Shown here one piece after another: positions 1 to 64,000 of a stretch of 64,000 nucleotides of DNA. Each line of letters starts with the position of its first letter. Within the stretch, counting starts at the first letter, position 1. The notes below the pieces were generated by a model. The model saw nothing but the letters and a program-made list of their open reading frames with translations, was not told where the DNA came from and made no database searches. This DNA comes from an uncultured Eubacteriales bacterium (GTDB lineage Bacteria > Bacillota > Clostridia > Oscillospirales > CAG-272): contig CASGAQ010000003.1 of NCBI GenBank assembly GCA_949299535.1, forward strand, positions 1-64,000, in the 5' to 3' direction. A program made the translations under genes and the position numbers.

Positions 1-20
1 TTTAATTATACCAAAAAGCA

Positions 21-58
21 AGCGGATGCTCAATACCTTTCGGTAAATAGCATCCGCT
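21..58. terminator. Bidirectional hairpin terminator ending the surface-protein operon
   Basis: The arms AGCGGATGCT (21-30) and AGCATCCGCT (49-58) pair perfectly around an 18-nt loop. A T-run follows on the plus strand and GCTTTTTGG follows on the minus strand, so it can stop the leftward surface operon and any rightward gene left of the window. Confidence 0.7.
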
Positions 59-69
59 TTTTCTGTTTT

Positions 70-100
70 GGGGCTATCTTAATGAGACAGCCCCTTTTTT
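70..100 (+). terminator. Rho-independent terminator for a gene left of the window
   Basis: GGGGCTATCTT pairs with GAGACAGCCCC with small mismatches, followed by a seven-T run on the plus strand. There is no T-run on the minus strand, so it serves rightward transcription. Confidence 0.6.
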
Positions 101-642
101 TATTTTACGAGAGTAGTATTTATATAGAAGAAACCGCGGCTCGTTTCATCATCGGGAGAATAAGTCGCTATCTTTATCATTACCGGAGTTTGCTCTTTGC
201 TCAGTCTTTTCTTCAGAGTCAAACTTTCCACATATTCTCCGGGACAAATAAAGCCGCTCTTGCCGATAAGTTTATCAGGCTCCGCCGCCGTGATCTCGCC
301 ATTTTCATTATATGTGAATTTCACCGTGTATATCTCGGCGCGGATATATAAATCGTTCGTTTCGGGATTTGTAAGATATAACTTAACTTCTTTTCCGTCG
401 ATTATATCAGGAGCGCCGCATATGGCGATGTCGCAAATATCCGTTGCGCTGTAAACGCTGTATCCGTATTCTTCGGGAAGCTCACCCGGAGTGCCGACAG
501 TTCTTTTCGAATCCAAAAGCTCCGGCTCCCTCGTTATCATGAAAGCAAACAATAAAATCGAAAGTGATATTATCAAGAGCGCAACCACACCGAATATTAT
601 ATTACGAACTAATGAAGTATAACATATCTTTTTTCCAGTCAT
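100..642 (-). CDS. Single-pass membrane protein with extracytoplasmic beta domain, last gene of the surface operon
   Basis: Function unknown. The protein has a short basic N-terminus, one hydrophobic helix at about residues 14-36 and an extracytoplasmic domain of about 140 residues. The start at 642 is preferred because AGAGGA lies 5-6 nt upstream; an upstream in-frame ATG at 660 lacks a ribosome site. Its C-terminal domain resembles that of the membrane protein at the other end of the operon (8699-10189). Both have a Pro-Glu-Thr segment, a G-x-I-x-PG-x-Y or similar turn and a final strand with a Y-[SD]-P-[DE] motif. It lies 46 nt after the upstream gene. A role as membrane partner or anchor for the secreted proteins is inference. 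Confidence 0.75.
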   Translation of the reverse strand: MTGKKICYTSLVRNIIFGVVALLIISLSILLFAFMITREPELLDSKRTVGTPGELPEEYGYSVYSATDICDIAICGAPDIIDGKEVKLYLTNPETNDLYIRAEIYTVKFTYNENGEITAAEPDKLIGKSGFICPGEYVESLTLKKRLSKEQTPVMIKIATYSPDDETSRGFFYINTTLVK

Positions 643-688
643 AAAAATCCTCTTTAACATCTATGCTGAGTCACTCAATAAAATTGAT

Positions 689-1387
689 TTAATTCTGTCC
701 GCTTTCATTATCGGAAGATAACGATATTTCCAAAGTAAGTTGACCTATAACGGCAAGATTAGAACTAACAAAATCCTGTACGATTTCATTATCGGAAGTA
801 ATAGTCGTAATAGTCGGTTTTCCTGAAAGCGAAAAATAAATTTCTTCATTACCGTTTTCAGTCATATCAAAAGAATATGAATTGGGATTATTTTCATTCA
901 AACAATTTACCGATAAAAAATCGTTGCTTGAGTAAAAAAACATTTTAACGCAGTCGGCATCAAGATTAACGCAGTTGGCATCAAGATTACCCAATTCAAA
1001 ATTCAAATTTATACGAACAGGATCTTCGATAGACATGATATTAACGCTTATCTTATTTGCGTTTCCGTCAAAGCCATACCAACCGGGACTGCCTTGTTTA
1101 GTGTCGGCGGAAGGATCGGCAGAACTTTGATTGCTTTTATAACAAAGATCATTTACGTCCCATGTGCCGTAGTCATAATAGAAGCCGAAAGAGCCGAATT
1201 CTATCTCTATTGCATATATATATCGCTCGTTATTTCCAGGATCAATATCAACAGATGGAGAAGTTGTATCCTCCGTTGTTTCATCGACAGCAAACGTGTT
1301 TAACGTACAAGTCAGAATCAAAATCAATGCCGTCAAAACAGCGCAAAGAGACTTTGCGGTATTATTCAGTTTTTCGAAAGATTTCAT
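689..1387 (-). CDS. Secreted protein, divergent YAVDIEYG/WDVN family
   Basis: Function unknown. A signal peptide covers about residues 1-33 (basic start, a long Leu/Ile core, cleavage near TFAVDE). The mature part contains YAIEIEFG, an aromatic strand and TWDVN, matching the module found in the neighbouring secreted proteins, and ends with SLSGKPTI followed by a G-x-LTLEI strand. The NHSD motif is replaced by a different segment. The ribosome site AGAGGTG lies 7 nt before the ATG. There is no sortase motif or SLH domain, so any surface retention would depend on partners. It sits 27 nt after the preceding gene in the same transcription unit. Confidence 0.8.
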   Translation of the reverse strand: MKSFEKLNNTAKSLCAVLTALILILTCTLNTFAVDETTEDTTSPSVDIDPGNNERYIYAIEIEFGSFGFYYDYGTWDVNDLCYKSNQSSADPSADTKQGSPGWYGFDGNANKISVNIMSIEDPVRINLNFELGNLDANCVNLDADCVKMFFYSSNDFLSVNCLNENNPNSYSFDMTENGNEEIYFSLSGKPTITTITSDNEIVQDFVSSNLAVIGQLTLEISLSSDNESGQN

Positions 1388-1414
1388 ATAGCAACACCTC
1401 TTTTCACCGTTTTT

Positions 1415-1999
1415 TCAATTTCCGTAGAAATATTCCCCGTTTGTGGCATAACCGCTTGCAGGTATTATATCCACGCAGACATAGATGCGTTTTTCGCCTT
1501 TCCATGAATCAACATACGGGTAATTTTCTATATTTATATTCATTTTTTCAAAATAAGGTTCCGATTCATGTGCAACGGGACAAGAATCTATAAAAGTATT
1601 TTCCAAACCTTTTCTCAAGATAACAACACCGCTTTTATCGAAATCTTCTTTGTTTAAATGAACTGTAACCGAAATAGGAGTATCGGAGTGATTTATAACG
1701 ATAAGTTCAACCTCCGACTGTTTTTTTCCCAACATCAGCCAATCACCGTAAGATATGCTTGATTCACCCGTTTCGGTGTTTGTTTCGACGCCGCGAAGAT
1801 TAAAAGAGAATTTCATGCTGTAATATATTATATCGCAGGAATAGCGGTATTTGTACCCCGTAATTTCAACATTTATAAGAATATCCGATTCAGCCGAATC
1901 GATGTCGGCGGCAAAGGATAAAAAATTCAGCATAGTAAAACAGCCTATCAACACAATAACAACCGCTGTTTTCACAAAATACGCCGCACATAATTTCAT
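1415..1999 (-). CDS. Secreted protein, most divergent member of the operon family
   Basis: Function unknown. An N-terminal hydrophobic signal segment (about residues 8-30) is followed by a domain of about 160 residues. It keeps the order of the family module: YRYSCDIIYY in place of YAVDIEYG, then an aromatic strand, then IVINHSDTPISV, which is a good match to the NHSD signature. The WDVN motif is not recognisable; a GDW occurs at the equivalent place. An AAAGGCGG ribosome site precedes the ATG by about 9 nt. It lies between two clearer family members, so I treat it as a paralogue on context plus motif. Confidence 0.75.
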   Translation of the reverse strand: MKLCAAYFVKTAVVIVLIGCFTMLNFLSFAADIDSAESDILINVEITGYKYRYSCDIIYYSMKFSFNLRGVETNTETGESSISYGDWLMLGKKQSEVELIVINHSDTPISVTVHLNKEDFDKSGVVILRKGLENTFIDSCPVAHESEPYFEKMNINIENYPYVDSWKGEKRIYVCVDIIPASGYATNGEYFYGN

Positions 2000-2161
2000 A
2001 TTCTTATTACCGCCTTTCTTTCGCTTTTTTTGTTCCGGCGGAGGAATCCATCGCGGCTGGTTCCTCCGCCGTTATCATATAGTTAGTCAATTAAACATGT
2101 AAACGAGATAATGCGTCAATACATTATCATCAAACCAATATATCAGTTACCGGTTTCAACT

Positions 2162-2761
2162 TCAGGTGGCAGGAGCTATGGTTACAGTCAATGTACCGAG
2201 AGTAATACTGTTTATTTGAGAAATATTGGGTTTACCTGTAAGTCCGTAAGTAACAGTATCACTAGGAGCTTTGCCGCTTTGTGGACAACCAGGAATTTCA
2301 ACTTTCGTATCTGCCACATAACCATCAAACTCAAGATTAATGTTTCCGTATTTATCAACATCAAAATCTTCTTTGCGTTCAAATTTAGCTGCATAGGTAA
2401 TAGCCTTGTCAGAGTGGTTGTCTATCGTTACTGTGGAGCTTGCAGGAGACCATACACCACCGTCGTTACCAATTATATATTCGTGCTTGTTGGGATCCCA
2501 TGTAGCACCTGTGCTATATCTAAAATTCGTATCAGAGAAAGTGATATCAACTGCATATTTACTTAAAAAGTTGCCATCTACTTCGAAAGTGATATCAGCA
2601 GATCCTGTACCACCGGTCCAACCTTCTGCAGTGGCACCTGTAAGATTTCCAATGCCTGTTTCCTCATGGATACCGTCGCCGGTTACTGCTGCGAAAGCTG
2701 TTACTGTGCAAAGAGCCGCGATCATGCAAACAGCAACAAAGATTGAAAGGATTTTTTTCAT
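2162..2761 (-). CDS. Secreted protein with YAVDI/WDPN/NHSD module
   Basis: Function unknown. A signal peptide of about 24 residues (MKKILSIF start, Ala-rich cleavage at AFAA) precedes one copy of the operon's shared module. KYAVDITF is followed by a strand, TWDPN, then VTIDNHSD, and it ends in GLTGKPNI plus LGTLTVTI. This is a clean stand-alone version of the module at the C-terminus of the 1442-residue protein. A strong AAGGAGG lies 5 nt before the ATG, so translation should be high. The upstream 148-nt gap contains an imperfect hairpin and four 11-bp repeats. A structural subunit of a surface layer or fibre is a plausible inference only. Confidence 0.85.
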   Translation of the reverse strand: MKKILSIFVAVCMIAALCTVTAFAAVTGDGIHEETGIGNLTGATAEGWTGGTGSADITFEVDGNFLSKYAVDITFSDTNFRYSTGATWDPNKHEYIIGNDGGVWSPASSTVTIDNHSDKAITYAAKFERKEDFDVDKYGNINLEFDGYVADTKVEIPGCPQSGKAPSDTVTYGLTGKPNISQINSITLGTLTVTIAPAT

Positions 2762-2836
2762 AAAAACCTCCTTAGAATAAATTTATTTTTACAAACGCAA
2801 AAGCGTTTTGTAAACAAAATTGTTATTTAGTCATAG

Positions 2837-2880
2837 CTGTTTTTTTGCTGTTTTTTGGCTGTTTTTTGACTGTTTTTTGC
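2837..2880. repeat. Four tandem 11-bp repeats between two secreted-protein genes
   Basis: The units are CTGTTTTTTTG, CTGTTTTTTGG, CTGTTTTTTGA and CTGTTTTTTGC, each exactly 11 bp. On the minus strand they put four A-runs in phase with the helix in the leader of the 2162-2761 gene. They could bend DNA, act as an mRNA feature or vary in number by slippage. Confidence 0.85.
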
Positions 2881-2909
2881 TCTGTGTGAAAAAATTTAAA
2901 TTATTATAA

Positions 2910-3539
2910 TCAAGCGCCTGCTGGTGTTGAGTCTTTGGAAATAGTTACCACAATCGTTGCAACAGGCAATTTCATAGAATCTCCATCTGTTTCAGAATCT
3001 GTTGCAAAATAGTTGTTAATTACATCACTCCAAGTACCGGAGTCAGCAGGTTGAACGAAAAACTCGACAGGTGTTGATAAGGAACTTACTTCATCGTCGG
3101 TGGCGTTGGGTTCTGTCTTATTAATTGTCTCCTTAATAGCTGAAAATTCCGTTGTCAAAGTACACCCATTTATAGCTGTTACGTTAATATTCTGATATAC
3201 CGGAAGGTCAGAGTGGTTGACTATTTTTATTGTAGTTAATATTTCTTGCGGTGTATTGTCTGCTTCTCCACCTTGTGCAACATACTTATGCGCGTTAACA
3301 TCCCAAACCCAACCCGTATCAAATGTAAAATCCACCTGACCGTATTCGATGTCTACTGCATAACGATGCTGGACACCTCCTGTAATATTCAGAGTGATGT
3401 TTGTTTCACTCCTTTCCGGTTCAAAAGTGGGTACACCGTCTGAACCACCAACAATTCTTGCTGCGAATGAGTTCATGCTGAATGCCGAAATGATAAGTGC
3501 GGATGAAAGAAGTGTCGCCCAAATTTTTTGTTTTTTCAT
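2910..3539 (-). CDS. Secreted protein with YAVDIEYG/WDVN/NHSD module
   Basis: Function unknown. A signal peptide of about 26 residues ends at NSFAA. The module is textbook for this operon: HRYAVDIEYG, a Phe/Thr strand, VWDVNAHKY, then IKIVNHSDLPV. A further segment of about 90 residues is rich in Thr, Ser and Asp and contains one Cys. The final strand is IVVTI. There is no anchor motif. AAGGAG lies 8 nt before the ATG. The gene is followed by the 11-bp tandem repeats before the next family member. Its close similarity to the 3634-4239 product points to tandem duplication followed by divergence. Confidence 0.85.
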   Translation of the reverse strand: MKKQKIWATLLSSALIISAFSMNSFAARIVGGSDGVPTFEPERSETNITLNITGGVQHRYAVDIEYGQVDFTFDTGWVWDVNAHKYVAQGGEADNTPQEILTTIKIVNHSDLPVYQNINVTAINGCTLTTEFSAIKETINKTEPNATDDEVSSLSTPVEFFVQPADSGTWSDVINNYFATDSETDGDSMKLPVATIVVTISKDSTPAGA

Positions 3540-3633
3540 TTTGAAAATCTCCTTTTGTAAAAATTTTTTTGTTTTTATAAATATATTTTTATAAATATAT
3601 TTTATAAACTGAATAATATGTTTTTTTGGAGTT

Positions 3634-4239
3634 CTACGCTCCTTTTTCTACCGTCACGGTCAATGAACCGAGACGGTATATGCCTCCGTCGGGAGTTATG
3701 TTAGACAAAACATGCTTTACTATAGCGTCCCATGAACTCGACGTCGACGGTGTGATCTGAACCCTCATTGTTTTTGAAGAAGGGTTGCTGCTATTGACTT
3801 GTGTGCCTGGAATGGCCAGATAATCCGACGAATCTCCATATTGCACGCTTTCTTCCAGCTCCACACCATCTGCTAAATTGATATTGGCATAAACTTTAAC
3901 TTCGACGTCAGAGTGATTTATAAATTTACAATCAAAAGAGTAAGAAGAGTCAGCGGTTCCGTTTACTTCATATTCATAATTGTTGACATCCCAAACCGCC
4001 TCGCCGTTAAACGTCATGCTAAAACCTTCTGCGGGATATTCCAGATCCACCGCATATCGATGTTCTGTTTCCACAACTTTAAGTTTTATTTCTGTTGTGG
4101 AATCCGTATCAGAAATTATGGAATCCACACCGTTTTCGCCGCCTATCAATTTATCAACAGAAGCACCGAGGGTATGCATTGAAAACATACCCAATGCAAG
4201 AAAAACAGCTATGAAATTTTTTATAATATATTTTTTCAT
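3634..4239 (-). CDS. Secreted protein with YAVDLEY/WDVN/NHSD module
   Basis: Function unknown. The start at 4239 is preferred because GAGAGG is 8 nt upstream; an ATG at 4245 is too close. The signal peptide (MKKYIIKN start, core about residues 8-24) precedes a short linker with GGENGVDSI. The module follows: HRYAVDLEY, an aromatic strand, VWDVNNYEY, then CKFINHSDVEV and a terminal LGSLTVTV strand. The GGENGV/GGSDGV linker is shared with the 2910-3539 product, supporting recent common origin. The gap to the upstream 1442-residue gene is 34 nt, so the two are almost certainly co-transcribed. Confidence 0.85.
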   Translation of the reverse strand: MKKYIIKNFIAVFLALGMFSMHTLGASVDKLIGGENGVDSIISDTDSTTEIKLKVVETEHRYAVDLEYPAEGFSMTFNGEAVWDVNNYEYEVNGTADSSYSFDCKFINHSDVEVKVYANINLADGVELEESVQYGDSSDYLAIPGTQVNSSNPSSKTMRVQITPSTSSSWDAIVKHVLSNITPDGGIYRLGSLTVTVEKGA

Positions 4240-4273
4240 AATCATATCCTCTCATCTGTGCCTTTGTTTTTGG

Positions 4274-7200
4274 TCAAGGTGTATTTGTTGTGGTTGTCTT
4301 TAATATCGTTACCGTGATCCAACCTACTGTCGTAAACTCATCTGACGCACCGATCTGCGGAGTTCCCGTAAGTTCAAGTGTCACATAGTATTCTCCCGCT
4401 GTACCTTGAGTTTCCTCGCCCTCGGGAGGAGTTGCCTTATCGACAGTAAAAAATTGCGGTGTTTCTGTCTGATCTGGCTGTTTAATTTCAGTCTTTTTAC
4501 CTTTAGGGTAATGATACAAAATCGATTCGATACCCATTTCGCTATCCCCTTGCATTTGGTAAAGAAAATGTATGCCGGATTCTATCGAGAATTTTACTTC
4601 TCTGTTTGAACGGTTTTTAATTGTTATTTTGTTATTTATGTCATCAAATCCACCCCATCTACTTTCGTTGGGAACCTCCTCATAACTATAGTTGTTCACA
4701 TCCCAAACAGTCTTGGAATATGTAAACTCCATATTTCCGTATTCGATATCAACTGCATATTTTGCTCCACGCTCACCGCTGCCTATCGTACGAGCTTTTA
4801 TGTGCTCAAGATGCTTTGTGCTGCTCGGAGAATGATAATCCACTCTTTTATCGGTGCCATCGAAAATAAGGTATGTGTCTTCTGTCGTCGGGAAGAATTT
4901 GCGCCATTGACCCGTTTCCGTTTTTTTGAACATTGCGCCCGTAGTATCATACGATATCTGTCCCGGAACAAGATAGTAGTAGTAGTTTCCCGAATCTTTT
5001 TTTAATCCGGTTAAAACATAGTTTTTACCGCTTTCTGCAGACAAAACGGGGTTGGTTATTTTGATTTTTACATCGCTATAGCCTATCGTTTTATCATTAT
5101 ATGCGACAGTATATCCATCGGCATCCTCGTCAAGAGTTACCGTATCACCCTGTATTACATCGTCAAAATATATTGCACCGGGGTTTCCAATTGTCGGGGT
5201 AAATTCAGCAAGATCTTTTACGGTCGTATGCCAGTTTTGAATAGATACTATCTTTATCTCTCGCTTGGATATTGTGAAGCACTTCATACCGTAAGCTTCG
5301 TACTTCTTCGTCTCCAGCTCGGCTACAACAAAGTATGTTCCTGCGTCTTTGGGTGCGGAGGAAAGGAGTGTTTTTGCTTCGCCTTCATCATAAGTTCCGT
5401 TGCCATCAGCATCATCATAACTGTAATAAGTATAGTTTATACTATTGCGATCCTCGTCGGTGAGGATTGATGATATATCTTCCTTATTGTAGGTAACTGT
5501 TCCATTTACAGTTAATATTATGTTGAATTTTCGCTCTATTTCTTCAGGGGTGTCATCGTTATTACTTGAGTATCGTTTTATCGTTACTATATAATTGTCT
5601 TTTCTGTAAACTTCATAAGCTTCTTTTCCGCCGATAATGCCTGCGTTTTTCAAGTCTTCCCTTGCTTTGTCCAAATCGCTAAGATCATATGTCGAACTTA
5701 CAAGATTAAAATAATTAAAATCAACTATATTATAAACAGTTCCGTCTCGACCTCGTTTAATACCTATTGAACGATCGTTTTCATTTTCGACGATGTAATA
5801 CCGGTACCGGCCAATCTCAAAATAATTATCATTAGGTATTTCCTGAACATATTTACCTGTGATATAGTACTTTGTATTAACTGAAATCTGTTGATCTCCA
5901 TATGAAATCAACGTTGTATATTGTATATAATGCTGACCATCATCATCTGTACCAGTCGATTCTTTTGCAACTTGAACATTAAAACCATACCGTCCATATG
6001 TGTAAATATAACTTGCGATGTCATTTGTATCCTGTTCGATGCTGATCCCGGCATCGTATTGTGTCGGATCATCACCGGTAAAACTATACATAAACATACC
6101 GTTGACCTCAGCAGAAACCGCTGCACCGTCATAGGTTTTATCCATATCAGCGATTCCGAACTCGTATTCCGGCTTTACGACAATAACTATTCTGTATGTA
6201 ACAGTTACCGTTATTTCTTCACCATTGATGTCCGTTGTTTTGTCCGTTTTCTTGAACCAAACAACCTCGTAACCGCTTGTGATATCAACATCACATTCCG
6301 CGGTGTATGTTATTGGATCTGCTGCCGTTTGCTCCACTTTATAGACTCCATAGTTTAAAACAGCATCTCCTATATAATACAAGGATTCATATGTAGTAGT
6401 TTTTCCTTCGTCCGTTGTTTCTGTATTCGAAAAATAAAGATCAATATGAACTCTTTCGGTTCCTGTCGGCATATAAACAGTATATCCGTATGTGCCTCTG
6501 CTGAAAACATCATCTCCTATATAGTCATACGACGAATCAAGTGTGTTATCGCTGTTGTATTTGAACACGTCTATATTCAAAAATGAACCTGCTGTCGGGT
6601 CGACGCTCATATTCGGAGTCTCACGATTCGTAGAGTTAGGACCGAAGGGAACATGCGTCTGAGAAATCGGGTAGTCTTCCGTACCATCATGGAGTTCCGA
6701 TGAATTAGGACCGGACTCCGTCTTTTTTATAAGAGCATATATGTCGTCATCCTTTGCCGAGGCATCTTTATAAGGAGCATGAAGAACATAACGACCGCCG
6801 TACAATTCAGGCAGCGGCAGTGAGATTGCAACCGCTTTATAATTTCCGGGAACAGTATATGTTCTTATCGGGTTATTGGTATCATAATAATATGTAAGTG
6901 GCTCTATGTTGGGACCAGGATAATAAATACTTCCTTTATCCTGCGTAATTTGCAAATCGGAATTTCCAATTACTGCATTGTTATCATGCCCGGGCTTAAC
7001 ACGCAGAGGATTTCCGTATTCGTCAACTCTATAATATTTTCCTTGTTCGCTATCGCAAGCATAATAGCGAATTTGACCTTTCTCATCTCTGGTTCCGGGG
7101 CTGTACGTAGGAGAGTTGATAATCCCATCCAAAAGGTCTGAAGCAGTGGTGTTTACAAGCATGGGATTTCCGAGTTTGTCTCTTTTTACAGGGTACAGTT

Positions 7201-8602
7201 TGAATGTACGTTGGTTTATATTCTCCGCAAATCTGATAAAGTATATATATCCGTTAGGATCAACAATTATGGAAGGCGCTTCATCAATATTTGTACCTTT
7301 ATTCGATATAGCGTACTTGGAAAAACTTGCCGCAGAAACATAAGCCGCAGAATTTACCGTTATGCTGTTATCAGCCATATCGGTGTTTTTACCGGAACCT
7401 ATTGCCGCAGTAGCTTCATTGGCTCCCTCCGGCTCGCCGGACTGCGCTGTTATATCGCCGCCGTTGAGCGTTATGGACAATCCGGAAGTTTTTCCTTCTG
7501 CGCCGCCGTTCAATATGGTAACATTATCCGTAGTACCTATACCTGCCGAAGCCGTGCCGCCGTAAGCCTTTACGGTGCCGCCGTTTATCTCTATATGATA
7601 AGAGTTTGAAAAAGTATCACTTTCCTTATTATTTGTCGAGTCACCGTCGCCGATACCTGCGGCAAATCTGCCGCCGACCGCCGTTATTTTTCCGCCGTTT
7701 ATCACTATCTGTGAAGACGTTGCCGCAGAGTTTACACCACCGCCTATACCCGCCGCGGTGTGTCCGCCGACCGCCGTTATTTTTCCGCTGTTTATGATTA
7801 TCTCTCCGGGCGTGCCGACTGTATAACTGCCCCCTGACGTGATTACGGAAGTGTTGTAAGAAGTTCCGCCGCCGATACCCGCGCCGCCGCCGTTCTCCTG
7901 ATCCATATATCCAGTGGGACCTTCATATGCAGCACCGACTTCGAAAATCGGGGTTCCTGCAATGGCAGCCGCAAGCATTTCTTTCGGCGTAGTAGGAACA
8001 CCTTTGTCTTTTCCATAATATTGATATGCGCCGAAAGCATAGAGATCGTCTGCGCCGATTATTGTAAGCGAAGCGCCGCTGTCGACCTGTATGCCCGCAT
8101 ATCCGCCATAATAAGCCCAAGTTTCACGCAACACGGAATCTGAATTTGATACATACCAGCCGTTGGTACCTGCGCGGAACACACATTCACCATCGAATCT
8201 GGCATTGACTTTCGCTCCGCCTGTTATGAGGAACGGCACCGTCGGAACATATACTCCGCCGCCTGCACGAGTCCAGCCAAGTTGAACGCCTGCGGCATAT
8301 AACTGATCGGCAGTAGCACCAGATACACTTTCATATCTGTTTATGGTCACTTTGTCGAATATGATATTGACCTCAATATCTCCGTTTACAGTAACGGAGT
8401 AAGCTCCGTCCGGGATGACAAAGTTGCTCGTACCCTTGTTATCTATCAAAGCCTGATTGATAACTATTACAGGCGAATCTTTAGTAAAATCAAATGTATA
8501 TGAATCTGCCGCAAATACATCTATCTCGAAAGGAGGTACAAACGACAATAACATACAGAGCGTGAGCGCAAAAACCATGACACGCTTAATACTTGATCTC
8601 AT
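4274..8602 (-). CDS. Large secreted surface protein: Gly-rich beta-helix, Ig-like repeats and C-terminal family module
   Basis: 1442 residues. A signal peptide (about 1-32) is followed by a region with regular INGGKITAVGG and AAGIGGG repeats (about 170-430), typical of beta-helix carbohydrate-binding-domain surface proteins. A long middle part holds Ig-like units, including KTYDGAAVSAEVNG and VTYNKEDISS with trailing GTYFVVAELE-type strands, reminiscent of bacterial MBG domains. Residues from about 1277 to the end form the operon's shared module: KYAVDIEYG, VWDVNNYSY, ITIKNRSN, then LTGTPQI and WITVTI. There is no LPXTG, SLH or transmembrane anchor. AAAGGAGT precedes the ATG. It is the natural candidate for the large structural or adhesive component, with the small proteins as stand-alone versions of its last domain (inference). 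Confidence 0.85.
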   Translation of the reverse strand: MRSSIKRVMVFALTLCMLLSFVPPFEIDVFAADSYTFDFTKDSPVIVINQALIDNKGTSNFVIPDGAYSVTVNGDIEVNIIFDKVTINRYESVSGATADQLYAAGVQLGWTRAGGGVYVPTVPFLITGGAKVNARFDGECVFRAGTNGWYVSNSDSVLRETWAYYGGYAGIQVDSGASLTIIGADDLYAFGAYQYYGKDKGVPTTPKEMLAAAIAGTPIFEVGAAYEGPTGYMDQENGGGAGIGGGTSYNTSVITSGGSYTVGTPGEIIINSGKITAVGGHTAAGIGGGVNSAATSSQIVINGGKITAVGGRFAAGIGDGDSTNNKESDTFSNSYHIEINGGTVKAYGGTASAGIGTTDNVTILNGGAEGKTSGLSITLNGGDITAQSGEPEGANEATAAIGSGKNTDMADNSITVNSAAYVSAASFSKYAISNKGTNIDEAPSIIVDPNGYIYFIRFAENINQRTFKLYPVKRDKLGNPMLVNTTASDLLDGIINSPTYSPGTRDEKGQIRYYACDSEQGKYYRVDEYGNPLRVKPGHDNNAVIGNSDLQITQDKGSIYYPGPNIEPLTYYYDTNNPIRTYTVPGNYKAVAISLPLPELYGGRYVLHAPYKDASAKDDDIYALIKKTESGPNSSELHDGTEDYPISQTHVPFGPNSTNRETPNMSVDPTAGSFLNIDVFKYNSDNTLDSSYDYIGDDVFSRGTYGYTVYMPTGTERVHIDLYFSNTETTDEGKTTTYESLYYIGDAVLNYGVYKVEQTAADPITYTAECDVDITSGYEVVWFKKTDKTTDINGEEITVTVTYRIVIVVKPEYEFGIADMDKTYDGAAVSAEVNGMFMYSFTGDDPTQYDAGISIEQDTNDIASYIYTYGRYGFNVQVAKESTGTDDDGQHYIQYTTLISYGDQQISVNTKYYITGKYVQEIPNDNYFEIGRYRYYIVENENDRSIGIKRGRDGTVYNIVDFNYFNLVSSTYDLSDLDKAREDLKNAGIIGGKEAYEVYRKDNYIVTIKRYSSNNDDTPEEIERKFNIILTVNGTVTYNKEDISSILTDEDRNSINYTYYSYDDADGNGTYDEGEAKTLLSSAPKDAGTYFVVAELETKKYEAYGMKCFTISKREIKIVSIQNWHTTVKDLAEFTPTIGNPGAIYFDDVIQGDTVTLDEDADGYTVAYNDKTIGYSDVKIKITNPVLSAESGKNYVLTGLKKDSGNYYYYLVPGQISYDTTGAMFKKTETGQWRKFFPTTEDTYLIFDGTDKRVDYHSPSSTKHLEHIKARTIGSGERGAKYAVDIEYGNMEFTYSKTVWDVNNYSYEEVPNESRWGGFDDINNKITIKNRSNREVKFSIESGIHFLYQMQGDSEMGIESILYHYPKGKKTEIKQPDQTETPQFFTVDKATPPEGEETQGTAGEYYVTLELTGTPQIGASDEFTTVGWITVTILKTTTTNTP

Positions 8603-8698
8603 TCGACAATACTCCTTTCGATTAAAAAATTTACATATATCATAAAGTAATTAAATATATTGCTTCTTGATTATTTTTTATTTTGAAAATTATATTTA

Positions 8699-10189
8699 TC
8701 AATCTACCAATGATTTAACTATATGAACGGTAATCGGGGCGCGTGCGTTTACGACGGATTTTTCAAAAGTTTCCGGGTCATAAGCGTCGATAGTGACTAT
8801 CATTTCGTAATCGCCCTCAGGAAGCATGGTTCCGTCCGGAAGAGCCGAGAGCTGAGCAAGCTCAAGTTCGTAACCTATCTGAAGTCTTCCCGACGTGTAA
8901 AGAGTTTGATATGTACTTTCAGGATCGTAATTTCCGCTTGCTTCAAGTTCGTTCTGCTCTTCCTCGGAGCGTCCCGTTCTTCCTATCGTGCGGAGCAGTT
9001 CTGCGTCGCTTATAACTATTTTTATCACGACGTCCTGAGTAGAACGCTTCGGATTGACATAATTTATTATCGCAACGCCTGTTTCAACATTCGCATAGAC
9101 CTCTTGGTTAAGTTCAAAACTGATACGGTTCGAACCTGCGGGAGGAGGCGTCACGGGAGTATTATCCACAATGGGTTTGCCGTTCGGGTCTATCGTTATC
9201 GGTTTGTACGGAGAGTTGAAATTTTGCCAAAGAATTATACAACCTATTATCAAAAGCAAAAGGCATAACGAGAGTATGGGAAGCAGGAATAATATAATAG
9301 GTATAACTTCCGTTACTTTGCCTATGAAACAGCATCTTGCGATAGTTCCGCTGTTTTTGCCGCAGAAACCGCCGCATACGTTCTGTGCACTGACTTTGGC
9401 AATAACCGTGCAGTTAATGATATTTCCGCCGTCATTAAAAGCGCACATTCCGCCGGAAACGGAACCGTCTTTTGCATTCAAAACGCAGTCTAACGTGAGG
9501 TTTGCCACACATCCGTTCTTTATACAGCCGAAAAATCCCGCTTGAGGCAATCCTTTGGACACTATTTTGAAGTTTGATATGCGAAAACCATTGCCGTTGA
9601 AAGTACCGGTAAACGGTGTTGAATCATAAAGACCTATCGGCAGCCACTTTTTGCCGTGAAGATTTATATCCTTAGTCAGAATATACGAAGACGAGGCTGC
9701 CTCAACATCGCCGGAAGCTATTCTCTTTGCCATGGAGAAAAGCTGTTCAGCGTTGCTTATCTCGATCGCGTTTTCCGCAGAGGTTTCGAGTTTTATCTTA
9801 CCTTCTGTAAAACCGAGCGAATCAGATTTTTCATCAGGCACATACCATGTGGAAGAAAGTGACAGCTTGCTTTTTGCCTCGGCGGCATTTTTGCAGTCGA
9901 CTATAAAAGACTGGTCTATATAAAGATCGTCTTTTTTATTTTTGGAGTAACGGACAAAACCGCTGTCCTTTATCTCTCCTTTGCTGATACTGCAAAACGC
10001 GGCTATGTTCTCTTTGCCGAAAGTTCGCTTCTGTACTACCGAACGAGTTATCGAGCCGCTGTTTTCGAAAGCAAAGCCCGCGGCATTCGTCTTGTATTTT
10101 ATCTTCGAATCCGTATAGCAGTCGACTATCGTGCCGGAGTTATACGAAACAAAACCGCCAACTCTATTGGAATATGAGGAAATTTTCAT
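8699..10189 (-). CDS. GLUG/beta-helix membrane protein, first gene of the phase-variable operon
   Basis: About 496 residues from the ATG at 10189; a TTG at 10213 is an alternative, and neither has an ideal ribosome site. GLUG-type beta-helix repeats occupy about residues 11-75 (GGFVSYNSGTIVDC and similar) and about 190-292 (FTGTFNGNGF, GFFGCIKNG, GGFCGKNSGTI). A single hydrophobic helix spans about 295-320, and an Asn/Pro linker leads to a C-terminal beta domain of about 170 residues ending with a YDPET motif. There is no N-terminal signal peptide, and the N-terminal half is Cys-containing. By topology the helix repeats would lie inside the cell and the C-terminal domain outside, which is odd for GLUG proteins. 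It is the first gene reached by the invertible promoter. Confidence 0.75.
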   Translation of the reverse strand: MKISSYSNRVGGFVSYNSGTIVDCYTDSKIKYKTNAAGFAFENSGSITRSVVQKRTFGKENIAAFCSISKGEIKDSGFVRYSKNKKDDLYIDQSFIVDCKNAAEAKSKLSLSSTWYVPDEKSDSLGFTEGKIKLETSAENAIEISNAEQLFSMAKRIASGDVEAASSSYILTKDINLHGKKWLPIGLYDSTPFTGTFNGNGFRISNFKIVSKGLPQAGFFGCIKNGCVANLTLDCVLNAKDGSVSGGMCAFNDGGNIINCTVIAKVSAQNVCGGFCGKNSGTIARCCFIGKVTEVIPIILFLLPILSLCLLLLIIGCIILWQNFNSPYKPITIDPNGKPIVDNTPVTPPPAGSNRISFELNQEVYANVETGVAIINYVNPKRSTQDVVIKIVISDAELLRTIGRTGRSEEEQNELEASGNYDPESTYQTLYTSGRLQIGYELELAQLSALPDGTMLPEGDYEMIVTIDAYDPETFEKSVVNARAPITVHIVKSLVD

Positions 10190-10396
10190 ACTGTTTATCG
10201 CATCCTTTCTCAAAACCTACAGTCAAAATTTCATTCCGGCAAACGAGTGAAATCGACTGCGGAAACAAACCAAAACATAATCAGAAAATCATTTATAATT
10301 TTTAGAGGTTCCCAAAGATATTTATACTATAAAAATATACTTATATTATGATATTAAAATCAAATATGATATAGAAGTAAAAAGGTAAATATAACT

Positions 10397-10463
10397 ACAT
10401 AATATCGATTACGTTGTATTTAATGGTTGTATTTATTATACCATAAAACAATATTATAGTCAA
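10397..10463 (-). repeat. 67-bp inverted repeat, left copy (promoter P1 plus site A)
   Basis: It is a perfect reverse complement of 10695-10761. Read on the minus strand it contains promoter P1, a short initial transcribed region and recombination core A. Flanking sequence diverges at once on both sides. Confidence 0.9.
10435..10463 (-). promoter_or_regulatory. Promoter P1, facing the surface operon
   Basis: -35 TTGACT (10458-10463), an exact 17-bp spacer and -10 TATAAT (10435-10440) on the minus strand. Transcription should begin near 10428, cross core site A and run through a leader of about 240 nt into the GLUG membrane-protein gene. Confidence 0.85.
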
Positions 10464-10523
10464 TCAAAAAACTGGATAATTAGGGCTTTTTTTCTTTTTT
10501 CGGTTGTCGCACGGCTACTCAAA

Positions 10524-10567
10524 AAACGTAAATTTTATACTATATAAACGTAAATTTTATACTATAT
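10524..10567. repeat. Two perfect tandem 22-bp repeats inside the invertible segment
   Basis: The 22-bp unit beginning AAACGTAAATTTTATAC occurs at 10524-10545 and 10546-10567. Being within the segment but away from the core sites, it could bind an accessory DNA-bending or directionality protein (inference). Nearby, an imperfect 21-bp direct repeat (about 10623-10664) runs into core site B. Confidence 0.8.
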
Positions 10568-10655
10568 ATACAAGATATACGAGAATTTTTTTGAATTTGT
10601 TGATTTAAAAAATATCATTTTAGCGAAATAATACAACGCACTAGTGAAATAATAT

Positions 10656-10674
10656 AACGTAATCGATATTATGT
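10656..10674 (+). repeat. Recombination core site B
   Basis: Core AACGTAATCGATATTATGT in plus orientation, within arms ATAACGTAAT and ATTATGTAGT around an asymmetric CGAT centre. It is followed by the same 22 bp that follow site A, so A and B form the longest site-plus-flank pair. It is a direct repeat of site C, 87 bp away. Confidence 0.8.
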
Positions 10675-10694
10675 AGTTATATTTACCTTTTTAC

Positions 10695-10723
10695 TTGACT
10701 ATAATATTGTTTTATGGTATAAT
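10695..10723 (+). promoter_or_regulatory. Promoter P2, identical to P1 but facing the recombinase 3' end
   Basis: -35 TTGACT (10695-10700), a 17-bp spacer and -10 TATAAT (10718-10723) on the plus strand. Transcription would start near 10730, cross site C and run antisense into the end of the recombinase gene. Confidence 0.8.
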
Positions 10724-10761
10724 AAATACAACCATTAAATACAACGTAATCGATATTATGT
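10695..10761 (+). repeat. 67-bp inverted repeat, right copy (promoter P2 plus site C)
   Basis: It is a perfect reverse complement of 10397-10463. Sites A and C could also recombine, inverting 365 bp and swapping the two promoters without silencing the operon. Confidence 0.9.
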
Positions 10762-10764
10762 TGT
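10741..10764 (+). repeat. Recombination core site C
   Basis: The arms ACAACGTAAT and ATTATGTTGT are inverted repeats with one mismatch around CGAT, the layout of a tyrosine-recombinase crossover site. It lies 30 bp beyond the stop codon of the recombinase gene. Confidence 0.75.
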
Positions 10765-10793
10765 ACAAAATTATGCTGTATAAACACGTATTG

Positions 10794-11633
10794 TCAGAAC
10801 CGCAAAAGATCCAACATTTGAATTTGCCTGCGATGATTTTCTCCGCTTTCCATGGTATAAATTCTCGTTGTATTGACGCTGCTGTGTCCGAGGACATCGG
10901 CAAGGCGAACTATATCTCGGCAAGCGCCGTAAAACGTTCTAGCAAATAAATGGCGCAGATTATGAGGAAAAATCTTGCTTTCCTCTATGCCCGCTTCCCT
11001 GCCGAGTTTTTTCATATCATTCCATATATTAGAACGATGGAGCGGTTTTCCGTTTTTGGTAACAAAAACAGGACCGCTTTTTATATTTTTCTTTAAAACA
11101 TATATTTTTAAGGCTTTGCATAACTGACGCGGAAGAAATACCACGCGCAGTTTTCCTTTGCAGTTTATTTCCGCCTTCTCGTTTTTTACGGCCTCAACTG
11201 ATATATATTTGAGTTCAGACACTCTTATTCCTGTCGAGCATATGGTCTGTATGATGAGATTTATGCGCTCATTATTTTTCATACGCGAGGCGGAAATCAA
11301 TTTTTCATACTCGCTTTTATCAAGTTCTCTCTCCTCTGCGGCAAATATACGCCGCTGTATCTTTATGGTTTTCAATTTCATATCATGCCAATCCATATAT
11401 GAGAAAAAGCTGTTGAGCGATGATATTATGGAATTGACGCTGGCAGGGGCATACCTGTCCGAAAGAAAAGCTTTATATCGCAAAACGTCCGCTTTATCAA
11501 AATCCTTGCCGCCGAGCCACAAAGCAAATACATTTACATCTCTAATATATTTTTCGACCGTAGACCTGCTCTTTTCCTCAAATTCAAGGTGTTGTCTGAA
11601 TGAAATAATTTTTTCTTCGTATATTTTTTCCAT
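10794..11633 (-). CDS. Tyrosine site-specific recombinase, probable invertase of the promoter switch
   Basis: 279 residues. An N-terminal SAM-like core-binding domain (about 1-95) precedes a catalytic domain. All active-site residues are visible: Arg137 in STGIRVSEL, the beta-hairpin Lys in CKGKLRV (159 or 161), His224 and Arg227 in HNLRH, His250 in LGHSS, and Tyr259 in RIYTM. The start at 11633 is fixed by GGAGAGGAGA about 7 nt upstream; a longer in-frame start at 11672 has none. Tyrosine recombinases of this size next to inverted repeats carry out promoter inversion in Clostridia and Bacteroides. No transposase, excisionase or tRNA attachment site is nearby, so a local switch role is favoured over a mobile-element integrase. 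Confidence 0.88.
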   Translation of the reverse strand: MEKIYEEKIISFRQHLEFEEKSRSTVEKYIRDVNVFALWLGGKDFDKADVLRYKAFLSDRYAPASVNSIISSLNSFFSYMDWHDMKLKTIKIQRRIFAAEERELDKSEYEKLISASRMKNNERINLIIQTICSTGIRVSELKYISVEAVKNEKAEINCKGKLRVVFLPRQLCKALKIYVLKKNIKSGPVFVTKNGKPLHRSNIWNDMKKLGREAGIEESKIFPHNLRHLFARTFYGACRDIVRLADVLGHSSVNTTRIYTMESGENHRRQIQMLDLLRF

Positions 11634-11702
11634 TATATATTCTCCTCTCCCGCACTTGATAAGCCCTAACAATCGCGGCGGTAATTTTTAAATTTACTAT
11701 AT

Positions 11703-11731
11703 ATTATATATTACAGATAAGGCTTTGTTAA
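11703..11731 (-). promoter_or_regulatory. Promoter of the recombinase gene
   Basis: -35 TTAACA (11726-11731), 17-bp spacer, -10 TATAAT (11703-11708) on the minus strand. It lies outside the invertible region, so recombinase expression should not depend on switch orientation except through antisense P2. Confidence 0.7.
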
Positions 11732-11762
11732 TGATTTTTCTCAAAAACAAAAGTTTTAATAC

Positions 11763-11792
11763 AAAAAAAGGCGCGGTAACCGCGCCTTTTTT
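11763..11792. terminator. Bidirectional terminator
   Basis: GGCGCGGTAACCGCGCC (11770-11786) is flanked by seven A and six T. It ends the small gene at 11801-11899 on the minus strand and insulates it from the recombinase. Confidence 0.8.
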
Positions 11793-11800
11793 AGGTTTTA

Positions 11801-11899
11801 TCAGCCGCAACCGCCGCAGGAGCAGCAGAGAAGAAGAATGGCTATGATAAAGATCCAGATAAAGTTTTCGTTGTTAAAAAGATTGCAAAGGCAGTTCAT
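11801..11899 (-). CDS. 32-residue Cys-tailed membrane peptide
   Basis: The peptide has an N-terminal MNCLCNLFNNENF segment, one hydrophobic helix and the tail LLCCSCGGCG. A perfect AGGAGG lies 5 nt before the ATG and a strong terminator follows, so this is a real small gene. A longer in-frame reading starting at 12088 has no support. Very similar short peptides with a hydrophobic helix and a Cys/Gly tail occur in spore-forming Firmicutes (YjcZ-like or high-cysteine small proteins, from memory), often tied to sporulation. The function here is unknown; seven Cys suggest metal binding or disulfide cross-linking. Confidence 0.75.
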   Translation of the reverse strand: MNCLCNLFNNENFIWIFIIAILLLCCSCGGCG

Positions 11900-12126
11900 A
11901 ATGTCCTCCTGTATAGTTAAAGTTAAGTAATGTTCTTTGCATAGACTCAAGCTTTGCTTTCGTCTATCTGTTATTATTGTATGCCGTATCTGTCTTTTTG
12001 TGACAGACAATTCCAAAAAACGACTTTTTGCCTGCGCCAACGCGCTTTTTCGGAGCCGTTTATACGCTCCTGTAAGCATTATATGCAAAAAGTGCCGGAG
12101 TGTGAAAGAACTGCATTGCGTAATTT

Positions 12127-13506
12127 TTAAACCATGTCATTTTTATCAGCAGGAGACTCCGTAGAAGCATTACTGTCAAAATCTCCGCGCCTTTTCATTC
12201 GTAAAAGGATAAATATAGCCAACACGGAAACTATCAAAGCCGTAACGGCAGAGTTTAACCATATCCCATTCAATCCCAAAGGATACAGCACAACAAGAAG
12301 AAGTATCGGCACCGCAAAAGTATTTGACACAGACAGAACCGTTGCGGGCAAAGGTTTGTCCAGCGCTATCAAAAATCCCTGTATGGCAAACGGAAACCAC
12401 CTAAAAATGTTCACAAGACAGTAAAGACGCAAAGCCTTTACACCCACGGAAAGGATCTCCTCGCTGTTTTCCCCCAAAAACAGCGATACAAACGTCTCAG
12501 GGAACATCTGCATTACGAACATTCCGAGCAGAGATATTGCCGCACTTGATATAAGGCAGTACTTTACAATACGTTTTACTCTGTCGAAATATCCCGCGCC
12601 CCAGTTATAGCCTATTGCCGGCTGCAGAGAGTCGCATGTTCCGTATAAGAGCTGCTGAACGATATCGCCTATATTTACAAGTATTCCGTAAACAGATACC
12701 GCCGACGTTCCCCCAACGCGAAGAAGCACTGCATTGATAAGTATAGATGTTATCCTCGCCGCTGTGTTGCTTAGAAAATTCGGACTGCCGCTCGACACGA
12801 ACTGACCAAATATCCTAAAACTGAAACGAGGTATGCAAAACTGCAAAGTCAGTTTCTTTTGTATAAAAGGGATAAGTGATATAACGGCGCAAACTATCAT
12901 GCCGGAAGAAACAGCTATCGGAGAACCTGCAATGCCCAGTTTCCAAACGCATATACAAAGGTACTGCATGACGAGTATTACAGCAGACATGGTAATATTC
13001 AGCGCCATACTGCTTTTTATCTTTCCGCATATACGCAGGAAATTGTCCATTGCAAATATCAATGTCGTAAACGGAGAAAAAACGGCGTAAGTACGCAAAT
13101 ACTTGATACCGAGTTCCGCAACCTCGCCCTCCGCCTGCATAGCCCAAAGAATCGCAGGAGCGGAAAAATATAAAGCAATACCCGATATAAACCCAACAAC
13201 GACTATTGAAATGCAAGCGCAGGTAAAATAATTATTCGCCTCTTTATTTTGATTTTTTCCCAGTGCTATCGAGATGGGAACCGCCGAGCCGACGCCTATA
13301 AGGTCTGCCAGCGAAAAATTGATTAGTACGAAAGGTATCGCAAGATTCATTGCGGCAAAAGCATTATCACCGAGAAAATTGCCCACGAATATGCTGTCAA
13401 ATATTCCCCACAACGAAGACGCGACCATGCTGACGGCACCCGGTACAGCTACCATCAGAAATAATTTTATCGCCGAAGTCTTTATATAAAGATCAAAACT
13501 TTTCAT
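12127..13506 (-). CDS. MATE-family multidrug/cation antiporter
   Basis: About 459 residues with the usual twelve hydrophobic segments in two bundles. The N-terminal bundle has the typical VPGAVSMVASSLWGIFDSIFVG start and the second bundle a parallel GSPNFLSNTAARI segment. These are inner-membrane Na+- or H+-coupled exporters of cationic drugs and small amines. The start at 13506 has AAAGGAAG 8 nt upstream; a GTG at 13515 overlaps it. The gene has its own promoter and a leader of about 100 nt ending in a strong terminator, see the entry at 13564. If that leader is a guanidine-IV riboswitch, the substrate would be guanidine or a related cation (inference). Confidence 0.92.
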   Translation of the reverse strand: MKSFDLYIKTSAIKLFLMVAVPGAVSMVASSLWGIFDSIFVGNFLGDNAFAAMNLAIPFVLINFSLADLIGVGSAVPISIALGKNQNKEANNYFTCACISIVVVGFISGIALYFSAPAILWAMQAEGEVAELGIKYLRTYAVFSPFTTLIFAMDNFLRICGKIKSSMALNITMSAVILVMQYLCICVWKLGIAGSPIAVSSGMIVCAVISLIPFIQKKLTLQFCIPRFSFRIFGQFVSSGSPNFLSNTAARITSILINAVLLRVGGTSAVSVYGILVNIGDIVQQLLYGTCDSLQPAIGYNWGAGYFDRVKRIVKYCLISSAAISLLGMFVMQMFPETFVSLFLGENSEEILSVGVKALRLYCLVNIFRWFPFAIQGFLIALDKPLPATVLSVSNTFAVPILLLVVLYPLGLNGIWLNSAVTALIVSVLAIFILLRMKRRGDFDSNASTESPADKNDMV

Positions 13507-13563
13507 TTTTGACACTTCCTTTCAAAAATATTTCCTAATAAATATAATAGACACAAAGCAAAA

Positions 13564-13669
13564 CAAAAAGCGCCCGGTTATTTTTTCAATAACCGGGCGC
13601 ACTCGACATCTTCCAATCGACCTTGGCTTTTTTTATAAGCCGAGCATTGCTCAGTCCTCCGATGACACG
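13564..13669 (-). ncRNA. Terminator-type leader RNA upstream of the MATE gene, candidate guanidine-IV (mepA) riboswitch
   Basis: The RNA starts near 13669. It begins AGTCGTGTC and contains ATCGGAGGACTGAGC, a GAGC-AAT-GCTC hairpin, a GGCTT/AAGCC hairpin and finally a 13-bp terminator stem (13570-13582 with 13588-13600) plus TTTTT, all before the ribosome site. GCTCGG in the first hairpin can pair with CCGGGC of the terminator, giving an antiterminator. The mepA motif (guanidine-IV) is known upstream of MATE genes in Clostridia as a transcriptional ON switch. My class assignment rests on this context and partial recall of the consensus. Confidence 0.6.
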
Positions 13670-13675
13670 ACTATG

Positions 13676-13704
13676 ATTATAGTCTGTTTTAGGACAAAAG
13701 TCAA
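13676..13704 (-). promoter_or_regulatory. Promoter of the MATE leader
   Basis: -35 TTGACT (13699-13704), 17-bp spacer, -10 TATAAT (13676-13681). It fixes the 5' end of the leader RNA near 13669. Confidence 0.8.
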
Positions 13705-13739
13705 TAGCCTTTCTTAATATTCCTTAAAGCTCGCAGCTT

Positions 13740-14258
13740 TTATTTAGTTTTGAAGCGTTTTGATTTTCCGATAGTATATCCGGCTATGAATGTGAATATC
13801 ATAAAAATAAGATCAAGGTAAAGACCGAATATACCTATATCTATAAACTCATAAATAAAAGTATCGACATATGAGAAAAGTCCCATGCCGATTCCGGCAA
13901 ACAAAGCAACATCGGAAAGTTCAGATACTTCAAATCCCGTGAAGAACAGCGAAACGGTATAAACGAGAGTGCAGATTATCGGTACGGCATGTGCAACGAC
14001 GACAGCCACCTTGATATCAGCATGATAATAAGCAAACAAAGCTCCGCAAGCGCCCCAACAAAGCATTGCAAAAACAAGCACTATAATTCCGGAAACGTGA
14101 AACATCTCCGCCTTTATAAAAGGCACCGCGTCTGACAGTATCAAAAGATAGAGCGCCGAGGAAAGCAGAGGAACGAGCGAGAGAAGCCATACCCAGAAAG
14201 GAGCTTTTTTGACGCTCAGCTTGTTGTTTTCTTGTTTTTTGTTTTCTTTTTTCAGCAT
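13740..14258 (-). CDS. Small integral membrane protein, unknown function
   Basis: 172 residues with four hydrophobic segments (about 21-42, 52-78, 83-107 and 137-163), a Lys/Asn-rich cytoplasmic N-terminus and a basic C-terminal tail. I do not recognise a family. It starts 12 nt after addA, with AAAGGG 7 nt before the ATG, so it is probably translated from the addA transcript. There are no catalytic motifs. A link to DNA repair is suggested only by position. Confidence 0.75.
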   Translation of the reverse strand: MLKKENKKQENNKLSVKKAPFWVWLLSLVPLLSSALYLLILSDAVPFIKAEMFHVSGIIVLVFAMLCWGACGALFAYYHADIKVAVVVAHAVPIICTLVYTVSLFFTGFEVSELSDVALFAGIGMGLFSYVDTFIYEFIDIGIFGLYLDLIFMIFTFIAGYTIGKSKRFKTK

Positions 14259-14270
14259 AATGTTACCCTT

Positions 14271-17200
14271 TCATATTTCAATAGTTTTATTTAATGCAAA
14301 AGAATATATATACGCGTGAGCGCACGGCACGCCGAACATCTCGTGGCAAGCATATTTGTAATAACCTATCTGTCGGCTGTGACGCTCACGCAATATCCTC
14401 TCCGCCTCATCGGGCGGAATGCCGAAGGCAAATGAATCGGTCTTGTAATCCACAAGTATCAGCTCCCCTGCTTCATCGAAAAACGCGCAGTCTATAATTC
14501 CCTGCACCAAAAGCTTTTCCCCGGCAAGAGCGAGCTTTGTCGACTCCTCAAGCGTAAAGTTTTCCGCGGGATAATTTATGATAAATCTTTTTTCGCGGTA
14601 TATGCGCTTGCTTTTTTTCATCTGTTCGGCAAGCGGGTTTCTGAAAAAACTTTTCAGCGCGCGCCTGTTGATCAGCGCGGCGTCGCCCGGAAATATGAAT
14701 TTCCGAGCCTCAAGCCTCGATATCTCCCCGTCCACTCCGAACTTCTCAACATAATCAAAATCGAAAAACTGCATAAACAAGTGCGTGGCGTTTCCGCGTT
14801 TAGCTCCGTCCGCCGCACTTTCTTCGGCAAGCATGAATTTTGGTACCGGAACATCAGCAGTGCCTTCTGCCGTTTCCGTCTCATCTTTTGACGTGTCGTT
14901 TTCATCAAGCACATCAGGATAAAGACGCGACACCGAAAGTTTTGACGGCACCTTAGACAGCGCTCCGCGCGGATAAACGAAAGAAAAACGCTCCTTTATC
15001 ATTTTTTTTGCGGCATACAGAGTGATATCCGATTCATCGCTTTCGATATCGGCGGTTTCTTCCTTCGGTAATTCGTCAGATAATTCTTCCTTATGAGTAT
15101 ATATCTCAAAAGTACATATATCGTTTCTTCCGGCTACGGCGGGCAGTATCATCTCAAGATAATTCTTTGAATTGAGCGCGCTGTACTCCGAAAAAAATTT
15201 ACCCTCGTACCCGAAATAAGAATCTCCGTCTTCGGGAAAAATATCATACTTGCACTTATTGTCCGCGATATTTCCGCTTACCTCGCCCGTAACGAATAAG
15301 CGCTCTTTAGCACGGGTAAGCGCAACGTAAAGCACCCTCATCTCCTCCTCGCACGCCGATTTTGCCGTCTTAAAAGCGGCGGCGGAACGCTGAGGAGTAT
15401 TCACTCTCTGCAAACCGTAGGCGGAAGCTATCTTAGGTATAACTCCGAGTTCTTTATCGATTATTATATCTGCGGCGGCGTCACGCTTGTTGAGCGCGGC
15501 TCCGCAGGCGCTGACAAAACATACGGGAAACTCCAGACCTTTTGACTGATGTGATGTGATGATACGCACAGCGTCTGCAGTTCCCGACGAACCGGGGATA
15601 TCTATTTTTGTACCGTTTTCTATGACGTCCGAAATAAACGAAAGAAAATCGTACACTCCTCGGAAAGTGCCTCCGGAAAACGAGCGCGCGTAATTATAAA
15701 GCTCCAAAAGATTAGCTTCGGCAGATTCGCGCTCACTCTCGCTTTCCGAGGCGGCGACGAGAGAAAGCATATCCTTTTCGATATATATCTGCCATATAAG
15801 TTCATCGCAAGGCTTTGTACGCGACTCCTCTCGGTATCTTTCATGGTCCGCAAGAAAACGCTTGCCCTTGGCAAAATCCGTATCTTCCGTAAAGCGGCAC
15901 AGCGCGTCATAAAGCGTTCCATCAGAAGAATATCTGCGAATATATATAAGTTCTTCGAGCGTGACTCCGTAAAGCGGACTTTTAAGCGTAGCCGCAAGAT
16001 AAATGTCACGCGCTGGATTGTCTATCACATTCAGAAAAGAAACGGCGAGAAGAACCTCAGGACTTTCAAAAAAACGTTCTGTTGCAAGGTCCTCGCAGGG
16101 TACACCGCGCTTTTCAAGCTCAGCAAGAAATACCGCGGCACGGTTTTTTACCGAACGCAGGATTATAACTATATCCGAAGGCATTATACGAGTTCCGTCA
16201 CTCTTTCTGCCCGTCTTCAACAGTTCTGATATCTTGTGCGCCACATATTCCGCTTCAGGTTCGGTCTGCTCTCCCGTCTCTTTAAGGCAGACGGCGACAT
16301 TAGGTCTGTCCGCGTGTCGGCCCGTACCGTAAAGCCTCTCATCTGCTCCGTAAGACATTATCCCGCCGCGCTCCATCTGCATTTCAAAGACCGCGTTGGA
16401 AAACTCAAGTATTTCGTCAGTAGATCTGAAATTTTGCGAAAGAAATATCTTCTGCTTTTCGCAAGTATTCGTCGGGGAATATTTTTCGCTTTCGGCTATA
16501 AGCTTTTCAAATATAGAAGGATCCGCGCTTCGAAAGGCATATATGCATTGCTTTACATCTCCGACGACGAATCTGTTGTCGCCGCGCGAAAGCGCACAGA
16601 ATATCTTATCCTGAACCTCGTTCGTATCCTGATATTCGTCGATATATATCTCATCGAGATCATCACTGAGAGAGCGCGCAAGCGGTGTGGGAGCGCCGTC
16701 TTCTCCGACAACCAGAGAGAGGGCTTTATGCTCTATATCGGAAAAAGATATCGCACGTCTGCGTCTTTTCTCGGCATCAAGCCTGCGCTTGTATAATCTC
16801 ATAAATTCGTATAAATCCGAAACTGCGCTGACAAGCATCTCTCTGCCCTGTTCCGACGCAGTCTCATCAAAGACAAAAATGCCTGAGCAAAGCTTTTTAC
16901 ATTCCTCCTTGAACTCGTCTCTCGCCTCGCGGCAAAACGCAACATATTCCGTAGGAATATACCCCTTGGCGGCCCTGCCGAGCTTAGCAAAGGAATGTGA
17001 TCGAAAGAGTTTACGAACATCTTCAAAACAGGATTCAGAACAGATACTTCGGTTCACCTCGTCGAGAAAAGCAGCGTCGTCGGCAAAAGCCGGGGCATAC
17101 CCTGCTATTTCATCGTGTTCCGACGCGTATTCCGCCATCGACGAAAATATTCTTCCGTAATGAGCGCACATCTTCAGTATATAATCGAAAACACCTTTGC

Positions 17201-17852
17201 CGAACCTTGTTTTTCCGAAATCACATTTTTCTGCCGCAAGAGCGTCTCTGAACTCTCTCAGCGTTTCCGTAAACATGGCAGTGCTGGCAAGCTTATCATA
17301 TATACGCGAAACAGATTCCGAAAGTGCCTTGTCGCTGCCTGGCTTTCCGAAAGTATCGGCAAAGGAAGAAAAATCTTTTATATCCGCCTCGCTTCGGCTG
17401 ACTCTTCCGAAAAAGAAATCGGAAATGAGTTCGTCCGCAACATTTTTTCGCAGCAGCACGTCCTGAGTTTCCGAAAGTACCGAAAAATCGGAAGGAAGTC
17501 CCGCCAACTGAAAATTTGATTTTACCAGCGATAAGCAAAAACTGCTGATAGTGCTTATCTTCGCACCGGAAAGACGAACGAGTTGGCGTGACATATGCTC
17601 CGAACCCGGAGCATCTATAAGCGCCTTCGAGAGCGCGGAACGTATTTTCTCGCGCAGATCGGCGGCTGCGTCATTAGTGAACGTTACAACGAGCATACGC
17701 GAGATATCCGCGCCGCTTTTAAGTTTTTCTATTATGCGCTGTGTCAGCACCGCAGTCTTTCCCGAACCTGCCGCAGCGGAAACAGCAAGTGCTGAACCGC
17801 GCGCCGAAATTGCATTTTTCTGGCTTTCGGTCCATTTTATATTTTCCGCCAT
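14271..17852 (-). CDS. ATP-dependent helicase/nuclease subunit A (AddA)
   Basis: 1193 residues from the ATG at 17852, chosen for GGGGGCGGA just upstream. AddA is the UvrD-like helicase with a C-terminal nuclease domain in AddAB, the Firmicutes equivalent of RecBCD, which resects double-strand breaks to Chi. Visible motifs are Walker A AAAGSGKTAVLT (about residue 27), the DEAH-equivalent IYIDEYQDTN, motif III-V regions with QNFRSTDEIL and SHQSKGLEFP, motif VI VLYVALTRAKERL, and the C-terminal nuclease LVQGIIDCAFF and ILVDYKTD. A TTGACA-17-TATACT promoter lies at 17895-17923. The usual partner addB is not upstream in this window; fba is. Confidence 0.95.
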   Translation of the reverse strand: MAENIKWTESQKNAISARGSALAVSAAAGSGKTAVLTQRIIEKLKSGADISRMLVVTFTNDAAADLREKIRSALSKALIDAPGSEHMSRQLVRLSGAKISTISSFCLSLVKSNFQLAGLPSDFSVLSETQDVLLRKNVADELISDFFFGRVSRSEADIKDFSSFADTFGKPGSDKALSESVSRIYDKLASTAMFTETLREFRDALAAEKCDFGKTRFGKGVFDYILKMCAHYGRIFSSMAEYASEHDEIAGYAPAFADDAAFLDEVNRSICSESCFEDVRKLFRSHSFAKLGRAAKGYIPTEYVAFCREARDEFKEECKKLCSGIFVFDETASEQGREMLVSAVSDLYEFMRLYKRRLDAEKRRRRAISFSDIEHKALSLVVGEDGAPTPLARSLSDDLDEIYIDEYQDTNEVQDKIFCALSRGDNRFVVGDVKQCIYAFRSADPSIFEKLIAESEKYSPTNTCEKQKIFLSQNFRSTDEILEFSNAVFEMQMERGGIMSYGADERLYGTGRHADRPNVAVCLKETGEQTEPEAEYVAHKISELLKTGRKSDGTRIMPSDIVIILRSVKNRAAVFLAELEKRGVPCEDLATERFFESPEVLLAVSFLNVIDNPARDIYLAATLKSPLYGVTLEELIYIRRYSSDGTLYDALCRFTEDTDFAKGKRFLADHERYREESRTKPCDELIWQIYIEKDMLSLVAASESESERESAEANLLELYNYARSFSGGTFRGVYDFLSFISDVIENGTKIDIPGSSGTADAVRIITSHQSKGLEFPVCFVSACGAALNKRDAAADIIIDKELGVIPKIASAYGLQRVNTPQRSAAAFKTAKSACEEEMRVLYVALTRAKERLFVTGEVSGNIADNKCKYDIFPEDGDSYFGYEGKFFSEYSALNSKNYLEMILPAVAGRNDICTFEIYTHKEELSDELPKEETADIESDESDITLYAAKKMIKERFSFVYPRGALSKVPSKLSVSRLYPDVLDENDTSKDETETAEGTADVPVPKFMLAEESAADGAKRGNATHLFMQFFDFDYVEKFGVDGEISRLEARKFIFPGDAALINRRALKSFFRNPLAEQMKKSKRIYREKRFIINYPAENFTLEESTKLALAGEKLLVQGIIDCAFFDEAGELILVDYKTDSFAFGIPPDEAERILRERHSRQIGYYKYACHEMFGVPCAHAYIYSFALNKTIEI

Positions 17853-17894
17853 ATTCCGCCCCCTCAAAAACATTAATACATCAATATATATTTC

Positions 17895-17923
17895 AGTATA
17901 AAGCAACAAAACCATTCTGTCAA
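17895..17923 (-). promoter_or_regulatory. Promoter of addA
   Basis: -35 TTGACA (17918-17923), 17-bp spacer, -10 TATACT (17895-17900) on the minus strand, 43 nt before the chosen start codon. Confidence 0.75.
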
Positions 17924-17984
17924 CAAATTTTAAAACGGCGCGCAACTGAATGTGCAAGCAACATACAGTACCTGAAACATAAGC

Positions 17985-18014
17985 AAAAAAGAGCTTTCTG
18001 TGAAAGCTCTTTTT
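17985..18014. terminator. Terminator of fba
   Basis: GAGCTTTCTGTGAAAGCTC (17991-18009) has a run of T on either strand. It lies 43 nt after the fba stop, separating it from addA. Confidence 0.75.
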
Positions 18015-18051
18015 CAGTGTCTGTATATATTATTGGTTTATAATAAGTCGG

Positions 18052-19017
18052 TCAAGCCTTTCCGTTAGAGCCGAGAACGTCAACGATTTTGTGTTTTACC
18101 ATCTTCTTAACTTCGTCACGAGCAACAGTAAGATAAGCTCTGGGATCGAATACGGACGGTTCGTTGCCGAGAACGCGGCGGATACCTGCCGTCATTGCAA
18201 GACGAATGTCGGAGTCGATATTGATCTTGCAGACTGCCATGCCGGCTGCTTTGCGGAGCTGTTCTTCGGGAATACCGATAGCGTTGGGAAGCTTGCCGCC
18301 GAGAGAGTTGATCTCTTTAACGTGTTCCTGGGAAACGGAAGACGCGCCGTGGAGAACTATCGGGAAGCCGGGAAGTCTCTTTTCGATTTCTTCAAGGATA
18401 TCGAAACGGAGAGGAGGAGGAAGAAGAACACCTTCGGGGCTGAGAGTGCACTGTTCGGGCGTGAATTTGTATGCGCCGTGGCTTGTGCCGATAGCGATGG
18501 CGAGAGAGTCTACGCCCGTTTTTGTTACAAATTCTTCAACTTCTTCGGGTCTTGTGTAGGAGGAATCTTCAGCGGAAACATTAACGTCGTCCTCGACGCC
18601 TGCAAGTCTTCCAAGCTCGCCCTCTACGACAACGCCGTGAGCATGAGCATACTCAACAACCTTTCTTGTAACTTCGATGTTCTCTTCGAAAGAATAGTGA
18701 GAACCGTCAATCATTACGGAAGAAAATCCGCCGTCGATGCACGCTTTGCAGATCTCAAAATCAGCGCCGTGGTCGAGATGGAGAGCAAGGTCGATACCCG
18801 TATCTTCAACAGCCGCTTTCGCAAGAGCCATAAGATATGCGTGTTTTGCATATTTTCTCGCGCCGGCAGATACCTGAAGGATAACGGGAGATTTTTCTTC
18901 GGCGCAGGCTTCCGTGATAGCCTGAATTATCTCCATGTTGTTGATGTTGAAAGCGCCTACCGCGTAACCGCCTTCGTATGCTTTCTTGAACATTTCTTTT
19001 GTTGTTACTATTGCCAT
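18052..19017 (-). CDS. fba: Class II fructose-1,6-bisphosphate aldolase
   Basis: 321 residues. It catalyses reversible cleavage of fructose 1,6-bisphosphate into dihydroxyacetone phosphate and glyceraldehyde 3-phosphate, using Zn2+. Class II motifs are LALHLDHGAD (Zn and catalytic Asp), VMIDGSHY, VEGELGRLAG (Glu ligand), GTSHGAYK, and the Zn/phosphate segments VLHGASSV and INIDSDIR. The start at 19017 follows GAGGAA; a longer in-frame start at 19047 lacks a site. It has its own promoter and terminator, so it is monocistronic. The highly optimised codons fit a strongly expressed glycolytic gene. Confidence 0.95.
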   Translation of the reverse strand: MAIVTTKEMFKKAYEGGYAVGAFNINNMEIIQAITEACAEEKSPVILQVSAGARKYAKHAYLMALAKAAVEDTGIDLALHLDHGADFEICKACIDGGFSSVMIDGSHYSFEENIEVTRKVVEYAHAHGVVVEGELGRLAGVEDDVNVSAEDSSYTRPEEVEEFVTKTGVDSLAIAIGTSHGAYKFTPEQCTLSPEGVLLPPPLRFDILEEIEKRLPGFPIVLHGASSVSQEHVKEINSLGGKLPNAIGIPEEQLRKAAGMAVCKINIDSDIRLAMTAGIRRVLGNEPSVFDPRAYLTVARDEVKKMVKHKIVDVLGSNGKA

Positions 19018-19091
19018 TTTTTGTTCCTCATTTCCGCATATCCGCATTTAAGCAGAGTATGCAAAATTTTTTGTTTACGGTTTATGAGAAT

Positions 19092-19120
19092 ATTTTACAC
19101 TATATTTCGGATTTTTGCAA
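19092..19120 (-). promoter_or_regulatory. Promoter of fba
   Basis: -35 TTGCAA (19115-19120), 17-bp spacer, -10 TAAAAT (19092-19097). The divergent rpsO promoter starts 64 bp away. Confidence 0.7.
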
Positions 19121-19183
19121 TATCATTTTCCAATGAATATTGAAAAAACTCGTGGGAATAATCAAAAAAGATTCAAAAATCTC

Positions 19184-19212
19184 TTTACTTTAAGAAAAAA
19201 TTATGATATAAT
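19184..19212 (+). promoter_or_regulatory. Promoter of rpsO
   Basis: -35 TTTACT (19184-19189), 17-bp spacer, -10 TATAAT (19207-19212). The resulting leader is about 125 nt. Confidence 0.75.
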
Positions 19213-19218
19213 TTCAAA

Positions 19219-19345
19219 CTGTACGGACCATGGCACAGCACGCGGACAGAGGCTTTTAAGCGCTTTCACCCACCGCCCGCTTTGCTTTCGGTGCATATCT
19301 TAATCAATTTTATCAAAATTTTATTATTTTTATGAGGTGAAAATT
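19219..19345 (+). promoter_or_regulatory. rpsO 5' leader, possible S15 autoregulatory site
   Basis: This GC-richer leader (19220-19300) stands out from its AT-rich flanks. Several bacterial S15 proteins repress their own mRNA through such leaders. I could not assign a known structure, so this is inference from length, position and composition. Confidence 0.35.
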
Positions 19346-19612
19346 ATGTTACTCAAAGAAGAAAAACAGGCTATCATCGCCGCAAATCAGACGCACGAAG
19401 GCGACACAGGTTCTCCCGAAGTTCAGATCGCTATCCTTACAACAAGAATCGCAGAACTCACAGAGCACCTTAAAAAGAATCCCCAGGATAACCACAGCCG
19501 CCGCGGTCTTTTCAAAATGGTAGGTAAAAGAAGAAACCTTCTCGGTTACCTTCAGAAAAAGGACATCAACCGTTACCGCGCAATCATCGAAAAACTCGGC
19601 ATCAGAAAATAA
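19346..19612 (+). CDS. rpsO: 30S ribosomal protein S15
   Basis: 88 residues, the normal length. S15 binds 16S rRNA helices 20-22 early in 30S assembly. The signature regions [30 protein letters not shown] and LLGYL are all present. The ATG at 19346 follows GAGGTGA by 5-6 nt; an earlier in-frame GTG at 19337 lies inside that ribosome site. It is followed by a terminator and then pnp, the conserved rpsO-pnp order. The 222-nt gap suggests pnp also has its own leader. Confidence 0.97.
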
Positions 19613-19624
19613 GCTCGACATAAA

Positions 19625-19654
19625 GGGACGGACTTTTACTGTTCGTCCCTTTTG
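19625..19654 (+). terminator. Terminator or processing hairpin after rpsO
   Basis: GGGACG (19625-19630) pairs with CGTCCC (19644-19649), extended by a few weaker pairs, followed by TTTT. It lies between rpsO and pnp, so it may be a partial terminator. Confidence 0.65.
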
Positions 19655-19833
19655 ATAATGTCGCATTTCGGCAGAAAACGTAATTTCCGCTCGAAAAAAA
19701 GTTCATATCGCAGAGTGTTTGAATTTTGTATAGCAGTTAAACGAGAGCTGAAACGCTTCAGCTTTCATCTAAGTGCTAAACAACTTCGAACATTTTGTGA
19801 CAAATAAAAACCATAATTTTACAGGAGGCAAAA

Positions 19834-21924
19834 ATGTTCGAAAATTACAAAGTGTTCAATTACACATACGCAGGCAGACCTCTCGTTGTTGAAACGGGCA
19901 AGGTTGCAGGACTTGCAAACGGCTCTTGCATGATACGCTATGGGGAAACAGTTGTTCTCGCCTGTGCAACCGCAAGCGCAAAACCCCGCGACGGTATAGA
20001 CTTCCTTCCTCTTTCCGTCGACTATGACGAAAAAATGTATGCCGTCGGCAAAATTCCCGGCAGTTATCTTCGCAGAGAAGGCAGACCCTCCGAGAAAGCA
20101 ATTCTCACAAGTCGCGTAATAGACAGACCTATTCGTCCCCTTTTCCCAAAAGATCTCCGTAACGACGTAGCTCTCACTCTTACAGTCATGTCCGTTGACC
20201 AAGACTGTTCTCCCGAGATAACAGCTATGATAGGTGCTTCTGTCGCCCTTTCCATTTCCGATATTCCGTGGAACGGTCCTATCGGCGGCGCATTCGTAGG
20301 ACTCGTAGACGGACAGATAGTTATCAACCCCACGGCAGCTCAGCGCAAAGAAAGTTCGCTTGAACTTACGGTTGCGGCAAGCGAAAAGAAAGTCGTCATG
20401 ATAGAAGCAGGCGCTAAAGAAGTTCCCGACGATATCATGTTCGATGCTATCATGAAAGCTCATGAAGAGATAAAAGATCTCCTCAAATTCATCAATGAGA
20501 TAATAGCAGAAGTGGGCAAACCCAAATTCGATTATCCTTCCTGCGAGCTCGACCACGATATGTTCGACAAGATATTCAACTTCTGCGAAGCTGACGTTAT
20601 GGAAGCGCTTGATACGGACGACAAAACCGTCCGCGACGCAAGAATGCAGCCCATCATAGACAGAATTGAAGAAACTTTCTCCGAAGAATATCCCGATCTT
20701 GCAGTAGTGCTCCCCGAACTCATATATAAAATACAGAAAAAGATCGTTCGCCGTTGGCTCCTTGTAGACAAAAAGCGCGTTGACGGAAGAGCAATGGATC
20801 AGATCCGTCCTCTCGCCGCAGAAGTAGCGCTTCTTCCCCGCACTCACGGCTCCGGTCTTTTCACACGCGGTCAGACTCAGGTACTCACTATCGCAACGAT
20901 AGGCGCTCTTTCCGACAGCCAGCTTCTCGAAGGACTGGACGAAGAAACCGAAAAGAGATATATGCACCATTACAATATGCCCGGATATTCCACAGGCGAA
21001 GCTAAGGCTATACGCAGTCCCGGCAGACGCGAGATAGGTCACGGCGCCTTGGCTGAACGCGCACTCGTTCCGGTTCTTCCCTCTGTTGAAGAATTCCCCT
21101 ATGCTATAAGACTTGTTTCCGAAGTAGTTTCCTCCAACGGTTCTACATCTCAGGCTTCCATATGCGGTTCCACACTTGCCCTCATGGACGCCGGTATCCC
21201 GATAAAAGCTCCCGTTGCAGGTATCTCGTGCGGTCTTATCACGGCCGAAGACGGCTCTTTCGATACGATGCTCGATATCCAAGGTCTTGAGGACTTCTAC
21301 GGCGACATGGACTTCAAAGTTGCGGGAACTCACAAAGGCATCACAGCCATACAGATGGACCTCAAGATAGACGGTCTTACTCCCGAAATAATAAAACAGG
21401 CATTTGAACAGACTCGCAAAGGCCGCGATTATATCATCGACGATATAATTCTCAAAGCTATCCCCGCTCCCCGCAACGAAGTAAGTCCCTACGCTCCTAA
21501 ACTCATTCAGATGAAGATAAACCCCGACAAGATACGTGATGTTATCGGTTCCGGCGGCAAGATCATTCAGAAGATCACTGCCGACACGGGCGCGAAGATA
21601 GACATCAACGACGACGGTACGGTATATATTCTCGCAGTAAACCGCGAATCCGCTCAGGAAGCAAAGAATATTATAGACGCTATCGTATTCGAACCGGTCG
21701 AAGGCTGCTGCTACACCGGAACGGTAACAAGAATAATCCCCATAGGGGCGTTCGTCGAAATAGCTCCCGGAAAAGAAGGTCTTGTTCATATCTCCAAGCT
21801 TGCCAACAGAAGAGTCGAAAAAGTGGAAGACGTTGTCGATATCGGCGATGTCGTTACGGTCAAATTCCTCGGCACAGACGAAAAAGGCAGACTCAACCTC
21901 TCTATGAGAGACGCAAACAACTGA
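19834..21924 (+). CDS. pnp: Polyribonucleotide nucleotidyltransferase (PNPase)
   Basis: 696 residues, full length. PNPase degrades RNA 3' to 5' by phosphorolysis and acts as a homotrimer. Two RNase PH domains (about 1-220 and 310-540) flank an alpha-helical linker. The second carries FTRGQTQVL, PGYSTGEAKAIRSPGRREIGH-like and the catalytic DIQGLEDFYGDMDFKVAGT region. The KH domain (about 555-615, IGSGGKIIQKI) and C-terminal S1 domain (about 625-694, GAFVEIAPGKEGLVHIS) bind RNA. A CAGGAGG lies 5-6 nt before the ATG. The leader contains a hairpin with AGCTGAA/TTCAGCT arms near 19750-19770, possibly a site for RNase-mediated autoregulation. Confidence 0.97.
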   Translation: MFENYKVFNYTYAGRPLVVETGKVAGLANGSCMIRYGETVVLACATASAKPRDGIDFLPLSVDYDEKMYAVGKIPGSYLRREGRPSEKAILTSRVIDRPIRPLFPKDLRNDVALTLTVMSVDQDCSPEITAMIGASVALSISDIPWNGPIGGAFVGLVDGQIVINPTAAQRKESSLELTVAASEKKVVMIEAGAKEVPDDIMFDAIMKAHEEIKDLLKFINEIIAEVGKPKFDYPSCELDHDMFDKIFNFCEADVMEALDTDDKTVRDARMQPIIDRIEETFSEEYPDLAVVLPELIYKIQKKIVRRWLLVDKKRVDGRAMDQIRPLAAEVALLPRTHGSGLFTRGQTQVLTIATIGALSDSQLLEGLDEETEKRYMHHYNMPGYSTGEAKAIRSPGRREIGHGALAERALVPVLPSVEEFPYAIRLVSEVVSSNGSTSQASICGSTLALMDAGIPIKAPVAGISCGLITAEDGSFDTMLDIQGLEDFYGDMDFKVAGTHKGITAIQMDLKIDGLTPEIIKQAFEQTRKGRDYIIDDIILKAIPAPRNEVSPYAPKLIQMKINPDKIRDVIGSGGKIIQKITADTGAKIDINDDGTVYILAVNRESAQEAKNIIDAIVFEPVEGCCYTGTVTRIIPIGAFVEIAPGKEGLVHISKLANRRVEKVEDVVDIGDVVTVKFLGTDEKGRLNLSMRDANN

Positions 21925-21949
21925 ACCTGACTGATAAAAAGCGCATTTA

Positions 21950-21983
21950 TGCCAAGTGTCCTAAAGGACGCTTGGCAGTTTTA
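21950..21983 (+). terminator. Terminator of pnp
   Basis: TGCCAAGTGTCC pairs with GGACGCTTGGCA (21950-21976) across a 3-nt loop, followed by GTTTTATT. Confidence 0.8.
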
Positions 21984-21997
21984 TTGGCCTTACGCTA

Positions 21998-22033
21998 ACA
22001 GCCCGAAACAATTTTTGTTTCGGGCTGTTTTGA
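21998..22033 (+). terminator. Second terminator hairpin after pnp
   Basis: ACAGCCCGAAACA and TGTTTCGGGCTGT (21998-22029) form a long perfect stem with TTTT after it, a back-up stop. Confidence 0.75.
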
Positions 22034-22454
22034 AACTTGACGAGTATTTTTAATTTTTCGGAAATTGTCTTACAAAATCCCTGCTTTTTACGATATGAGA
22101 CAATATAACATAGTTTATAACATAGTTTATCGAATACACTTATTTTCATCGTCCACCACAAAGACCATAGGCGGTGTAGCTTTAGTAAAATCGTCAAATC
22201 GGGCTGTGTATCATACACCGGCAAACAAAAAACTCCGTATATTTTTGTATTTCGTGAAAATCCATTTTTAACCTCTTTTGAAAGCTTTCACTTATCAGTC
22301 GCAAAATTCCGTTTTGATTCGATTACTTTTTTTATTTTATAATAAAGCTTTTATTTAAGAATAACAGCAAAAGACAGTAACGAGCAAAAGCATCATTACT
22401 GTCCTATATAACCACATATAACCACACAGATTATGGTACACCTTTTATATAACT
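22034..22454. other. Non-coding stretch between converging genes
   Basis: I see no supported gene here. It contains a tandem ATAACATAGTTT repeat near 22106-22129, a repeated ATATAACCAC near 22406-22425, and near its right end a hairpin serving the minus-strand gene. Open frames on both strands lack ribosome sites and family features. Confidence 0.6.
22366..22403 (-). terminator. Probable terminator of the CmpB-like gene
   Basis: GACAGTAA (22373-22380) and TTACTGTC (22396-22403) form an 8-bp stem, followed by TTTT on the minus strand. Confidence 0.55.
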
Positions 22455-23096
22455 TCAGAAAAAGTGAAATCTTTCGCCGACCACTAATATATATCCGGTG
22501 CTGAATAAAAAATCACAGCAGAGCAGAATAACAAGACATAAACTTATACGCTTCGCCGTTCGGTAGGAGAGTTTTGATATAAGACGCATGAAAAGAGGCA
22601 AAATGGTGCTCATTGCGAGCGTTATCAAAAATCCCCACAAAATTGAATATTGCAGACATACATATTTCATAAACTCATACGGATATCCCTTATACGACCA
22701 CAGTACTATACCGAATATATTTTCGAATACTATACCGGTAACAAGTTCTACCGCCGAAGCAATGAATGTGACAACTAAAAAGTACAGCACATATGTACAG
22801 CCCTGCGTCAAAATACGGCAAGGACGCGAAAGAGAATTACAGCGTTCGAACAGGCGCCTGAATCTGCCCGTGCGCGGCATACCCACGGCAAAATATACAA
22901 CAAGTATTACACTCCCGTATACTGTGCAGAGCGGCATGGTAAAATATCCTCTGTCCATCGGTTTTCTCAGCAGAACAAACCATAACGTTTCCATCGTCCA
23001 GCCCAAAAAAGACACGATAAAAAACAAAAGTATAAGGTCAAATATTTTTCGTGTTCTTTTATTGTTTTCCGGTACAGCGCTTTTAATTGTTTTCAA
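22455..23096 (-). CDS. CmpB-type putative ABC-transporter permease-like membrane protein
   Basis: 213 residues from a TTG at 23096, chosen because GGGAGGGAG lies 6 nt upstream; the frame stays open further up without a ribosome site. About five hydrophobic segments. Family landmarks are FLGWTMETLWF, RGYFTMPLCTVYG, the membrane ELVTGIVFENIFG and LWSYKGYPYEF followed by CLQYSILWG, matching the Firmicutes family named putative ABC transporter permease (PF06541). The biochemical role is unknown, and no ATPase subunit is adjacent. The gene stands alone between pcrA and pnp. Confidence 0.8.
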   Translation of the reverse strand: MKTIKSAVPENNKRTRKIFDLILLFFIVSFLGWTMETLWFVLLRKPMDRGYFTMPLCTVYGSVILVVYFAVGMPRTGRFRRLFERCNSLSRPCRILTQGCTYVLYFLVVTFIASAVELVTGIVFENIFGIVLWSYKGYPYEFMKYVCLQYSILWGFLITLAMSTILPLFMRLISKLSYRTAKRISLCLVILLCCDFLFSTGYILVVGERFHFF

Positions 23097-23282
23097 TAAA
23101 ACTCCCTCCCGATATAATGAGCTTGATGGCACAAGACTCTTTTGAATAGAATATATCCGAAAAATATGTCGAAAAATGAGATAATTTGTGAACAGAAACA
23201 TCTGCCTCTTTTTGTACATAACAAAAACAATGCTTTGTTTTTGACAACGCCTTGTTTACTATTCAAATATCCTTATTTTTCC

Positions 23283-25676
23283 TTATGCTTTTGAGAGTTT
23301 GGCATATGTTGCCATAAGTTTCTTTGTTCCGACATTGTCGAAAGCTATTTCATAGAGTATATCCGCACCCATAGCTTTTGCGGAAAGAACCGTTCCCTCT
23401 CCGAAAGTGATATGCTTTACCCTGTCGCCGGCGGCAAAAGTCTCGCCGGAAGATTGAGCCTTTCCGACGTTTGCCGCAATCGCGCTTCGAGCAAAAAGTT
23501 CGTTTGAAATACGTATTTTTCTCGGTTTGTCGCTTTGTTCGGGTTTCGTCTTTTCCTTTTGCTTCGGAATCTCTTGGTCTTTATATTCAAGAGCTATCTC
23601 GCCGATAAAGCGCGACTGAGGATTATACATCGTTCTTCCGTAGAAAAGGCGCTCACGAGTATGTATCATATAGAGCCTGTCCTTCGCTCTGGTTATGGCA
23701 ACATAAGCGAGTCGGCGTTCTTCTTCAAGTTCTTCCGGAATCATGACAGAGCGCGCACTGGGGAAAAGTTCCTCTTCCATGCCCGGCAGGAATACAACAG
23801 GAAATTCAAGACCTTTTGCGCTGTGTATCGTCATAAGCACCACCGCGTCGGCTTCGGAGTCATAGTTATCCACATCGGCAACAAGCGCTATATCCTCAAG
23901 GAACCCTTCAAGCGTTGCATTTTCGTTGTTCTGTTCATACTCTGCAGCATACGAGATAAGCTCGCGCACGTTCTCGCTTCTCTCGGTGGATTCTCCGTTC
24001 GCTTCGGCTGCGGCAAGCATTTCACCGTATCCGGAAAGCTCTATCGTTTTTTCCACGAGCTTTGCAAGACCTTCTTTTTCCGCTATCGTTCGCAATCCTT
24101 TTATAAGGTAAACGAACATTTCAAACTTGCTTGCGGATTTGGAAACTGCGGGATAAAGTCGCGCGTTTTCCATAATATAGAACATACTCTTGCCCTCAGT
24201 CTCAGCAAGAAGTTCTATCTGATTCATAGTAGCTTCGCCTATTTTGCGCTTAGGCTCGTTGATGATACGGCGCAGGCGCAGATTGTCGTTGTTATTTGCC
24301 ACAACGGACAGATAAGCTATGATATCTTTTACTTCTTTGCGTTCAAAGAATCTCAAGCCACCCAAAAGCCTATAAGGGATACCGCTCTTGGCAAATATGT
24401 TTTCGAGCGCGCCCGATTGTGCATTTACCCTGTAAAGTACAGCGAAATCACCGTATTTTCTCTTTTCGCGGATAACAAGCTCCATTATCTTGTTGATAAT
24501 GAATTTTGCTTCGTCATGCTGCGTATCGACTCTCTTGACTACTATCTTTTCACCGTCGCCGCGGCATGAACGAAGTTCTTTTCCGCGCCTGCCGAAGTTA
24601 TGGCGTATAACGGAATTTGCCGCGCCGAGTATCGCGTTCGTTGAGCGGTAGTTGTCCTCAAGTTTGATAACAGACGTATCTTTTACCTTTTCGTCGAAAG
24701 TAAGTATATTTTCGACAGTTGCTCCGCGAAACTTATATATGCTCTGGTCATCGTCGCCAACGACCATAAGATTGCCCCAGCCGGAGGAAAGGAGATTTGC
24801 AAGTTCAAACTGTGCAAAGTTCGTATCCTGAAACTCGTCTATAAGTACATATTTGAACTTCTTCTGATAATGCGCCGCAATTTCGGAGTTGTTTTTGAGC
24901 ATAAGCACAGTCTTCATGATAATATCGTCGAAATCAACCGCGTCAGCCTCATAAAGACGCGTCTGATACATAGTGTAGACGGATGATATCATCTGCATTT
25001 TGAAGTCGTTGTGAGAGATATCCTCGTCAAAATCCTTCGGCGTCATAAGACGGTCTTTGGCGCGGCTTATCTCCGACATTATAGTCTTTGCAGAGAGAGT
25101 CTTTTCATCGACATTGAGCTGCTTCATGCAGTCAGAGATAATCTTTTTGGAATCCTCGGAATCGTATATCGTGAATGAACGTGAAAGTCCCGCTTCGGCG
25201 CTGTTGGCGCGAAGCATACGCAGACACATTGAATGAAAAGTGCCGCACCAAACGTCGTTTGCCGTCTCGCCCACAAGATTTTTCAGGCGAGTCTTCATTT
25301 CATTCGCCGCCTTGTTCGTAAATGTTATGGCGAGTATCTGCCAAGGCTCCGGCGGAAATTCCTTAAAGCCGTCAAGTATTTCTTCAGGCACCTCGTCGGC
25401 TTCGGCTAACGCCTCCAAATTCTTTACGGTTTCTTCGTTTACGGAATTCGGAACATACTCAGAAAAATAAGCGTTGCCGTACTTTAAAATAAAAGATATC
25501 CTGTTTACAAGCAATGTTGTTTTTCCTGTGCCGGCACCGGCAAGCACGAGCAGAGGTCCGTTTACGGAAAACACGGCTTTTCGCTGCATTTCATTGAGAA
25601 AACAGTATTTTTTTTCAAAAAGAGACTTCTTGGCGGAAAGATAGCGTTCGGAAAGACCGCCTGATTCGTAAGACAT
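23283..25676 (-). CDS. pcrA: UvrD/PcrA-type ATP-dependent DNA helicase
   Basis: 797 residues. A superfamily 1A 3'-5' helicase acting in nucleotide excision repair, plasmid replication and removal of RecA or stalled polymerase. Motifs: Walker A LAGAGTGKTTLL (about 45), motif Ia ITFTNKAANEM, motif II VLIDEFQDTN, motif III VGDDDQSIYKFRGA, motif IV NYRSTNAIL, motif V TIHSAKGLEFPVV and motif VI RLAYVAITRAKDRL. The C-terminal end has the PcrA-type RNA-polymerase-interacting Tudor-like fold: AGDRVKHITFGEGTV, then NVGTKKLMATYAKL. An insert of about 30 acidic residues lies between motifs I and Ia. AAAGGACGG lies 9 nt before the ATG. Confidence 0.95.
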   Translation of the reverse strand: MSYESGGLSERYLSAKKSLFEKKYCFLNEMQRKAVFSVNGPLLVLAGAGTGKTTLLVNRISFILKYGNAYFSEYVPNSVNEETVKNLEALAEADEVPEEILDGFKEFPPEPWQILAITFTNKAANEMKTRLKNLVGETANDVWCGTFHSMCLRMLRANSAEAGLSRSFTIYDSEDSKKIISDCMKQLNVDEKTLSAKTIMSEISRAKDRLMTPKDFDEDISHNDFKMQMISSVYTMYQTRLYEADAVDFDDIIMKTVLMLKNNSEIAAHYQKKFKYVLIDEFQDTNFAQFELANLLSSGWGNLMVVGDDDQSIYKFRGATVENILTFDEKVKDTSVIKLEDNYRSTNAILGAANSVIRHNFGRRGKELRSCRGDGEKIVVKRVDTQHDEAKFIINKIMELVIREKRKYGDFAVLYRVNAQSGALENIFAKSGIPYRLLGGLRFFERKEVKDIIAYLSVVANNNDNLRLRRIINEPKRKIGEATMNQIELLAETEGKSMFYIMENARLYPAVSKSASKFEMFVYLIKGLRTIAEKEGLAKLVEKTIELSGYGEMLAAAEANGESTERSENVRELISYAAEYEQNNENATLEGFLEDIALVADVDNYDSEADAVVLMTIHSAKGLEFPVVFLPGMEEELFPSARSVMIPEELEEERRLAYVAITRAKDRLYMIHTRERLFYGRTMYNPQSRFIGEIALEYKDQEIPKQKEKTKPEQSDKPRKIRISNELFARSAIAANVGKAQSSGETFAAGDRVKHITFGEGTVLSAKAMGADILYEIAFDNVGTKKLMATYAKLSKA

Positions 25677-25736
25677 CTGTAAATACCGTCCTTTCGATAA
25701 TAAAAAGTTATGTTAAAATCTCAAATTATTATTTTG

Positions 25737-25765
25737 ATTATACTATAAAATCGAAATTAAAGCAA
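25737..25765 (-). promoter_or_regulatory. Promoter of pcrA
   Basis: -35 TTGCTT (25760-25765), 17-bp spacer, -10 TATAAT (25737-25742) on the minus strand. Confidence 0.7.
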
Positions 25766-25820
25766 CAAATTTTTTTATAAATTGTCGTATAATGTCGCAA
25801 ATATTTTTTTGGAAAAGGTA

Positions 25821-25856
25821 TTGTTTTATTTGTGCAAATATGATATGATATTTGCA
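25821..25856 (+). promoter_or_regulatory. Promoter of the carboxypeptidase gene with palindrome over the -10
   Basis: -35 TTGTTT (25821-25826), 17-bp spacer, -10 TATGAT (25844-25849). A perfect 9-bp inverted repeat, TGCAAATAT (25833-25841) and ATATTTGCA (25848-25856), straddles the -10, so a repressor bound there would block RNA polymerase. Downstream, a GTTCCC/GGGAAC stem (25911-25938) sits in the leader. Confidence 0.6.
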
Positions 25857-25992
25857 AATAATTTAAGATTATCGGCATTTCGACAGCAAAGTTAATATCG
25901 GTTCCCTCGCCGGTGCTGAAAATAGTCGCTGTGGGAACTCAAATAATAGATTATAGGAAAAACTTAAAACATGATTTATCCGGAGGCTTATT

Positions 25993-27231
25993 TTGAACAA
26001 TAACGATTCAAATTTCAATAGACAAAACAGAAACACTCAAAATCCATCATATCAGCAGCAAAGTAGCAACCGTCCACAGCAAAGCGGCAACCGTCCGCAA
26101 CAAGGCGGCAGCCGTCCGCAGCAAGGCGGTAGTCGTCCGCAGCAAAGCGGCGCGCGTCCCCCTCAAAAAGGCAAGCCGCCAAAGAAAAAAGTGCGTTTTC
26201 ACCCCAATAAAGACGGCATTATGGCTATAATCGCCCTTTTGCTCGGAGTCATACTTGTGATAACCATAATCGTATGCGTCGTAAAAGCTATCTCAGACGC
26301 GGTTTCGTCCGACAAGCCGACAACGGAAAGCTACATAACCACCTCAGATACCCTTGACTCGAGCACAACAACTGAAAGCACTACCACCGCCTTTGTAACA
26401 ACAGCTCCTCAGGCGGGCGCATGGAACGAGGGCTATGTGCTTCAAAATTACAGCAATACAAAAGTCGGTGAAGGCGACCTTGTCCTTGTAAACTATGAAT
26501 ACGAATATTCTTTCCCCTCCTCTATGGAAAAGAAAATAATATCCATGTACGGACAAACAGGTCACGGCACTTCATATGTGCTCGGTTCCAATATCAAGCT
26601 CAACACAACGATAGTTCCGAGTCTTGTAAAAATGCTCGATGATATGAAAGAGGCAAACGCCGACACTCTCAGCAACGGCGACAAACTTCTGATAAGCTCC
26701 GGTCACAGAACGCTTGAATATCAGCAAGAACTTTACGACAAAGCCGTTGCATCAGGCACAGAGGGCTACTCCGCCAAAGCGGGTTATTCCGAACACCACA
26801 CAGGACTCGCTTTAGACTTAAAGATATATACGTCAAAAGGCGCTACCATCGATCTTCGCGCAAACGAGCAGGATTGGCTCACGAGCAACTGTGCAAACTA
26901 TGGCTTTATCATTCGCTATCCTTCAGAAAAGACCGATATAACTCAGATACTTGAAGAGTCTTGGCATTTCCGTTATATAGGCGTTCCTCACGCACAGTAT
27001 ATCACGGAAAACGGACTTTGCCTTGAAGAGTATATCGAGCTTCTCCGTGAAGAACACACTTACGGAAAAGCCGAACCGCTCAAATATACCTCCGGCGATA
27101 ACGAATACATAATATACTTCGTTCCGGCAAACGAGGCTGAAAGTTCTACGGCAGTCCCCGTTCCCGCTTCAGGCAAATATACTGTTTCCGGCAACAACGC
27201 GGACGGTTTTATAGTAACGGTGACAAAATAA
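25993..27231 (+). CDS. VanY-like D-alanyl-D-alanine carboxypeptidase (peptidase M15B), membrane-anchored
   Basis: 412 residues from a TTG (GGAGG 7 nt upstream). M15 enzymes trim terminal D-Ala from peptidoglycan stem peptides. The N-terminal cytoplasmic tail (about 20-65) is a run of Asn/Ser-Arg-Pro-Gln-Gln repeats (about six units) followed by a Lys-rich stretch. A transmembrane helix spans about 76-100, then a Ser/Thr linker (105-140). The catalytic domain has SSGHRTLEYQQELY, the Zn motif SEHHTGLALDL and ESWHFRYIG. A C-terminal tail of about 60 residues follows the catalytic core. The repeat tail is reminiscent of disordered tails on divisome or cell-wall regulators. It has its own promoter and terminator. 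Confidence 0.9.
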   Translation: MNNNDSNFNRQNRNTQNPSYQQQSSNRPQQSGNRPQQGGSRPQQGGSRPQQSGARPPQKGKPPKKKVRFHPNKDGIMAIIALLLGVILVITIIVCVVKAISDAVSSDKPTTESYITTSDTLDSSTTTESTTTAFVTTAPQAGAWNEGYVLQNYSNTKVGEGDLVLVNYEYEYSFPSSMEKKIISMYGQTGHGTSYVLGSNIKLNTTIVPSLVKMLDDMKEANADTLSNGDKLLISSGHRTLEYQQELYDKAVASGTEGYSAKAGYSEHHTGLALDLKIYTSKGATIDLRANEQDWLTSNCANYGFIIRYPSEKTDITQILEESWHFRYIGVPHAQYITENGLCLEEYIELLREEHTYGKAEPLKYTSGDNEYIIYFVPANEAESSTAVPVPASGKYTVSGNNADGFIVTVTK

Positions 27232-27241
27232 AAACGATATC

Positions 27242-27271
27242 AAAAATCCCGCCTAACAAGCGGGATTTTCG
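27242..27271 (+). terminator. Terminator of the carboxypeptidase gene
   Basis: AAAATCCCGC (27243-27252) and GCGGGATTTT (27260-27269) form a 10-bp stem. Confidence 0.75.
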
Positions 27272-27299
27272 TTGATAATAAGCAGAAAGGGATAAATCT

Positions 27300-28034
27300 A
27301 TGTCATCATGGAATCCTTGGCACGGCTGCCGACGAATCAGCGCCGGATGTGCAAACTGTTATGTTTACGGACGTGACGGAAAATACGGTAAAGACTCTTC
27401 TCAGGTGGTTAAAAACGCTGATTTCGACCTTCCGTTAAAATTAAAAAAAGACAAAACTTACAAGCTTACCACAGAAGAAGGTATCGTGTACACTTGCTTA
27501 ACGTCCGATTTCTTTATTGAAGAAGCGGACGAATGGCGCGAGGAATGTTGGCAGATGATAAAACGCAGATTCGACCTTCACTTTTTTATAATAACGAAGC
27601 GAATACACAGGTTCTCCGAATGTATCCCGCAGGACTGGGGAGAGGGATATTTAAATGTAACGATATGCTGTACTGTGGAGAACGAAGAGGCTGCGCGCTT
27701 CAGACTGCCAATATACAAAGCTGCAAATATAAAGCAAAAAATAATCGTGTGTGAGCCTCTTTTAGGAAAAATAGACCTTTCACCATATCTCGACAACACT
27801 ATATCTCAAGTGACAGTCGGCGGAGAATCAGGACCGCAGGCGCGTATATGCGATTACTCGTGGGTACTCGATATACGCAGACAATGCACAGATGCATGCG
27901 TACCTTTTCACTTTCATCAAACGGGAGCAAGATTAAAAAAAGACGGAAAAATATATATAATTCCCAGAAAATATCAACATTCTCAGGCGGAAAAAGCAGG
28001 TATTGATATAAAGAACACAAAAAAAGCAGAGTGA
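27300..28034 (+). CDS. DUF5131 / phage Gp37-Gp68 family radical-SAM-like protein
   Basis: 244 residues. The hallmark N-terminus WNPWHGCRRISAGCANCYVY has the family's WNP-x-x-GC and GC-x-x-CY motifs; the Cys cluster resembles a radical-SAM iron-sulfur site. Further family blocks are CLTSDFFIEEADEWREE, FFIITKRIHRF, VTICCTVENEE, VGGESGPQARICDYSWV and FHFHQTGARL. Members occur in phages and in bacterial chromosomes; the substrate is unknown. The ATG follows AAAGGGAT. The stop codon lies inside the shared terminator hairpin. No phage genes are nearby, so this is a chromosomal copy. Confidence 0.85.
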   Translation: MSSWNPWHGCRRISAGCANCYVYGRDGKYGKDSSQVVKNADFDLPLKLKKDKTYKLTTEEGIVYTCLTSDFFIEEADEWREECWQMIKRRFDLHFFIITKRIHRFSECIPQDWGEGYLNVTICCTVENEEAARFRLPIYKAANIKQKIIVCEPLLGKIDLSPYLDNTISQVTVGGESGPQARICDYSWVLDIRRQCTDACVPFHFHQTGARLKKDGKIYIIPRKYQHSQAEKAGIDIKNTKKAE

Positions 28035-28048
28035 AAACTCTGCTTTTT
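28021..28048. terminator. Bidirectional terminator between converging genes
   Basis: AAAAAGCAGAGT (28021-28032) and ACTCTGCTTTTT (28037-28048) pair perfectly over a GAAA loop, serving the genes on both sides. Confidence 0.85.
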
Positions 28049-28050
28049 CA

Positions 28051-29217
28051 TTATACATATGATTTATCTATATTTATGATTGCAAAATAATTCTTGTCTA
28101 TCGTTTTAACTATCGTGTTTATGTCGGCGCGTATCTCGTCCTCGCTTTTTTTCACATCAAAAGGTACGACAACATCGAACAGAACGTTCGTATGCGTAGG
28201 ACCGCTTATCATGCGAAAATCATGTATAGTCATATTTTTGTCTATGCATTTGACAAGCGCTTCTATTTTATAGTATACCTCAAGAGTAACTTCATCGTTT
28301 GTGATTATGGGATCCATATGTATGACGGCGTCGCATTTGAGCTGTTCCCTCAAATCCTTCTCTATATTGTCTATCATATCGTGCGTAGCAATCAGATCGG
28401 CGTCCGCAGATACCTCCGCATGGAGCGATATCATCGTTCTGCCGGGACCGTAATCGTGTACGATAAGATCGTGTATACCCTCGACTCCGTCGTGAGAAAA
28501 TACTATGCCGGATATCTTATCTATGAGTTCTTTGCCGGGAGGCTCGCCCAAAAGAGGGCTTATCGTTTCCTTGGCAGAGCGTATGCCCGAAAATAAAATA
28601 AACAAAGCAACGGCAAGACCGCAGTAAGCATCGATATTTATATCAAAGAAATGTGAGATAAAAAGACACATGAGAACTACGCTCGTTGCAACAAAATCAG
28701 AAAGACTGTCTGCTCCCGTGGCTTTCATCGCAGAAGACTCTATCATCTTTCCTATGCGGAAGTTATAAAAAGCCATATATGCTTTTATCAAAAGCGAAAC
28801 GGCGAGTATCACGACAGAGATCACGCTGAACTCCACAGGTTCAGGAGAAAATATCTTTTCGACTGAGCTTTTTCCGAGTTCAAAACCCACGAGAATAATA
28901 AGCATGGAAACGATCAATCCGGAAATATACTCTATCCTTCCGTGCCCGAACGGGTGATCCTTATCCGGTTTGTGCCCCGACATACGAAAGCCCCAAAGCG
29001 TTATGATGGAAGAACCGGCGTCGGAAAGATTGTTGAACGCATCTGCCATGACGGAGATGGCGCCGCTGAGAAGTCCGGCGATAAGCTTTATTGTAAAAAG
29101 CAATATATTAAAAAATATCCCCATTATGCCGCATATAGTACCGTATGCGCCGCGCACCGCAGGAGAAGAGGTATTTTTTCGGTCGTGGATAAAAATTTCA
29201 GCCAAAAGCGTTACCAC
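28051..29217 (-). CDS. Cation diffusion facilitator (CDF) metal transporter
   Basis: 388 residues from a GTG with GGAGG 6 nt upstream. CDF proteins export divalent metals (Zn, Mn, Fe, Co) in exchange for protons. Six hydrophobic segments lie in about 30-215. The transport-site motif ADAFNNLSDAGSS in helix 2 and GADSLSDF in helix 5 give an Asn/Asp-Asp set like the MntE-type proteins rather than the His-Asp of Zn exporters, which hints at Mn or another hard metal (inference). DHPFGHGRIEY follows helix 2. The cytoplasmic domain (about 220-388) is longer than usual, with a second copy-like segment after the standard DPIITNDE end. Confidence 0.9.
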   Translation of the reverse strand: MVTLLAEIFIHDRKNTSSPAVRGAYGTICGIMGIFFNILLFTIKLIAGLLSGAISVMADAFNNLSDAGSSIITLWGFRMSGHKPDKDHPFGHGRIEYISGLIVSMLIILVGFELGKSSVEKIFSPEPVEFSVISVVILAVSLLIKAYMAFYNFRIGKMIESSAMKATGADSLSDFVATSVVLMCLFISHFFDINIDAYCGLAVALFILFSGIRSAKETISPLLGEPPGKELIDKISGIVFSHDGVEGIHDLIVHDYGPGRTMISLHAEVSADADLIATHDMIDNIEKDLREQLKCDAVIHMDPIITNDEVTLEVYYKIEALVKCIDKNMTIHDFRMISGPTHTNVLFDVVVPFDVKKSEDEIRADINTIVKTIDKNYFAIINIDKSYV

Positions 29218-29260
29218 AAAAACCTCCGAAAATCCATGATTTTTGTTTTGATAATGTATT

Positions 29261-29289
29261 ATATTATCACATCACCCCTTTGAAGTCAA
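29261..29289 (-). promoter_or_regulatory. Promoter of the CDF transporter gene
   Basis: -35 TTGACT (29284-29289), 17-bp spacer, -10 TAATAT (29261-29266) on the minus strand. Confidence 0.65.
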
Positions 29290-29385
29290 GTTTTTCCGTA
29301 ATCTTGCTTTTTTCAAAGCACGCCTCTGTTTGTCCCGATATAAAAGCGAACGCCATCAAAAATCATTTTTTATCTATGTTTTTTA

Positions 29386-29435
29386 TTTACAAAATTTCCT
29401 CTTTGTGATATGATATGATATGATATTATATTATA
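29386..29435 (+). promoter_or_regulatory. Promoter with 5-bp microsatellite upstream of the NERD-like gene
   Basis: -35 TTTACA (29386-29391), 17-bp spacer, -10 TATGAT (29409-29414). The -10 is built from a TGATA/GATAT array of four units (about 29405-29427). Changes in unit number would alter the sequence around the start site. Confidence 0.55.
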
Positions 29436-29478
29436 TATACCTTAATATGTGTCAAATGATTGCGAAAGGGATTATGCG

Positions 29479-30171
29479 ATGGAAAAGATCACACCGTTTA
29501 TAATGTGTATAATATTTATATTTATCGCATTTTGCCTTTGGAAAGCTGCGGTCAAAATAAGCTCTTTTGCCATCCGCAGAAGAATACTTTCATACAGCCG
29601 CGCAAGCAAGGAAGCGGCAAGCGTTCTGCTGATATCATATTTCGGCAAGTGTGCCGTCCACTCAAACGTATATCTGCCGCTGAGAACGACGCGCGGCGTG
29701 GTTTTTACGGGTATCGACAATATAGTGATATTGCCGACGTGTATAGCCGTAGTCAAAGTTCAAAGCATGAAAGGTCAGATATTCACAGGCGATCCCAAAC
29801 AATGGCATCAGAGCGTAAGGCTCAAAAGCGGTCAAAGAAAAGAACGGGATTTTGAAAATCCCATAATAGCAAACGAACGCCATATAATAGCGCTCTCACA
29901 AATATTCGAACGTGAAAAGATAACCGCGCCTCCCATATACAACATAGTCATGTTCTCCTCAAACAAAGTAGTCTTCTCCGAAGAATTTCCCGAAGTATAC
30001 ACTCTCTCGGCGGCAATAGATAAAATGAAGATGATATCAAAAGGAAAAAAACTGACATACAAGGAAAAACGCTCTTTTTCACGAATAATAAAAAAATATT
30101 CGACAAGTGCCGCAAAGGCGCGCGCTCATAACGCAAAAATCCGCAAAATGGCTGAAAAATCCGTTAAATAA
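29479..30171 (+). CDS. Membrane-anchored NERD-domain-like protein
   Basis: 230 residues from the ATG at 29479, chosen for GAAAGGGAT upstream. One N-terminal transmembrane helix (about 5-27) is followed by a NERD-like domain: YLPLRTTRGVVFTGIDNIVI, then IAVVKVQSMKGQIFTG and a NPIIANERHI block. NERD (nuclease-related) domains are thought to process DNA and normally carry E-x-K; here the Glu position is Val (VVK), so nuclease activity is doubtful. A Lys/Arg-rich C-terminus follows. It heads a rightward run of genes but has a 111-nt gap before the next one. Confidence 0.75.
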   Translation: MEKITPFIMCIIFIFIAFCLWKAAVKISSFAIRRRILSYSRASKEAASVLLISYFGKCAVHSNVYLPLRTTRGVVFTGIDNIVILPTCIAVVKVQSMKGQIFTGDPKQWHQSVRLKSGQRKERDFENPIIANERHIIALSQIFEREKITAPPIYNIVMFSSNKVVFSEEFPEVYTLSAAIDKMKMISKGKKLTYKEKRSFSRIIKKYSTSAAKARAHNAKIRKMAEKSVK

Positions 30172-30282
30172 AACTTTTTTCCTCTTCGCCAAACGACCGT
30201 TTTTTTATATAAAACACTGTATACTCTTTTACAAGAAAGTATATGTCTTTCCGACAAAGTTTATGCGAAAGGGTGTTTTTAT

Positions 30283-30969
30283 ATGAAAAAAAATCTTTCT
30301 TTGTTTGCTCTGGTCATAATCTGCTCGTTGCTTTTGGCGCTTTGCATTATCTTTATCGTGTTCTCATCAGGCGAAAACGCGGGAGCTGTCATTTTGCCGA
30401 ACGATATATCCGAAAGCTTTGCAGCCGACGAAATAACATATCTTGTATACTCTGGCGTGTTGGAAACGCAAAACGACGGCGAAGATTCGCTATTTTTTCC
30501 GAAAAATGAAGTTACGCGGGAATATTTCGTCTGCGCGCTCGTAAAGCTGCTCTGTATAGATACGGACAAGTATTCCTCTTTCGAGCTTGAACTTGAGGAC
30601 GCCGACGAGATATCAGAAAAAGATATGCCTTTTATACGCGCCGCCATAGCCTGCGGAATAGTGTCCGCCGAAGTGATAGAAGGAAAAAATTATTTTCTTC
30701 CTAACGAATATATCACAAGAGAAGAAGCCTCTCATATAATAGGCGCTCTTTCGAACGCAGTGATAGCTACTACAAAACCCGAAGCTTTTTCGGATATCGA
30801 ATCAGCAGACGCGGAATATATCGAAAATCTGAAAAAGCTAATAAATCTAGATATCCTCATAGGATATCCCGACGGTACGATAAAGCCGAAAAATTCCCTC
30901 ACCAGAGAGGAATTTGCTCTCATGCTTTATCGTATGCTTCAGAACGGAAGCTTTGGCACATATACATAA
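30283..30969 (+). CDS. SLH-domain protein with N-terminal membrane anchor or signal
   Basis: 228 residues. A hydrophobic N-terminal segment (about 7-28) is followed by three SLH-like repeats. The third is the clearest, with FSDIESADAEYIENL, then ILIGYPDGTIKP and TREEFALMLYRML; the second has LPNEYITREEASHIIG and the first FFPKNEVTREYFVCALVKLL. SLH domains bind pyruvylated secondary cell-wall polymer and hold proteins on the surface. The protein is almost only SLH plus membrane segment, with no other effector domain. It might link membrane and wall polymer (inference). AAAGGGTG precedes the ATG. Confidence 0.85.
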   Translation: MKKNLSLFALVIICSLLLALCIIFIVFSSGENAGAVILPNDISESFAADEITYLVYSGVLETQNDGEDSLFFPKNEVTREYFVCALVKLLCIDTDKYSSFELELEDADEISEKDMPFIRAAIACGIVSAEVIEGKNYFLPNEYITREEASHIIGALSNAVIATTKPEAFSDIESADAEYIENLKKLINLDILIGYPDGTIKPKNSLTREEFALMLYRMLQNGSFGTYT

Positions 30970-30998
30970 AAACAAAAATAAACTTTTAAGGAAAAAAT

Positions 30999-31790
30999 AT
31001 GCCGACAAAAGAATCCGAAAAATTTGTTGATTCTTCTCTCATGGAAGGAATGACGTCCGTCCGCGCCGTGATAGCAGGCTCGGAAGCGGGAACAAACGAC
31101 AGAAAAATAACAAAAGTACTTTTCGACAAAGCAAAAGAACGCGCTAAAGCAAGGGAGCTTGCATATCTTCGTCAAAAGGCGAGCACCCTTGGGTTCGAGA
31201 TAAAATTCACAGACGCCGCTGAAATAGACACTCTTGCAATAGGACAGAGCCACGGGGGTATCTTGGCATATACTTCGGACAGAACGATAAAAAACGTCTG
31301 CGAAGCGAACATTTGCGAAAACGGATTTTACGTCTATCTTCAGGGAATCGAGGATCCTTATAATTTCGGTTATTCCCTGCGTTCACTGTATGCGGCAGGT
31401 GTGAACGGCGTCGTTTTGGAAAACCGCAACTGGATGAACGCCGCAGGCGTAGTATGCCGTGCTTCCGCAGGCGCAAGCGAGCTTTTCGACCTTTGCCGCG
31501 GCGAGCCTGAGGAAATAGCAAAAGTTTTTCACGAACACGGCTACTGTATAGTGGCGGCGGACAAAACAAAAGACGCCGTGTCAGTTTACGACACGGATAT
31601 ATCTTACCCCGTACTGCTTGTGGTAGGAGGCGAGAAAAGAGGCATCTCCGGCGCTTTTGCAAACTTCTGCGACCAAACCGTCATGCTCGATTACGGCAGA
31701 GATTTCCGCGCCGCGCTTTCTGCGGCGAGCGCATCTTCTATAATAGCTTTTGAAATATTCCGTAAAAACCGCCGCAAGGAGACAAAATGA
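30999..31790 (+). CDS. TrmH/SpoU-type (SPOUT) RNA 2'-O-methyltransferase
   Basis: 263 residues with an N-terminal RNA-binding domain (about 1-95) and a C-terminal knotted SPOUT domain. Motif 1 is QGIEDPYNFGYSLRSLYAAG, motif 2 LLVVGGEKRGIS and motif 3 LDYGRDFRAALSAASASSI. In most relatives motif 3 reads SLNVS; here an Ala-rich variant replaces it, so the substrate may differ from the usual 23S or tRNA targets. AAGGA lies before the ATG. The gene overlaps the next one by 4 nt (ATGA), so the two are translationally coupled. Confidence 0.87.
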   Translation: MPTKESEKFVDSSLMEGMTSVRAVIAGSEAGTNDRKITKVLFDKAKERAKARELAYLRQKASTLGFEIKFTDAAEIDTLAIGQSHGGILAYTSDRTIKNVCEANICENGFYVYLQGIEDPYNFGYSLRSLYAAGVNGVVLENRNWMNAAGVVCRASAGASELFDLCRGEPEEIAKVFHEHGYCIVAADKTKDAVSVYDTDISYPVLLVVGGEKRGISGAFANFCDQTVMLDYGRDFRAALSAASASSIIAFEIFRKNRRKETK

Positions 31791-32542
31791 GTTCCCCCGA
31801 AAAAATAAACGATAATATCTCCATATATCAAAACGCAGGCTCTCTTGCTTTCGGAACCGACGCATATTTGCTCTCCGCCTACATAAAACGCGCAGCGAAG
31901 TCAAAAGGCGCTGAACTGGGCGCAGGCAGCGGCGTGATATCGCTGCTTCTTGCCGCAAGAAAAAAACTCTCGTCGATAACCGCTTTTGAAATACAAGAAA
32001 ATATTTCCGCAATAGCGGCGAAAAATGTCGAGCTTAACGGATTTTCGGAGAAAATAGACGTCGTATGTTCGGACATACGAAAAATAAGTTCAGAGCACAA
32101 CGGCCTTTATGACGTCGTGTTCTCAAATCCGCCGTATATGAGAGCCGACTCAGGAAAAATGCCGGACAACTTGGCAGACGCCGCGTCACGGCACGAGATA
32201 TTCGGAACGATAGATGATTTTGCGGCGGCGGCATACAAACTGCTGCGTCACGGCGGCACATTCAATATTGTATATACGCCATCAAGATTGCCTGCTCTTA
32301 TCCATGCGCTGAAAAACGCACGTCTTGAGCCTAAGCGCATGACTCTCGTTTATCCTACGGCAGAACATGTGCCCTGCACCGTCCTCGTCGAAGCAAAAAA
32401 GGGCGGCGCCGATGATATCTTCGTAACGCGTCCGCTTATAATATACAAAGACAAGTCGGATTTTTCCGACGCCAACTATACTGACGATATGAAATATATC
32501 TATGAACACGGTGATTTTGATGAATATTACAAACGACCTTGA
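31787..32542 (+). CDS. TrmN6-like tRNA1(Val) adenine-N6 methyltransferase family protein
   Basis: 251 residues, Rossmann-fold N6-adenine methyltransferase. The N-terminal SLAFGTDAYLLSAYI block is typical of the YabB/YfiC family that methylates A37 of tRNA1(Val) in E. coli. SAM-binding motif I is GAELGAGSGVISLLLA, the acidic loop AFEIQENISAIA, and the catalytic NPPY motif is FSNPPYMRADS. In Firmicutes this gene sits beside rsmI, as here. It overlaps the upstream gene by 4 nt and the next gene by 23 nt. Confidence 0.9.
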   Translation: MSSPEKINDNISIYQNAGSLAFGTDAYLLSAYIKRAAKSKGAELGAGSGVISLLLAARKKLSSITAFEIQENISAIAAKNVELNGFSEKIDVVCSDIRKISSEHNGLYDVVFSNPPYMRADSGKMPDNLADAASRHEIFGTIDDFAAAAYKLLRHGGTFNIVYTPSRLPALIHALKNARLEPKRMTLVYPTAEHVPCTVLVEAKKGGADDIFVTRPLIIYKDKSDFSDANYTDDMKYIYEHGDFDEYYKRP

Positions 32543-33413
32543 AGCTATCCGTAGCACAGAAGAAAAAAACGTTACCGAAAAAGGCACTCTTTACCTTGTC
32601 GGAACGCCCATAGGCAACCTTGCCGATATTTCAGAACGAGCAAAAAAAGTTCTTTCAGAGGTTGATTTTGTCGCCGCCGAAGATACAAGAGAGAGCGGCA
32701 GACTACTCTCCTTTTGCGGTATCAAAAAGCCGATGATAAGCTATTTTGAACATAACAAACATGAGCGCGGAGGATATATAGCGCAAAGATTGCTCGGCGG
32801 AGAGTCCTGTGCGCTTATAACCGACGCAGGTATGCCCGCAATAAGCGACCCTGGAGAGGACATAGTTCGTCTTTGCGCCGAAAAAGGAGTGCGAGTATGC
32901 ATAGTTCCGGGGCCGTGCGCGGCAGTGTGTGCGCTTGCCGTATCTGGTCTGCCTACTTCAAAATTTATTTTCGAAGGGTTTCTGCCCGTAGGCAAGAGAG
33001 AGCGCGGCGCGGCGCTGTCGGAGCTGAAAGACCAGACGCGAACGATAATCTTCTATGAAGCGCCGCATAAGCTGCTACGCACCCTCGACGACCTTTACGA
33101 AGCTTTCGGCAACCGCAAAATATCCCTTTGCCGCGAACTTACAAAGCTTAATGAAGAAGTAATAAGAACGACTCTCTCCGGCGCACGTGAATACTACAAA
33201 GAGCGCTCGCCTCGCGGAGAATACGTTCTGATAATGGAAGGCGCCTCCCTTGACGAACTCAAATCACGCGCGTTCTGGGCGGATATGAGCGTAAGCGAAC
33301 ATGTAGAATACTATGTTTCGCAGGGAAACTCCAAAAATGACGCGATAAAAGCCGCGGCACACGATCGCGGCGTTGCAAAAAGCGAAATATATAATCAGGT
33401 AATGATAAAATAA
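32520..33413 (+). CDS. rsmI: 16S rRNA (cytidine(1402)-2'-O)-methyltransferase
   Basis: 297 residues from the ATG at 32520 (GGTGA 5 nt upstream), inside the end of the previous gene. RsmI methylates the ribose of C1402 in the ribosomal decoding centre. It has the tetrapyrrole-methylase fold: GTLYLVGTPIGNLADIS near residue 22, AAEDTRESGRLL, SYFEHN, ALITDAGMPAISDPGEDIV, the VPGPCA loop and FIFEGFLP. These match the family closely. The C-terminal helical domain (about 225-297) is present. A 50-nt gap leads to metG. Confidence 0.95.
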   Translation: MNITNDLEAIRSTEEKNVTEKGTLYLVGTPIGNLADISERAKKVLSEVDFVAAEDTRESGRLLSFCGIKKPMISYFEHNKHERGGYIAQRLLGGESCALITDAGMPAISDPGEDIVRLCAEKGVRVCIVPGPCAAVCALAVSGLPTSKFIFEGFLPVGKRERGAALSELKDQTRTIIFYEAPHKLLRTLDDLYEAFGNRKISLCRELTKLNEEVIRTTLSGAREYYKERSPRGEYVLIMEGASLDELKSRAFWADMSVSEHVEYYVSQGNSKNDAIKAAAHDRGVAKSEIYNQVMIK

Positions 33414-33463
33414 ATTACCGAAATCTGTATAAATATCTCATCAACGGAGGTCTTAAAATAATT

Positions 33464-35461
33464 ATGGAAAACAAAAAATTTTACATCACCACGCCGATAT
33501 ATTATCCCAGCGATAAGCTTCATATCGGTCACACATACTGCACCGTCGCAACAGACGCAATGGCTCGCTACAAACGTCTTCAGGGCTATGACGTAATGTT
33601 TCTTACGGGAACAGATGAACACGGTCAGAAAATTGAAAACAAGGCAAATGAAGCAGGCGTTACACCTCAGCAGTTCGTCGACAATATCGTTGAAGGCGAA
33701 AAAGGCGTAAAAGACCTCTGGAAGCTTATGAACATCAGCTACGACAGATTCATCCGCACGACTGATGACTACCATATGACCTCCATTCAGAAAATATTCA
33801 AAAAGATGTACGAAAAAGGCGACATCTACAAAGGCTCCTACAAAGGCAAATACTGCACCCCCTGCGAGAGTTTCTGGACAGAAAGCCAACTCAAAGACGG
33901 TTGCTGCCCCGATTGCGGCAGACCTGTAACAGACGCAGAAGAAGAAGCATATTTCTTCCGTCTTTCCAAATATGCGGACAAAGTGCGCGACCTGCTTGAA
34001 AATACGGATTTTCTTCTTCCCCGCTCCAGAGTAAACGAAATGGTACACAACTTTATCGAACCCGGTCTTGAAGACCTCTGCGTTTCTCGTACAAGCTTCA
34101 AATGGGGCATTCCCGTTGACTTCGACCAAAAACACGTCGTTTACGTTTGGATAGACGCGCTTTTCAACTACACAACGGCGCTCGGTTTCCTCAACGACAG
34201 ATACGATGACAGCGACTATAACAAGTATTGGCCTGCCGATGTCCATTTTGTAGGAAAAGAGATAGTTCGCTTCCATTCCATCATCTGGCCTGCAATGCTC
34301 ATGAGCATGGAAATGCCGCTTCCCAAGCATGTATACGGTCACGGCTGGCTCCTCCTTGACGGCGGCAAGATGTCCAAATCCAAGGGCAACGTCGTAGACC
34401 CGTATCTCCTCGCGGAAAGATACAGCGCAGACGCACTGCGTTACTTCCTGTTGCGCGACTTCCCGTTCGGCTCCGACGGCAATTTCTCAAATGAACTTCT
34501 TATAAACCGCATAAATACAGACCTTGCAAACGACCTGGGCAACCTTCTTTCCCGCACGACAGCCATGGCAAACAAATACTTCGAGCACAGCCTTCCCGCA
34601 GAACAGGCTTCCGGCAAAGAAGATGAGGATATCATCTCCATGGCAGGCGCCCTGCGCGGAAAATACGAAGCTCATATGGAAAAATACGCATTCCAGTCCG
34701 CTCTTGCAGAAGTTTTCGCGGTAATAGCACGTGCAAACAAATATATCGATGAAACAGCTCCGTGGACTCTTGCAAAAAGCGAAGAAACAAAGCCCAGACT
34801 TGCGCGCGTTCTCTATAACCTTGCTGAAACACTCCGTATATGCACCGTACTTCTCACACCGTTCATGCCGGATTCCTGCGTGAAGATATTTGATCAGCTC
34901 GGTGTGCCGTCAGAACTCCGCACTTGGGAGAGCGCGGCAGAGTTCGGACTTATGAGCAAGAATGCTTCTCTTTGCAAGGGCGAAAATCTCTTCCCCAGAA
35001 TAGATGCGGCAAAAGAACTCGCTGAGCTTGAAGCACTGCAGGAAGCAAAAAAAGCGGCGGCAGACACCGAAGAAAATGCAAAAGAAACAAACACAAATAT
35101 GCCTGCTCCCATGGAGATAACCGACCATGAAGAGGAGATAAGCTTTGATGATTTCTGCAAAATCGAAATGCGAGTATGCAAGATAATGAATTGTGAAGCC
35201 ATAAAAGAGAGCAAAAAGCTTTTGAAGCTTTCCGTTTTCGACGGCGAAAGAGAAAGATGCATCATGTCGGGAATCGCAAAATGGTATAAGCCGGAAGACC
35301 TTATCGGCAAAAACATCGGCGTCGTTGTAAATCTTGCGCCCCGTTCCATGATGAGCGGAAAATACGTAAGCGAGGGCATGATTTTCGCGGCCGACACGAC
35401 GGACGGCGACGCTTCGATAGCCTTCTACAACGACGATACCGTCGGAATGAGAATACATTGA
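33464..35461 (+). CDS. metG: Methionyl-tRNA synthetase
   Basis: 665 residues. It charges tRNA(Met). The class I HIGH motif is at residues 20-23, KMSKS in GGKMSKSKGN near residue 300, and the Zn knuckle region has CTPCESFW and CCPDCGRP. An anticodon-binding helical domain covers about 390-520. The C-terminal Trbp111-like tRNA-binding domain (about 560-665, FDDFCKIEMRVCKI and NLAPRSMMSGKYVSEGM) mediates dimerisation. The ribosome site GGAGG lies 12-13 nt before the ATG, a rather long spacing. No T-box leader is present. The stop codon is one base before tatD. Confidence 0.97.
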   Translation: MENKKFYITTPIYYPSDKLHIGHTYCTVATDAMARYKRLQGYDVMFLTGTDEHGQKIENKANEAGVTPQQFVDNIVEGEKGVKDLWKLMNISYDRFIRTTDDYHMTSIQKIFKKMYEKGDIYKGSYKGKYCTPCESFWTESQLKDGCCPDCGRPVTDAEEEAYFFRLSKYADKVRDLLENTDFLLPRSRVNEMVHNFIEPGLEDLCVSRTSFKWGIPVDFDQKHVVYVWIDALFNYTTALGFLNDRYDDSDYNKYWPADVHFVGKEIVRFHSIIWPAMLMSMEMPLPKHVYGHGWLLLDGGKMSKSKGNVVDPYLLAERYSADALRYFLLRDFPFGSDGNFSNELLINRINTDLANDLGNLLSRTTAMANKYFEHSLPAEQASGKEDEDIISMAGALRGKYEAHMEKYAFQSALAEVFAVIARANKYIDETAPWTLAKSEETKPRLARVLYNLAETLRICTVLLTPFMPDSCVKIFDQLGVPSELRTWESAAEFGLMSKNASLCKGENLFPRIDAAKELAELEALQEAKKAAADTEENAKETNTNMPAPMEITDHEEEISFDDFCKIEMRVCKIMNCEAIKESKKLLKLSVFDGERERCIMSGIAKWYKPEDLIGKNIGVVVNLAPRSMMSGKYVSEGMIFAADTTDGDASIAFYNDDTVGMRIH

Positions 35462-35462
35462 T

Positions 35463-36239
35463 ATGGAAAAGCTTTTCGACACTCACGCTCATTTCACCGA
35501 CGAGAAACTCTACGGAAACGACGAACTTCTGAGTGAAATATTTGCAGGCGACGTCGGGTATATCCTAACTGCGGCTGTAAACGCGGACGACAGCGAGAAA
35601 TGCGCTTCTCTTGCGGAGCAATACGAGAATATGTACGCCTCTGCCGGCATACATCCTGAAGAAGTACAAAAAATATCCGATATAAGCGCAGAAAAAGCAA
35701 AACTCGAACGCAGTCTTACACGCAACAAGGTTGTCGCTCTCGGCGAGATAGGACTTGACTATTACTGGGACAAGACATATATACAGGAGCAGAAAAAACT
35801 GTTTGAATATCAGATGGAGCTTGCCGCAGAAACCCATATGCCCGTACTTATCCATGACAGAGAGGCTCACGGCGACGTTTTCGATATCATAAAAAAATAC
35901 GAAGGCAAAGTTATCGGCGTCATGCACAGTTACAGCGGTCACTCGGAACTTGCAAAAGAGTATGTGAAAATGGGTTGGTATATATCCTTCTCCGGTGTGA
36001 TAACTTTTAAAAACGCACAAAAAGCGGTACAAAGCGCACTCGCAGTATCAACTGATCGTATTCTTGTAGAAACAGACTGCCCGTACCTTGCGCCTGTTCC
36101 CATGCGCGGTAAAATGAACCACAGCGGCTATCTTCACTATACCGCCGATTTTACCGCCGATCTGCTCGGCATGGACAGAGAGACGTTTGCAAAGACATCG
36201 ACTCAAAACGCAAAAACCCTCTTCGGAATATCAAAATAG
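35463..36239 (+). CDS. TatD-family metal-dependent hydrolase/deoxyribonuclease
   Basis: 258 residues, TIM-barrel amidohydrolase fold. Metal ligands appear in FDTHAHFTDE at the N-terminus, GEIGLDYYWD (about 94), VLIHDREAHGD, VMHSYSG and the terminal VETDCPYLAPVP. TatD proteins are Mg2+-dependent 3'-5' DNases active in oxidative DNA-damage repair, and RNA or D-amino-acyl-tRNA roles have been proposed. The gene starts one base after the metG stop, the conserved metG-tatD pair of Firmicutes. Confidence 0.93.
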   Translation: MEKLFDTHAHFTDEKLYGNDELLSEIFAGDVGYILTAAVNADDSEKCASLAEQYENMYASAGIHPEEVQKISDISAEKAKLERSLTRNKVVALGEIGLDYYWDKTYIQEQKKLFEYQMELAAETHMPVLIHDREAHGDVFDIIKKYEGKVIGVMHSYSGHSELAKEYVKMGWYISFSGVITFKNAQKAVQSALAVSTDRILVETDCPYLAPVPMRGKMNHSGYLHYTADFTADLLGMDRETFAKTSTQNAKTLFGISK

Positions 36240-36354
36240 AAGCGCAACCGCTCCGTTTCATTTTCATTCGAATATCATAAAAATATATCTTAAATAAAAA
36301 CAAACTGACTTCGCAGTTCAAGCAAAATCAGTTTTTAACCGCACAATATAATGC

Positions 36355-36397
36355 AAAATCCCTTACGGCAGTTTTTTATTTTTCCGTAAGGGATTTT
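36355..36397. terminator. Bidirectional terminator between tatD and the PfkB kinase gene
   Basis: AAAATCCCTTACGG (36355-36368) and CCGTAAGGGATTTT (36384-36397) form a 14-bp stem with A and T tails. A weaker AAACTGA/TCAGTTT hairpin (36302-36335) lies closer to tatD. Confidence 0.8.
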
Positions 36398-36419
36398 ATC
36401 AATTTTTGAGAGACTTTTT

Positions 36420-37352
36420 TCACCTTGTTGTTTTAACGAATACTTCGGCAAGTATCTTTTCAACATCATCTTTTCTCGGAGGATTTGTTCCATCCGTAAG
36501 ACACGCCGCGGAACCGTAAGCAACGGCTTCGGCAAGACAAAAATCTTTCGACTTGCCCTCGGCATAAGCGACGCAAAATCCGGCAATGCTGCTGTCGCCG
36601 GCACCGATAGTTGACACGACCTTTATATCCGGCACGGAGGCCGTGCAAACAAATTCATCGGAAACAAGAACGGCACCTTTGCCGCCAAGACTCACCATCA
36701 CATTTTCTATACCTTTATCATGTATCATGCGTGCCGCGTCAACAGCGTCTTCCGTCGTATTTATGTTGATACCCATGCAGTCGGATATCTCTTCCTGATT
36801 TGGTTTTATAAGCCACGGTCTTACAAGAGAAAAATCATCAATTCCAAAAGAACTTGAATCTATTACAAGTTTCGCGCCGAGGCTTTTTACTTTTTCGAGA
36901 TAAGGCGATACATCATAAACCGAAAGTCCTTCCGGCAGACGTCCGTTGAAGGTGAATATCGTATCTTTGCCGCAAAGAGGAAGTATCATATCGAAAACTT
37001 TCCTGACGATTTCTTCAGCGACAGGACAGCCCTCAAAGCTTATGCGTGTTTCAGGAGCGTTTTCAGGGTGTATGGTTATGTTTTCACGTATGCGTCCTTC
37101 GGCATATACGGGAACATAATCGACTCCGCAAGCGGAAAGTTCGATTTCGAAATCTGCGGCATTCTGTCTGCCGAGCACGACGAAAGCAGTACTGTCAACG
37201 CCGTTCTCGCGGAGCGCACGTGAAATGTTCACGCCTTTGCCGCCGATGTAGCGGCTGTATGTTTTCATATGATTTTCACGCTCGGGCAGAAATTTATCCG
37301 CCGTGCAATGAATATCAAAGGCAGGGTTCAAAGTAAGAGTCAGTATTTTCAT
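36420..37352 (-). CDS. PfkB-family hexose-phosphate kinase (1-phosphofructokinase/tagatose-6-phosphate kinase type)
   Basis: About 310 residues. N-terminal MKILTLTLNPAFD is typical of the FruK/LacC subgroup, which phosphorylates fructose 1-phosphate or tagatose 6-phosphate. Substrate motif RYIGGKGVNISRAL is near residue 36, and the catalytic ATP motif TIGAGDSSIAGF is near 258. The start is uncertain: the ATG at 37352 gives the family N-terminus but has no ribosome site, while a TTG at 37364 lies about 12 nt after AGGA. It follows the membrane XRE regulator by 28 nt on the same strand and is probably co-transcribed. No PTS genes are nearby. Confidence 0.88.
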   Translation of the reverse strand: MKILTLTLNPAFDIHCTADKFLPERENHMKTYSRYIGGKGVNISRALRENGVDSTAFVVLGRQNAADFEIELSACGVDYVPVYAEGRIRENITIHPENAPETRISFEGCPVAEEIVRKVFDMILPLCGKDTIFTFNGRLPEGLSVYDVSPYLEKVKSLGAKLVIDSSSFGIDDFSLVRPWLIKPNQEEISDCMGININTTEDAVDAARMIHDKGIENVMVSLGGKGAVLVSDEFVCTASVPDIKVVSTIGAGDSSIAGFCVAYAEGKSKDFCLAEAVAYGSAACLTDGTNPPRKDDVEKILAEVFVKTTR

Positions 37353-37379
37353 AGTATCAAACAAAATATACGGGATCCT

Positions 37380-37967
37380 TCATTTCAAAAATTTTTGAAC
37401 ATATTTTAAAATTATTATTACCTGTGCAGGTATGCCGGCTATGTAGAACATCCACAGGTTATAGTGCATGAACTGCAAAACTACACTTGTTATAAATGTC
37501 CAAAGAAACACAGAGCAAATTATCATCTTTGCCGTTCTACCAAGCCAGTCCTTGCCAAGATACAAGACGGCGATACATGATGCGGGTATCCCCCATATAA
37601 ATGCCGCCCATAGATTTTTGCCCATCATCGTATGCCCGTATATGAATATCATTGTGGCAATAAGCCACACCGTCGTAACGGCAAGCGCGCAGACAACTAT
37701 ATTATTTATCATCAGGTTGGTGTTTCGCGTCGCTTTTTTTAGTTGCCCATCTCCTTTTTGGACAAGCATATCCAGCGTTACGCCGTAAAAATCGCAAAGC
37801 TCGCAAAGCACGTTTATGTCAGGGAGCGTATCTCCGTGTTCCCATCGGGAAACGGCTTTATCGGAATAATCAAGGCGCGCGGCAAGTTCGGCCTGAGTTA
37901 TGCCTTTTTGTTTGCGGAGGTTTACAAGATTTTCCGCAATCACGGGTTTTACATCTTTTGTTATCAT
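37380..37967 (-). CDS. XRE-family regulator with membrane-embedded C-terminus
   Basis: 195 residues. A Cro/CI helix-turn-helix (about 8-66: NLRKQKGITQAELAARL, then SDKAVSRWEHGDTLPDI) is fused to four hydrophobic segments (about 85-190). Such membrane-tethered XRE proteins are common in Clostridia and may sense membrane or small-molecule signals; none of that is visible here. Upstream lie two AATTCAGTCACT direct repeats (38019-38030, 38032-38043) and a 19-bp palindrome (38041-38059), candidate operators. The start codon lacks a clear ribosome site. Confidence 0.85.
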   Translation of the reverse strand: MITKDVKPVIAENLVNLRKQKGITQAELAARLDYSDKAVSRWEHGDTLPDINVLCELCDFYGVTLDMLVQKGDGQLKKATRNTNLMINNIVVCALAVTTVWLIATMIFIYGHTMMGKNLWAAFIWGIPASCIAVLYLGKDWLGRTAKMIICSVFLWTFITSVVLQFMHYNLWMFYIAGIPAQVIIILKYVQKFLK

Positions 37968-38018
37968 AATAAAGTAATTATAACTCTTTTTAATAAAAAA
38001 ATCAACATTTTTCGCGTC

Positions 38019-38059
38019 AATTCAGTCACTAAATTCAGTCACTCTACAAATTGTAGAGT
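38019..38059. promoter_or_regulatory. Candidate operator region between divergent genes
   Basis: Two 12-bp direct repeats, AATTCAGTCACT, are followed by the perfect palindrome ACTCTACAA-A-TTGTAGAGT (38041-38059). The latter resembles TACA-N-TGTA-type operators bound by BlaI/CopY or XRE repressors. The neighbouring XRE gene is the obvious candidate for the binding protein. Confidence 0.5.
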
Positions 38060-38250
38060 TCTCTTCTAATTGGTGTAGACAATTGGAAATTCATTCTTTT
38101 ATCTTTATACCTTGCTTTCGTCAAAAAGTCCTTGGCTTTTCACGATGGATCATGATAAAATTTATACAGTTCGGTACGGTATTTATGACATCGTTTTGCC
38201 AATACTAGTTTTGCCGAGCTGAAAAATTTCAAAATAAGGAGTTTTTCATA

Positions 38251-39039
38251 TTGAAAAAGAAAACCGTTTATTATACAGACGAACTTAAAGAAGATTTTGC
38301 CGGCGTTGGAAAGCGCCGTGAAATGAAAATAGATGAAAATTTTAAGTATATCAAGAATAATATTTTTTACATGGCGGCCGCATTTATAGTATACCGAATT
38401 TTCATGACTCCGTTCGCTTTTCTTTTCTGCAAAATAAAATTCGGCATGAAGGTCGTCGGCGCAGAGAAGATAAAGCCGTTTAAAAAAGGCGGACTTTATC
38501 TCTACGGCAACCACACTCAGATTCCGGCAGACGGATTTATACCGAACATTATAACTTTTCCTCAGTCGGCGCATGTTATCGTCAGTCCTGACAACATAGC
38601 TCTGAGAGGAACGAAAAATCTTATGATAATGCTCGGCGCGATTCCCACACCTACAACGCTTAAAGGATTTTCTGCCTTTGAAAAGGCGCTTGACACACAT
38701 TTGTCGCAAAACCGCGCCGTCATCGTATATCCCGAGGCTCACATTTGGCCTTATTACACCGGAATACGTCATTTTCCTTCGACATCGTTTCGTTATCCTG
38801 CAAAGGACAGCCGTCCCGTATTCGCCTTTACCGTGACATACCGCCGCTCGAAAAGAGGCAAGCCCCGCATAGTCGTTTATATAGACGGCCCTTTTGCAAG
38901 CGGCGCAAAAAGCGTCAGAGAAAGAGAAAAAGAACTGTGCGGCGCAGTCTATGACGCTATGTGCAGGCGAGCATATACAGAGGAAAATTATTCATTTATA
39001 GAATACATCAAAAAAAGCCGAGAGGAGGCTGGTACATGA
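38251..39039 (+). CDS. PlsC-type 1-acyl-glycerol-phosphate acyltransferase family protein
   Basis: 262 residues from a TTG (AAGGAG 9 nt upstream). One membrane segment (about 38-62) precedes the acyltransferase fold. The H-x4-D motif is NHTQIPAD and the third block is VYPEAHIWPYYTGIRHF, close to the usual PEGTRS element. These enzymes transfer acyl chains to lysophosphatidic acid or to other lipid head groups. It overlaps the GT8 gene by 4 nt, and a second acyltransferase follows, which suggests synthesis of a glycolipid rather than bulk phospholipid (inference). Confidence 0.87.
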   Translation: MKKKTVYYTDELKEDFAGVGKRREMKIDENFKYIKNNIFYMAAAFIVYRIFMTPFAFLFCKIKFGMKVVGAEKIKPFKKGGLYLYGNHTQIPADGFIPNIITFPQSAHVIVSPDNIALRGTKNLMIMLGAIPTPTTLKGFSAFEKALDTHLSQNRAVIVYPEAHIWPYYTGIRHFPSTSFRYPAKDSRPVFAFTVTYRRSKRGKPRIVVYIDGPFASGAKSVREREKELCGAVYDAMCRRAYTEENYSFIEYIKKSREEAGT

Positions 39040-39863
39040 TATCCCTTCTATACAGCGGAAACGCAAAGGTATTCAAAGGTCTACTCATTTCACTCGTTTC
39101 CGTTGCGAAAAACACTTGTGAAGCGCTCGACGTTCATATCCTTACGATGGATCTTTCCGATATAAATGCGGATTTTTCCCCGATAAACGAAGAACAGCGC
39201 GATTTCACCGAAAAAATAATAAAAAAGCAAAACGAGCAAAGCCGCATAACTCTTCACGACCTTACAAATATCTTCAAAGGCGAAATGATGAACTCGCCGA
39301 ACATGAAAAATTTTTATACTCCGTACGCCTTTTTACGCCTCTTTGCGGACGAAGCGGATATTGGAGGTCGTGTGATATATCTTGACACCGACACAGTTGC
39401 GCGCCAAGATATTTCTCCACTTTTCGCCATGGAGCTTGACGGCGCGGAATTTGCCGGTGCGCGTGATTATCTTGGAAAGATATTTATACGTCCCGATTAT
39501 ATCAACTCCGGCGTTCTGCTTCTGGATATAGACAAAATAAAGGAAACCGGACTTTTCAGAAAAGCAAGGCGTTTCTGCGCCGAAAAAAGATCAGCTTTTC
39601 CGGATCAGGACGCGATAAATCACTACGCCCAAAAGAAGCGCTTCTTCCCTTCGCGCTTCAACGAACAGCATAAAATGAAAAAAGATACCATTATACGTCA
39701 TTTTTCAAAAACATTGCGTCTGTTCCCATATGTCCACACGGTAAACGTCAAGCCATGGGACATAAACGGACTTCATAAAAAACACAAGACTTATGAATTT
39801 GACGACTTGATATGCAGATGTCTTGCATATATTGATGAATTTGAAAATACAATTACTCGATAA
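39036..39863 (+). CDS. Family 8 glycosyltransferase
   Basis: 275 residues from the ATG at 39036 (AGAGGAGG 7 nt upstream), coupled to the previous gene by ATGA. GT8 enzymes use UDP- or similar nucleotide sugars and retain the anomeric configuration. The metal-binding DxD lies in VIYLDTDTVARQD; YINSGVLLLDIDKI and FPDQDAINHYA are family blocks. The C-terminus has a second His-containing block, IIRHFS and VKPWD. Located between two acyltransferases, it likely glycosylates a lipid or a cell-wall polymer precursor (inference). Confidence 0.9.
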   Translation: MISLLYSGNAKVFKGLLISLVSVAKNTCEALDVHILTMDLSDINADFSPINEEQRDFTEKIIKKQNEQSRITLHDLTNIFKGEMMNSPNMKNFYTPYAFLRLFADEADIGGRVIYLDTDTVARQDISPLFAMELDGAEFAGARDYLGKIFIRPDYINSGVLLLDIDKIKETGLFRKARRFCAEKRSAFPDQDAINHYAQKKRFFPSRFNEQHKMKKDTIIRHFSKTLRLFPYVHTVNVKPWDINGLHKKHKTYEFDDLICRCLAYIDEFENTITR

Positions 39864-39874
39864 AAGGTGAAAGA

Positions 39875-40691
39875 ATGACAAGACGCGACGTTATCGCAGC
39901 AATAGAGGATTGCGAAAGAAAAGGCATGTTTGATATGCATGTAGACCCTATCCCCGAAGAAATAATAATTCCCGTCACCCAAGATTATCATTATCCGAAC
40001 AAGAGAACGTTTTGGGAGAAATTAAAGTTCGGCGTTCAAAAAATATTTATTGTAAAGCCATTCACCGTTTATCAAAACAAGGCAAGATACAAACTGAAAG
40101 TCATCGGCAGAGAAAACCTGAAAGGACTAGGCGCCGCCGTGCTCACCTGCAACCATGTAGATAAGTTCGACTGTCTTGCTGTTAAATACGGTGCGCGAGG
40201 ACACAGAACCTTCGTTGTCGCCGCGCCTTTCAACAATATGAAAGGCTTTTTGGGTGAAATGATGCGCGCAGGCAATATGCTGCCGATGAATACAACAGTA
40301 CACGGCACGGCTTCATTTAATAAAATGGTCGAAGAAGTGCTGACAGTAAAAAAAGATTTTCTTCTCATCTATCCCGAAGCCTCCATGTGGTGGCACTACA
40401 AAAAGCCGCGCCCGTACAAAGACGGAGCATTCTATCTTGCGGCAAAATACAATGTTCCCGTCGTTCCGCATTTTTTAACATACAGAAAAAGCGGCAAAAA
40501 AGACGCGGAAGGAATAGATATCCCTTACTATACTCTCCACATACTGCCCCCCGATATATCCAAAAAAAGAACTCTCTAAACAGGAAAATATAGCTTATCT
40601 GCGCGACGGCGCTTACAATGCCTGCCGTGAGGTTTACGAAAACGTATACGGAGAAAAACTTGTTTACAATACAGCAAACGAAAAGGAATGA
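39875..40691 (+). pseudogene. PlsC-type acyltransferase with a frameshift at a C6 tract
   Basis: The frame from 39875 encodes a PlsC-like enzyme: CNHVDKFDCLA gives the H-x4-D motif and LIYPEASMWWHYKKPRPYKDGAFY the PEG-like block. It stops early at 40579. At CCCCCC (40547-40552), dropping one C restores a frame reading PIYPKKELSKQENIAYL and on to NTANEKE, ending at 40691, just before the next gene. The usual C-terminal extension is therefore out of frame. Explanations are a sequencing or assembly indel, a true loss-of-function mutation, or homopolymer phase variation. The core motifs lie upstream of the shift, so partial activity is possible. AAAGGTGA precedes the ATG. Confidence 0.8.
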
Positions 40692-40698
40692 AAATTTT

Positions 40699-41931
40699 AT
40701 GGAAAAAATCTCGGTTATAGTGCCTTTCGGCAACAACGCAAAGACTCTCGACCGCTGCATTTCAAGCATAATCTCACAGACATACGAAAATTTTGAGCTT
40801 ATTGCCGTAAGCGATGGCTCCACGGACGCTTCCTGTGGCATAATAAGAAAATATGCCGCAAATGACAAGCGTATAAAGCTATTTGAAAAAGCTCACGGCG
40901 GCGTTTCCTCTGCGCGCAATTTCGGACTTGACCGCGCCGAAGGTGATTTCATACAGTTCATAGACGCCGACGATTATATAGAGCCTGAAATGTTTGAGCT
41001 CGCAGTTGCAAAAATGAAAGAAACAGGCGCAGATATGGTTGTAGTCAATCATACGCACCCCTGTATAATAAATTATCTCGGAGATGCCGTTATCGACATG
41101 ACATCAAAAGACGGCGCGCGAACCTTTTATCAAAATACTTTCGCCTCCCTCCTGCCTTGGAACAAGCTCTGGAAAAGAAGCGCCATAACAGACAGATTCG
41201 ACGAAACGACAAATTTTTGCGAAGACGACCTTTTTTGTCTGGCAAACATTAAAAACACTAAAAAAATAGCGAGTATAGGAAAAGTACTCTACAACTACTA
41301 CTGCGCTCCGCCCTCGACATCACTTGAGGAGTCGTCTGCCATAAACAAAATGGCAAAAGCTCCTGATTTTTGGATAACGAAAAAAACTTTCTGGTATATG
41401 CGAAACGCTCTGCGCCCGGCAAGCCGCAAGATAATTGAAAAACATTTTGAAAAAGATGAGCGCGATACTTTCGAATATATCCGTATTTTTGACTTTATGT
41501 TATGGGAAATAGCCATACTCGGAGCAATGGACGTTGACGAATGCGGACTGACGAAGGAAATGCAGAATATTTTTGCGGAAGAAGATTTCCACAAGAGTAT
41601 GCGTCTACAAGAAAGATACGGCATAAGATTCACCGCATATTCTACCGAAGGCAGGGACAAAAAAGTTGCCGAATTTATAAATCTCTGCCTCAGAGCAATA
41701 TACGATATCCGCGAAAACGGCAAGGACTTGAAGCCGTATCACGTCATTCTCGACATTTTTGCTGAAATGTTTACGGAGATCACAGGCCCGCTCGACACTG
41801 TGAATTTTGCGGCCAAAGCCGCGCTTGAGATGAGCATTCTTTCCACGGACGAGGCAAGATATGCAAAAAATCTTGTCTCAAAAAGAAACTCTTCTCGCCC
41901 AAGAATAACTTTGCGCGAAAACACCGTGTAA
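40699..41931 (+). CDS. Family 2 glycosyltransferase
   Basis: 410 residues from the ATG at 40699. The GT-A fold is clear: ISVIVPFGNNAKTLDRCI, then SQTYENFELIAVSDGSTD, GGVSSARNFGLDRAEG and the DxD-like FIDADDYIEPEMF. WNKLWKRS and ENF/FCEDDLF-type blocks are typical of GT2 enzymes making wall polysaccharides or teichoic-acid-like polymers. A long helical C-terminal domain (about 220-410) of unknown role follows. It is the last gene of the acyltransferase/glycosyltransferase cluster, with 7 nt between the frameshift-corrected acyltransferase stop and its start. Confidence 0.9.
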   Translation: MEKISVIVPFGNNAKTLDRCISSIISQTYENFELIAVSDGSTDASCGIIRKYAANDKRIKLFEKAHGGVSSARNFGLDRAEGDFIQFIDADDYIEPEMFELAVAKMKETGADMVVVNHTHPCIINYLGDAVIDMTSKDGARTFYQNTFASLLPWNKLWKRSAITDRFDETTNFCEDDLFCLANIKNTKKIASIGKVLYNYYCAPPSTSLEESSAINKMAKAPDFWITKKTFWYMRNALRPASRKIIEKHFEKDERDTFEYIRIFDFMLWEIAILGAMDVDECGLTKEMQNIFAEEDFHKSMRLQERYGIRFTAYSTEGRDKKVAEFINLCLRAIYDIRENGKDLKPYHVILDIFAEMFTEITGPLDTVNFAAKAALEMSILSTDEARYAKNLVSKRNSSRPRITLRENTV

Positions 41932-41993
41932 ATATAAATCTCAGAAATATATGCTCATCATGCAAAAATAAAAGCAAAATATTTGAAAATACA

Positions 41994-42022
41994 TTGCATA
42001 GCCATATTTTATATGGTATAAT
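41994..42022 (+). promoter_or_regulatory. Promoter of the ADP-ribosylglycohydrolase gene
   Basis: -35 TTGCAT (41994-41999), 17-bp spacer, -10 TATAAT (42017-42022). Confidence 0.75.
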
Positions 42023-42078
42023 GATTATAGAAAGTTTGTGCTAACAAACACAATATTATATATGGAGGATTGATTACC

Positions 42079-43200
42079 ATGTACAACAATACAGACGCTC
42101 TTCAGCCCGATAAGCTTGAGCAAATACTTGCGCTTCGTCCCGAAGGTGCAAGTGATGAAGGCAAAAAGGTAGATAACCTTGAAAACCGCATGAAAGGTGC
42201 TTTGATCGGTCGCTTTGCAGGCTGCGTGCTCGGTATTCCCGTTGAACTTTATTCTATCGCAAGAATGCAGGCTGTTGCTCTTGAAACAGGCACTACGTTC
42301 CCGCCTCAGACATACTGGAAAGGTACTGATCAGCCCGAAAAGATCCACTACCAGACGAATGTAAGAACGGATTACCTCGAACAGAACATCAACAAAGTTC
42401 CCGTCGACGATGATATTACATACGTTATACTCAACCTTCTTCTTCTCGAAAAATACGGCAAAAACTACACGGTTGACGACGCAGGCAAGCTCTGGCTCGA
42501 CATTCTTCCCATCGCATGCACGGCAGAAGACGAAGCTCTCCAGCAGATGCGCGCAGGCACAAGACCCGAATGTGCCGCAAACTTCAACAACTATGTTGAA
42601 TGGATAGGCGCTGCTATCCGTGCCGACGCTTTCGGTTACGCAGAAGCAGGCAATCCCGCTGCTGCAGCCAAACTTTCCTACAACGACGCTTACCTCACAC
42701 ACAGAAAGAACGGTATCTACGGCGAAATGTTCTGCGCTGCTTCCGTTGCCGCTGCGTTCACAGCAAAAACTCCTATTGACGCAGTAAAAGAAGGTATGAA
42801 ACAGATCCCAAAAGATTCTGAACTCTATCAGGCTCTCGAATGGGCGTTCTCCGTTGAAGACAAAGTTACAAACTACCTCAGAGCGCGTGAACTCATCGAC
42901 GAAAAGTTCAAGAGAATGCATCCCGTTCACACCATCAACAACATGGTAGCTATCGTATTTGCTCTCATGCTCGGCGGCAATGACTACCAGAAGTGCATAA
43001 GCGAATGTGTTGCCATCGGTCTTGACAACGACTGCACAGGCGCTACTGTCGGTTCCATCGCAGGCGCTTGCCTTGGTTTCGACGCTATCCCCGAGTACTG
43101 GTACAAAAATTTCAACGATACGGTCGGCACCTACCTCAAAGGCTATGCCGAAGTTTCTCTCTCCGACGTTATCAACAGATTTATCAAGCTCAACGGCTAA
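42079..43200 (+). CDS. ADP-ribosylglycohydrolase family protein
   Basis: 373 residues from the ATG at 42079, with GGAGG upstream; an earlier TTG is too near that site. The family removes ADP-ribose from proteins or small molecules using two Mg2+. Motifs are MKGALIGRFAGCVLGIPVE at the N-terminus, VDDDITYVIL (metal ligands) and the C-terminal IGLDNDCTGATVGSIAGA with Asp ligands. The usual D-T-D is D-N-D-C here. The codons are strongly optimised and both promoter and terminator are its own, so it may be highly expressed, which is unusual for this family. Substrate unknown; a sugar or nucleoside catabolic role is possible. Confidence 0.92.
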   Translation: MYNNTDALQPDKLEQILALRPEGASDEGKKVDNLENRMKGALIGRFAGCVLGIPVELYSIARMQAVALETGTTFPPQTYWKGTDQPEKIHYQTNVRTDYLEQNINKVPVDDDITYVILNLLLLEKYGKNYTVDDAGKLWLDILPIACTAEDEALQQMRAGTRPECAANFNNYVEWIGAAIRADAFGYAEAGNPAAAAKLSYNDAYLTHRKNGIYGEMFCAASVAAAFTAKTPIDAVKEGMKQIPKDSELYQALEWAFSVEDKVTNYLRARELIDEKFKRMHPVHTINNMVAIVFALMLGGNDYQKCISECVAIGLDNDCTGATVGSIAGACLGFDAIPEYWYKNFNDTVGTYLKGYAEVSLSDVINRFIKLNG

Positions 43201-43213
43201 TAGAAGAAAAAAC

Positions 43214-43247
43214 AAAATCGGCAGTTCAAATGAACTGCCGATTTTTT
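43214..43247. terminator. Bidirectional terminator
   Basis: AAAATCGGCAGTTCA pairs with GAACTGCCGATTTTTT, shared by the converging ADP-ribosylglycohydrolase and htpG genes. Confidence 0.85.
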
Positions 43248-43274
43248 GTTTTTATTTTTTTGTATTTCAGACGC

Positions 43275-45194
43275 TTATTTCATAAGACCGCATATCATAT
43301 TGCTGAGTTCCGTGGGATTTTCAACCGGAAGTCCGCTGATAAGACGAGCCATTGTATAAAGTATCTTTGCGTATTCGGCGACTTTTTCCTTTTCGCCCGT
43401 TGCGAACAATCCTTTAAGAGTCGTAGCAACGCTGTGACCGTCGTTTATCTCAAGAACGGTTTCTGCCTTGGGAGCGTTTTCGTTGCCGGGCATCTGTGAA
43501 AGTACCTTCTCCATCTCTGTGGAGATACCGCCTTCGCTGGAAAGGCAGACAGGGTGTTCCTTGAGCGTATTTGTAAATCTTACCGAATTTACCGAAGAAT
43601 CGCCTATGCTCTCTTTCATAAATTTAAGAAGCTCTGCCGCGTTTTCGTTTTCAGTCTTTATCTGCTCTTTTTCTTCATCTGTCGAGATATCGAGCTTGTC
43701 GTCACAAACATTTATAAACTTCTTGCCGTCATATTCTCCGAGTGTACGAATCGCAAACTCGTCGATATTTTCCGTAAGGTAAAGAACTTCAAAGCCTTTT
43801 TCTTTAACGGCTTCCGTCTTGGGAAGCATATCTATAATGTCTATACTGTCGCCGCAAGCATAGTAAATATTTTTCTGCTCCTCTTTCATGCGTGAAACAT
43901 ATTCTTTGAAAGTTACATATTTCTTCTCAAAGGAGGATTTGAACATGATAAGATCCTGCAAAACATCTTTATGTCTGCCGAAATCGGAGTAGATACCGTA
44001 TTTGAGCTGTGCACCAAACTCCTTGAAAAATTCTTCGTATTTTTCTCTGTCGTTTTCGAGCATTTTAGCAAGCTCATTTTTTATCTTCTTCTCTATCGAT
44101 TTTGCGATAGCTTTGAGCTGATGGTCATGCTGGAGCATCTCTCTGGATATATTAAGAGAGAAGTCTTCGCTGTCAACAAGTCCTTTTACAAAATTGAAAT
44201 AGTCGGGAAGAAGGTCGGCACATTTCTCCATTATCATAACGCCGGAAGAATAAAGCTGAAGTCCCTTTTCAAAATCCTTTGAATAGTAGTTGTACGGCGC
44301 TCTCTTAGGGATAAACAAAAGCGTTTCATAAGAAACAGTACCTTCTGACTTGGAGCGTATTACCTTCGCCGGAGCTTCATAATCATAGAATTTTTCACGG
44401 TAGAAGTTCGCATATTCATCTTCCGTCACTTCATCGGAAGATTTGTGCCATATCGGGACCATGCTGTTAAGCGTTTCAACTTCCGTATAAGTTTCGTATT
44501 TGGGAGCGTCCTTGTCAGTTTCTTCCGCTTTTTCGTTCTCGTCTTTTATAAGGCGGGTCTTCTCTACGCTCATCTTTATCGGATAACGTATATAGTCGGA
44601 ATATTTTTTGATAAGTTCACGGATACGGTATTCGTCGAGAAATTCGCTGTATTTTTCTTCTTCCGTATCGGGTTTTATGTGAAGCACGATCTCGGAGCCG
44701 TAATCGGAATATTCGCACGGTTCTATCGTGTATCCGTCAGCACCTTCCGATTCCCAAACAAAAGCATCTGCGGAGCCGAGCGCACGGCTTTTTACCGTTA
44801 TCTTGTCGCTTACCATGAACGCGGAGTAGAAACCTACGCCAAACTGTCCGATGATATCGAGCCCGTCCTGTTTGCCGTTTTCATTCTTGAAATCGAGAGA
44901 GCCGCTCTTTGCAATCGTGCCCAAATTGTTCTCGAGCTCGTCCTGAGTCATACCGCAGCCATTGTCGCGTATGGTAAGAGTGTTTGCTTCCTTGTTTCTT
45001 TCTATCGTTATCTCGTATGCGCTTCTGTCAAGTCCCAAAGAACTGTCCGTGAGCGCGCGGAAAGCTCTTTTGTCAATAGCGTCGCTTGCGTTTGATATAA
45101 GCTCTCTAAGGAATATTTCCTTGTGAGTATATATAGAGTTTATCATCATATCAAGCATTTTTTTGGATTCGGTCTTAAAAGATTTCTTTTCCAT
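43275..45194 (-). CDS. htpG: Molecular chaperone HtpG (Hsp90)
   Basis: 639 residues, full length. ATP-dependent homodimeric chaperone. The N-terminal GHKL ATPase has FLRELISNASDAIDK, TIRDNGCGMT, GTIAKSGS and IGQFGVGFYSAF. The middle domain has the catalytic-Arg region SLNISREMLQ, and the C-terminal dimerisation domain ends MARLISGLP. An acidic insert near residue 225 (EKAEETDKDAP) separates the N and middle domains, as in many Firmicutes. A TTGACT-17-TACAAT promoter lies upstream, and no CIRCE operator is present. Confidence 0.96.
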   Translation of the reverse strand: MEKKSFKTESKKMLDMMINSIYTHKEIFLRELISNASDAIDKRAFRALTDSSLGLDRSAYEITIERNKEANTLTIRDNGCGMTQDELENNLGTIAKSGSLDFKNENGKQDGLDIIGQFGVGFYSAFMVSDKITVKSRALGSADAFVWESEGADGYTIEPCEYSDYGSEIVLHIKPDTEEEKYSEFLDEYRIRELIKKYSDYIRYPIKMSVEKTRLIKDENEKAEETDKDAPKYETYTEVETLNSMVPIWHKSSDEVTEDEYANFYREKFYDYEAPAKVIRSKSEGTVSYETLLFIPKRAPYNYYSKDFEKGLQLYSSGVMIMEKCADLLPDYFNFVKGLVDSEDFSLNISREMLQHDHQLKAIAKSIEKKIKNELAKMLENDREKYEEFFKEFGAQLKYGIYSDFGRHKDVLQDLIMFKSSFEKKYVTFKEYVSRMKEEQKNIYYACGDSIDIIDMLPKTEAVKEKGFEVLYLTENIDEFAIRTLGEYDGKKFINVCDDKLDISTDEEKEQIKTENENAAELLKFMKESIGDSSVNSVRFTNTLKEHPVCLSSEGGISTEMEKVLSQMPGNENAPKAETVLEINDGHSVATTLKGLFATGEKEKVAEYAKILYTMARLISGLPVENPTELSNMICGLMK

Positions 45195-45238
45195 ATTTAT
45201 AATATCCCGTTATAGATAAATTAAATTTTACAAGCAAA

Positions 45239-45267
45239 ATTGTAGACCTTTTTATATAAAAAGTCAA
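45239..45267 (-). promoter_or_regulatory. Promoter of htpG
   Basis: -35 TTGACT (45262-45267), 17-bp spacer, -10 TACAAT (45239-45244). Confidence 0.7.
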
Positions 45268-45324
45268 GCGAAATTTGCTTTTTTAATTTATTGTTTACAA
45301 AGTTGTAATCTTTTCACAGAAAAC

Positions 45325-48300
45325 TTATTTTTTCTCGTTTTTAACAGTCGTTAGCATTACAAGAGTGAGTATTCTCTTGACGCACTCGCGTACACGCGCC
45401 CTTTCGAGCGTGCCGTTTTTCATCGCTTCAACTACGCCGTCAGAATCACCGAAATGCATTTTGAGGTCTTGGTCAGCCGAAAGCTCTTTTACATGGTCGG
45501 CGGCATTCGCAAAATCAGACATTATCATTCCGTCAAATCCGAAATCTCCGCGCAGTATATCATGGCAGTAGAGCGGATTTTCACTTACTCTTGTGCCGTT
45601 TAATATGTTATATGAAGTCATTATGGAATATGGCTTTGACTCGGATATGACTGTTTCAAAAGCTTTCATGTATATCTCTCGCATGGCGCGCGCAGAAACA
45701 CGGCTGTTTGATTTCAATCTTTGATATTCCGTATTATTCGCCGCAAAATGCTTGACTGTGACGGCGACATCATGCTCCTGAACACCCTTTACTATTGCCG
45801 AGGCAATAGTTCCCGTAAGATACGGGTCTTCCGACATATACTCAAAGTTGCGCCCGCAGCACGGGTCACGGTGAATATTTATAGCCGGAGCAAGCCATAC
45901 GTCGACATTGTAAAGATTCGCCTCAGTACCTATCGACTTGCCAAACTCATATGCAAGTTCCGTGTTCCAAGAAGCGGCTACCATCGTCGCGGACGGATAT
46001 ACCGTTACCGCATAATTCTGGCGGAATCCGACAGGACCGTCTGACCAGTAGCTTTCGGGTATGCCGCGTTCCGGTATATAAGCTATCTGACCGTTGCTGT
46101 TGCCGCAGGTAAGGCGCGCAAGCTCACTGTCGGAAAGACTGCATATAAACTCATCAAGAGACAGCTCTCCGCTCAAAACGTTTCTGAAATCATATCTGCT
46201 TTCTTTCGGAGGCAGGACTTTGCGCGGGAACTTTCCGCCGTCGGGCATATTTTCGTCGAGTTTTATTTGAGTTGAAACTTCTGCTTTTTCTTTCTTTTTG
46301 CTGTTCACAACTCTTGTACAGGGCTTAAACTCCATATATGCGAGAAGAGGAGTGTCCGTCGTAAGAGATATCAATTTCAAATAAGCTTCGCCGGCAGGAA
46401 GCGCAAGGCTGATGGGGCCGACGGTGCGGAACACATGAACTTCCTCATCATCGGTAGTCGTTGGAAGTTCTACGGATTCCATATCTTGTTTGACATTGTT
46501 TATCATGAACGAATATGTGTCCTCAAGCTTTCTTGAAGGCCGATAAGTCGTATAACGCAGAGTAACATCATAAAACCCCGCTTTTTCGACATCAAGCTTA
46601 TAAGTCGCATTTCTTCCGGGAGTATGCATACGGAAAAGTCCCTTTCCGTATTTAACATCACCGTCGGGGTCTTTAAACTCCCTTGATATTACACATAAAG
46701 CACATTCGGAAAATTTTCCGCCTTCAACAACGGAAACGCCTTCGGCAGAAATATGGACTGTCTCATCCAATTTTTCGAACGACATCGAAACTTCGGGAGC
46801 GTTTTCCTTGCCGCGGAAAACAAACTCACATGTTGACAAAGGTAATATCATTTCCCCGCCGCTTTCGCTGAAATATGCTTCGCTGTTTTCTATGAGCGAG
46901 CCGTCTATGTAAACTTCACACGATTCATCAGCGTTCAAACGCATATTATAAGCACCTGCTACTGTCACATTTATGCGGAACAAAACGGAGTTTCCGTCTA
47001 TGGAGATATATTGTTCGGGTCCTATATCGACTTTTGAGAAAGGACCTATCGGTATTCCGTCGGCAACATTAGGAGAAATTGCATCGAGTGATTCAAAGCA
47101 TCCGTCAGGCGTAAGACGTTTTGAAAGCTCGGTGGGAATATGGGCGCATTCTTTTATAACAGCGAAACAAGGATTGCCGAAAACACCTGCAAGTTCAAGT
47201 TTTTGTACATTATTTCCGAAGTAGACTGAATATTCGCCTTTTTCCATTACCCAAGAATCGGCTTTTCCGAGAGCGCCCGTATCATCAAACGAAGCCATAC
47301 GGGAAATAGGATAAGAAAGCGTCAGTATCTCCTCCTCTCCGGGTGAAAGGAGCCTTGTTTTTTTAAATGTTCGAAGCTCATATTTCGGAGTCCTCAGACA
47401 ACATGACGGAGAAGAACTGTAAAGCATTACAGTTTCTTTAGCCGAGTATTCGGATCCTGTGTTCTTAACAAGTATCTTTACTCGTACTTCTCCTGTAGCA
47501 TCGCTGTCACATTCAAACGAGAGAAGCTTTTTTTCAAATTCGGTATATGAGAGTCCATGTCCGAATGGATAAAGCACCTTTTCGCCTTTTCCGCAAAACG
47601 TTTCAAAGTAGCGGTATCCTACAAATATATCTTCATAATATTCCTGTATTATTCCCGACTTTTTGCCGAAATATTCGGAGGAGGGATGATCCACATAATG
47701 GCGTGCGACAGTATCGGTAAGCTTACCGGACGGAGAACATTTTCCGCAAAGGATATCTCCCAGCGCGTTTCCTCCCTCCATACCGGGAAAATTGAGAAGA
47801 AGCAACGCTTTTATCTCATCGCATTCCGTAAAAGAGAGGTCTATGAGGTTGCCGGAATTTATGATTACGGCAATTTTTCCGTAATTCCTACGCAAAGAGC
47901 AAAGAAGCGCAGATTCTTCCGCCGACAGCAAAAAATCGCCCTCACGATAAATCACATCATCGTTCTCGCCTGCAGTTCTTCCTATAACAAGCACGGCTTT
48001 TTCAGTCCTTGATGCGATATCGGCAATCTCATCTTCCGATATAGGCATTTCCGGATTCATATGCGAACCGCTTCCCCACAAGCCGAAAGAAGCGACTTGA
48101 TTTTCCGTACACCATTTACGGTAACGCGCCGCAAGTTCGGCGTCTGTATTTATACCGGCATTTTCCATGCCGTCAAGTATGCTGACACAATATTCGCTTT
48201 TGCAAAAAGCAGAACCGGTTCCGCATTTTATCGTATCTATCTGAGTTCTGCCGAACACGGCAACTCTCTCTTTTCCGAAAGGAAGCATTTTTTCTTCGTT

Positions 48301-48378
48301 TTTGAGAAGAACTATTCCTTCTCTTGCTATATCTCTTGCAAGAGCGCTTCTTTCAGACGAAGATATATAATTATCCAT
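45325..48378 (-). CDS. Glycoside hydrolase family 3 beta-glucosidase with permuted domain order
   Basis: 1017 residues, no signal peptide, so cytoplasmic. The usual GH3 C-terminal domain comes first (about 10-290: AREGIVLLKNEEKMLPF, FPGMEGGNALGDILCGKCSPSGKL, YPFGHGLSYTEF). It is followed by a fibronectin III-like domain (about 300-400), two CBM6/PA14-like beta-sandwiches (about 430-715) and finally the catalytic TIM barrel (about 735-1010: WSDGPVGFRQ, PAINIHRDPCCGRNFEYMSEDP, VKHFAANN). The nucleophile is Asp near residue 955 in MIMSDF, where most relatives have SDW. The reversed order is known from Ruminococcus albus and Butyrivibrio beta-glucosidases. It diverges from the GH20 gene. Confidence 0.92.
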   Translation of the reverse strand: MDNYISSSERSALARDIAREGIVLLKNEEKMLPFGKERVAVFGRTQIDTIKCGTGSAFCKSEYCVSILDGMENAGINTDAELAARYRKWCTENQVASFGLWGSGSHMNPEMPISEDEIADIASRTEKAVLVIGRTAGENDDVIYREGDFLLSAEESALLCSLRRNYGKIAVIINSGNLIDLSFTECDEIKALLLLNFPGMEGGNALGDILCGKCSPSGKLTDTVARHYVDHPSSEYFGKKSGIIQEYYEDIFVGYRYFETFCGKGEKVLYPFGHGLSYTEFEKKLLSFECDSDATGEVRVKILVKNTGSEYSAKETVMLYSSSPSCCLRTPKYELRTFKKTRLLSPGEEEILTLSYPISRMASFDDTGALGKADSWVMEKGEYSVYFGNNVQKLELAGVFGNPCFAVIKECAHIPTELSKRLTPDGCFESLDAISPNVADGIPIGPFSKVDIGPEQYISIDGNSVLFRINVTVAGAYNMRLNADESCEVYIDGSLIENSEAYFSESGGEMILPLSTCEFVFRGKENAPEVSMSFEKLDETVHISAEGVSVVEGGKFSECALCVISREFKDPDGDVKYGKGLFRMHTPGRNATYKLDVEKAGFYDVTLRYTTYRPSRKLEDTYSFMINNVKQDMESVELPTTTDDEEVHVFRTVGPISLALPAGEAYLKLISLTTDTPLLAYMEFKPCTRVVNSKKKEKAEVSTQIKLDENMPDGGKFPRKVLPPKESRYDFRNVLSGELSLDEFICSLSDSELARLTCGNSNGQIAYIPERGIPESYWSDGPVGFRQNYAVTVYPSATMVAASWNTELAYEFGKSIGTEANLYNVDVWLAPAINIHRDPCCGRNFEYMSEDPYLTGTIASAIVKGVQEHDVAVTVKHFAANNTEYQRLKSNSRVSARAMREIYMKAFETVISESKPYSIMTSYNILNGTRVSENPLYCHDILRGDFGFDGMIMSDFANAADHVKELSADQDLKMHFGDSDGVVEAMKNGTLERARVRECVKRILTLVMLTTVKNEKK

Positions 48379-48410
48379 AAATAAAAAACCTCTTTGATAT
48401 ATTTCTTATC

Positions 48411-48439
48411 ATTTTACCATATCGCACACCTTTTGTCAA
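48411..48439 (-). promoter_or_regulatory. Promoter of the GH3 gene
   Basis: -35 TTGACA (48434-48439), 17-bp spacer, -10 TAAAAT (48411-48416). Confidence 0.75.
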
Positions 48440-48592
48440 CATCAAACATGATTTTTTCAAACATTTACAGTTGTATTATTTCCAAAAGAACTCTTGGGTG
48501 TTGTATATATAAAATTCAAAATTCAGCTCTTACAAATATCTCTTTATCAAACGTCTCTCGAATTTGCATAATTCATCGATCGCTATTGAATT

Positions 48593-48620
48593 TTGACATT
48601 TTTTATTGTAAAATTAAAAT
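48593..48620 (+). promoter_or_regulatory. Promoter of the GH20 gene
   Basis: -35 TTGACA (48593-48598), 16-bp spacer, -10 TAAAAT (48615-48620). It is divergent from the GH3 promoter 150 bp away, so one regulator could serve both. Confidence 0.65.
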
Positions 48621-48655
48621 AAAGATACACTTATTTTATCATAAGGAGGAACATC

Positions 48656-50266
48656 GTGAATAATTTCAAATATTTCGGAGTTATGGTAGATTGCTCACGC
48701 GGAGCCGTCCCAAATGTCACATCTCTCAAACATTTTTTCGATATCATATCTGAAATGGGCTATAACTGCGTTATGCTGTATACCGAGGACACATACGAGA
48801 TCCCCTCTGAACCGTTTTTCGGATATAAACGCGGAAGATATTCGCAAGACGAACTGCGAAAGCTCGATATCTACGCTAAGAGCAAGGGCATAGAGCTTAT
48901 ACCATGTATACAAACGCTCGCTCATCTCAGCGCGATGTTCCGCTGGAATTGTTATAAGCCTATCTGGGATATAGACGATATTATTCTCATCGATGATGAA
49001 CGTACATATGAGTTGATAGACAAGATGTTCTCCTCTCTCTCCTCATGCATAAGTTCGAGAAAAATACATATCGGCATGGATGAGGCTCACAACGTGGGTC
49101 TTGGCAAATATCTCGACTCTCACGGATATTCCAACAGATACGAACTGCTTCTCCGACATCTTGAAAGAGTATGCAAAATAGCTCAAAAATACGGCTACGA
49201 AACGCTGATGTGGGAAGATATGTTTTTCCGTTTTATGCAGAACGGCGATTACCGCACTTCACAGAATATAGACTTCCCGAAAGAGATAACGGATAAAATT
49301 CCCGCGAACTGCTCCATGGTATATTGGGATTATTATGCAGAAAGAGCGGAAGTTTACAAAGCTATGTGCAAAAACTCCAAAAAGCTTTCGGATAAGGTTT
49401 GGTTTGCAGGAGGCGCATGGTGCTGGGGCGGATTTACACCGCACAACAAATTAAGCATAAGAAGAAACTCTCTGGCTCTGCCGATATGCAAGGAAGAAGG
49501 CATAGAAAATGTCATTCTGACAATGTGGGGCGACAACGGCGGCGAATGCCCTCCTTTTTCGGTACTGCCCGCGCTAATGCACGCCGCGGCATACGCGGAA
49601 GGACTATCCGAAACGGAAATGAAAGCAAAATTCGAAAAGATAACCGGCGTGCCGTATGATGACGCCATTATGCTCGACACCGCAAATCACATCTACGGAG
49701 ACAACATCAGTGTAGATTCATCGAACTATTCAAAACATAAACTGTATAATGATCCATTGAACGGCATAGCAAATGAAAACAGCGACAGCAGTATTAATGG
49801 CATAGACTCATCGATTTTCACTGAAAAAGCCGCAGTTCTTCGCAAAGCGCGCGAAAAAGCCGGTGATGAGTTGTTCCTCATATTCGATACACAGATAAAG
49901 CTTTGCGAAGCTCTGAACGTAAAGTTTGACCTAAATGAAAAAACGCGCAAAGCATATAATAAAAAAGATAAAAGTGCTCTAAGAGCGCTCGCTGAAACGG
50001 AATATCCCATATTTATCGAAAAGCTTGAAGCTTTTTATGAAGCATTCCGCGCACAGTGGCTTAAAATAAACAAACCGTTCGGACTGGAAATACATGAAAC
50101 TCGTCTCGGCGGACTTATGCTCCGCACGAAAAGCTGCCGCCGCATAATACTCGACTATTGCAACGGAATCATTGACACCATTCCGGAATTGGAAGAAGAA
50201 TCGCTTCCTCACGGCAGAGGATATATCGGAAGCTGGCGCGAAACATTCACCGCAGGCCCAATATAA
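48656..50266 (+). CDS. Glycoside hydrolase family 20 beta-N-acetylhexosaminidase-like enzyme
   Basis: 536 residues from a GTG with AAGGAGG 6 nt upstream. GH20 enzymes cleave terminal N-acetylglucosamine or N-acetylgalactosamine by substrate-assisted catalysis. The catalytic Asp-Glu pair is Asp142-Glu143 in KIHIGMDEAHN. Other barrel blocks are GYNCVMLYTEDTYEIP at the N-terminus, IPCIQTLAHLSAMFRW, TLMWEDMFFR and NVILTMWGDNGGECP. There is no signal peptide, so it acts on imported oligosaccharides. The protein lacks the separate N-terminal GH20b domain. The C-terminal helical half resembles intracellular hexosaminidases of Firmicutes. Confidence 0.88.
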   Translation: MNNFKYFGVMVDCSRGAVPNVTSLKHFFDIISEMGYNCVMLYTEDTYEIPSEPFFGYKRGRYSQDELRKLDIYAKSKGIELIPCIQTLAHLSAMFRWNCYKPIWDIDDIILIDDERTYELIDKMFSSLSSCISSRKIHIGMDEAHNVGLGKYLDSHGYSNRYELLLRHLERVCKIAQKYGYETLMWEDMFFRFMQNGDYRTSQNIDFPKEITDKIPANCSMVYWDYYAERAEVYKAMCKNSKKLSDKVWFAGGAWCWGGFTPHNKLSIRRNSLALPICKEEGIENVILTMWGDNGGECPPFSVLPALMHAAAYAEGLSETEMKAKFEKITGVPYDDAIMLDTANHIYGDNISVDSSNYSKHKLYNDPLNGIANENSDSSINGIDSSIFTEKAAVLRKAREKAGDELFLIFDTQIKLCEALNVKFDLNEKTRKAYNKKDKSALRALAETEYPIFIEKLEAFYEAFRAQWLKINKPFGLEIHETRLGGLMLRTKSCRRIILDYCNGIIDTIPELEEESLPHGRGYIGSWRETFTAGPI

Positions 50267-50356
50267 TATGGTGGATTCACTTATAAAATTATTTTAAGAA
50301 AAAACGAAAAAGATGTTTCTGATTTTTTAAATACTGATGAAAGGAATATAATAACT

Positions 50357-51553
50357 ATGTCAGATGAAAAAAAATCTGTTTTCAATGATGATATGCCTGT
50401 TACTGAAACAGACAAAAAAAGCTTAAAAAATGACGACGCGCTCCAAATGAATGAATCGGAAAAGGGAGAAGAAAATACGGAATGTGAGACCGAAAGCCTC
50501 AACTCCTCGGAAAACGGCGGCACATCGCCTGCACCCGAAACCGAAACAAAAGATTCACAGAAAAAAGGTGTTGATGACCTTGCGGAAAGAATGAATATCC
50601 GTGAAAAAATGAGACGCTGTTTAAATTATTGCGGCTGGACATTTATTATATTGATAATATCGTGGTTTACATTAAGTTTTTTCACAATATATATACCTTT
50701 CACTACGGAATACTATATGTTTTTCAACGAGCTTTCGCTCGGTATAGCCATACTAATTTCCTTCTGTTTTCTTAAAGCCAGTTCGCCTAAAGCGCCGTTT
50801 CAAAAGAAAAAAGTCCCCTTCAACCATATTATGATGCTTACCAGTGTTTGTATAGCCGTCGGCTATATCGGCAATCTCATAAGCAGTCAATTCATTGCTT
50901 TCTGGAATGTTTTCACTAACAGCAATGTAACAAACGAAGTCTCCGATATAATAATGAATATTGATCTTGTTCAGAATTTTCTTTTCGTTGGTATCGTAGC
51001 TCCCTTTTTGGAAGAATTTTTCTTCCGAAAGCTTCTCATCGACCGTATGCGTCCGTACGGCGAGCTTCTCTCGGTTATTATATCCTCGGCGTTCTTCGCG
51101 CTCTTCCATATGAACTTCAGCCAACTCATCTATGCGTTCGGCGTTGGATTGGTACTCGGCTGTCTTTATTACCGCTCAGACAATTATATTGCTGTCACCG
51201 CCCTCCATTCATTGTTCAATATTGTAATGGGTGTTATTCCCACTGTATTCTACGGTAAAATAATGCAGTTTTTTATAGAACTGGAATATATACAAGAATC
51301 AAGCGAGAGATTTTCACTGTTCCGCGAATACGCCGTTCCGCTTATACTTTATGCCGTCTATGCAATAGCGATATTGGCTCTTGTTATCGTAGGCATAGTA
51401 GTTTTCGCATCAAACGTAAAGAAAGTAAGACCGATAAAAAGCGAATATCCTCTTCAGGCAGAAGACTATCGCTTTGCCGTTCTTAAAAATCCCGGTATCA
51501 TCATCGCGGCGGTTATAGTGATACTTCTTACCGTATCAAGTCTATTTGTTTAA
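50357..51553 (+). CDS. CPBP-family intramembrane metalloprotease (CAAX protease-like)
   Basis: 398 residues. A long acidic, Ser/Glu-rich cytoplasmic N-tail (about 1-85) is followed by about eight hydrophobic segments. The family active site is present: motif 1 APFLEEFFFRKLLIDR (E-E-x3-R), motif 2 FALFHMNFSQLIYAFGVGLVLG and motif 3 ALHSLFN. CPBP proteins cleave or modify membrane peptides and appear in bacteriocin maturation, immunity and stress responses. No bacteriocin gene is adjacent. It starts 91 nt after the GH20 gene and has a terminator after it. Confidence 0.9.
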   Translation: MSDEKKSVFNDDMPVTETDKKSLKNDDALQMNESEKGEENTECETESLNSSENGGTSPAPETETKDSQKKGVDDLAERMNIREKMRRCLNYCGWTFIILIISWFTLSFFTIYIPFTTEYYMFFNELSLGIAILISFCFLKASSPKAPFQKKKVPFNHIMMLTSVCIAVGYIGNLISSQFIAFWNVFTNSNVTNEVSDIIMNIDLVQNFLFVGIVAPFLEEFFFRKLLIDRMRPYGELLSVIISSAFFALFHMNFSQLIYAFGVGLVLGCLYYRSDNYIAVTALHSLFNIVMGVIPTVFYGKIMQFFIELEYIQESSERFSLFREYAVPLILYAVYAIAILALVIVGIVVFASNVKKVRPIKSEYPLQAEDYRFAVLKNPGIIIAAVIVILLTVSSLFV

Positions 51554-51568
51554 CAACATGATAAACAT

Positions 51569-51611
51569 AAAAAGATATCCCTTTCCTTTTTCGGAACGGG
51601 ATATCTTTTTT
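51569..51611. terminator. Bidirectional terminator
   Basis: AAAAAGATATCCC (51569-51581) and GGGATATCTTTTT (51598-51610) pair; it serves the CPBP gene and the converging P-type ATPase gene. Confidence 0.8.
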
Positions 51612-51629
51612 ATCATATAAAATGAGCTG

Positions 51630-54284
51630 TCAATTTGACTTTACGGCTTTTCTTTTTTCGAAAGTTCTCTGACAGAGTTTTACTGTTTCAACTATCGGTA
51701 TAACGCAAGCGCCGAGTCCTATCGCAATAACGTATTCTTTAAGAGTTACGCCGGTAAATCCAAAAGCGGAAGCGAGGAACGGAATTTCACAGATAACGGT
51801 CGTCGCAAGGAGAGCTGCAACAGCCGCGCCGATAAGGAACTTATTATGACTGCCGAGCTTGAATATACTGCCTCTTTGAGAACGCATATTAAAGCTGTGG
51901 AATATCTCTGCCATGGACATTGTAAGGAAAGCCATCGTAACACCGTGTTCGCTGTTGCCTATCCCCCAAGAACCTATTTCGATAAAATGTCCTATGAAAT
52001 ACGATATAATAACAAGTGCGGAAACCATAAATCCTTGATACAGTACATCAGTGCCGAGTCCGCCGGAAAATACGCCTTCTTTTGCTGAGCGAGGTTTTTT
52101 CTCCATGATACCGGGCTCCGCCTTTTCAACGCCGAGCGCAAGAGCCGGGAACGAGTCCGTAACAAGGTTTATCCAAAGCAAATGAACGGGGTGCAATATC
52201 GTAAAACCGCAAAGCGTCGCTATAAAAATGCTTATGACCTCCGCAATGTTGGAGCCGAGCAAAAACTGTATGGATTTGCGAATGTTGCCGTAAATACGTC
52301 TGCCTTCTTCGACAGCGCCTACGATAGTGGCAAAATTGTCGTCCGTAAGGACCATATCCGCAACATTTTTCGTAACATCCGTACCTGTGATGCCCATACC
52401 TACGCCAATGTCGGCAGCCTTGATGGAAGGAGCGTCGTTTACGCCGTCGCCTGTCATGGCAGTGACAAAACCGGCTTTTTTCCATGCGGTGACGATTCTC
52501 GTCTTATGCTCCGGCTGAACGCGCGCATAAACGGAAATATTGCGGAACTCTTTTTCAAATTCTTCGTCGCTCATATCGTTAAGCTCAGAACCCGTAACGG
52601 CTTTTGCGCCGTCTTCGAGAATACCGAGTTCCTTCGCAATGGCAACTGCCGTGTCGATATGATCTCCCGTTATCATTATAGGTCTGATACCGGCGCTGCG
52701 GCATTTTTCAATAGCGACCTTGACTTCAGGACGAACGGGATCGATCATAGCGCAAAGACCTATAAAGCAAAGATCATGCTCAAGAGCTTCAGGTTCATAA
52801 GATTCCGGCTCTTTGTCGGAAAATCTCATGCCGCAAGCAAGAACTCTCAGCGCTCTGTCAGCGAATGATTTGTTAGCTTCAATTATCTTTGACCTGTATT
52901 CTTCGGTCATTGGGACTGCTTTTCCGTCTTTGAGGTAATGCGTGCAAAGATCTATTACCACATCGGGAGCGCCTTTTGTATACTGTACAAATCTTCCGTC
53001 AGAGGGATGAACGGATGACATCATCTTTCTGCCCGAATCAAAAGGAGCCTCGCCGCATCTGGGCATTTTTTCTTTGAGTTCTATTTTTGATACGCCTATC
53101 TTATTCGCCCATTCGACAAGAGCAGCTTCAGTCGGCTCGCCGGTCACGGTTCCGTCATCATTAAGCTCTGCGTCGGAGCAGAGCGACATAGCGCCGGCAA
53201 GAAGTTCGTTGTTTTCGCCGAAAGAATCTACAACCGTCATCTTATTCTGCGTGAGCGTACCTGTTTTATCGGAGCATATTATCTGCGCGCATCCGAGAGT
53301 TTCCACAGCCGTAAGTTTACGTATTATGGCATTGCGCTTCGACATATTGCCGACGCCCATGGAAAGCACGACGGTAACGACTGCCGCCAAACCTTCGGGA
53401 ATAGCCGCAACAGCCAAAGAAACCGCCACCATGAACGAATCCATAACGACATCGAATGTAAAGCCGCCGGCTCGGATAAGCTGTACGCCGAAAATGATAA
53501 CGCATATACCGAGCACGAGCCATGTAAGAGTCTTGGAAAGTTGGAAGAGCTTTCTCTGGAGAGGAGTCTGACCTTCTTCCGCTTTTACAAGAGCGTCTGC
53601 TATCTTGCCCATCTCCGTGTCCATGCCCGTAGCCGTTATAACAGCTACACCGCGTCCGTAAACGACTGTGGAGCCCATATATACCATATTGGCACGATCT
53701 CCGAGAGGAACATCTTTTGATTCGTCTTTAAGATTGATTATATCTATAAATTTATTTACCGGAACGGATTCACCGGTAAGCGCCGCCTCCTCTATCTTCA
53801 GGCTGGCATTTTCGATAAGTCTGCCGTCCGCGGGAACAGCGTCGCCTGCTTCGAGAACGACGATATCTCCGACAACAAGCTCCTCGCTTTTAACAGTGAT
53901 AAGCTTTCCGCCGCGTATGACCTTGGAGGTCGCCGCCGCCATCTCCTGCAAAGCCTCTATTGCTTTTTCCGCTTTATTCTCCTGATAAACACCGAGAACA
54001 GCATTAAAAAATACGACCACAAGAATAATTATGACTTCGGTAAAGCTTTCATTGTTGTAAATGGCAAGAGCGCCGCTTACCAAAGCCGCCGCCAAAAGAA
54101 TGATTATCATCGGGTTGGCAAGCTGTTTCAGAAAACGAACGAAAATTGAATCTTTTTTACCCTCTTTCAGTTTATTTCGTCCGTTTTCAAGAAGCCTTTT
54201 ACTTGCTTCCTCCTCAGAAAGACCATGAACGGAGCTTTCCGTCTGTTTCAGCACCGTGTCAATGTTTTCACAATAATACCTCAT
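51630..54284 (-). CDS. P2A-type cation-transporting ATPase (Ca2+/Mn2+ exporter)
   Basis: 884 residues. It has the full P-type layout: actuator TGES at about 170-173, PEGL in helix 4 (about 296-299), phosphorylated Asp339 in SDKTGTLT, nucleotide motif KGAPD, hinge MTGDGVNDAPSIKAADIGV and six C-terminal helices with NLVTDSFPALALG. The VAAIPEGL and NLVTD residues are those of SERCA/PMCA-like Ca2+ pumps. The gene lies behind a yybP-ykoY manganese riboswitch, so Mn2+ export is the likely duty, as for the Lactococcus YoaB pump. GGAGG lies 5-6 nt before the ATG. Confidence 0.94.
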   Translation of the reverse strand: MRYYCENIDTVLKQTESSVHGLSEEEASKRLLENGRNKLKEGKKDSIFVRFLKQLANPMIIILLAAALVSGALAIYNNESFTEVIIILVVVFFNAVLGVYQENKAEKAIEALQEMAAATSKVIRGGKLITVKSEELVVGDIVVLEAGDAVPADGRLIENASLKIEEAALTGESVPVNKFIDIINLKDESKDVPLGDRANMVYMGSTVVYGRGVAVITATGMDTEMGKIADALVKAEEGQTPLQRKLFQLSKTLTWLVLGICVIIFGVQLIRAGGFTFDVVMDSFMVAVSLAVAAIPEGLAAVVTVVLSMGVGNMSKRNAIIRKLTAVETLGCAQIICSDKTGTLTQNKMTVVDSFGENNELLAGAMSLCSDAELNDDGTVTGEPTEAALVEWANKIGVSKIELKEKMPRCGEAPFDSGRKMMSSVHPSDGRFVQYTKGAPDVVIDLCTHYLKDGKAVPMTEEYRSKIIEANKSFADRALRVLACGMRFSDKEPESYEPEALEHDLCFIGLCAMIDPVRPEVKVAIEKCRSAGIRPIMITGDHIDTAVAIAKELGILEDGAKAVTGSELNDMSDEEFEKEFRNISVYARVQPEHKTRIVTAWKKAGFVTAMTGDGVNDAPSIKAADIGVGMGITGTDVTKNVADMVLTDDNFATIVGAVEEGRRIYGNIRKSIQFLLGSNIAEVISIFIATLCGFTILHPVHLLWINLVTDSFPALALGVEKAEPGIMEKKPRSAKEGVFSGGLGTDVLYQGFMVSALVIISYFIGHFIEIGSWGIGNSEHGVTMAFLTMSMAEIFHSFNMRSQRGSIFKLGSHNKFLIGAAVAALLATTVICEIPFLASAFGFTGVTLKEYVIAIGLGACVIPIVETVKLCQRTFEKRKAVKSN

Positions 54285-54320
54285 GTTTTCCTCCTTTTTG
54301 TATTTGACCTATCTATAATT

Positions 54321-54470
54321 AAAAAGACTCATAGATAGGGCTGACCTACCCATGAGTCTTGTCATTCATTATTTCAAGCCAGATCAAAAAGATCATGCAT
54401 GTTGACTTGTTTCGAGAGCATATCTCGTGACTACTCCCTCAGGATATATTTTTAGCCAAGAATATTTTTC
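54321..54470 (-). ncRNA. yybP-ykoY manganese riboswitch
   Basis: Read on the minus strand, the leader contains GAGGGAGTAG, a CGAGA/TCTCG hairpin, GAAACAAGTCAACATGC, GATCTGGCTTG and ATGACAAGACTCATGG, the conserved elements of the yybP-ykoY class. It runs directly into a terminator (54324-54340 with 54345-54360, then TTTTT). GACTCATG lies at the junction, so ligand-stabilised folding would compete with the terminator. The class is a Mn2+-sensing ON switch upstream of Mn exporters. Confidence 0.9.
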
Positions 54471-54761
54471 CTTGGTATAATTTCATTATACACAAGTTTA
54501 TGAATTAATAATGAATATAAAATGAATAAATTGAAAAGTAAATGGATAAGTTAAATTGATTTCAGATATTGTTTATATTATAATGTATATATAAAATAGT
54601 TTATATATGAATTTGTATGTATAAATTCAAAAAATTTAAAAATATTTTGAGAGTATCGAAAAAAGCAACCGTCGGTTGACATATTAAAAGCCTGCTTGAT
54701 TGTATGCAACTGCAGAAAATGTTAAAATTTATACACAATAGAATTAACGGAGGACATAGAA
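54471..54761. other. AT-rich intergenic region with a palindrome
   Basis: No gene is seen. It contains the Mn-riboswitch promoter zone (a TATAAT on the minus strand near 54484-54489). The perfect palindrome CAACCG-T-CGGTTG (54666-54678) overlaps TTGACA (54676-54681) in front of the XRE gene. That is a plausible autoregulatory operator, though no convincing -10 was found at the right distance. Confidence 0.5.
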
Positions 54762-55760
54762 ATGATTTTTGCAGACAAATTGATTCAACTTAGAAAAAAA
54801 TCCGGGTGGTCGCAGGAAGAACTTGCAGAAAAACTCAATGTTTCAAGACAATCGGTTTCAAAATGGGAAAGCGCACAATCCGTGCCTGAAATCGAAAAGA
54901 TAGTCTCTCTTTCAAAATTGTTCGGCGTAAGCACCGATTATCTTCTGAAAGACGAGATAGATAACGCAGAACATAACAACAGCCAAGACAAAAATGCCTG
55001 TGAAGAAACGCATATGTCAAGACGCGTATCCGTTCACGAAGCAAATGAATTTTTAAAGGTAAAACAAACAACGGCTAAGAGAGTCGCTTCGGCAACTTTT
55101 TTGTGTATCATATCACCGATATGTTTAATGATACTCACCGCGATAAGCGAAAGAAGCAAAGCGTTTTCGGAAAGCGCCTCCATTGGCATAGGTATGATAG
55201 TCTTGCTTGCACTTGTATCAACTGCCGTTGCCATATTTATTTCCTGCGGAATAAAGACCGAGCCTTTTGAATATCTGAGCGAGGAAATATTCGAAACAGA
55301 CACAGTCGTCACAGAAACGGTAAAAGCCTTAAAACAAAACTACAGAAAAACATATATTCGAAATAATGTTATCGGAGCGTGTCTCTGTATCACATCTGTT
55401 ATACCCATTTTTGCCGGACTTATTATAGATGAAAAAAACGAATTGCTGCTTATGATTATGATATCTCTTCTCCTTGCCATAGCCGGACTCGGCGTAGTTT
55501 TCTTTATTATCGGCGGAATAGTATGGGAAAGTTATGAAAAACTCCTGCAGGAAGGCGATTATTCAAAAGAAAAAAAGATAGAAGCAAAAAAATTCTCTCT
55601 TAACGAAATATATACCGCATATTGGCTGATAGTGACCGTAGTATATCTAGGATTCAGTTTTTATACTGAAAACTGGGATTATAGTTGGCTTATTTGGATT
55701 CTTGCCGTCGCACTCTTTTTAATAATTGAAGCAATAATAAAAACTTTAAACAAAAAATGA
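54762..55760 (+). CDS. XRE-family regulator with membrane domain
   Basis: 332 residues. The N-terminal helix-turn-helix is very typical (LRKKSGWSQEELAEKLNVSRQSVSKWESAQSVPEI, about 8-44). It is followed by a hydrophilic linker and about six hydrophobic segments (about 105-330). This architecture is widespread in Clostridia, often beside ABC exporters, as here. The palindrome at 54666-54678 may be its operator, and the ABC exporter 230 nt downstream is a candidate target. GGAGG lies 8-9 nt before the ATG. Confidence 0.87.
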   Translation: MIFADKLIQLRKKSGWSQEELAEKLNVSRQSVSKWESAQSVPEIEKIVSLSKLFGVSTDYLLKDEIDNAEHNNSQDKNACEETHMSRRVSVHEANEFLKVKQTTAKRVASATFLCIISPICLMILTAISERSKAFSESASIGIGMIVLLALVSTAVAIFISCGIKTEPFEYLSEEIFETDTVVTETVKALKQNYRKTYIRNNVIGACLCITSVIPIFAGLIIDEKNELLLMIMISLLLAIAGLGVVFFIIGGIVWESYEKLLQEGDYSKEKKIEAKKFSLNEIYTAYWLIVTVVYLGFSFYTENWDYSWLIWILAVALFLIIEAIIKTLNKK

Positions 55761-55852
55761 CTGTTATGTTTTTTCATGATTTTCATTTCCATTGGTTATG
55801 ATATCTATAATACTTATAATAAATAAAAGAAAAATATTATAAAACTAACTCA

Positions 55853-55890
55853 AAAGCGGACGAATGAGATTTATCGTCCGCTTTATTTTT
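55853..55890 (+). terminator. Terminator of the XRE gene
   Basis: AAAGCGGACGA (55853-55863) and TCGTCCGCTTT (55874-55884) form an 11-bp stem followed by ATTTTT. Confidence 0.8.
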
Positions 55891-55919
55891 GCGCCGTATC
55901 TTCAATATTTGCTATTTTG

Positions 55920-55948
55920 TTGACAAAAAAACATACAGATGATATAAT
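55920..55948 (+). promoter_or_regulatory. Promoter of the ABC exporter operon
   Basis: -35 TTGACA (55920-55925), 17-bp spacer, -10 TATAAT (55943-55948), a near-consensus promoter. Confidence 0.8.
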
Positions 55949-55992
55949 TATTAATTATAACAAATCATTATATATCTTTTAAGGAACAAAAA

Positions 55993-57717
55993 ATGAAATT
56001 TTTAGTGAAATACCTCAGACCTTTTTTCGGCCGTATGTCGATCGGAATTTCAATTAAGATATTAGGCACCGTTGTTGAGCTGATGATACCGTATATACTG
56101 AGCCATATCCTTGAAAACGTAGTTGTAACTCAGGATATACGTCAAATAATATTTTGGGGAGGAATAATGATACTCTGCGCGCTCGCGGCCTGCATTTGCA
56201 ACATAATAGCAAACAGAATTGCGGCGCGTGTTTCCCGAAATTTTTCCGAGAGAGTGCGCTCCGATTTGTTTGCAAAAACACTGCGCCTTTCTTCGGCGCA
56301 GACGGACGCATTCACGATACCTTCTCTCGAATCGCGTATAACAACAGATACATATAACGTCCACAATTTTGTCGGAATGATGCAGAGAATGGGCGTGCGC
56401 GCTCCCATACTTCTTATAGGCGGAACCGCTATCACTCTTTTTATGGACAGATATCTGGCGCTTGCAATGATAGCAGTATTGCCGTTTATATTCATAACGG
56501 TATATTTCATCTCGCGCAAAGGCGTTCCGCTTTATACAAAGGTCCAAAAAGCTTCAGACAAAATGATACGCGTTGTACGAGAGGATACTCAGGGCATACG
56601 AGTTATAAAAGCGCTCTCAAAATCAAATTACGAACACCGCAGATATGATAAAGTGAATAAAGAACTCTCACAAAATGAACAAAGAGCCGGCATAATTATG
56701 GGAAGCGTAAACCCCATAATGACGCTTCTTATGAATATGGGACTTGTGCTTGTAGTTGCGCTGAGCGCTCAGCGCGTTGCAGATCATCTGTCATCGCCCT
56801 CGACAGTCATAGCGTTCATGCAGTATTTCACTCAAATATCGATGGCAATGATGTCCGTTACGAGAATCTTCACAATGTATACAAAATGTTCTGCTTCCGC
56901 AAGGAGAATAGCAGAAGTCGTCGAAGCGCCTGAGGATCTTACAGTTGCAGAAGAATCACAATTTCCGCGAAAAGATAACGGCGCACATATCGAATTTTCC
57001 AACGTGTCTTTCTCGTATAAAGGCGGCGGAAACGATCTTGAAAACATAAGCTTTTCACTTCCAAGAGGCGGCACGCTCGGCATAATAGGCGCGACAGGCA
57101 GCGGCAAATCCACGCTCATTCGCCTTATGATGCGCTTCTATGACGTAAAAAGCGGCGCGGTCTACATAAACGGGCGCGACGTCCGCACCATACCTTTCAA
57201 AGAGTTCTATCCCATGTTCGGCGCCGCATTCCAGCATGATTTTCTCTATGCGGACACCATTCGGGAAAATATAGACCTCGGCAGACATCTTTCCGATGAG
57301 GAAATAATATCCGCCGCAAAAACAGCACAGGCACATGATTTCATCTCCGCTTTTCCGGAAGGATATTCTCATATGCTCTCGCAAAAAGCAACAAATATCT
57401 CCGGCGGACAGAAACAACGCCTGCTTATCTCTCGCGCCATAGCGGCTCGCCCGGAAATACTCGTATTGGACGACAGTTCTTCCGCGCTCGACTACAAGAC
57501 CGACGCGAATCTTCGCGCCTCTCTGCGTGAAAATATGCGCGGCACAACGGTATTCACGGTGGCACAGAGAGTAAGCTCCGTCAAAGACAGCGATCTTATC
57601 CTCGTTCTTGACGAAGGCAGGATAATAGGAGCAGGCAAGCATGAAGAACTTCTCGAAACCTGCACGGAATACAGAGAAATAAGCGAATCGCAGATGGGAG
57701 GCGCGTTTGTTGAATAA
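55993..57717 (+). CDS. ABC exporter half-transporter, degenerate-site subunit
   Basis: 574 residues: six transmembrane helices (about 1-310) then an ATPase domain. Walker A is IGATGSGKST, signature ISGGQKQR and Walker B ILVLDDSSSALD, in which the catalytic Glu is replaced by Asp. That substitution is the mark of the degenerate site in heterodimeric type IV exporters such as TM287/288, LmrCD and BmrCD. With its partner it likely exports drugs or lipophilic compounds. The next gene overlaps the end by 11 nt. AAGGAA precedes the ATG. Confidence 0.93.
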   Translation: MKFLVKYLRPFFGRMSIGISIKILGTVVELMIPYILSHILENVVVTQDIRQIIFWGGIMILCALAACICNIIANRIAARVSRNFSERVRSDLFAKTLRLSSAQTDAFTIPSLESRITTDTYNVHNFVGMMQRMGVRAPILLIGGTAITLFMDRYLALAMIAVLPFIFITVYFISRKGVPLYTKVQKASDKMIRVVREDTQGIRVIKALSKSNYEHRRYDKVNKELSQNEQRAGIIMGSVNPIMTLLMNMGLVLVVALSAQRVADHLSSPSTVIAFMQYFTQISMAMMSVTRIFTMYTKCSASARRIAEVVEAPEDLTVAEESQFPRKDNGAHIEFSNVSFSYKGGGNDLENISFSLPRGGTLGIIGATGSGKSTLIRLMMRFYDVKSGAVYINGRDVRTIPFKEFYPMFGAAFQHDFLYADTIRENIDLGRHLSDEEIISAAKTAQAHDFISAFPEGYSHMLSQKATNISGGQKQRLLISRAIAARPEILVLDDSSSALDYKTDANLRASLRENMRGTTVFTVAQRVSSVKDSDLILVLDEGRIIGAGKHEELLETCTEYREISESQMGGAFVE

Positions 57718-59524
57718 GAATCCGAATAAACACGCGGAAAATCATAAAATAGACAGAAAAACAGCCAAAAATATTCTGATCCGACTGTTCGGATATATAA
57801 TGAGATACTGGCCGCTTTTTCTGCTTGCAGTAGTGCTTACGCTCATATCAAACCAGCTTTCTTTGCTCGGACCTACATACTCAGGCGAAGCAATAGACGC
57901 CATAGCAAATGAAAACGGAGTGAACTTTACAGCCGTAAAAGAAAATGTCATAAAAATGCTCATATGCTATGTCCTCTCGGCGATAACGGCATATCTGCTC
58001 GCAGTTATCATGATAAAAATAAGCCAGAAAATAGTATTGACTATGAGAAAACAGGTTTTTGAAAAACTCACTTCTCTGCCCGTCAGCTTTTTCGATACGA
58101 CTGCAACGGGAGATATAATCAGCCGAATCTCATACGATATCGATACGGTCAATTCATCGCTTTCTCACGATCTGATACAGGTCATGACGAGTATCTATAC
58201 CGTTGTAGGCTCGCTCATATTCATGTGGCAGATATCAAAACCCATGATAATCGTTTTTGTTATAACCGTTCCGATATCAATATTTTTCACAAGATATCGC
58301 TCAAAAAAAGTGCGTCCCCTTTTCCGCACACGCTCACGCAAGCTCGGCGAGCTGAACGGCTACGCCGAAGAGATGCTTTCCGGCTGTCGCACAATAAAAG
58401 CATACAATCGTGAAGAGGAGATAAGCGAAAGATTCAACGCGAGAAACAAGGACACAATGGATGCATATTACAACGCCGAATATTACGGCGCGGCACTAGG
58501 TCCTTCCGTCAACTTCATAAACAACCTTTCCATTTCGCTCGTTATGATATTCGGCGGTATACTCTATATGTACTCACAGAGCGGAGCAATCCAGACCGGC
58601 TCCCTTTTCTTTATCACACTCGGCGGCGTGGCAAAATTCGTACAGTATTCGCGCAAATTTGCAGGCCCCATAAATGAGTTTGCAAATATCCTGCACGAAT
58701 TTCAATCGGCATTTTCAGCGGCAGAACGTGTGTTCCGTATAATAGACGAAGCTCCGGAGCCTGCCGATACAAACGCTGCGACGCCTCTTTTAGATGTCAA
58801 AGGAGAAGTATCTCTCAAAAATGTCTCGTTTGGCTACACTCCCGAAAAAGAGATATTGAAAGATATCTCCGTCGTGGCAAAACCGGGTAAGACTATCGCC
58901 ATCGTAGGACCTACCGGCGCGGGAAAAACTACGATAATAAATCTCCTAATGCGTTTTTACGATGTAAACAGCGGTCAGATAAATGTAGACGGCTGTAATA
59001 TGAAAAACATAACGCGCGATTCGCTGCGCCGCGCATATACGATGGTTCTTCAGGATACATGGCTTTTCCACGGCACGATATACGAAAACATTGTATACGG
59101 CAAAGAGAACGCCACCCCCGAAGAAGTAAAAAAAGCGGCAAAAGCGGCAAGGATAGACACCTTCATAGAAAATCTGCCAAACGGATACGATACCATGCTT
59201 TCCGACGAAGGCGTTAATATTTCCAAAGGTCAGCGTCAGCTCATAACGATAGCGCGCGCAATGCTTTCAGATTCGCCAATGCTTATTCTCGACGAGGCAA
59301 CTTCAAACGTAGACTCAAGAACGGAGATAAAGATTCAGGAAGCAATGTCAGAGCTTATGAAAGACCGCACCTGTTTTATTATAGCTCATCGTCTTTCCAC
59401 TATACAAAACGCGGATATGATCTTAGTTATACAAGACGGAAAGATAAGCGAACACGGCACGCACGAAGAACTTCTGAGTCTCGGTGGATTTTACAGCACA
59501 CTTTATAACTCACAGTTCAGCTGA
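57707..59524 (+). CDS. ABC exporter half-transporter, partner subunit
   Basis: 605 residues from TTG codons at 57707 or 57710 (GGGAGG upstream, inside the previous gene). Six transmembrane helices (about 30-330) and an ATPase domain: Walker A VGPTGAGKTT, signature NISKGQRQL and Walker B LILDEATSNVD with the catalytic Glu intact. The signature reads SKGQ rather than SGGQ. In a heterodimer this signature would complete the degenerate site of the partner, while the partner's normal SGGQ completes this subunit's active site. The asymmetry is therefore consistent on both chains. Confidence 0.93.
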   Translation: MLNKNPNKHAENHKIDRKTAKNILIRLFGYIMRYWPLFLLAVVLTLISNQLSLLGPTYSGEAIDAIANENGVNFTAVKENVIKMLICYVLSAITAYLLAVIMIKISQKIVLTMRKQVFEKLTSLPVSFFDTTATGDIISRISYDIDTVNSSLSHDLIQVMTSIYTVVGSLIFMWQISKPMIIVFVITVPISIFFTRYRSKKVRPLFRTRSRKLGELNGYAEEMLSGCRTIKAYNREEEISERFNARNKDTMDAYYNAEYYGAALGPSVNFINNLSISLVMIFGGILYMYSQSGAIQTGSLFFITLGGVAKFVQYSRKFAGPINEFANILHEFQSAFSAAERVFRIIDEAPEPADTNAATPLLDVKGEVSLKNVSFGYTPEKEILKDISVVAKPGKTIAIVGPTGAGKTTIINLLMRFYDVNSGQINVDGCNMKNITRDSLRRAYTMVLQDTWLFHGTIYENIVYGKENATPEEVKKAAKAARIDTFIENLPNGYDTMLSDEGVNISKGQRQLITIARAMLSDSPMLILDEATSNVDSRTEIKIQEAMSELMKDRTCFIIAHRLSTIQNADMILVIQDGKISEHGTHEELLSLGGFYSTLYNSQFS

Positions 59525-59551
59525 TATGACGATTAAAATATAATCATTACA

Positions 59552-59579
59552 AAAAAAACTCGCATATGCGAGTTTTTTT
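59552..59579. terminator. Bidirectional terminator
   Basis: A perfect palindrome with ACTCGCAT/ATGCGAGT arms, A-rich before and T-rich after, between the converging ABC and hydrogenase operons. Confidence 0.85.
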
Positions 59580-59583
59580 AATA

Positions 59584-61032
59584 TTATTCTTTTTTCAGAG
59601 AGTTTACAAAACCTATCGATTCGCTGATAGTCTTTTCATGAGCTTCCATGCCGTATTTATCTACCTCAGTCTTGTTTTTGGGACCGTGCGTAAGACAGCC
59701 TGCACCGCCGATACAACCTCCGGCACATACCATTCCTTCAATAAAGTTGTAGCTGCTCTTGCCTTTTGAAGCCTTCAAAAGTTCTACTTTGCAGGCTTCT
59801 ATACCGTCGCACGAAATGCCGTTCAGCTCGAAATCCTTTATGCCGAGTTCCTTGATAGCCTGTGCTACAGCGTCGGAAAGACCTCCGGTGCGGGCAAATA
59901 TCCTGCCGTAATAAGAAGCGTTGTCAAGCGGAGTTTCGTCAAAATCCGTGAGGACAAAGTTTCTGCTGTCAAAAAGCGCCTGAAGTTCTTCAAACGTGAT
60001 GACGCTGTCGATATACGGGCGGACTTTTTCAAGCTGAAACTCCATTTTCTTTGCCGTACACGGACCGATGAATACTATCTTGGAATCAGGATCATTATTC
60101 TTGATGAAATTTCCGAGTTCTGCCATGGGAGAGAAATTATGAGATATATGCTCTACAATATTCGGGAAATTTTTCTGTATATAAGAAACAAAAGCGGGAC
60201 AGCAGGAACTTGTCAAAAAACCTTTTTCAACAAGTTCTTTTGTTTCTTTCATAGCAACCATGTCGGCGCCGAGAGCGGCTTCAACAACGGAGTGGAATCC
60301 GAGTTTGCGTATGCCTTCAACGACCTGTCCGAGCGTTGCTCCCGCATATGAAAACTGACCGGAAATACTGGGAGCCACTATTGCATAAACTTTGTACTTG
60401 CTGTTGTTTTCGCTTTTTTTAATTATATCTATGACATCAAGAATAAACGACTTATCGGAAACAGCGCCGAACGGGCACTGATAAACACAGGCTCCGCATG
60501 AAATACACTTGTCGTTGTCGATGGAAGCGCTTCCGTCGACGGGAGAAGGACTTATCGCTTTGACCTTGCAGGCATTCTCGCAAGGTCTTTTTCTGTTTAT
60601 GATAGCAGTATAAGGGCAGGCCTGCGCGCATTTACCGCAGTTTATACATTTTGACTTATCTATATGAGCCTTAAGATGTGAGTCAAAAGTAATAGCGTCG
60701 CGTGGACAAACATCTTCACAGCGATGTGCAAGACAGCCTCTGCAAAAATCAGTGACTTCATATCCGCTGGCGGGGCAATCGTCGCAGGCGATATCGATTA
60801 CTTCTATAACGTTTGGATTGCCGCGGTCGCCGCCCATTGCTAGTTTTATCCTTTCGGAAAGGATAGCGCGCTCCTTATATATGCAACAGCGCATGGTGGA
60901 TTCTTTTCCGGGTATTATCTCTTTGGGAATATCCGGTATCTTTTCGGCGAGATCGCCTTTCCATGCATGACGCGCCACTTCGCGCAGAACTTTATATTTC
61001 AAATGCTGTACTTTTGTATCAAACTTTCTCAT
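59584..61032 (-). CDS. [FeFe]-hydrogenase-like protein, group B type, with ferredoxin domains
   Basis: 482 residues from the ATG at 61032, chosen because AGGAGA is 8 nt upstream; an ATG 6 nt earlier is too close. The N-terminal half has a CDDCPASGYEVTDFCRGC cluster and several 4Fe-4S motifs (CINCGKCAQACP, CISCGACVYQCP). H-cluster motifs are L1 TSSCCPAF, L2 IGPCTAKKME and L3 GMVCAGGCIGGAG, all Cys conserved, so an active hydrogen-metabolising site is expected. This arrangement matches the poorly studied group B enzymes. It is last in an operon with SpoIIE and a PAS-containing hydrogenase. The direction of catalysis in vivo is unknown. Confidence 0.88.
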   Translation of the reverse strand: MRKFDTKVQHLKYKVLREVARHAWKGDLAEKIPDIPKEIIPGKESTMRCCIYKERAILSERIKLAMGGDRGNPNVIEVIDIACDDCPASGYEVTDFCRGCLAHRCEDVCPRDAITFDSHLKAHIDKSKCINCGKCAQACPYTAIINRKRPCENACKVKAISPSPVDGSASIDNDKCISCGACVYQCPFGAVSDKSFILDVIDIIKKSENNSKYKVYAIVAPSISGQFSYAGATLGQVVEGIRKLGFHSVVEAALGADMVAMKETKELVEKGFLTSSCCPAFVSYIQKNFPNIVEHISHNFSPMAELGNFIKNNDPDSKIVFIGPCTAKKMEFQLEKVRPYIDSVITFEELQALFDSRNFVLTDFDETPLDNASYYGRIFARTGGLSDAVAQAIKELGIKDFELNGISCDGIEACKVELLKASKGKSSYNFIEGMVCAGGCIGGAGCLTHGPKNKTEVDKYGMEAHEKTISESIGFVNSLKKE

Positions 61033-61044
61033 AGGCATATTCTC

Positions 61045-62226
61045 CTAAAAATACAAAACTTTCAATTTTTTACCCATTTTGGTAAGACAATCCGCAAGTT
61101 CGTCCACCAAACGCATTTTGATATTGAAGTTGATAGGCAGCGCGGGATTTTGATGTGCGGGATTCACCGCTCTGCCCACGAAAAAGTTGATGTCTGTCGC
61201 TTCATCGAAAAGCAGGCGTGCTATCTGAGAAGCGCCGTCTTGTTTTGTGTTCCAATCGGTATATGTGTGGTTGTCTTCAATATAAGCTTTTGCATAATCG
61301 AGAACACGGCTTATCGTAATAACGCCTTCCGTAACAAGATCGATCCCCTCTATCTCAGCCGTGGGAGGAATATCAGGGTCTACATAAAGCAGGCACGGTT
61401 TGATCGGTTTGCCCAAAAATTTAGCCGCAATAGTGGAAGTCGTACCTCCGCATACGATATGCTTGCCCTCTTTTGAAAAGAAGAGCGACATCATCTTGTC
61501 GCAATCGGCAGGATCCGAAGGCGGACCTATAAGTATGCTCATGGGAACTCTCTTGCGTATGCGTACCGTGCAAACTGTAACGTCATCCGCGGGTTTTCCG
61601 TCGTAAAGACGGAAACATTCGTCAAGAAGTATCGCCGACAGCGTTTTTGCAGAGAAACCGACATCGTAAAACGTTTTCATAAAGTCAACTATGTTTTCTC
61701 TTTTCCAACCGAAATTATATAAGTTTCCGATACCCGCGTGTTCCACGCCGTCGCTGAAGAAAACGAAAAGATCGTTCTCATAAAGAGATGTTTCAAACCT
61801 GTAAATATCCTTGCCGGACATAGTCAGGTGAGTTGCGGGAAGTTCCGTACTCTTACCTCCGCGCATGAGGATAAAAGCGGGATTGTCATATTGAATTATC
61901 TCCGCTCTGCGATTTGCGATGATACGCACAACGGTGAATGTGGAGTAAGCCACTTTTCGGACTGAGCATATCGGCAGCGTAGCCATAACGGTTTCGACCG
62001 TATCTTCAAGCGCCATGCCCTCGGAAAGCATAGTGGAAATTATCTTGGCGGTTAGAGTCGACAAAATACTCGCCTTAACGCCGCTTCCGAGACCGTCCGC
62101 CAGAACGATGATAACTTCATCGTCTTTTTCAACTATTTCCACATGATCTCCGCACAACTGTTCGCCTTCATGATTTACGCTCGCATACCCGATATCGGCG
62201 CAAAGGTCGTTATTATTTTTCATCAT
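61045..62226 (-). CDS. SpoIIE/PP2C-type serine phosphatase
   Basis: 393 residues. The N-terminal PP2C fold (about 1-235) has VIIVLADGLGSGVKASILS with the metal-binding Asp, FVFFSDGVEHAG and KPADDVTVCTVRI, all typical of SpoIIE/RsbU phosphatases. A C-terminal extension of about 150 residues (from about 245) has SKEGKHIVCGGTTSTIAAKFLG and a DGASQIARLLF block, probably a sensing or partner-binding part seen in hydrogenase-linked phosphatases. It overlaps the PAS hydrogenase gene by 14 nt, with AAGGAG 10 nt before the ATG. It likely relays the hydrogenase signal to a phosphorylated target (inference). Confidence 0.9.
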   Translation of the reverse strand: MMKNNNDLCADIGYASVNHEGEQLCGDHVEIVEKDDEVIIVLADGLGSGVKASILSTLTAKIISTMLSEGMALEDTVETVMATLPICSVRKVAYSTFTVVRIIANRRAEIIQYDNPAFILMRGGKSTELPATHLTMSGKDIYRFETSLYENDLFVFFSDGVEHAGIGNLYNFGWKRENIVDFMKTFYDVGFSAKTLSAILLDECFRLYDGKPADDVTVCTVRIRKRVPMSILIGPPSDPADCDKMMSLFFSKEGKHIVCGGTTSTIAAKFLGKPIKPCLLYVDPDIPPTAEIEGIDLVTEGVITISRVLDYAKAYIEDNHTYTDWNTKQDGASQIARLLFDEATDINFFVGRAVNPAHQNPALPINFNIKMRLVDELADCLTKMGKKLKVLYF

Positions 62227-63889
62227 GCGGCATCGACTCCTTGAGTTTTGTAAGCGCTATTTTCGTTTCCGCCGCAGTCTCGCCGAGCAGTGAGGCTATT
62301 TCCTGAACTATACGCATTTGCTTTTCGACCACCTTGTCAGCTATCTGCGCCGTTTGATTCACGATATCTTCCTTGGCGCGCCGTGCAAGCTCTTCTTCCG
62401 TAACATCGCGCAGGATCGCAAGAAGCGTGTGCGACGTCTTGTCGTGAACTATCGTCTGTTCGATATATTTATCGTATTCGGCGAAATAATCGCGCTGGTT
62501 GAATACTCTCTTGCCGTTTTCAAGCACCTCTATATAAGGTATGGGATCTGCAATACGCATGATATGATCGCCGAGTATTTCGGAAGCGGAAGATATATTG
62601 AACATCTTCATGGCAGACTTATTTATCTGCTGAACTTCCAGTTCTTCGTTTACAACGATTATTCCGTTTGGCGTATTGCTTAAAATATTGTTGGAGAATC
62701 TTTCGGACTTCTCCATAAGGAAAGGCAGGCACATATTTATATCCGCTTTTCCAAGGCAAACGGCAATGGCTTTTTCACGGCAAGTCTCATATCCGCAGGA
62801 GCCGCAGTTAAGCTCGTCCTCAGGAGTATGCTTGCCGGTTTTTTTGAGCACCTCGCGTATTTCGCTTTCACAGGGCATATTTGCGCCATGTCCGATATGA
62901 GAACGGTTCATATAAAGACCGCTTTCATACGTCGGCATATCAAAATCTTCTGCCCCGGCGTAATTTTCTACCGATTTGAAATGCCTTATGGGGGATTTGC
63001 CGTATTTGTCCATAACAGGACCGCCGATACAGCTTCCCGCGCACGCCGACATTTCTATAAAGCACTTTCCTATATTGCCCTCAGCTATATCGGAAAGCGC
63101 GGCTTTGCAATTTTCAACACCGTCAACTGTAAGGTATGTATACGTTTTATCGGAAAGGTCCATCGTTTTAAGGATACCTCCGACCGTCGGGAAAAGACGC
63201 GCGCGGCTCTTTTCACTGCTGTCCGACTCATGTTCGACTTCTATTTTCGCTTCTTTGAGCATCTCGGAAAGTTCTTCGAAAGTCAACACCGCGTCTACCG
63301 CATCAAGTTCAGACGCCTCGTCTTTTTTTGCAACGCACGGTCCGATGAATACTGTTTTCGCATCCGGATATCTTCGTTTTATGTCAATACAGTGTGCCTG
63401 CATGGGGGTAACTACCGGAGCCAAGTATTTAAGCAGCTCCGGATAGTACTTTCTGATAAGCAGGTTCACAGAATGACAGCAGGAAGAGATAATTATCTCT
63501 TCCTTGCCGTCTTTTATAAGTTTTTCGTATTCTCTTTTAACGAGAGTAGCGCCCAGCGCCGTCTCCTCCGCCGCAAAGAAGCCGAGCTTCTTGAGCGCTT
63601 TTTCCAAAGCGCCTATGCCCGTACGTTCAAAATAGGCCACGAAAGAAGGGGCGACCGAAGCGATCACCCTTTCGTTTTCGGACAAGAGAACCTTGACATA
63701 TTCCGTAGTATCTACGATTTCTTTAGCATTTTGCGGACAAACCACGAAGCAGTTGCCGCAAAGGATACAATCTTCATTTATTATATGAGCCTGATTTCCG
63801 GAAAAACGTATTGCTTTTACAGGGCAGTGGCGAATACATTTGTAACAGTTTTTACAATTTGATTTTTTAAGTCTTAAAACTGCCGCCAT
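62213..63889 (-). CDS. Sensory [FeFe]-hydrogenase-like protein with PAS domain (HydS type)
   Basis: 558 residues. Two 4Fe-4S motifs lie at Cys12/15/18/22 and Cys41/44/47/51. The H-cluster domain (about 70-330) has L1 ISSCCHSVN, L2 IGPCVAKKDE and L3 EMSACAGSCIGGP. A four-Cys Fe-S motif NCGSCGYETCREKA (about 371) is followed by a PAS domain (about 405-490) and a C-terminal coiled coil. This is the group C sensory layout: hydrogen or redox state read at the H-cluster is passed through PAS to an output. The adjacent SpoIIE phosphatase is the obvious output. AAAGGGG lies 4-5 nt before the ATG. Confidence 0.9.
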   Translation of the reverse strand: MAAVLRLKKSNCKNCYKCIRHCPVKAIRFSGNQAHIINEDCILCGNCFVVCPQNAKEIVDTTEYVKVLLSENERVIASVAPSFVAYFERTGIGALEKALKKLGFFAAEETALGATLVKREYEKLIKDGKEEIIISSCCHSVNLLIRKYYPELLKYLAPVVTPMQAHCIDIKRRYPDAKTVFIGPCVAKKDEASELDAVDAVLTFEELSEMLKEAKIEVEHESDSSEKSRARLFPTVGGILKTMDLSDKTYTYLTVDGVENCKAALSDIAEGNIGKCFIEMSACAGSCIGGPVMDKYGKSPIRHFKSVENYAGAEDFDMPTYESGLYMNRSHIGHGANMPCESEIREVLKKTGKHTPEDELNCGSCGYETCREKAIAVCLGKADINMCLPFLMEKSERFSNNILSNTPNGIIVVNEELEVQQINKSAMKMFNISSASEILGDHIMRIADPIPYIEVLENGKRVFNQRDYFAEYDKYIEQTIVHDKTSHTLLAILRDVTEEELARRAKEDIVNQTAQIADKVVEKQMRIVQEIASLLGETAAETKIALTKLKESMPHDEK

Positions 63890-63930
63890 ATTTTACCCCT
63901 TTCATAAAAGGAATCAAAGCCGGTTTTTCT

Positions 63931-64000
63931 TTATTTCAAACGACACAAAACCGTGTTTTTAAAAAATTCGTCAACGGTCTCGGGAGAAACGGAATAATAA
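63931..64000 (-). CDS. C-terminal end of an upstream gene, cut by the window edge
   Basis: The last 22 codons read YYSVSPETVDEFFKNTV and then LCRLK before a TAA at 63931-63933. It is on the same strand as the sensory hydrogenase, 41 nt ahead of it, so probably the same operon. In related Clostridia this place is taken by a PHP, DRTGG or anti-sigma-like ATPase gene; I cannot tell which from 22 residues. Confidence 0.5.
   Translation of the reverse strand, partial: YYSVSPETVDEFFKNTVLCRLK

Follow-up and report, generated by a model that had tools for sequence, protein, structure and literature searches.

Genes and sites at the locus

The window, the whole stretch of 64,000 nucleotides that we analysed, opens with an eight-gene operon read leftward from 10189 down to 100. 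Its products are a membrane protein with a GLUG motif, a secreted beta-helix protein of 1442 aa, five small secreted proteins and one membrane-anchored protein. The contig starts about 100 bp past the last operon gene (window 1-100). Upstream of the operon lie three copies of a short site, two copies of a promoter and a gene for a tyrosine recombinase that is transcribed in the same direction as the operon. In the following list and below, ON denotes a promoter directed toward the operon and OFF one that faces the recombinase gene and enters it at its 3' end.

100..660, minus strand: gene 8 (p1), membrane-anchored extracytoplasmic protein; orthologues 31-51% identical
689..1387, minus strand: gene 7 (p2), small secreted protein, divergent member
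1415..1999, minus strand: gene 6 (p3), small secreted protein, divergent member
2162..2761, minus strand: gene 5 (p4), small secreted protein of the YAVD/WDVN/NHSD family
2910..3539, minus strand: gene 4 (p5), small secreted protein of the YAVD/WDVN/NHSD family
3634..4245, minus strand: gene 3 (p6), small secreted protein of the YAVD/WDVN/NHSD family
4274..8602, minus strand: gene 2 (p7), secreted protein of 1442 aa with signal peptide and beta-helix repeats; Pfam PF18889, E 9.4e-8
8699..10189, minus strand: gene 1 (p8), GLUG-motif region, membrane segment and extracytoplasmic domain; full-length orthologues 38-59% identical
10394..10417, minus strand: site A, operon-side flank half plus promoter-end half
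10416..10655, no strand: segment X, 240 bp, between sites A and B, predicted to be invertible
10435..10463, minus strand: promoter P1, TTGACT-17-TATAAT with extended -10 TG, directed toward the operon (ON)
10654..10677, plus strand: site B, operon-side flank half plus distal-end half; equals one predicted OFF-state junction
10695..10696, no strand: single illegitimate join with a 2-bp TT overlap between the ON-derived and the OFF-derived part, placed by exact tiling
10695..10723, plus strand: promoter P2, identical to P1, between sites B and C, running into the recombinase gene from its 3' side (OFF-type position)
10741..10764, plus strand: site C, recombinase-side flank half plus promoter-end half; equals the other predicted OFF-state junction
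10794..11672, minus strand: tyrosine recombinase with XerA/XerD-like fold, in a clade of its own; Pfam PF00589, E 1.6e-27
11703..11731, minus strand: probable recombinase promoter, TTAACA-17-TATAAT, predicted by a consensus scan

The 19-bp core AACGTAATCGATATTATGT occurs exactly at 10397-10415 (minus), 10656-10674 (plus) and 10743-10761 (plus), where the initial annotation had located it, and no further copy with up to three mismatches was found in the rest of the 1.63-Mb genome. Sites A and B end the perfect 41-bp inverted repeat that had also been described (10375-10415 / 10656-10696), but a longer repeat had been overlooked: A and C are paired perfectly over 67 bp (10397-10463 / 10695-10761) and over 77 nt at 96%. 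The longest perfect inverted repeat within 10300-10800 thus measures 67 bp, compared with a maximum of 13 bp in dinucleotide shuffles. Sites B and C form a direct repeat at a distance of 87 bp, and a gap of about 30 bp separates site C from the recombinase gene. While the arms had been drawn around an asymmetric 4-bp CGAT, comparison with relatives gives a different natural anatomy, two 9-bp arms flanking a 6-bp asymmetric spacer, which is TATCGA in the window; site A accordingly reads ACTACATAA-TATCGA-TTACGTTGT. Promoter P1 matches the consensus at 11 of 12 positions in addition to its extended -10 TG. Its earlier description as a perfect promoter pointing leftward holds for position and direction, with near-perfect being the better term, and the idea of a single promoter inside the array has to make room for the identical P2, which had been missed.

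The recombinase and its clade

The recombinase retains the full catalytic set, R150, K172/K174 (the beta-hairpin lysine), H237xxR240, H263 and Y272, in an alignment to XerA-type enzymes of known structure, which together with the Pfam match bears out the claim of an adjacent tyrosine recombinase with intact R-K-HxxR-H-Y residues. Its true start is likely the ATG at 11633. The protein scores below the cut-offs of the XerD (121.6 bits versus 329.6), XerC (111.9 bits versus 335.15) and archaeal XerA (163 versus 220) models. In 97 related genomes, members of its clade share 39-62% identity (39-64% over all relatives compared) and other integrases are nearly all at or below 34%; the clade is present in 32 of these genomes. 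In a family-wide set of 395 genomes, with membership defined as E 1e-60 or better, 102 carry it, about a quarter. Named members come from Pusillibacter faecalis, Monoglobus pectinilyticus, Subdoligranulum variabile and [Clostridium] clostridioforme, all of them Clostridia, and the P. faecalis locus has an SLH-domain protein downstream. Searches for the switch sequence or the recombinase in viral contigs found nothing.

Inverted site pairs across the family

At its 3' end, the recombinase gene is accompanied by a pair of inverted sites in 45 of 62 clade loci, or in 45 of the 50 that had room for one; at 12 of the 17 loci without a pair, the contig ends at most 155 bp from the recombinase gene or inside it. 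The pair recurred in 16 of 19 further loci with room. The paired sites are 14-31 bp long in relatives, compared with 67 bp in the window, and they are spaced by 185-330 bp in most loci, a range that the 240 bp of segment X fits.

Strand exchange by tyrosine recombinases needs a matching overlap sequence between sites, and a spacer that is matched within a locus and varied between loci is the pattern expected under that requirement. Across loci, we counted 22 different 6-bp spacers, none of them palindromic. When sites were located by their arms alone, an exact reverse-complement spacer partner was present in 34 of the 35 loci having at least two sites; this motif-only count is free of the bias toward matching spacers that affects the site pairs, which were partly found via a search for inverted identity.

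The segment holds a strong promoter in nearly all scored loci, at a distance of 13-53 bp from the arm that it faces. The assembled promoter is OFF in 29 loci and ON in 6, the window alone showing both, and the further 16 pair-bearing loci are all OFF. The total of 45 OFF versus 6 ON is a strong bias toward OFF, somewhat inflated by the counting of near-identical paralogues singly. The make-up of cell populations, antisense control of the recombinase and selection are candidate causes of this bias.

Two comparisons reveal interiors in opposite orientation. L034 and L036 have matching flanks on both sides, and their interiors align with a score of 143 when one is inverted and 90 when compared directly, the maximum for shuffles being 96. 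In genome G093, the paralogues L071 and L074 carry the interior in the orientation opposite to that in L087, L089, L090 and L092. The architecture conserved in dozens of loci, the covariation of spacers, the two promoter directions and the inverted interiors strongly support the reading of a DNA-inversion promoter switch put forward in the initial annotation.

Two observations concern copy number. Genome G093 (loci including L071, L074, L075 and L083-L092) has about 20 recombinase copies and at least five recombinase-plus-switch cassettes that are about 99% identical, and from these sequences the cassette appears to spread within the genome. Genuine extra sites with the same spacer, as a 33-bp tandem or 55-77 bp apart, are present at L041 (G048:C29), L057 (G052:C1) and L130 (Subdoligranulum variabile), where deletions between them should be possible.

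The array as a probable mosaic of two states

The array at 10200-10861 (662 bp) can be tiled without mismatch from pieces of a plain two-site switch in its ON and OFF states, using three tiles and the one join listed above:

10200-10674: tile 1, equal to the ON form
10640-10696: tile 2, equal to the reverse complement of the operon-side OFF junction
10695-10861: tile 3, equal to the recombinase-side OFF junction

Half-sites can be combined in four ways, and sites A, B and C represent three of them. The fourth, the ON junction of the recombinase flank with the distal end (ON2, ACAACATAA-TATCGA-TTACGTTAT), is missing from the array. The three sites of the initial annotation are present as stated, but the third as a designed element gives way to a mismatch-free mosaic, and the best reading of the array is a two-site switch caught in both of its states. 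A designed three-site dosage switch had been our first view and was demoted to a rival after the exact tiling.

The third site and the second promoter would stem either from an assembly chimera of mixed ON and OFF cells or from a very recent rearrangement by template switch. Both would mean that the two orientations were once present at the locus, unless a more complicated duplication made the array, and the simplest reading of the tiles is that both orientations have existed here. We lean slightly toward a chimeric contig, in which the assembler would have merged reads from ON cells with reads from OFF cells and the true locus would have two sites, which is compatible with an inverton. The exact tiling, the logic of the half-sites, the missing ON junction on the recombinase side and the single join all argue for it. 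Elsewhere in the family, contig ends cluster just 3' of the recombinase gene, as if mixed orientations tripped assemblers, the signal (12 versus 1 within 200 bp) being weak, with 4 versus 1 outside two multi-copy genomes. On the other hand, the 2-bp overlap at the join is too short for a usual k-mer assembler, and a real template switch would give an identical picture. A real array of three sites and two promoters, a rival concerning the nature of the third site only and leaving the locus an inversion switch, is a tentative alternative that we hold to be rather doubtful. The three sites share the spacer and have nearly the same arms and could recombine, and extra sites are found at other loci of the family (four sites at L041, three each at L051, L057 and L130). 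These extras are tandem duplications or independent sites, however, unlike the exact mosaic of the window; strong promoters at both ends were seen in no other scored locus; and the direct repeats B and C would make the cassette deletable by the same enzyme.

We simulated recombination among A, B and C and obtained four inversion states, in which the operon faces 1, 0, 1 or 2 promoters, and two deletion states. The count of antisense promoters directed at the recombinase gene falls as that at the operon rises, being 2, 1, 1 or 0 in the inversion states where the operon has 0, 1, 1 or 2. That the array is not only real but also functional, the operon being served by 0, 1 or 2 promoters while 2, 1 or 0 read antisense toward the recombinase gene, so that expression level and switching rate would be set jointly, seems unlikely to us.

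Proposed mechanism and alternatives

The sites, the promoter copies and the architecture of the family suggest that the locus is a recombinase-linked invertible promoter (inverton) governing the eight-gene secreted-protein operon, and we put the probability of this at about 0.87. The recombinase would act on an inverted pair of sites, one beside its own stop codon and the other beside the operon, and flip the 240-bp segment X between them. In the ON state, the near-consensus P1 would read through site A into the eight genes; in the OFF state, the same promoter would be turned round to read antisense into the recombinase gene from its 3' end, and this might lower the recombinase's own expression. 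As no intrinsic terminator was found between the recombinase gene and the operon, the OFF state may be leaky or blurred by read-through from the recombinase promoter.

We infer inversion at the window locus itself, and three accounts without it have to be weighed. The tiling from ON and OFF states could in principle stem from a real three-site array with no inversion, but this needs more steps. The sites and recombinase could also be remnants of a former switch, with the promoter fixed ON, and one relative (L094) does have a truncated recombinase beside an intact site pair; a full-length enzyme with all catalytic residues, repeats that are perfect over 41 and 67 bp, and the OFF junctions present in the contig make such a relic very unlikely for the window. 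We give least credence to a mobile-element integrase with the repeats as its attachment sites. Although an enzyme of the integrase family adjoins the direct repeats B and C, and the locus is placed differently from the operon in congeners, no other mobile-element genes were seen nearby, the 87-bp unit from B to C contains only copies of flank and promoter, and the layout in the family is a single inverted pair with a promoter, the recombinase and operon being codirectional.

The relative with the truncated gene, a congener (G002:C22, near 23448), has the intact inverted pair CCACATAATTCACATTATGTGG in front of a gene judged by eye to encode a dynamin-like GTPase. It is perhaps a switch whose own recombinase has decayed and which is now either frozen or served in trans.

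Relation to known switches

The recombinase has the XerA/XerD-like fold, and its site, two arms around a 6-bp spacer, is built as in Xer/dif systems, but the enzyme falls far short of the XerC and XerD cut-offs, and the sites of relatives form inverted pairs with locus-specific spacers. Instead of a single dif-like site per replicon, we found three clustered copies here and inverted pairs in relatives. In its arrangement, the locus resembles fimS of E. coli, where the tyrosine recombinases FimB and FimE invert a promoter segment of about 300 bp in front of an operon for a surface structure; unlike fimS, it has one recombinase, whose gene lies upstream in the same orientation and has the near site at its stop codon. 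PsrA of streptococci, the tyrosine invertase of hsdS inversions, shares about 30% identity with the window recombinase but shuffles hsdS coding segments, whereas the switch here would move a promoter.

RecV of C. difficile serves several switches distant from its own gene, some of which work after transcription starts. Likened by arrangement, the RecV switches also have short inverted repeats around a regulatory segment and a tyrosine recombinase, but each recombinase copy in the family described here has its own adjacent switch. The cwpV, flagellar (flgB), cmr and pdc switches of C. difficile place recombinase control at surface, signalling or motility targets (PMC2784873, PMC5386303, PMC5903667).

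The closest counterpart is inverton group 139 of gut Clostridia with invertase group 35, for which the pertinent passages of the source describe promoter-sized segments that nearly always have a tyrosine-type recombinase within 5 kb, repeats of 26 bp with about 205 bp between them in the example of Clostridium sp. D5, and flipping in culture backed by reads (PMC11892184). The window likewise has its tyrosine recombinase within 5 kb and agrees with group 139 in dimensions, the feature compared, and the window family is likely the same as group 139/group 35. On the strength of those passages, this kind of system, the inverton with a linked recombinase, is already described for Clostridia; new here are the target operon family and the clearer anatomy of the site. 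The same passages mention neither the operon family of the window nor an ON/OFF mosaic.

A conserved operon for secreted proteins tied to phase variation suggests that its products come under host, phage or immune selection. The family also offers a simple signature for searches: the stop codon of a recombinase gene, a pair of sites whose 6-bp spacer is specific to the locus, and a consensus promoter 13-53 bp from one arm. The window further serves as a warning that draft assemblies can present a chimera of ON and OFF states as a multi-site array, so that an assembly oddity may itself be evidence of inversion.

The operon and the genes downstream of related switches

The small secreted proteins share the pattern YAVD...WDVN...NHSD, and p7 carries a copy of their domain at its C-terminus. 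They matched no family in searches of Pfam and NCBIfam, and profile searches of the PDB returned no convincing relative either for them or for p1, whose profile likewise hit no Pfam family. A structure prediction for the small family from the window paralogues had a pLDDT of 55, too low for a fold search. The start of the first operon gene at 10189, as initially annotated, is conserved and reads MKISSYANRVGGF in congeners.

The order of the operon is kept in G005, G002, G172, G011 and G203 and partly in G281, where it meets a contig edge, and no switch-type site was found in the stretches examined at these six operons. The switch is thus not needed for operon function, as relatives carry the operon without it. 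The insertion of a cassette in front of a conserved operon was considered and dropped because the neighbourhoods differ between congeners; the same differences imply that the operon itself also moved or was acquired. An Rfam search of the window gave no match, and the 5' leader folded no better than shuffles. In two switch-less orthologous operons, L121 and L123, the leader contains short hairpins around CTATAGTTTGTT, with two copies in L123, and these are possibly a regulatory RNA element.

Downstream genes are codirectional with the recombinase at 38 of 41 clade loci. A signal-peptide-like protein, called by a simple hydropathy rule, is among the first two downstream ORFs in 31 of the 41 loci compared with 31 of 111 background pairs (p 1e-7). 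At L051, L058, L063 and L065, the genes downstream were judged by eye to form TasA/SipW-like operons, with fibre proteins of the TasA/CalY type and a signal peptidase. The first downstream secreted genes at L049, L071, L074 and L075 start with type IV prepilin-like leaders (GFTLVELIVVIAIL), which suggests that these loci encode phase-variable pilin-like proteins.
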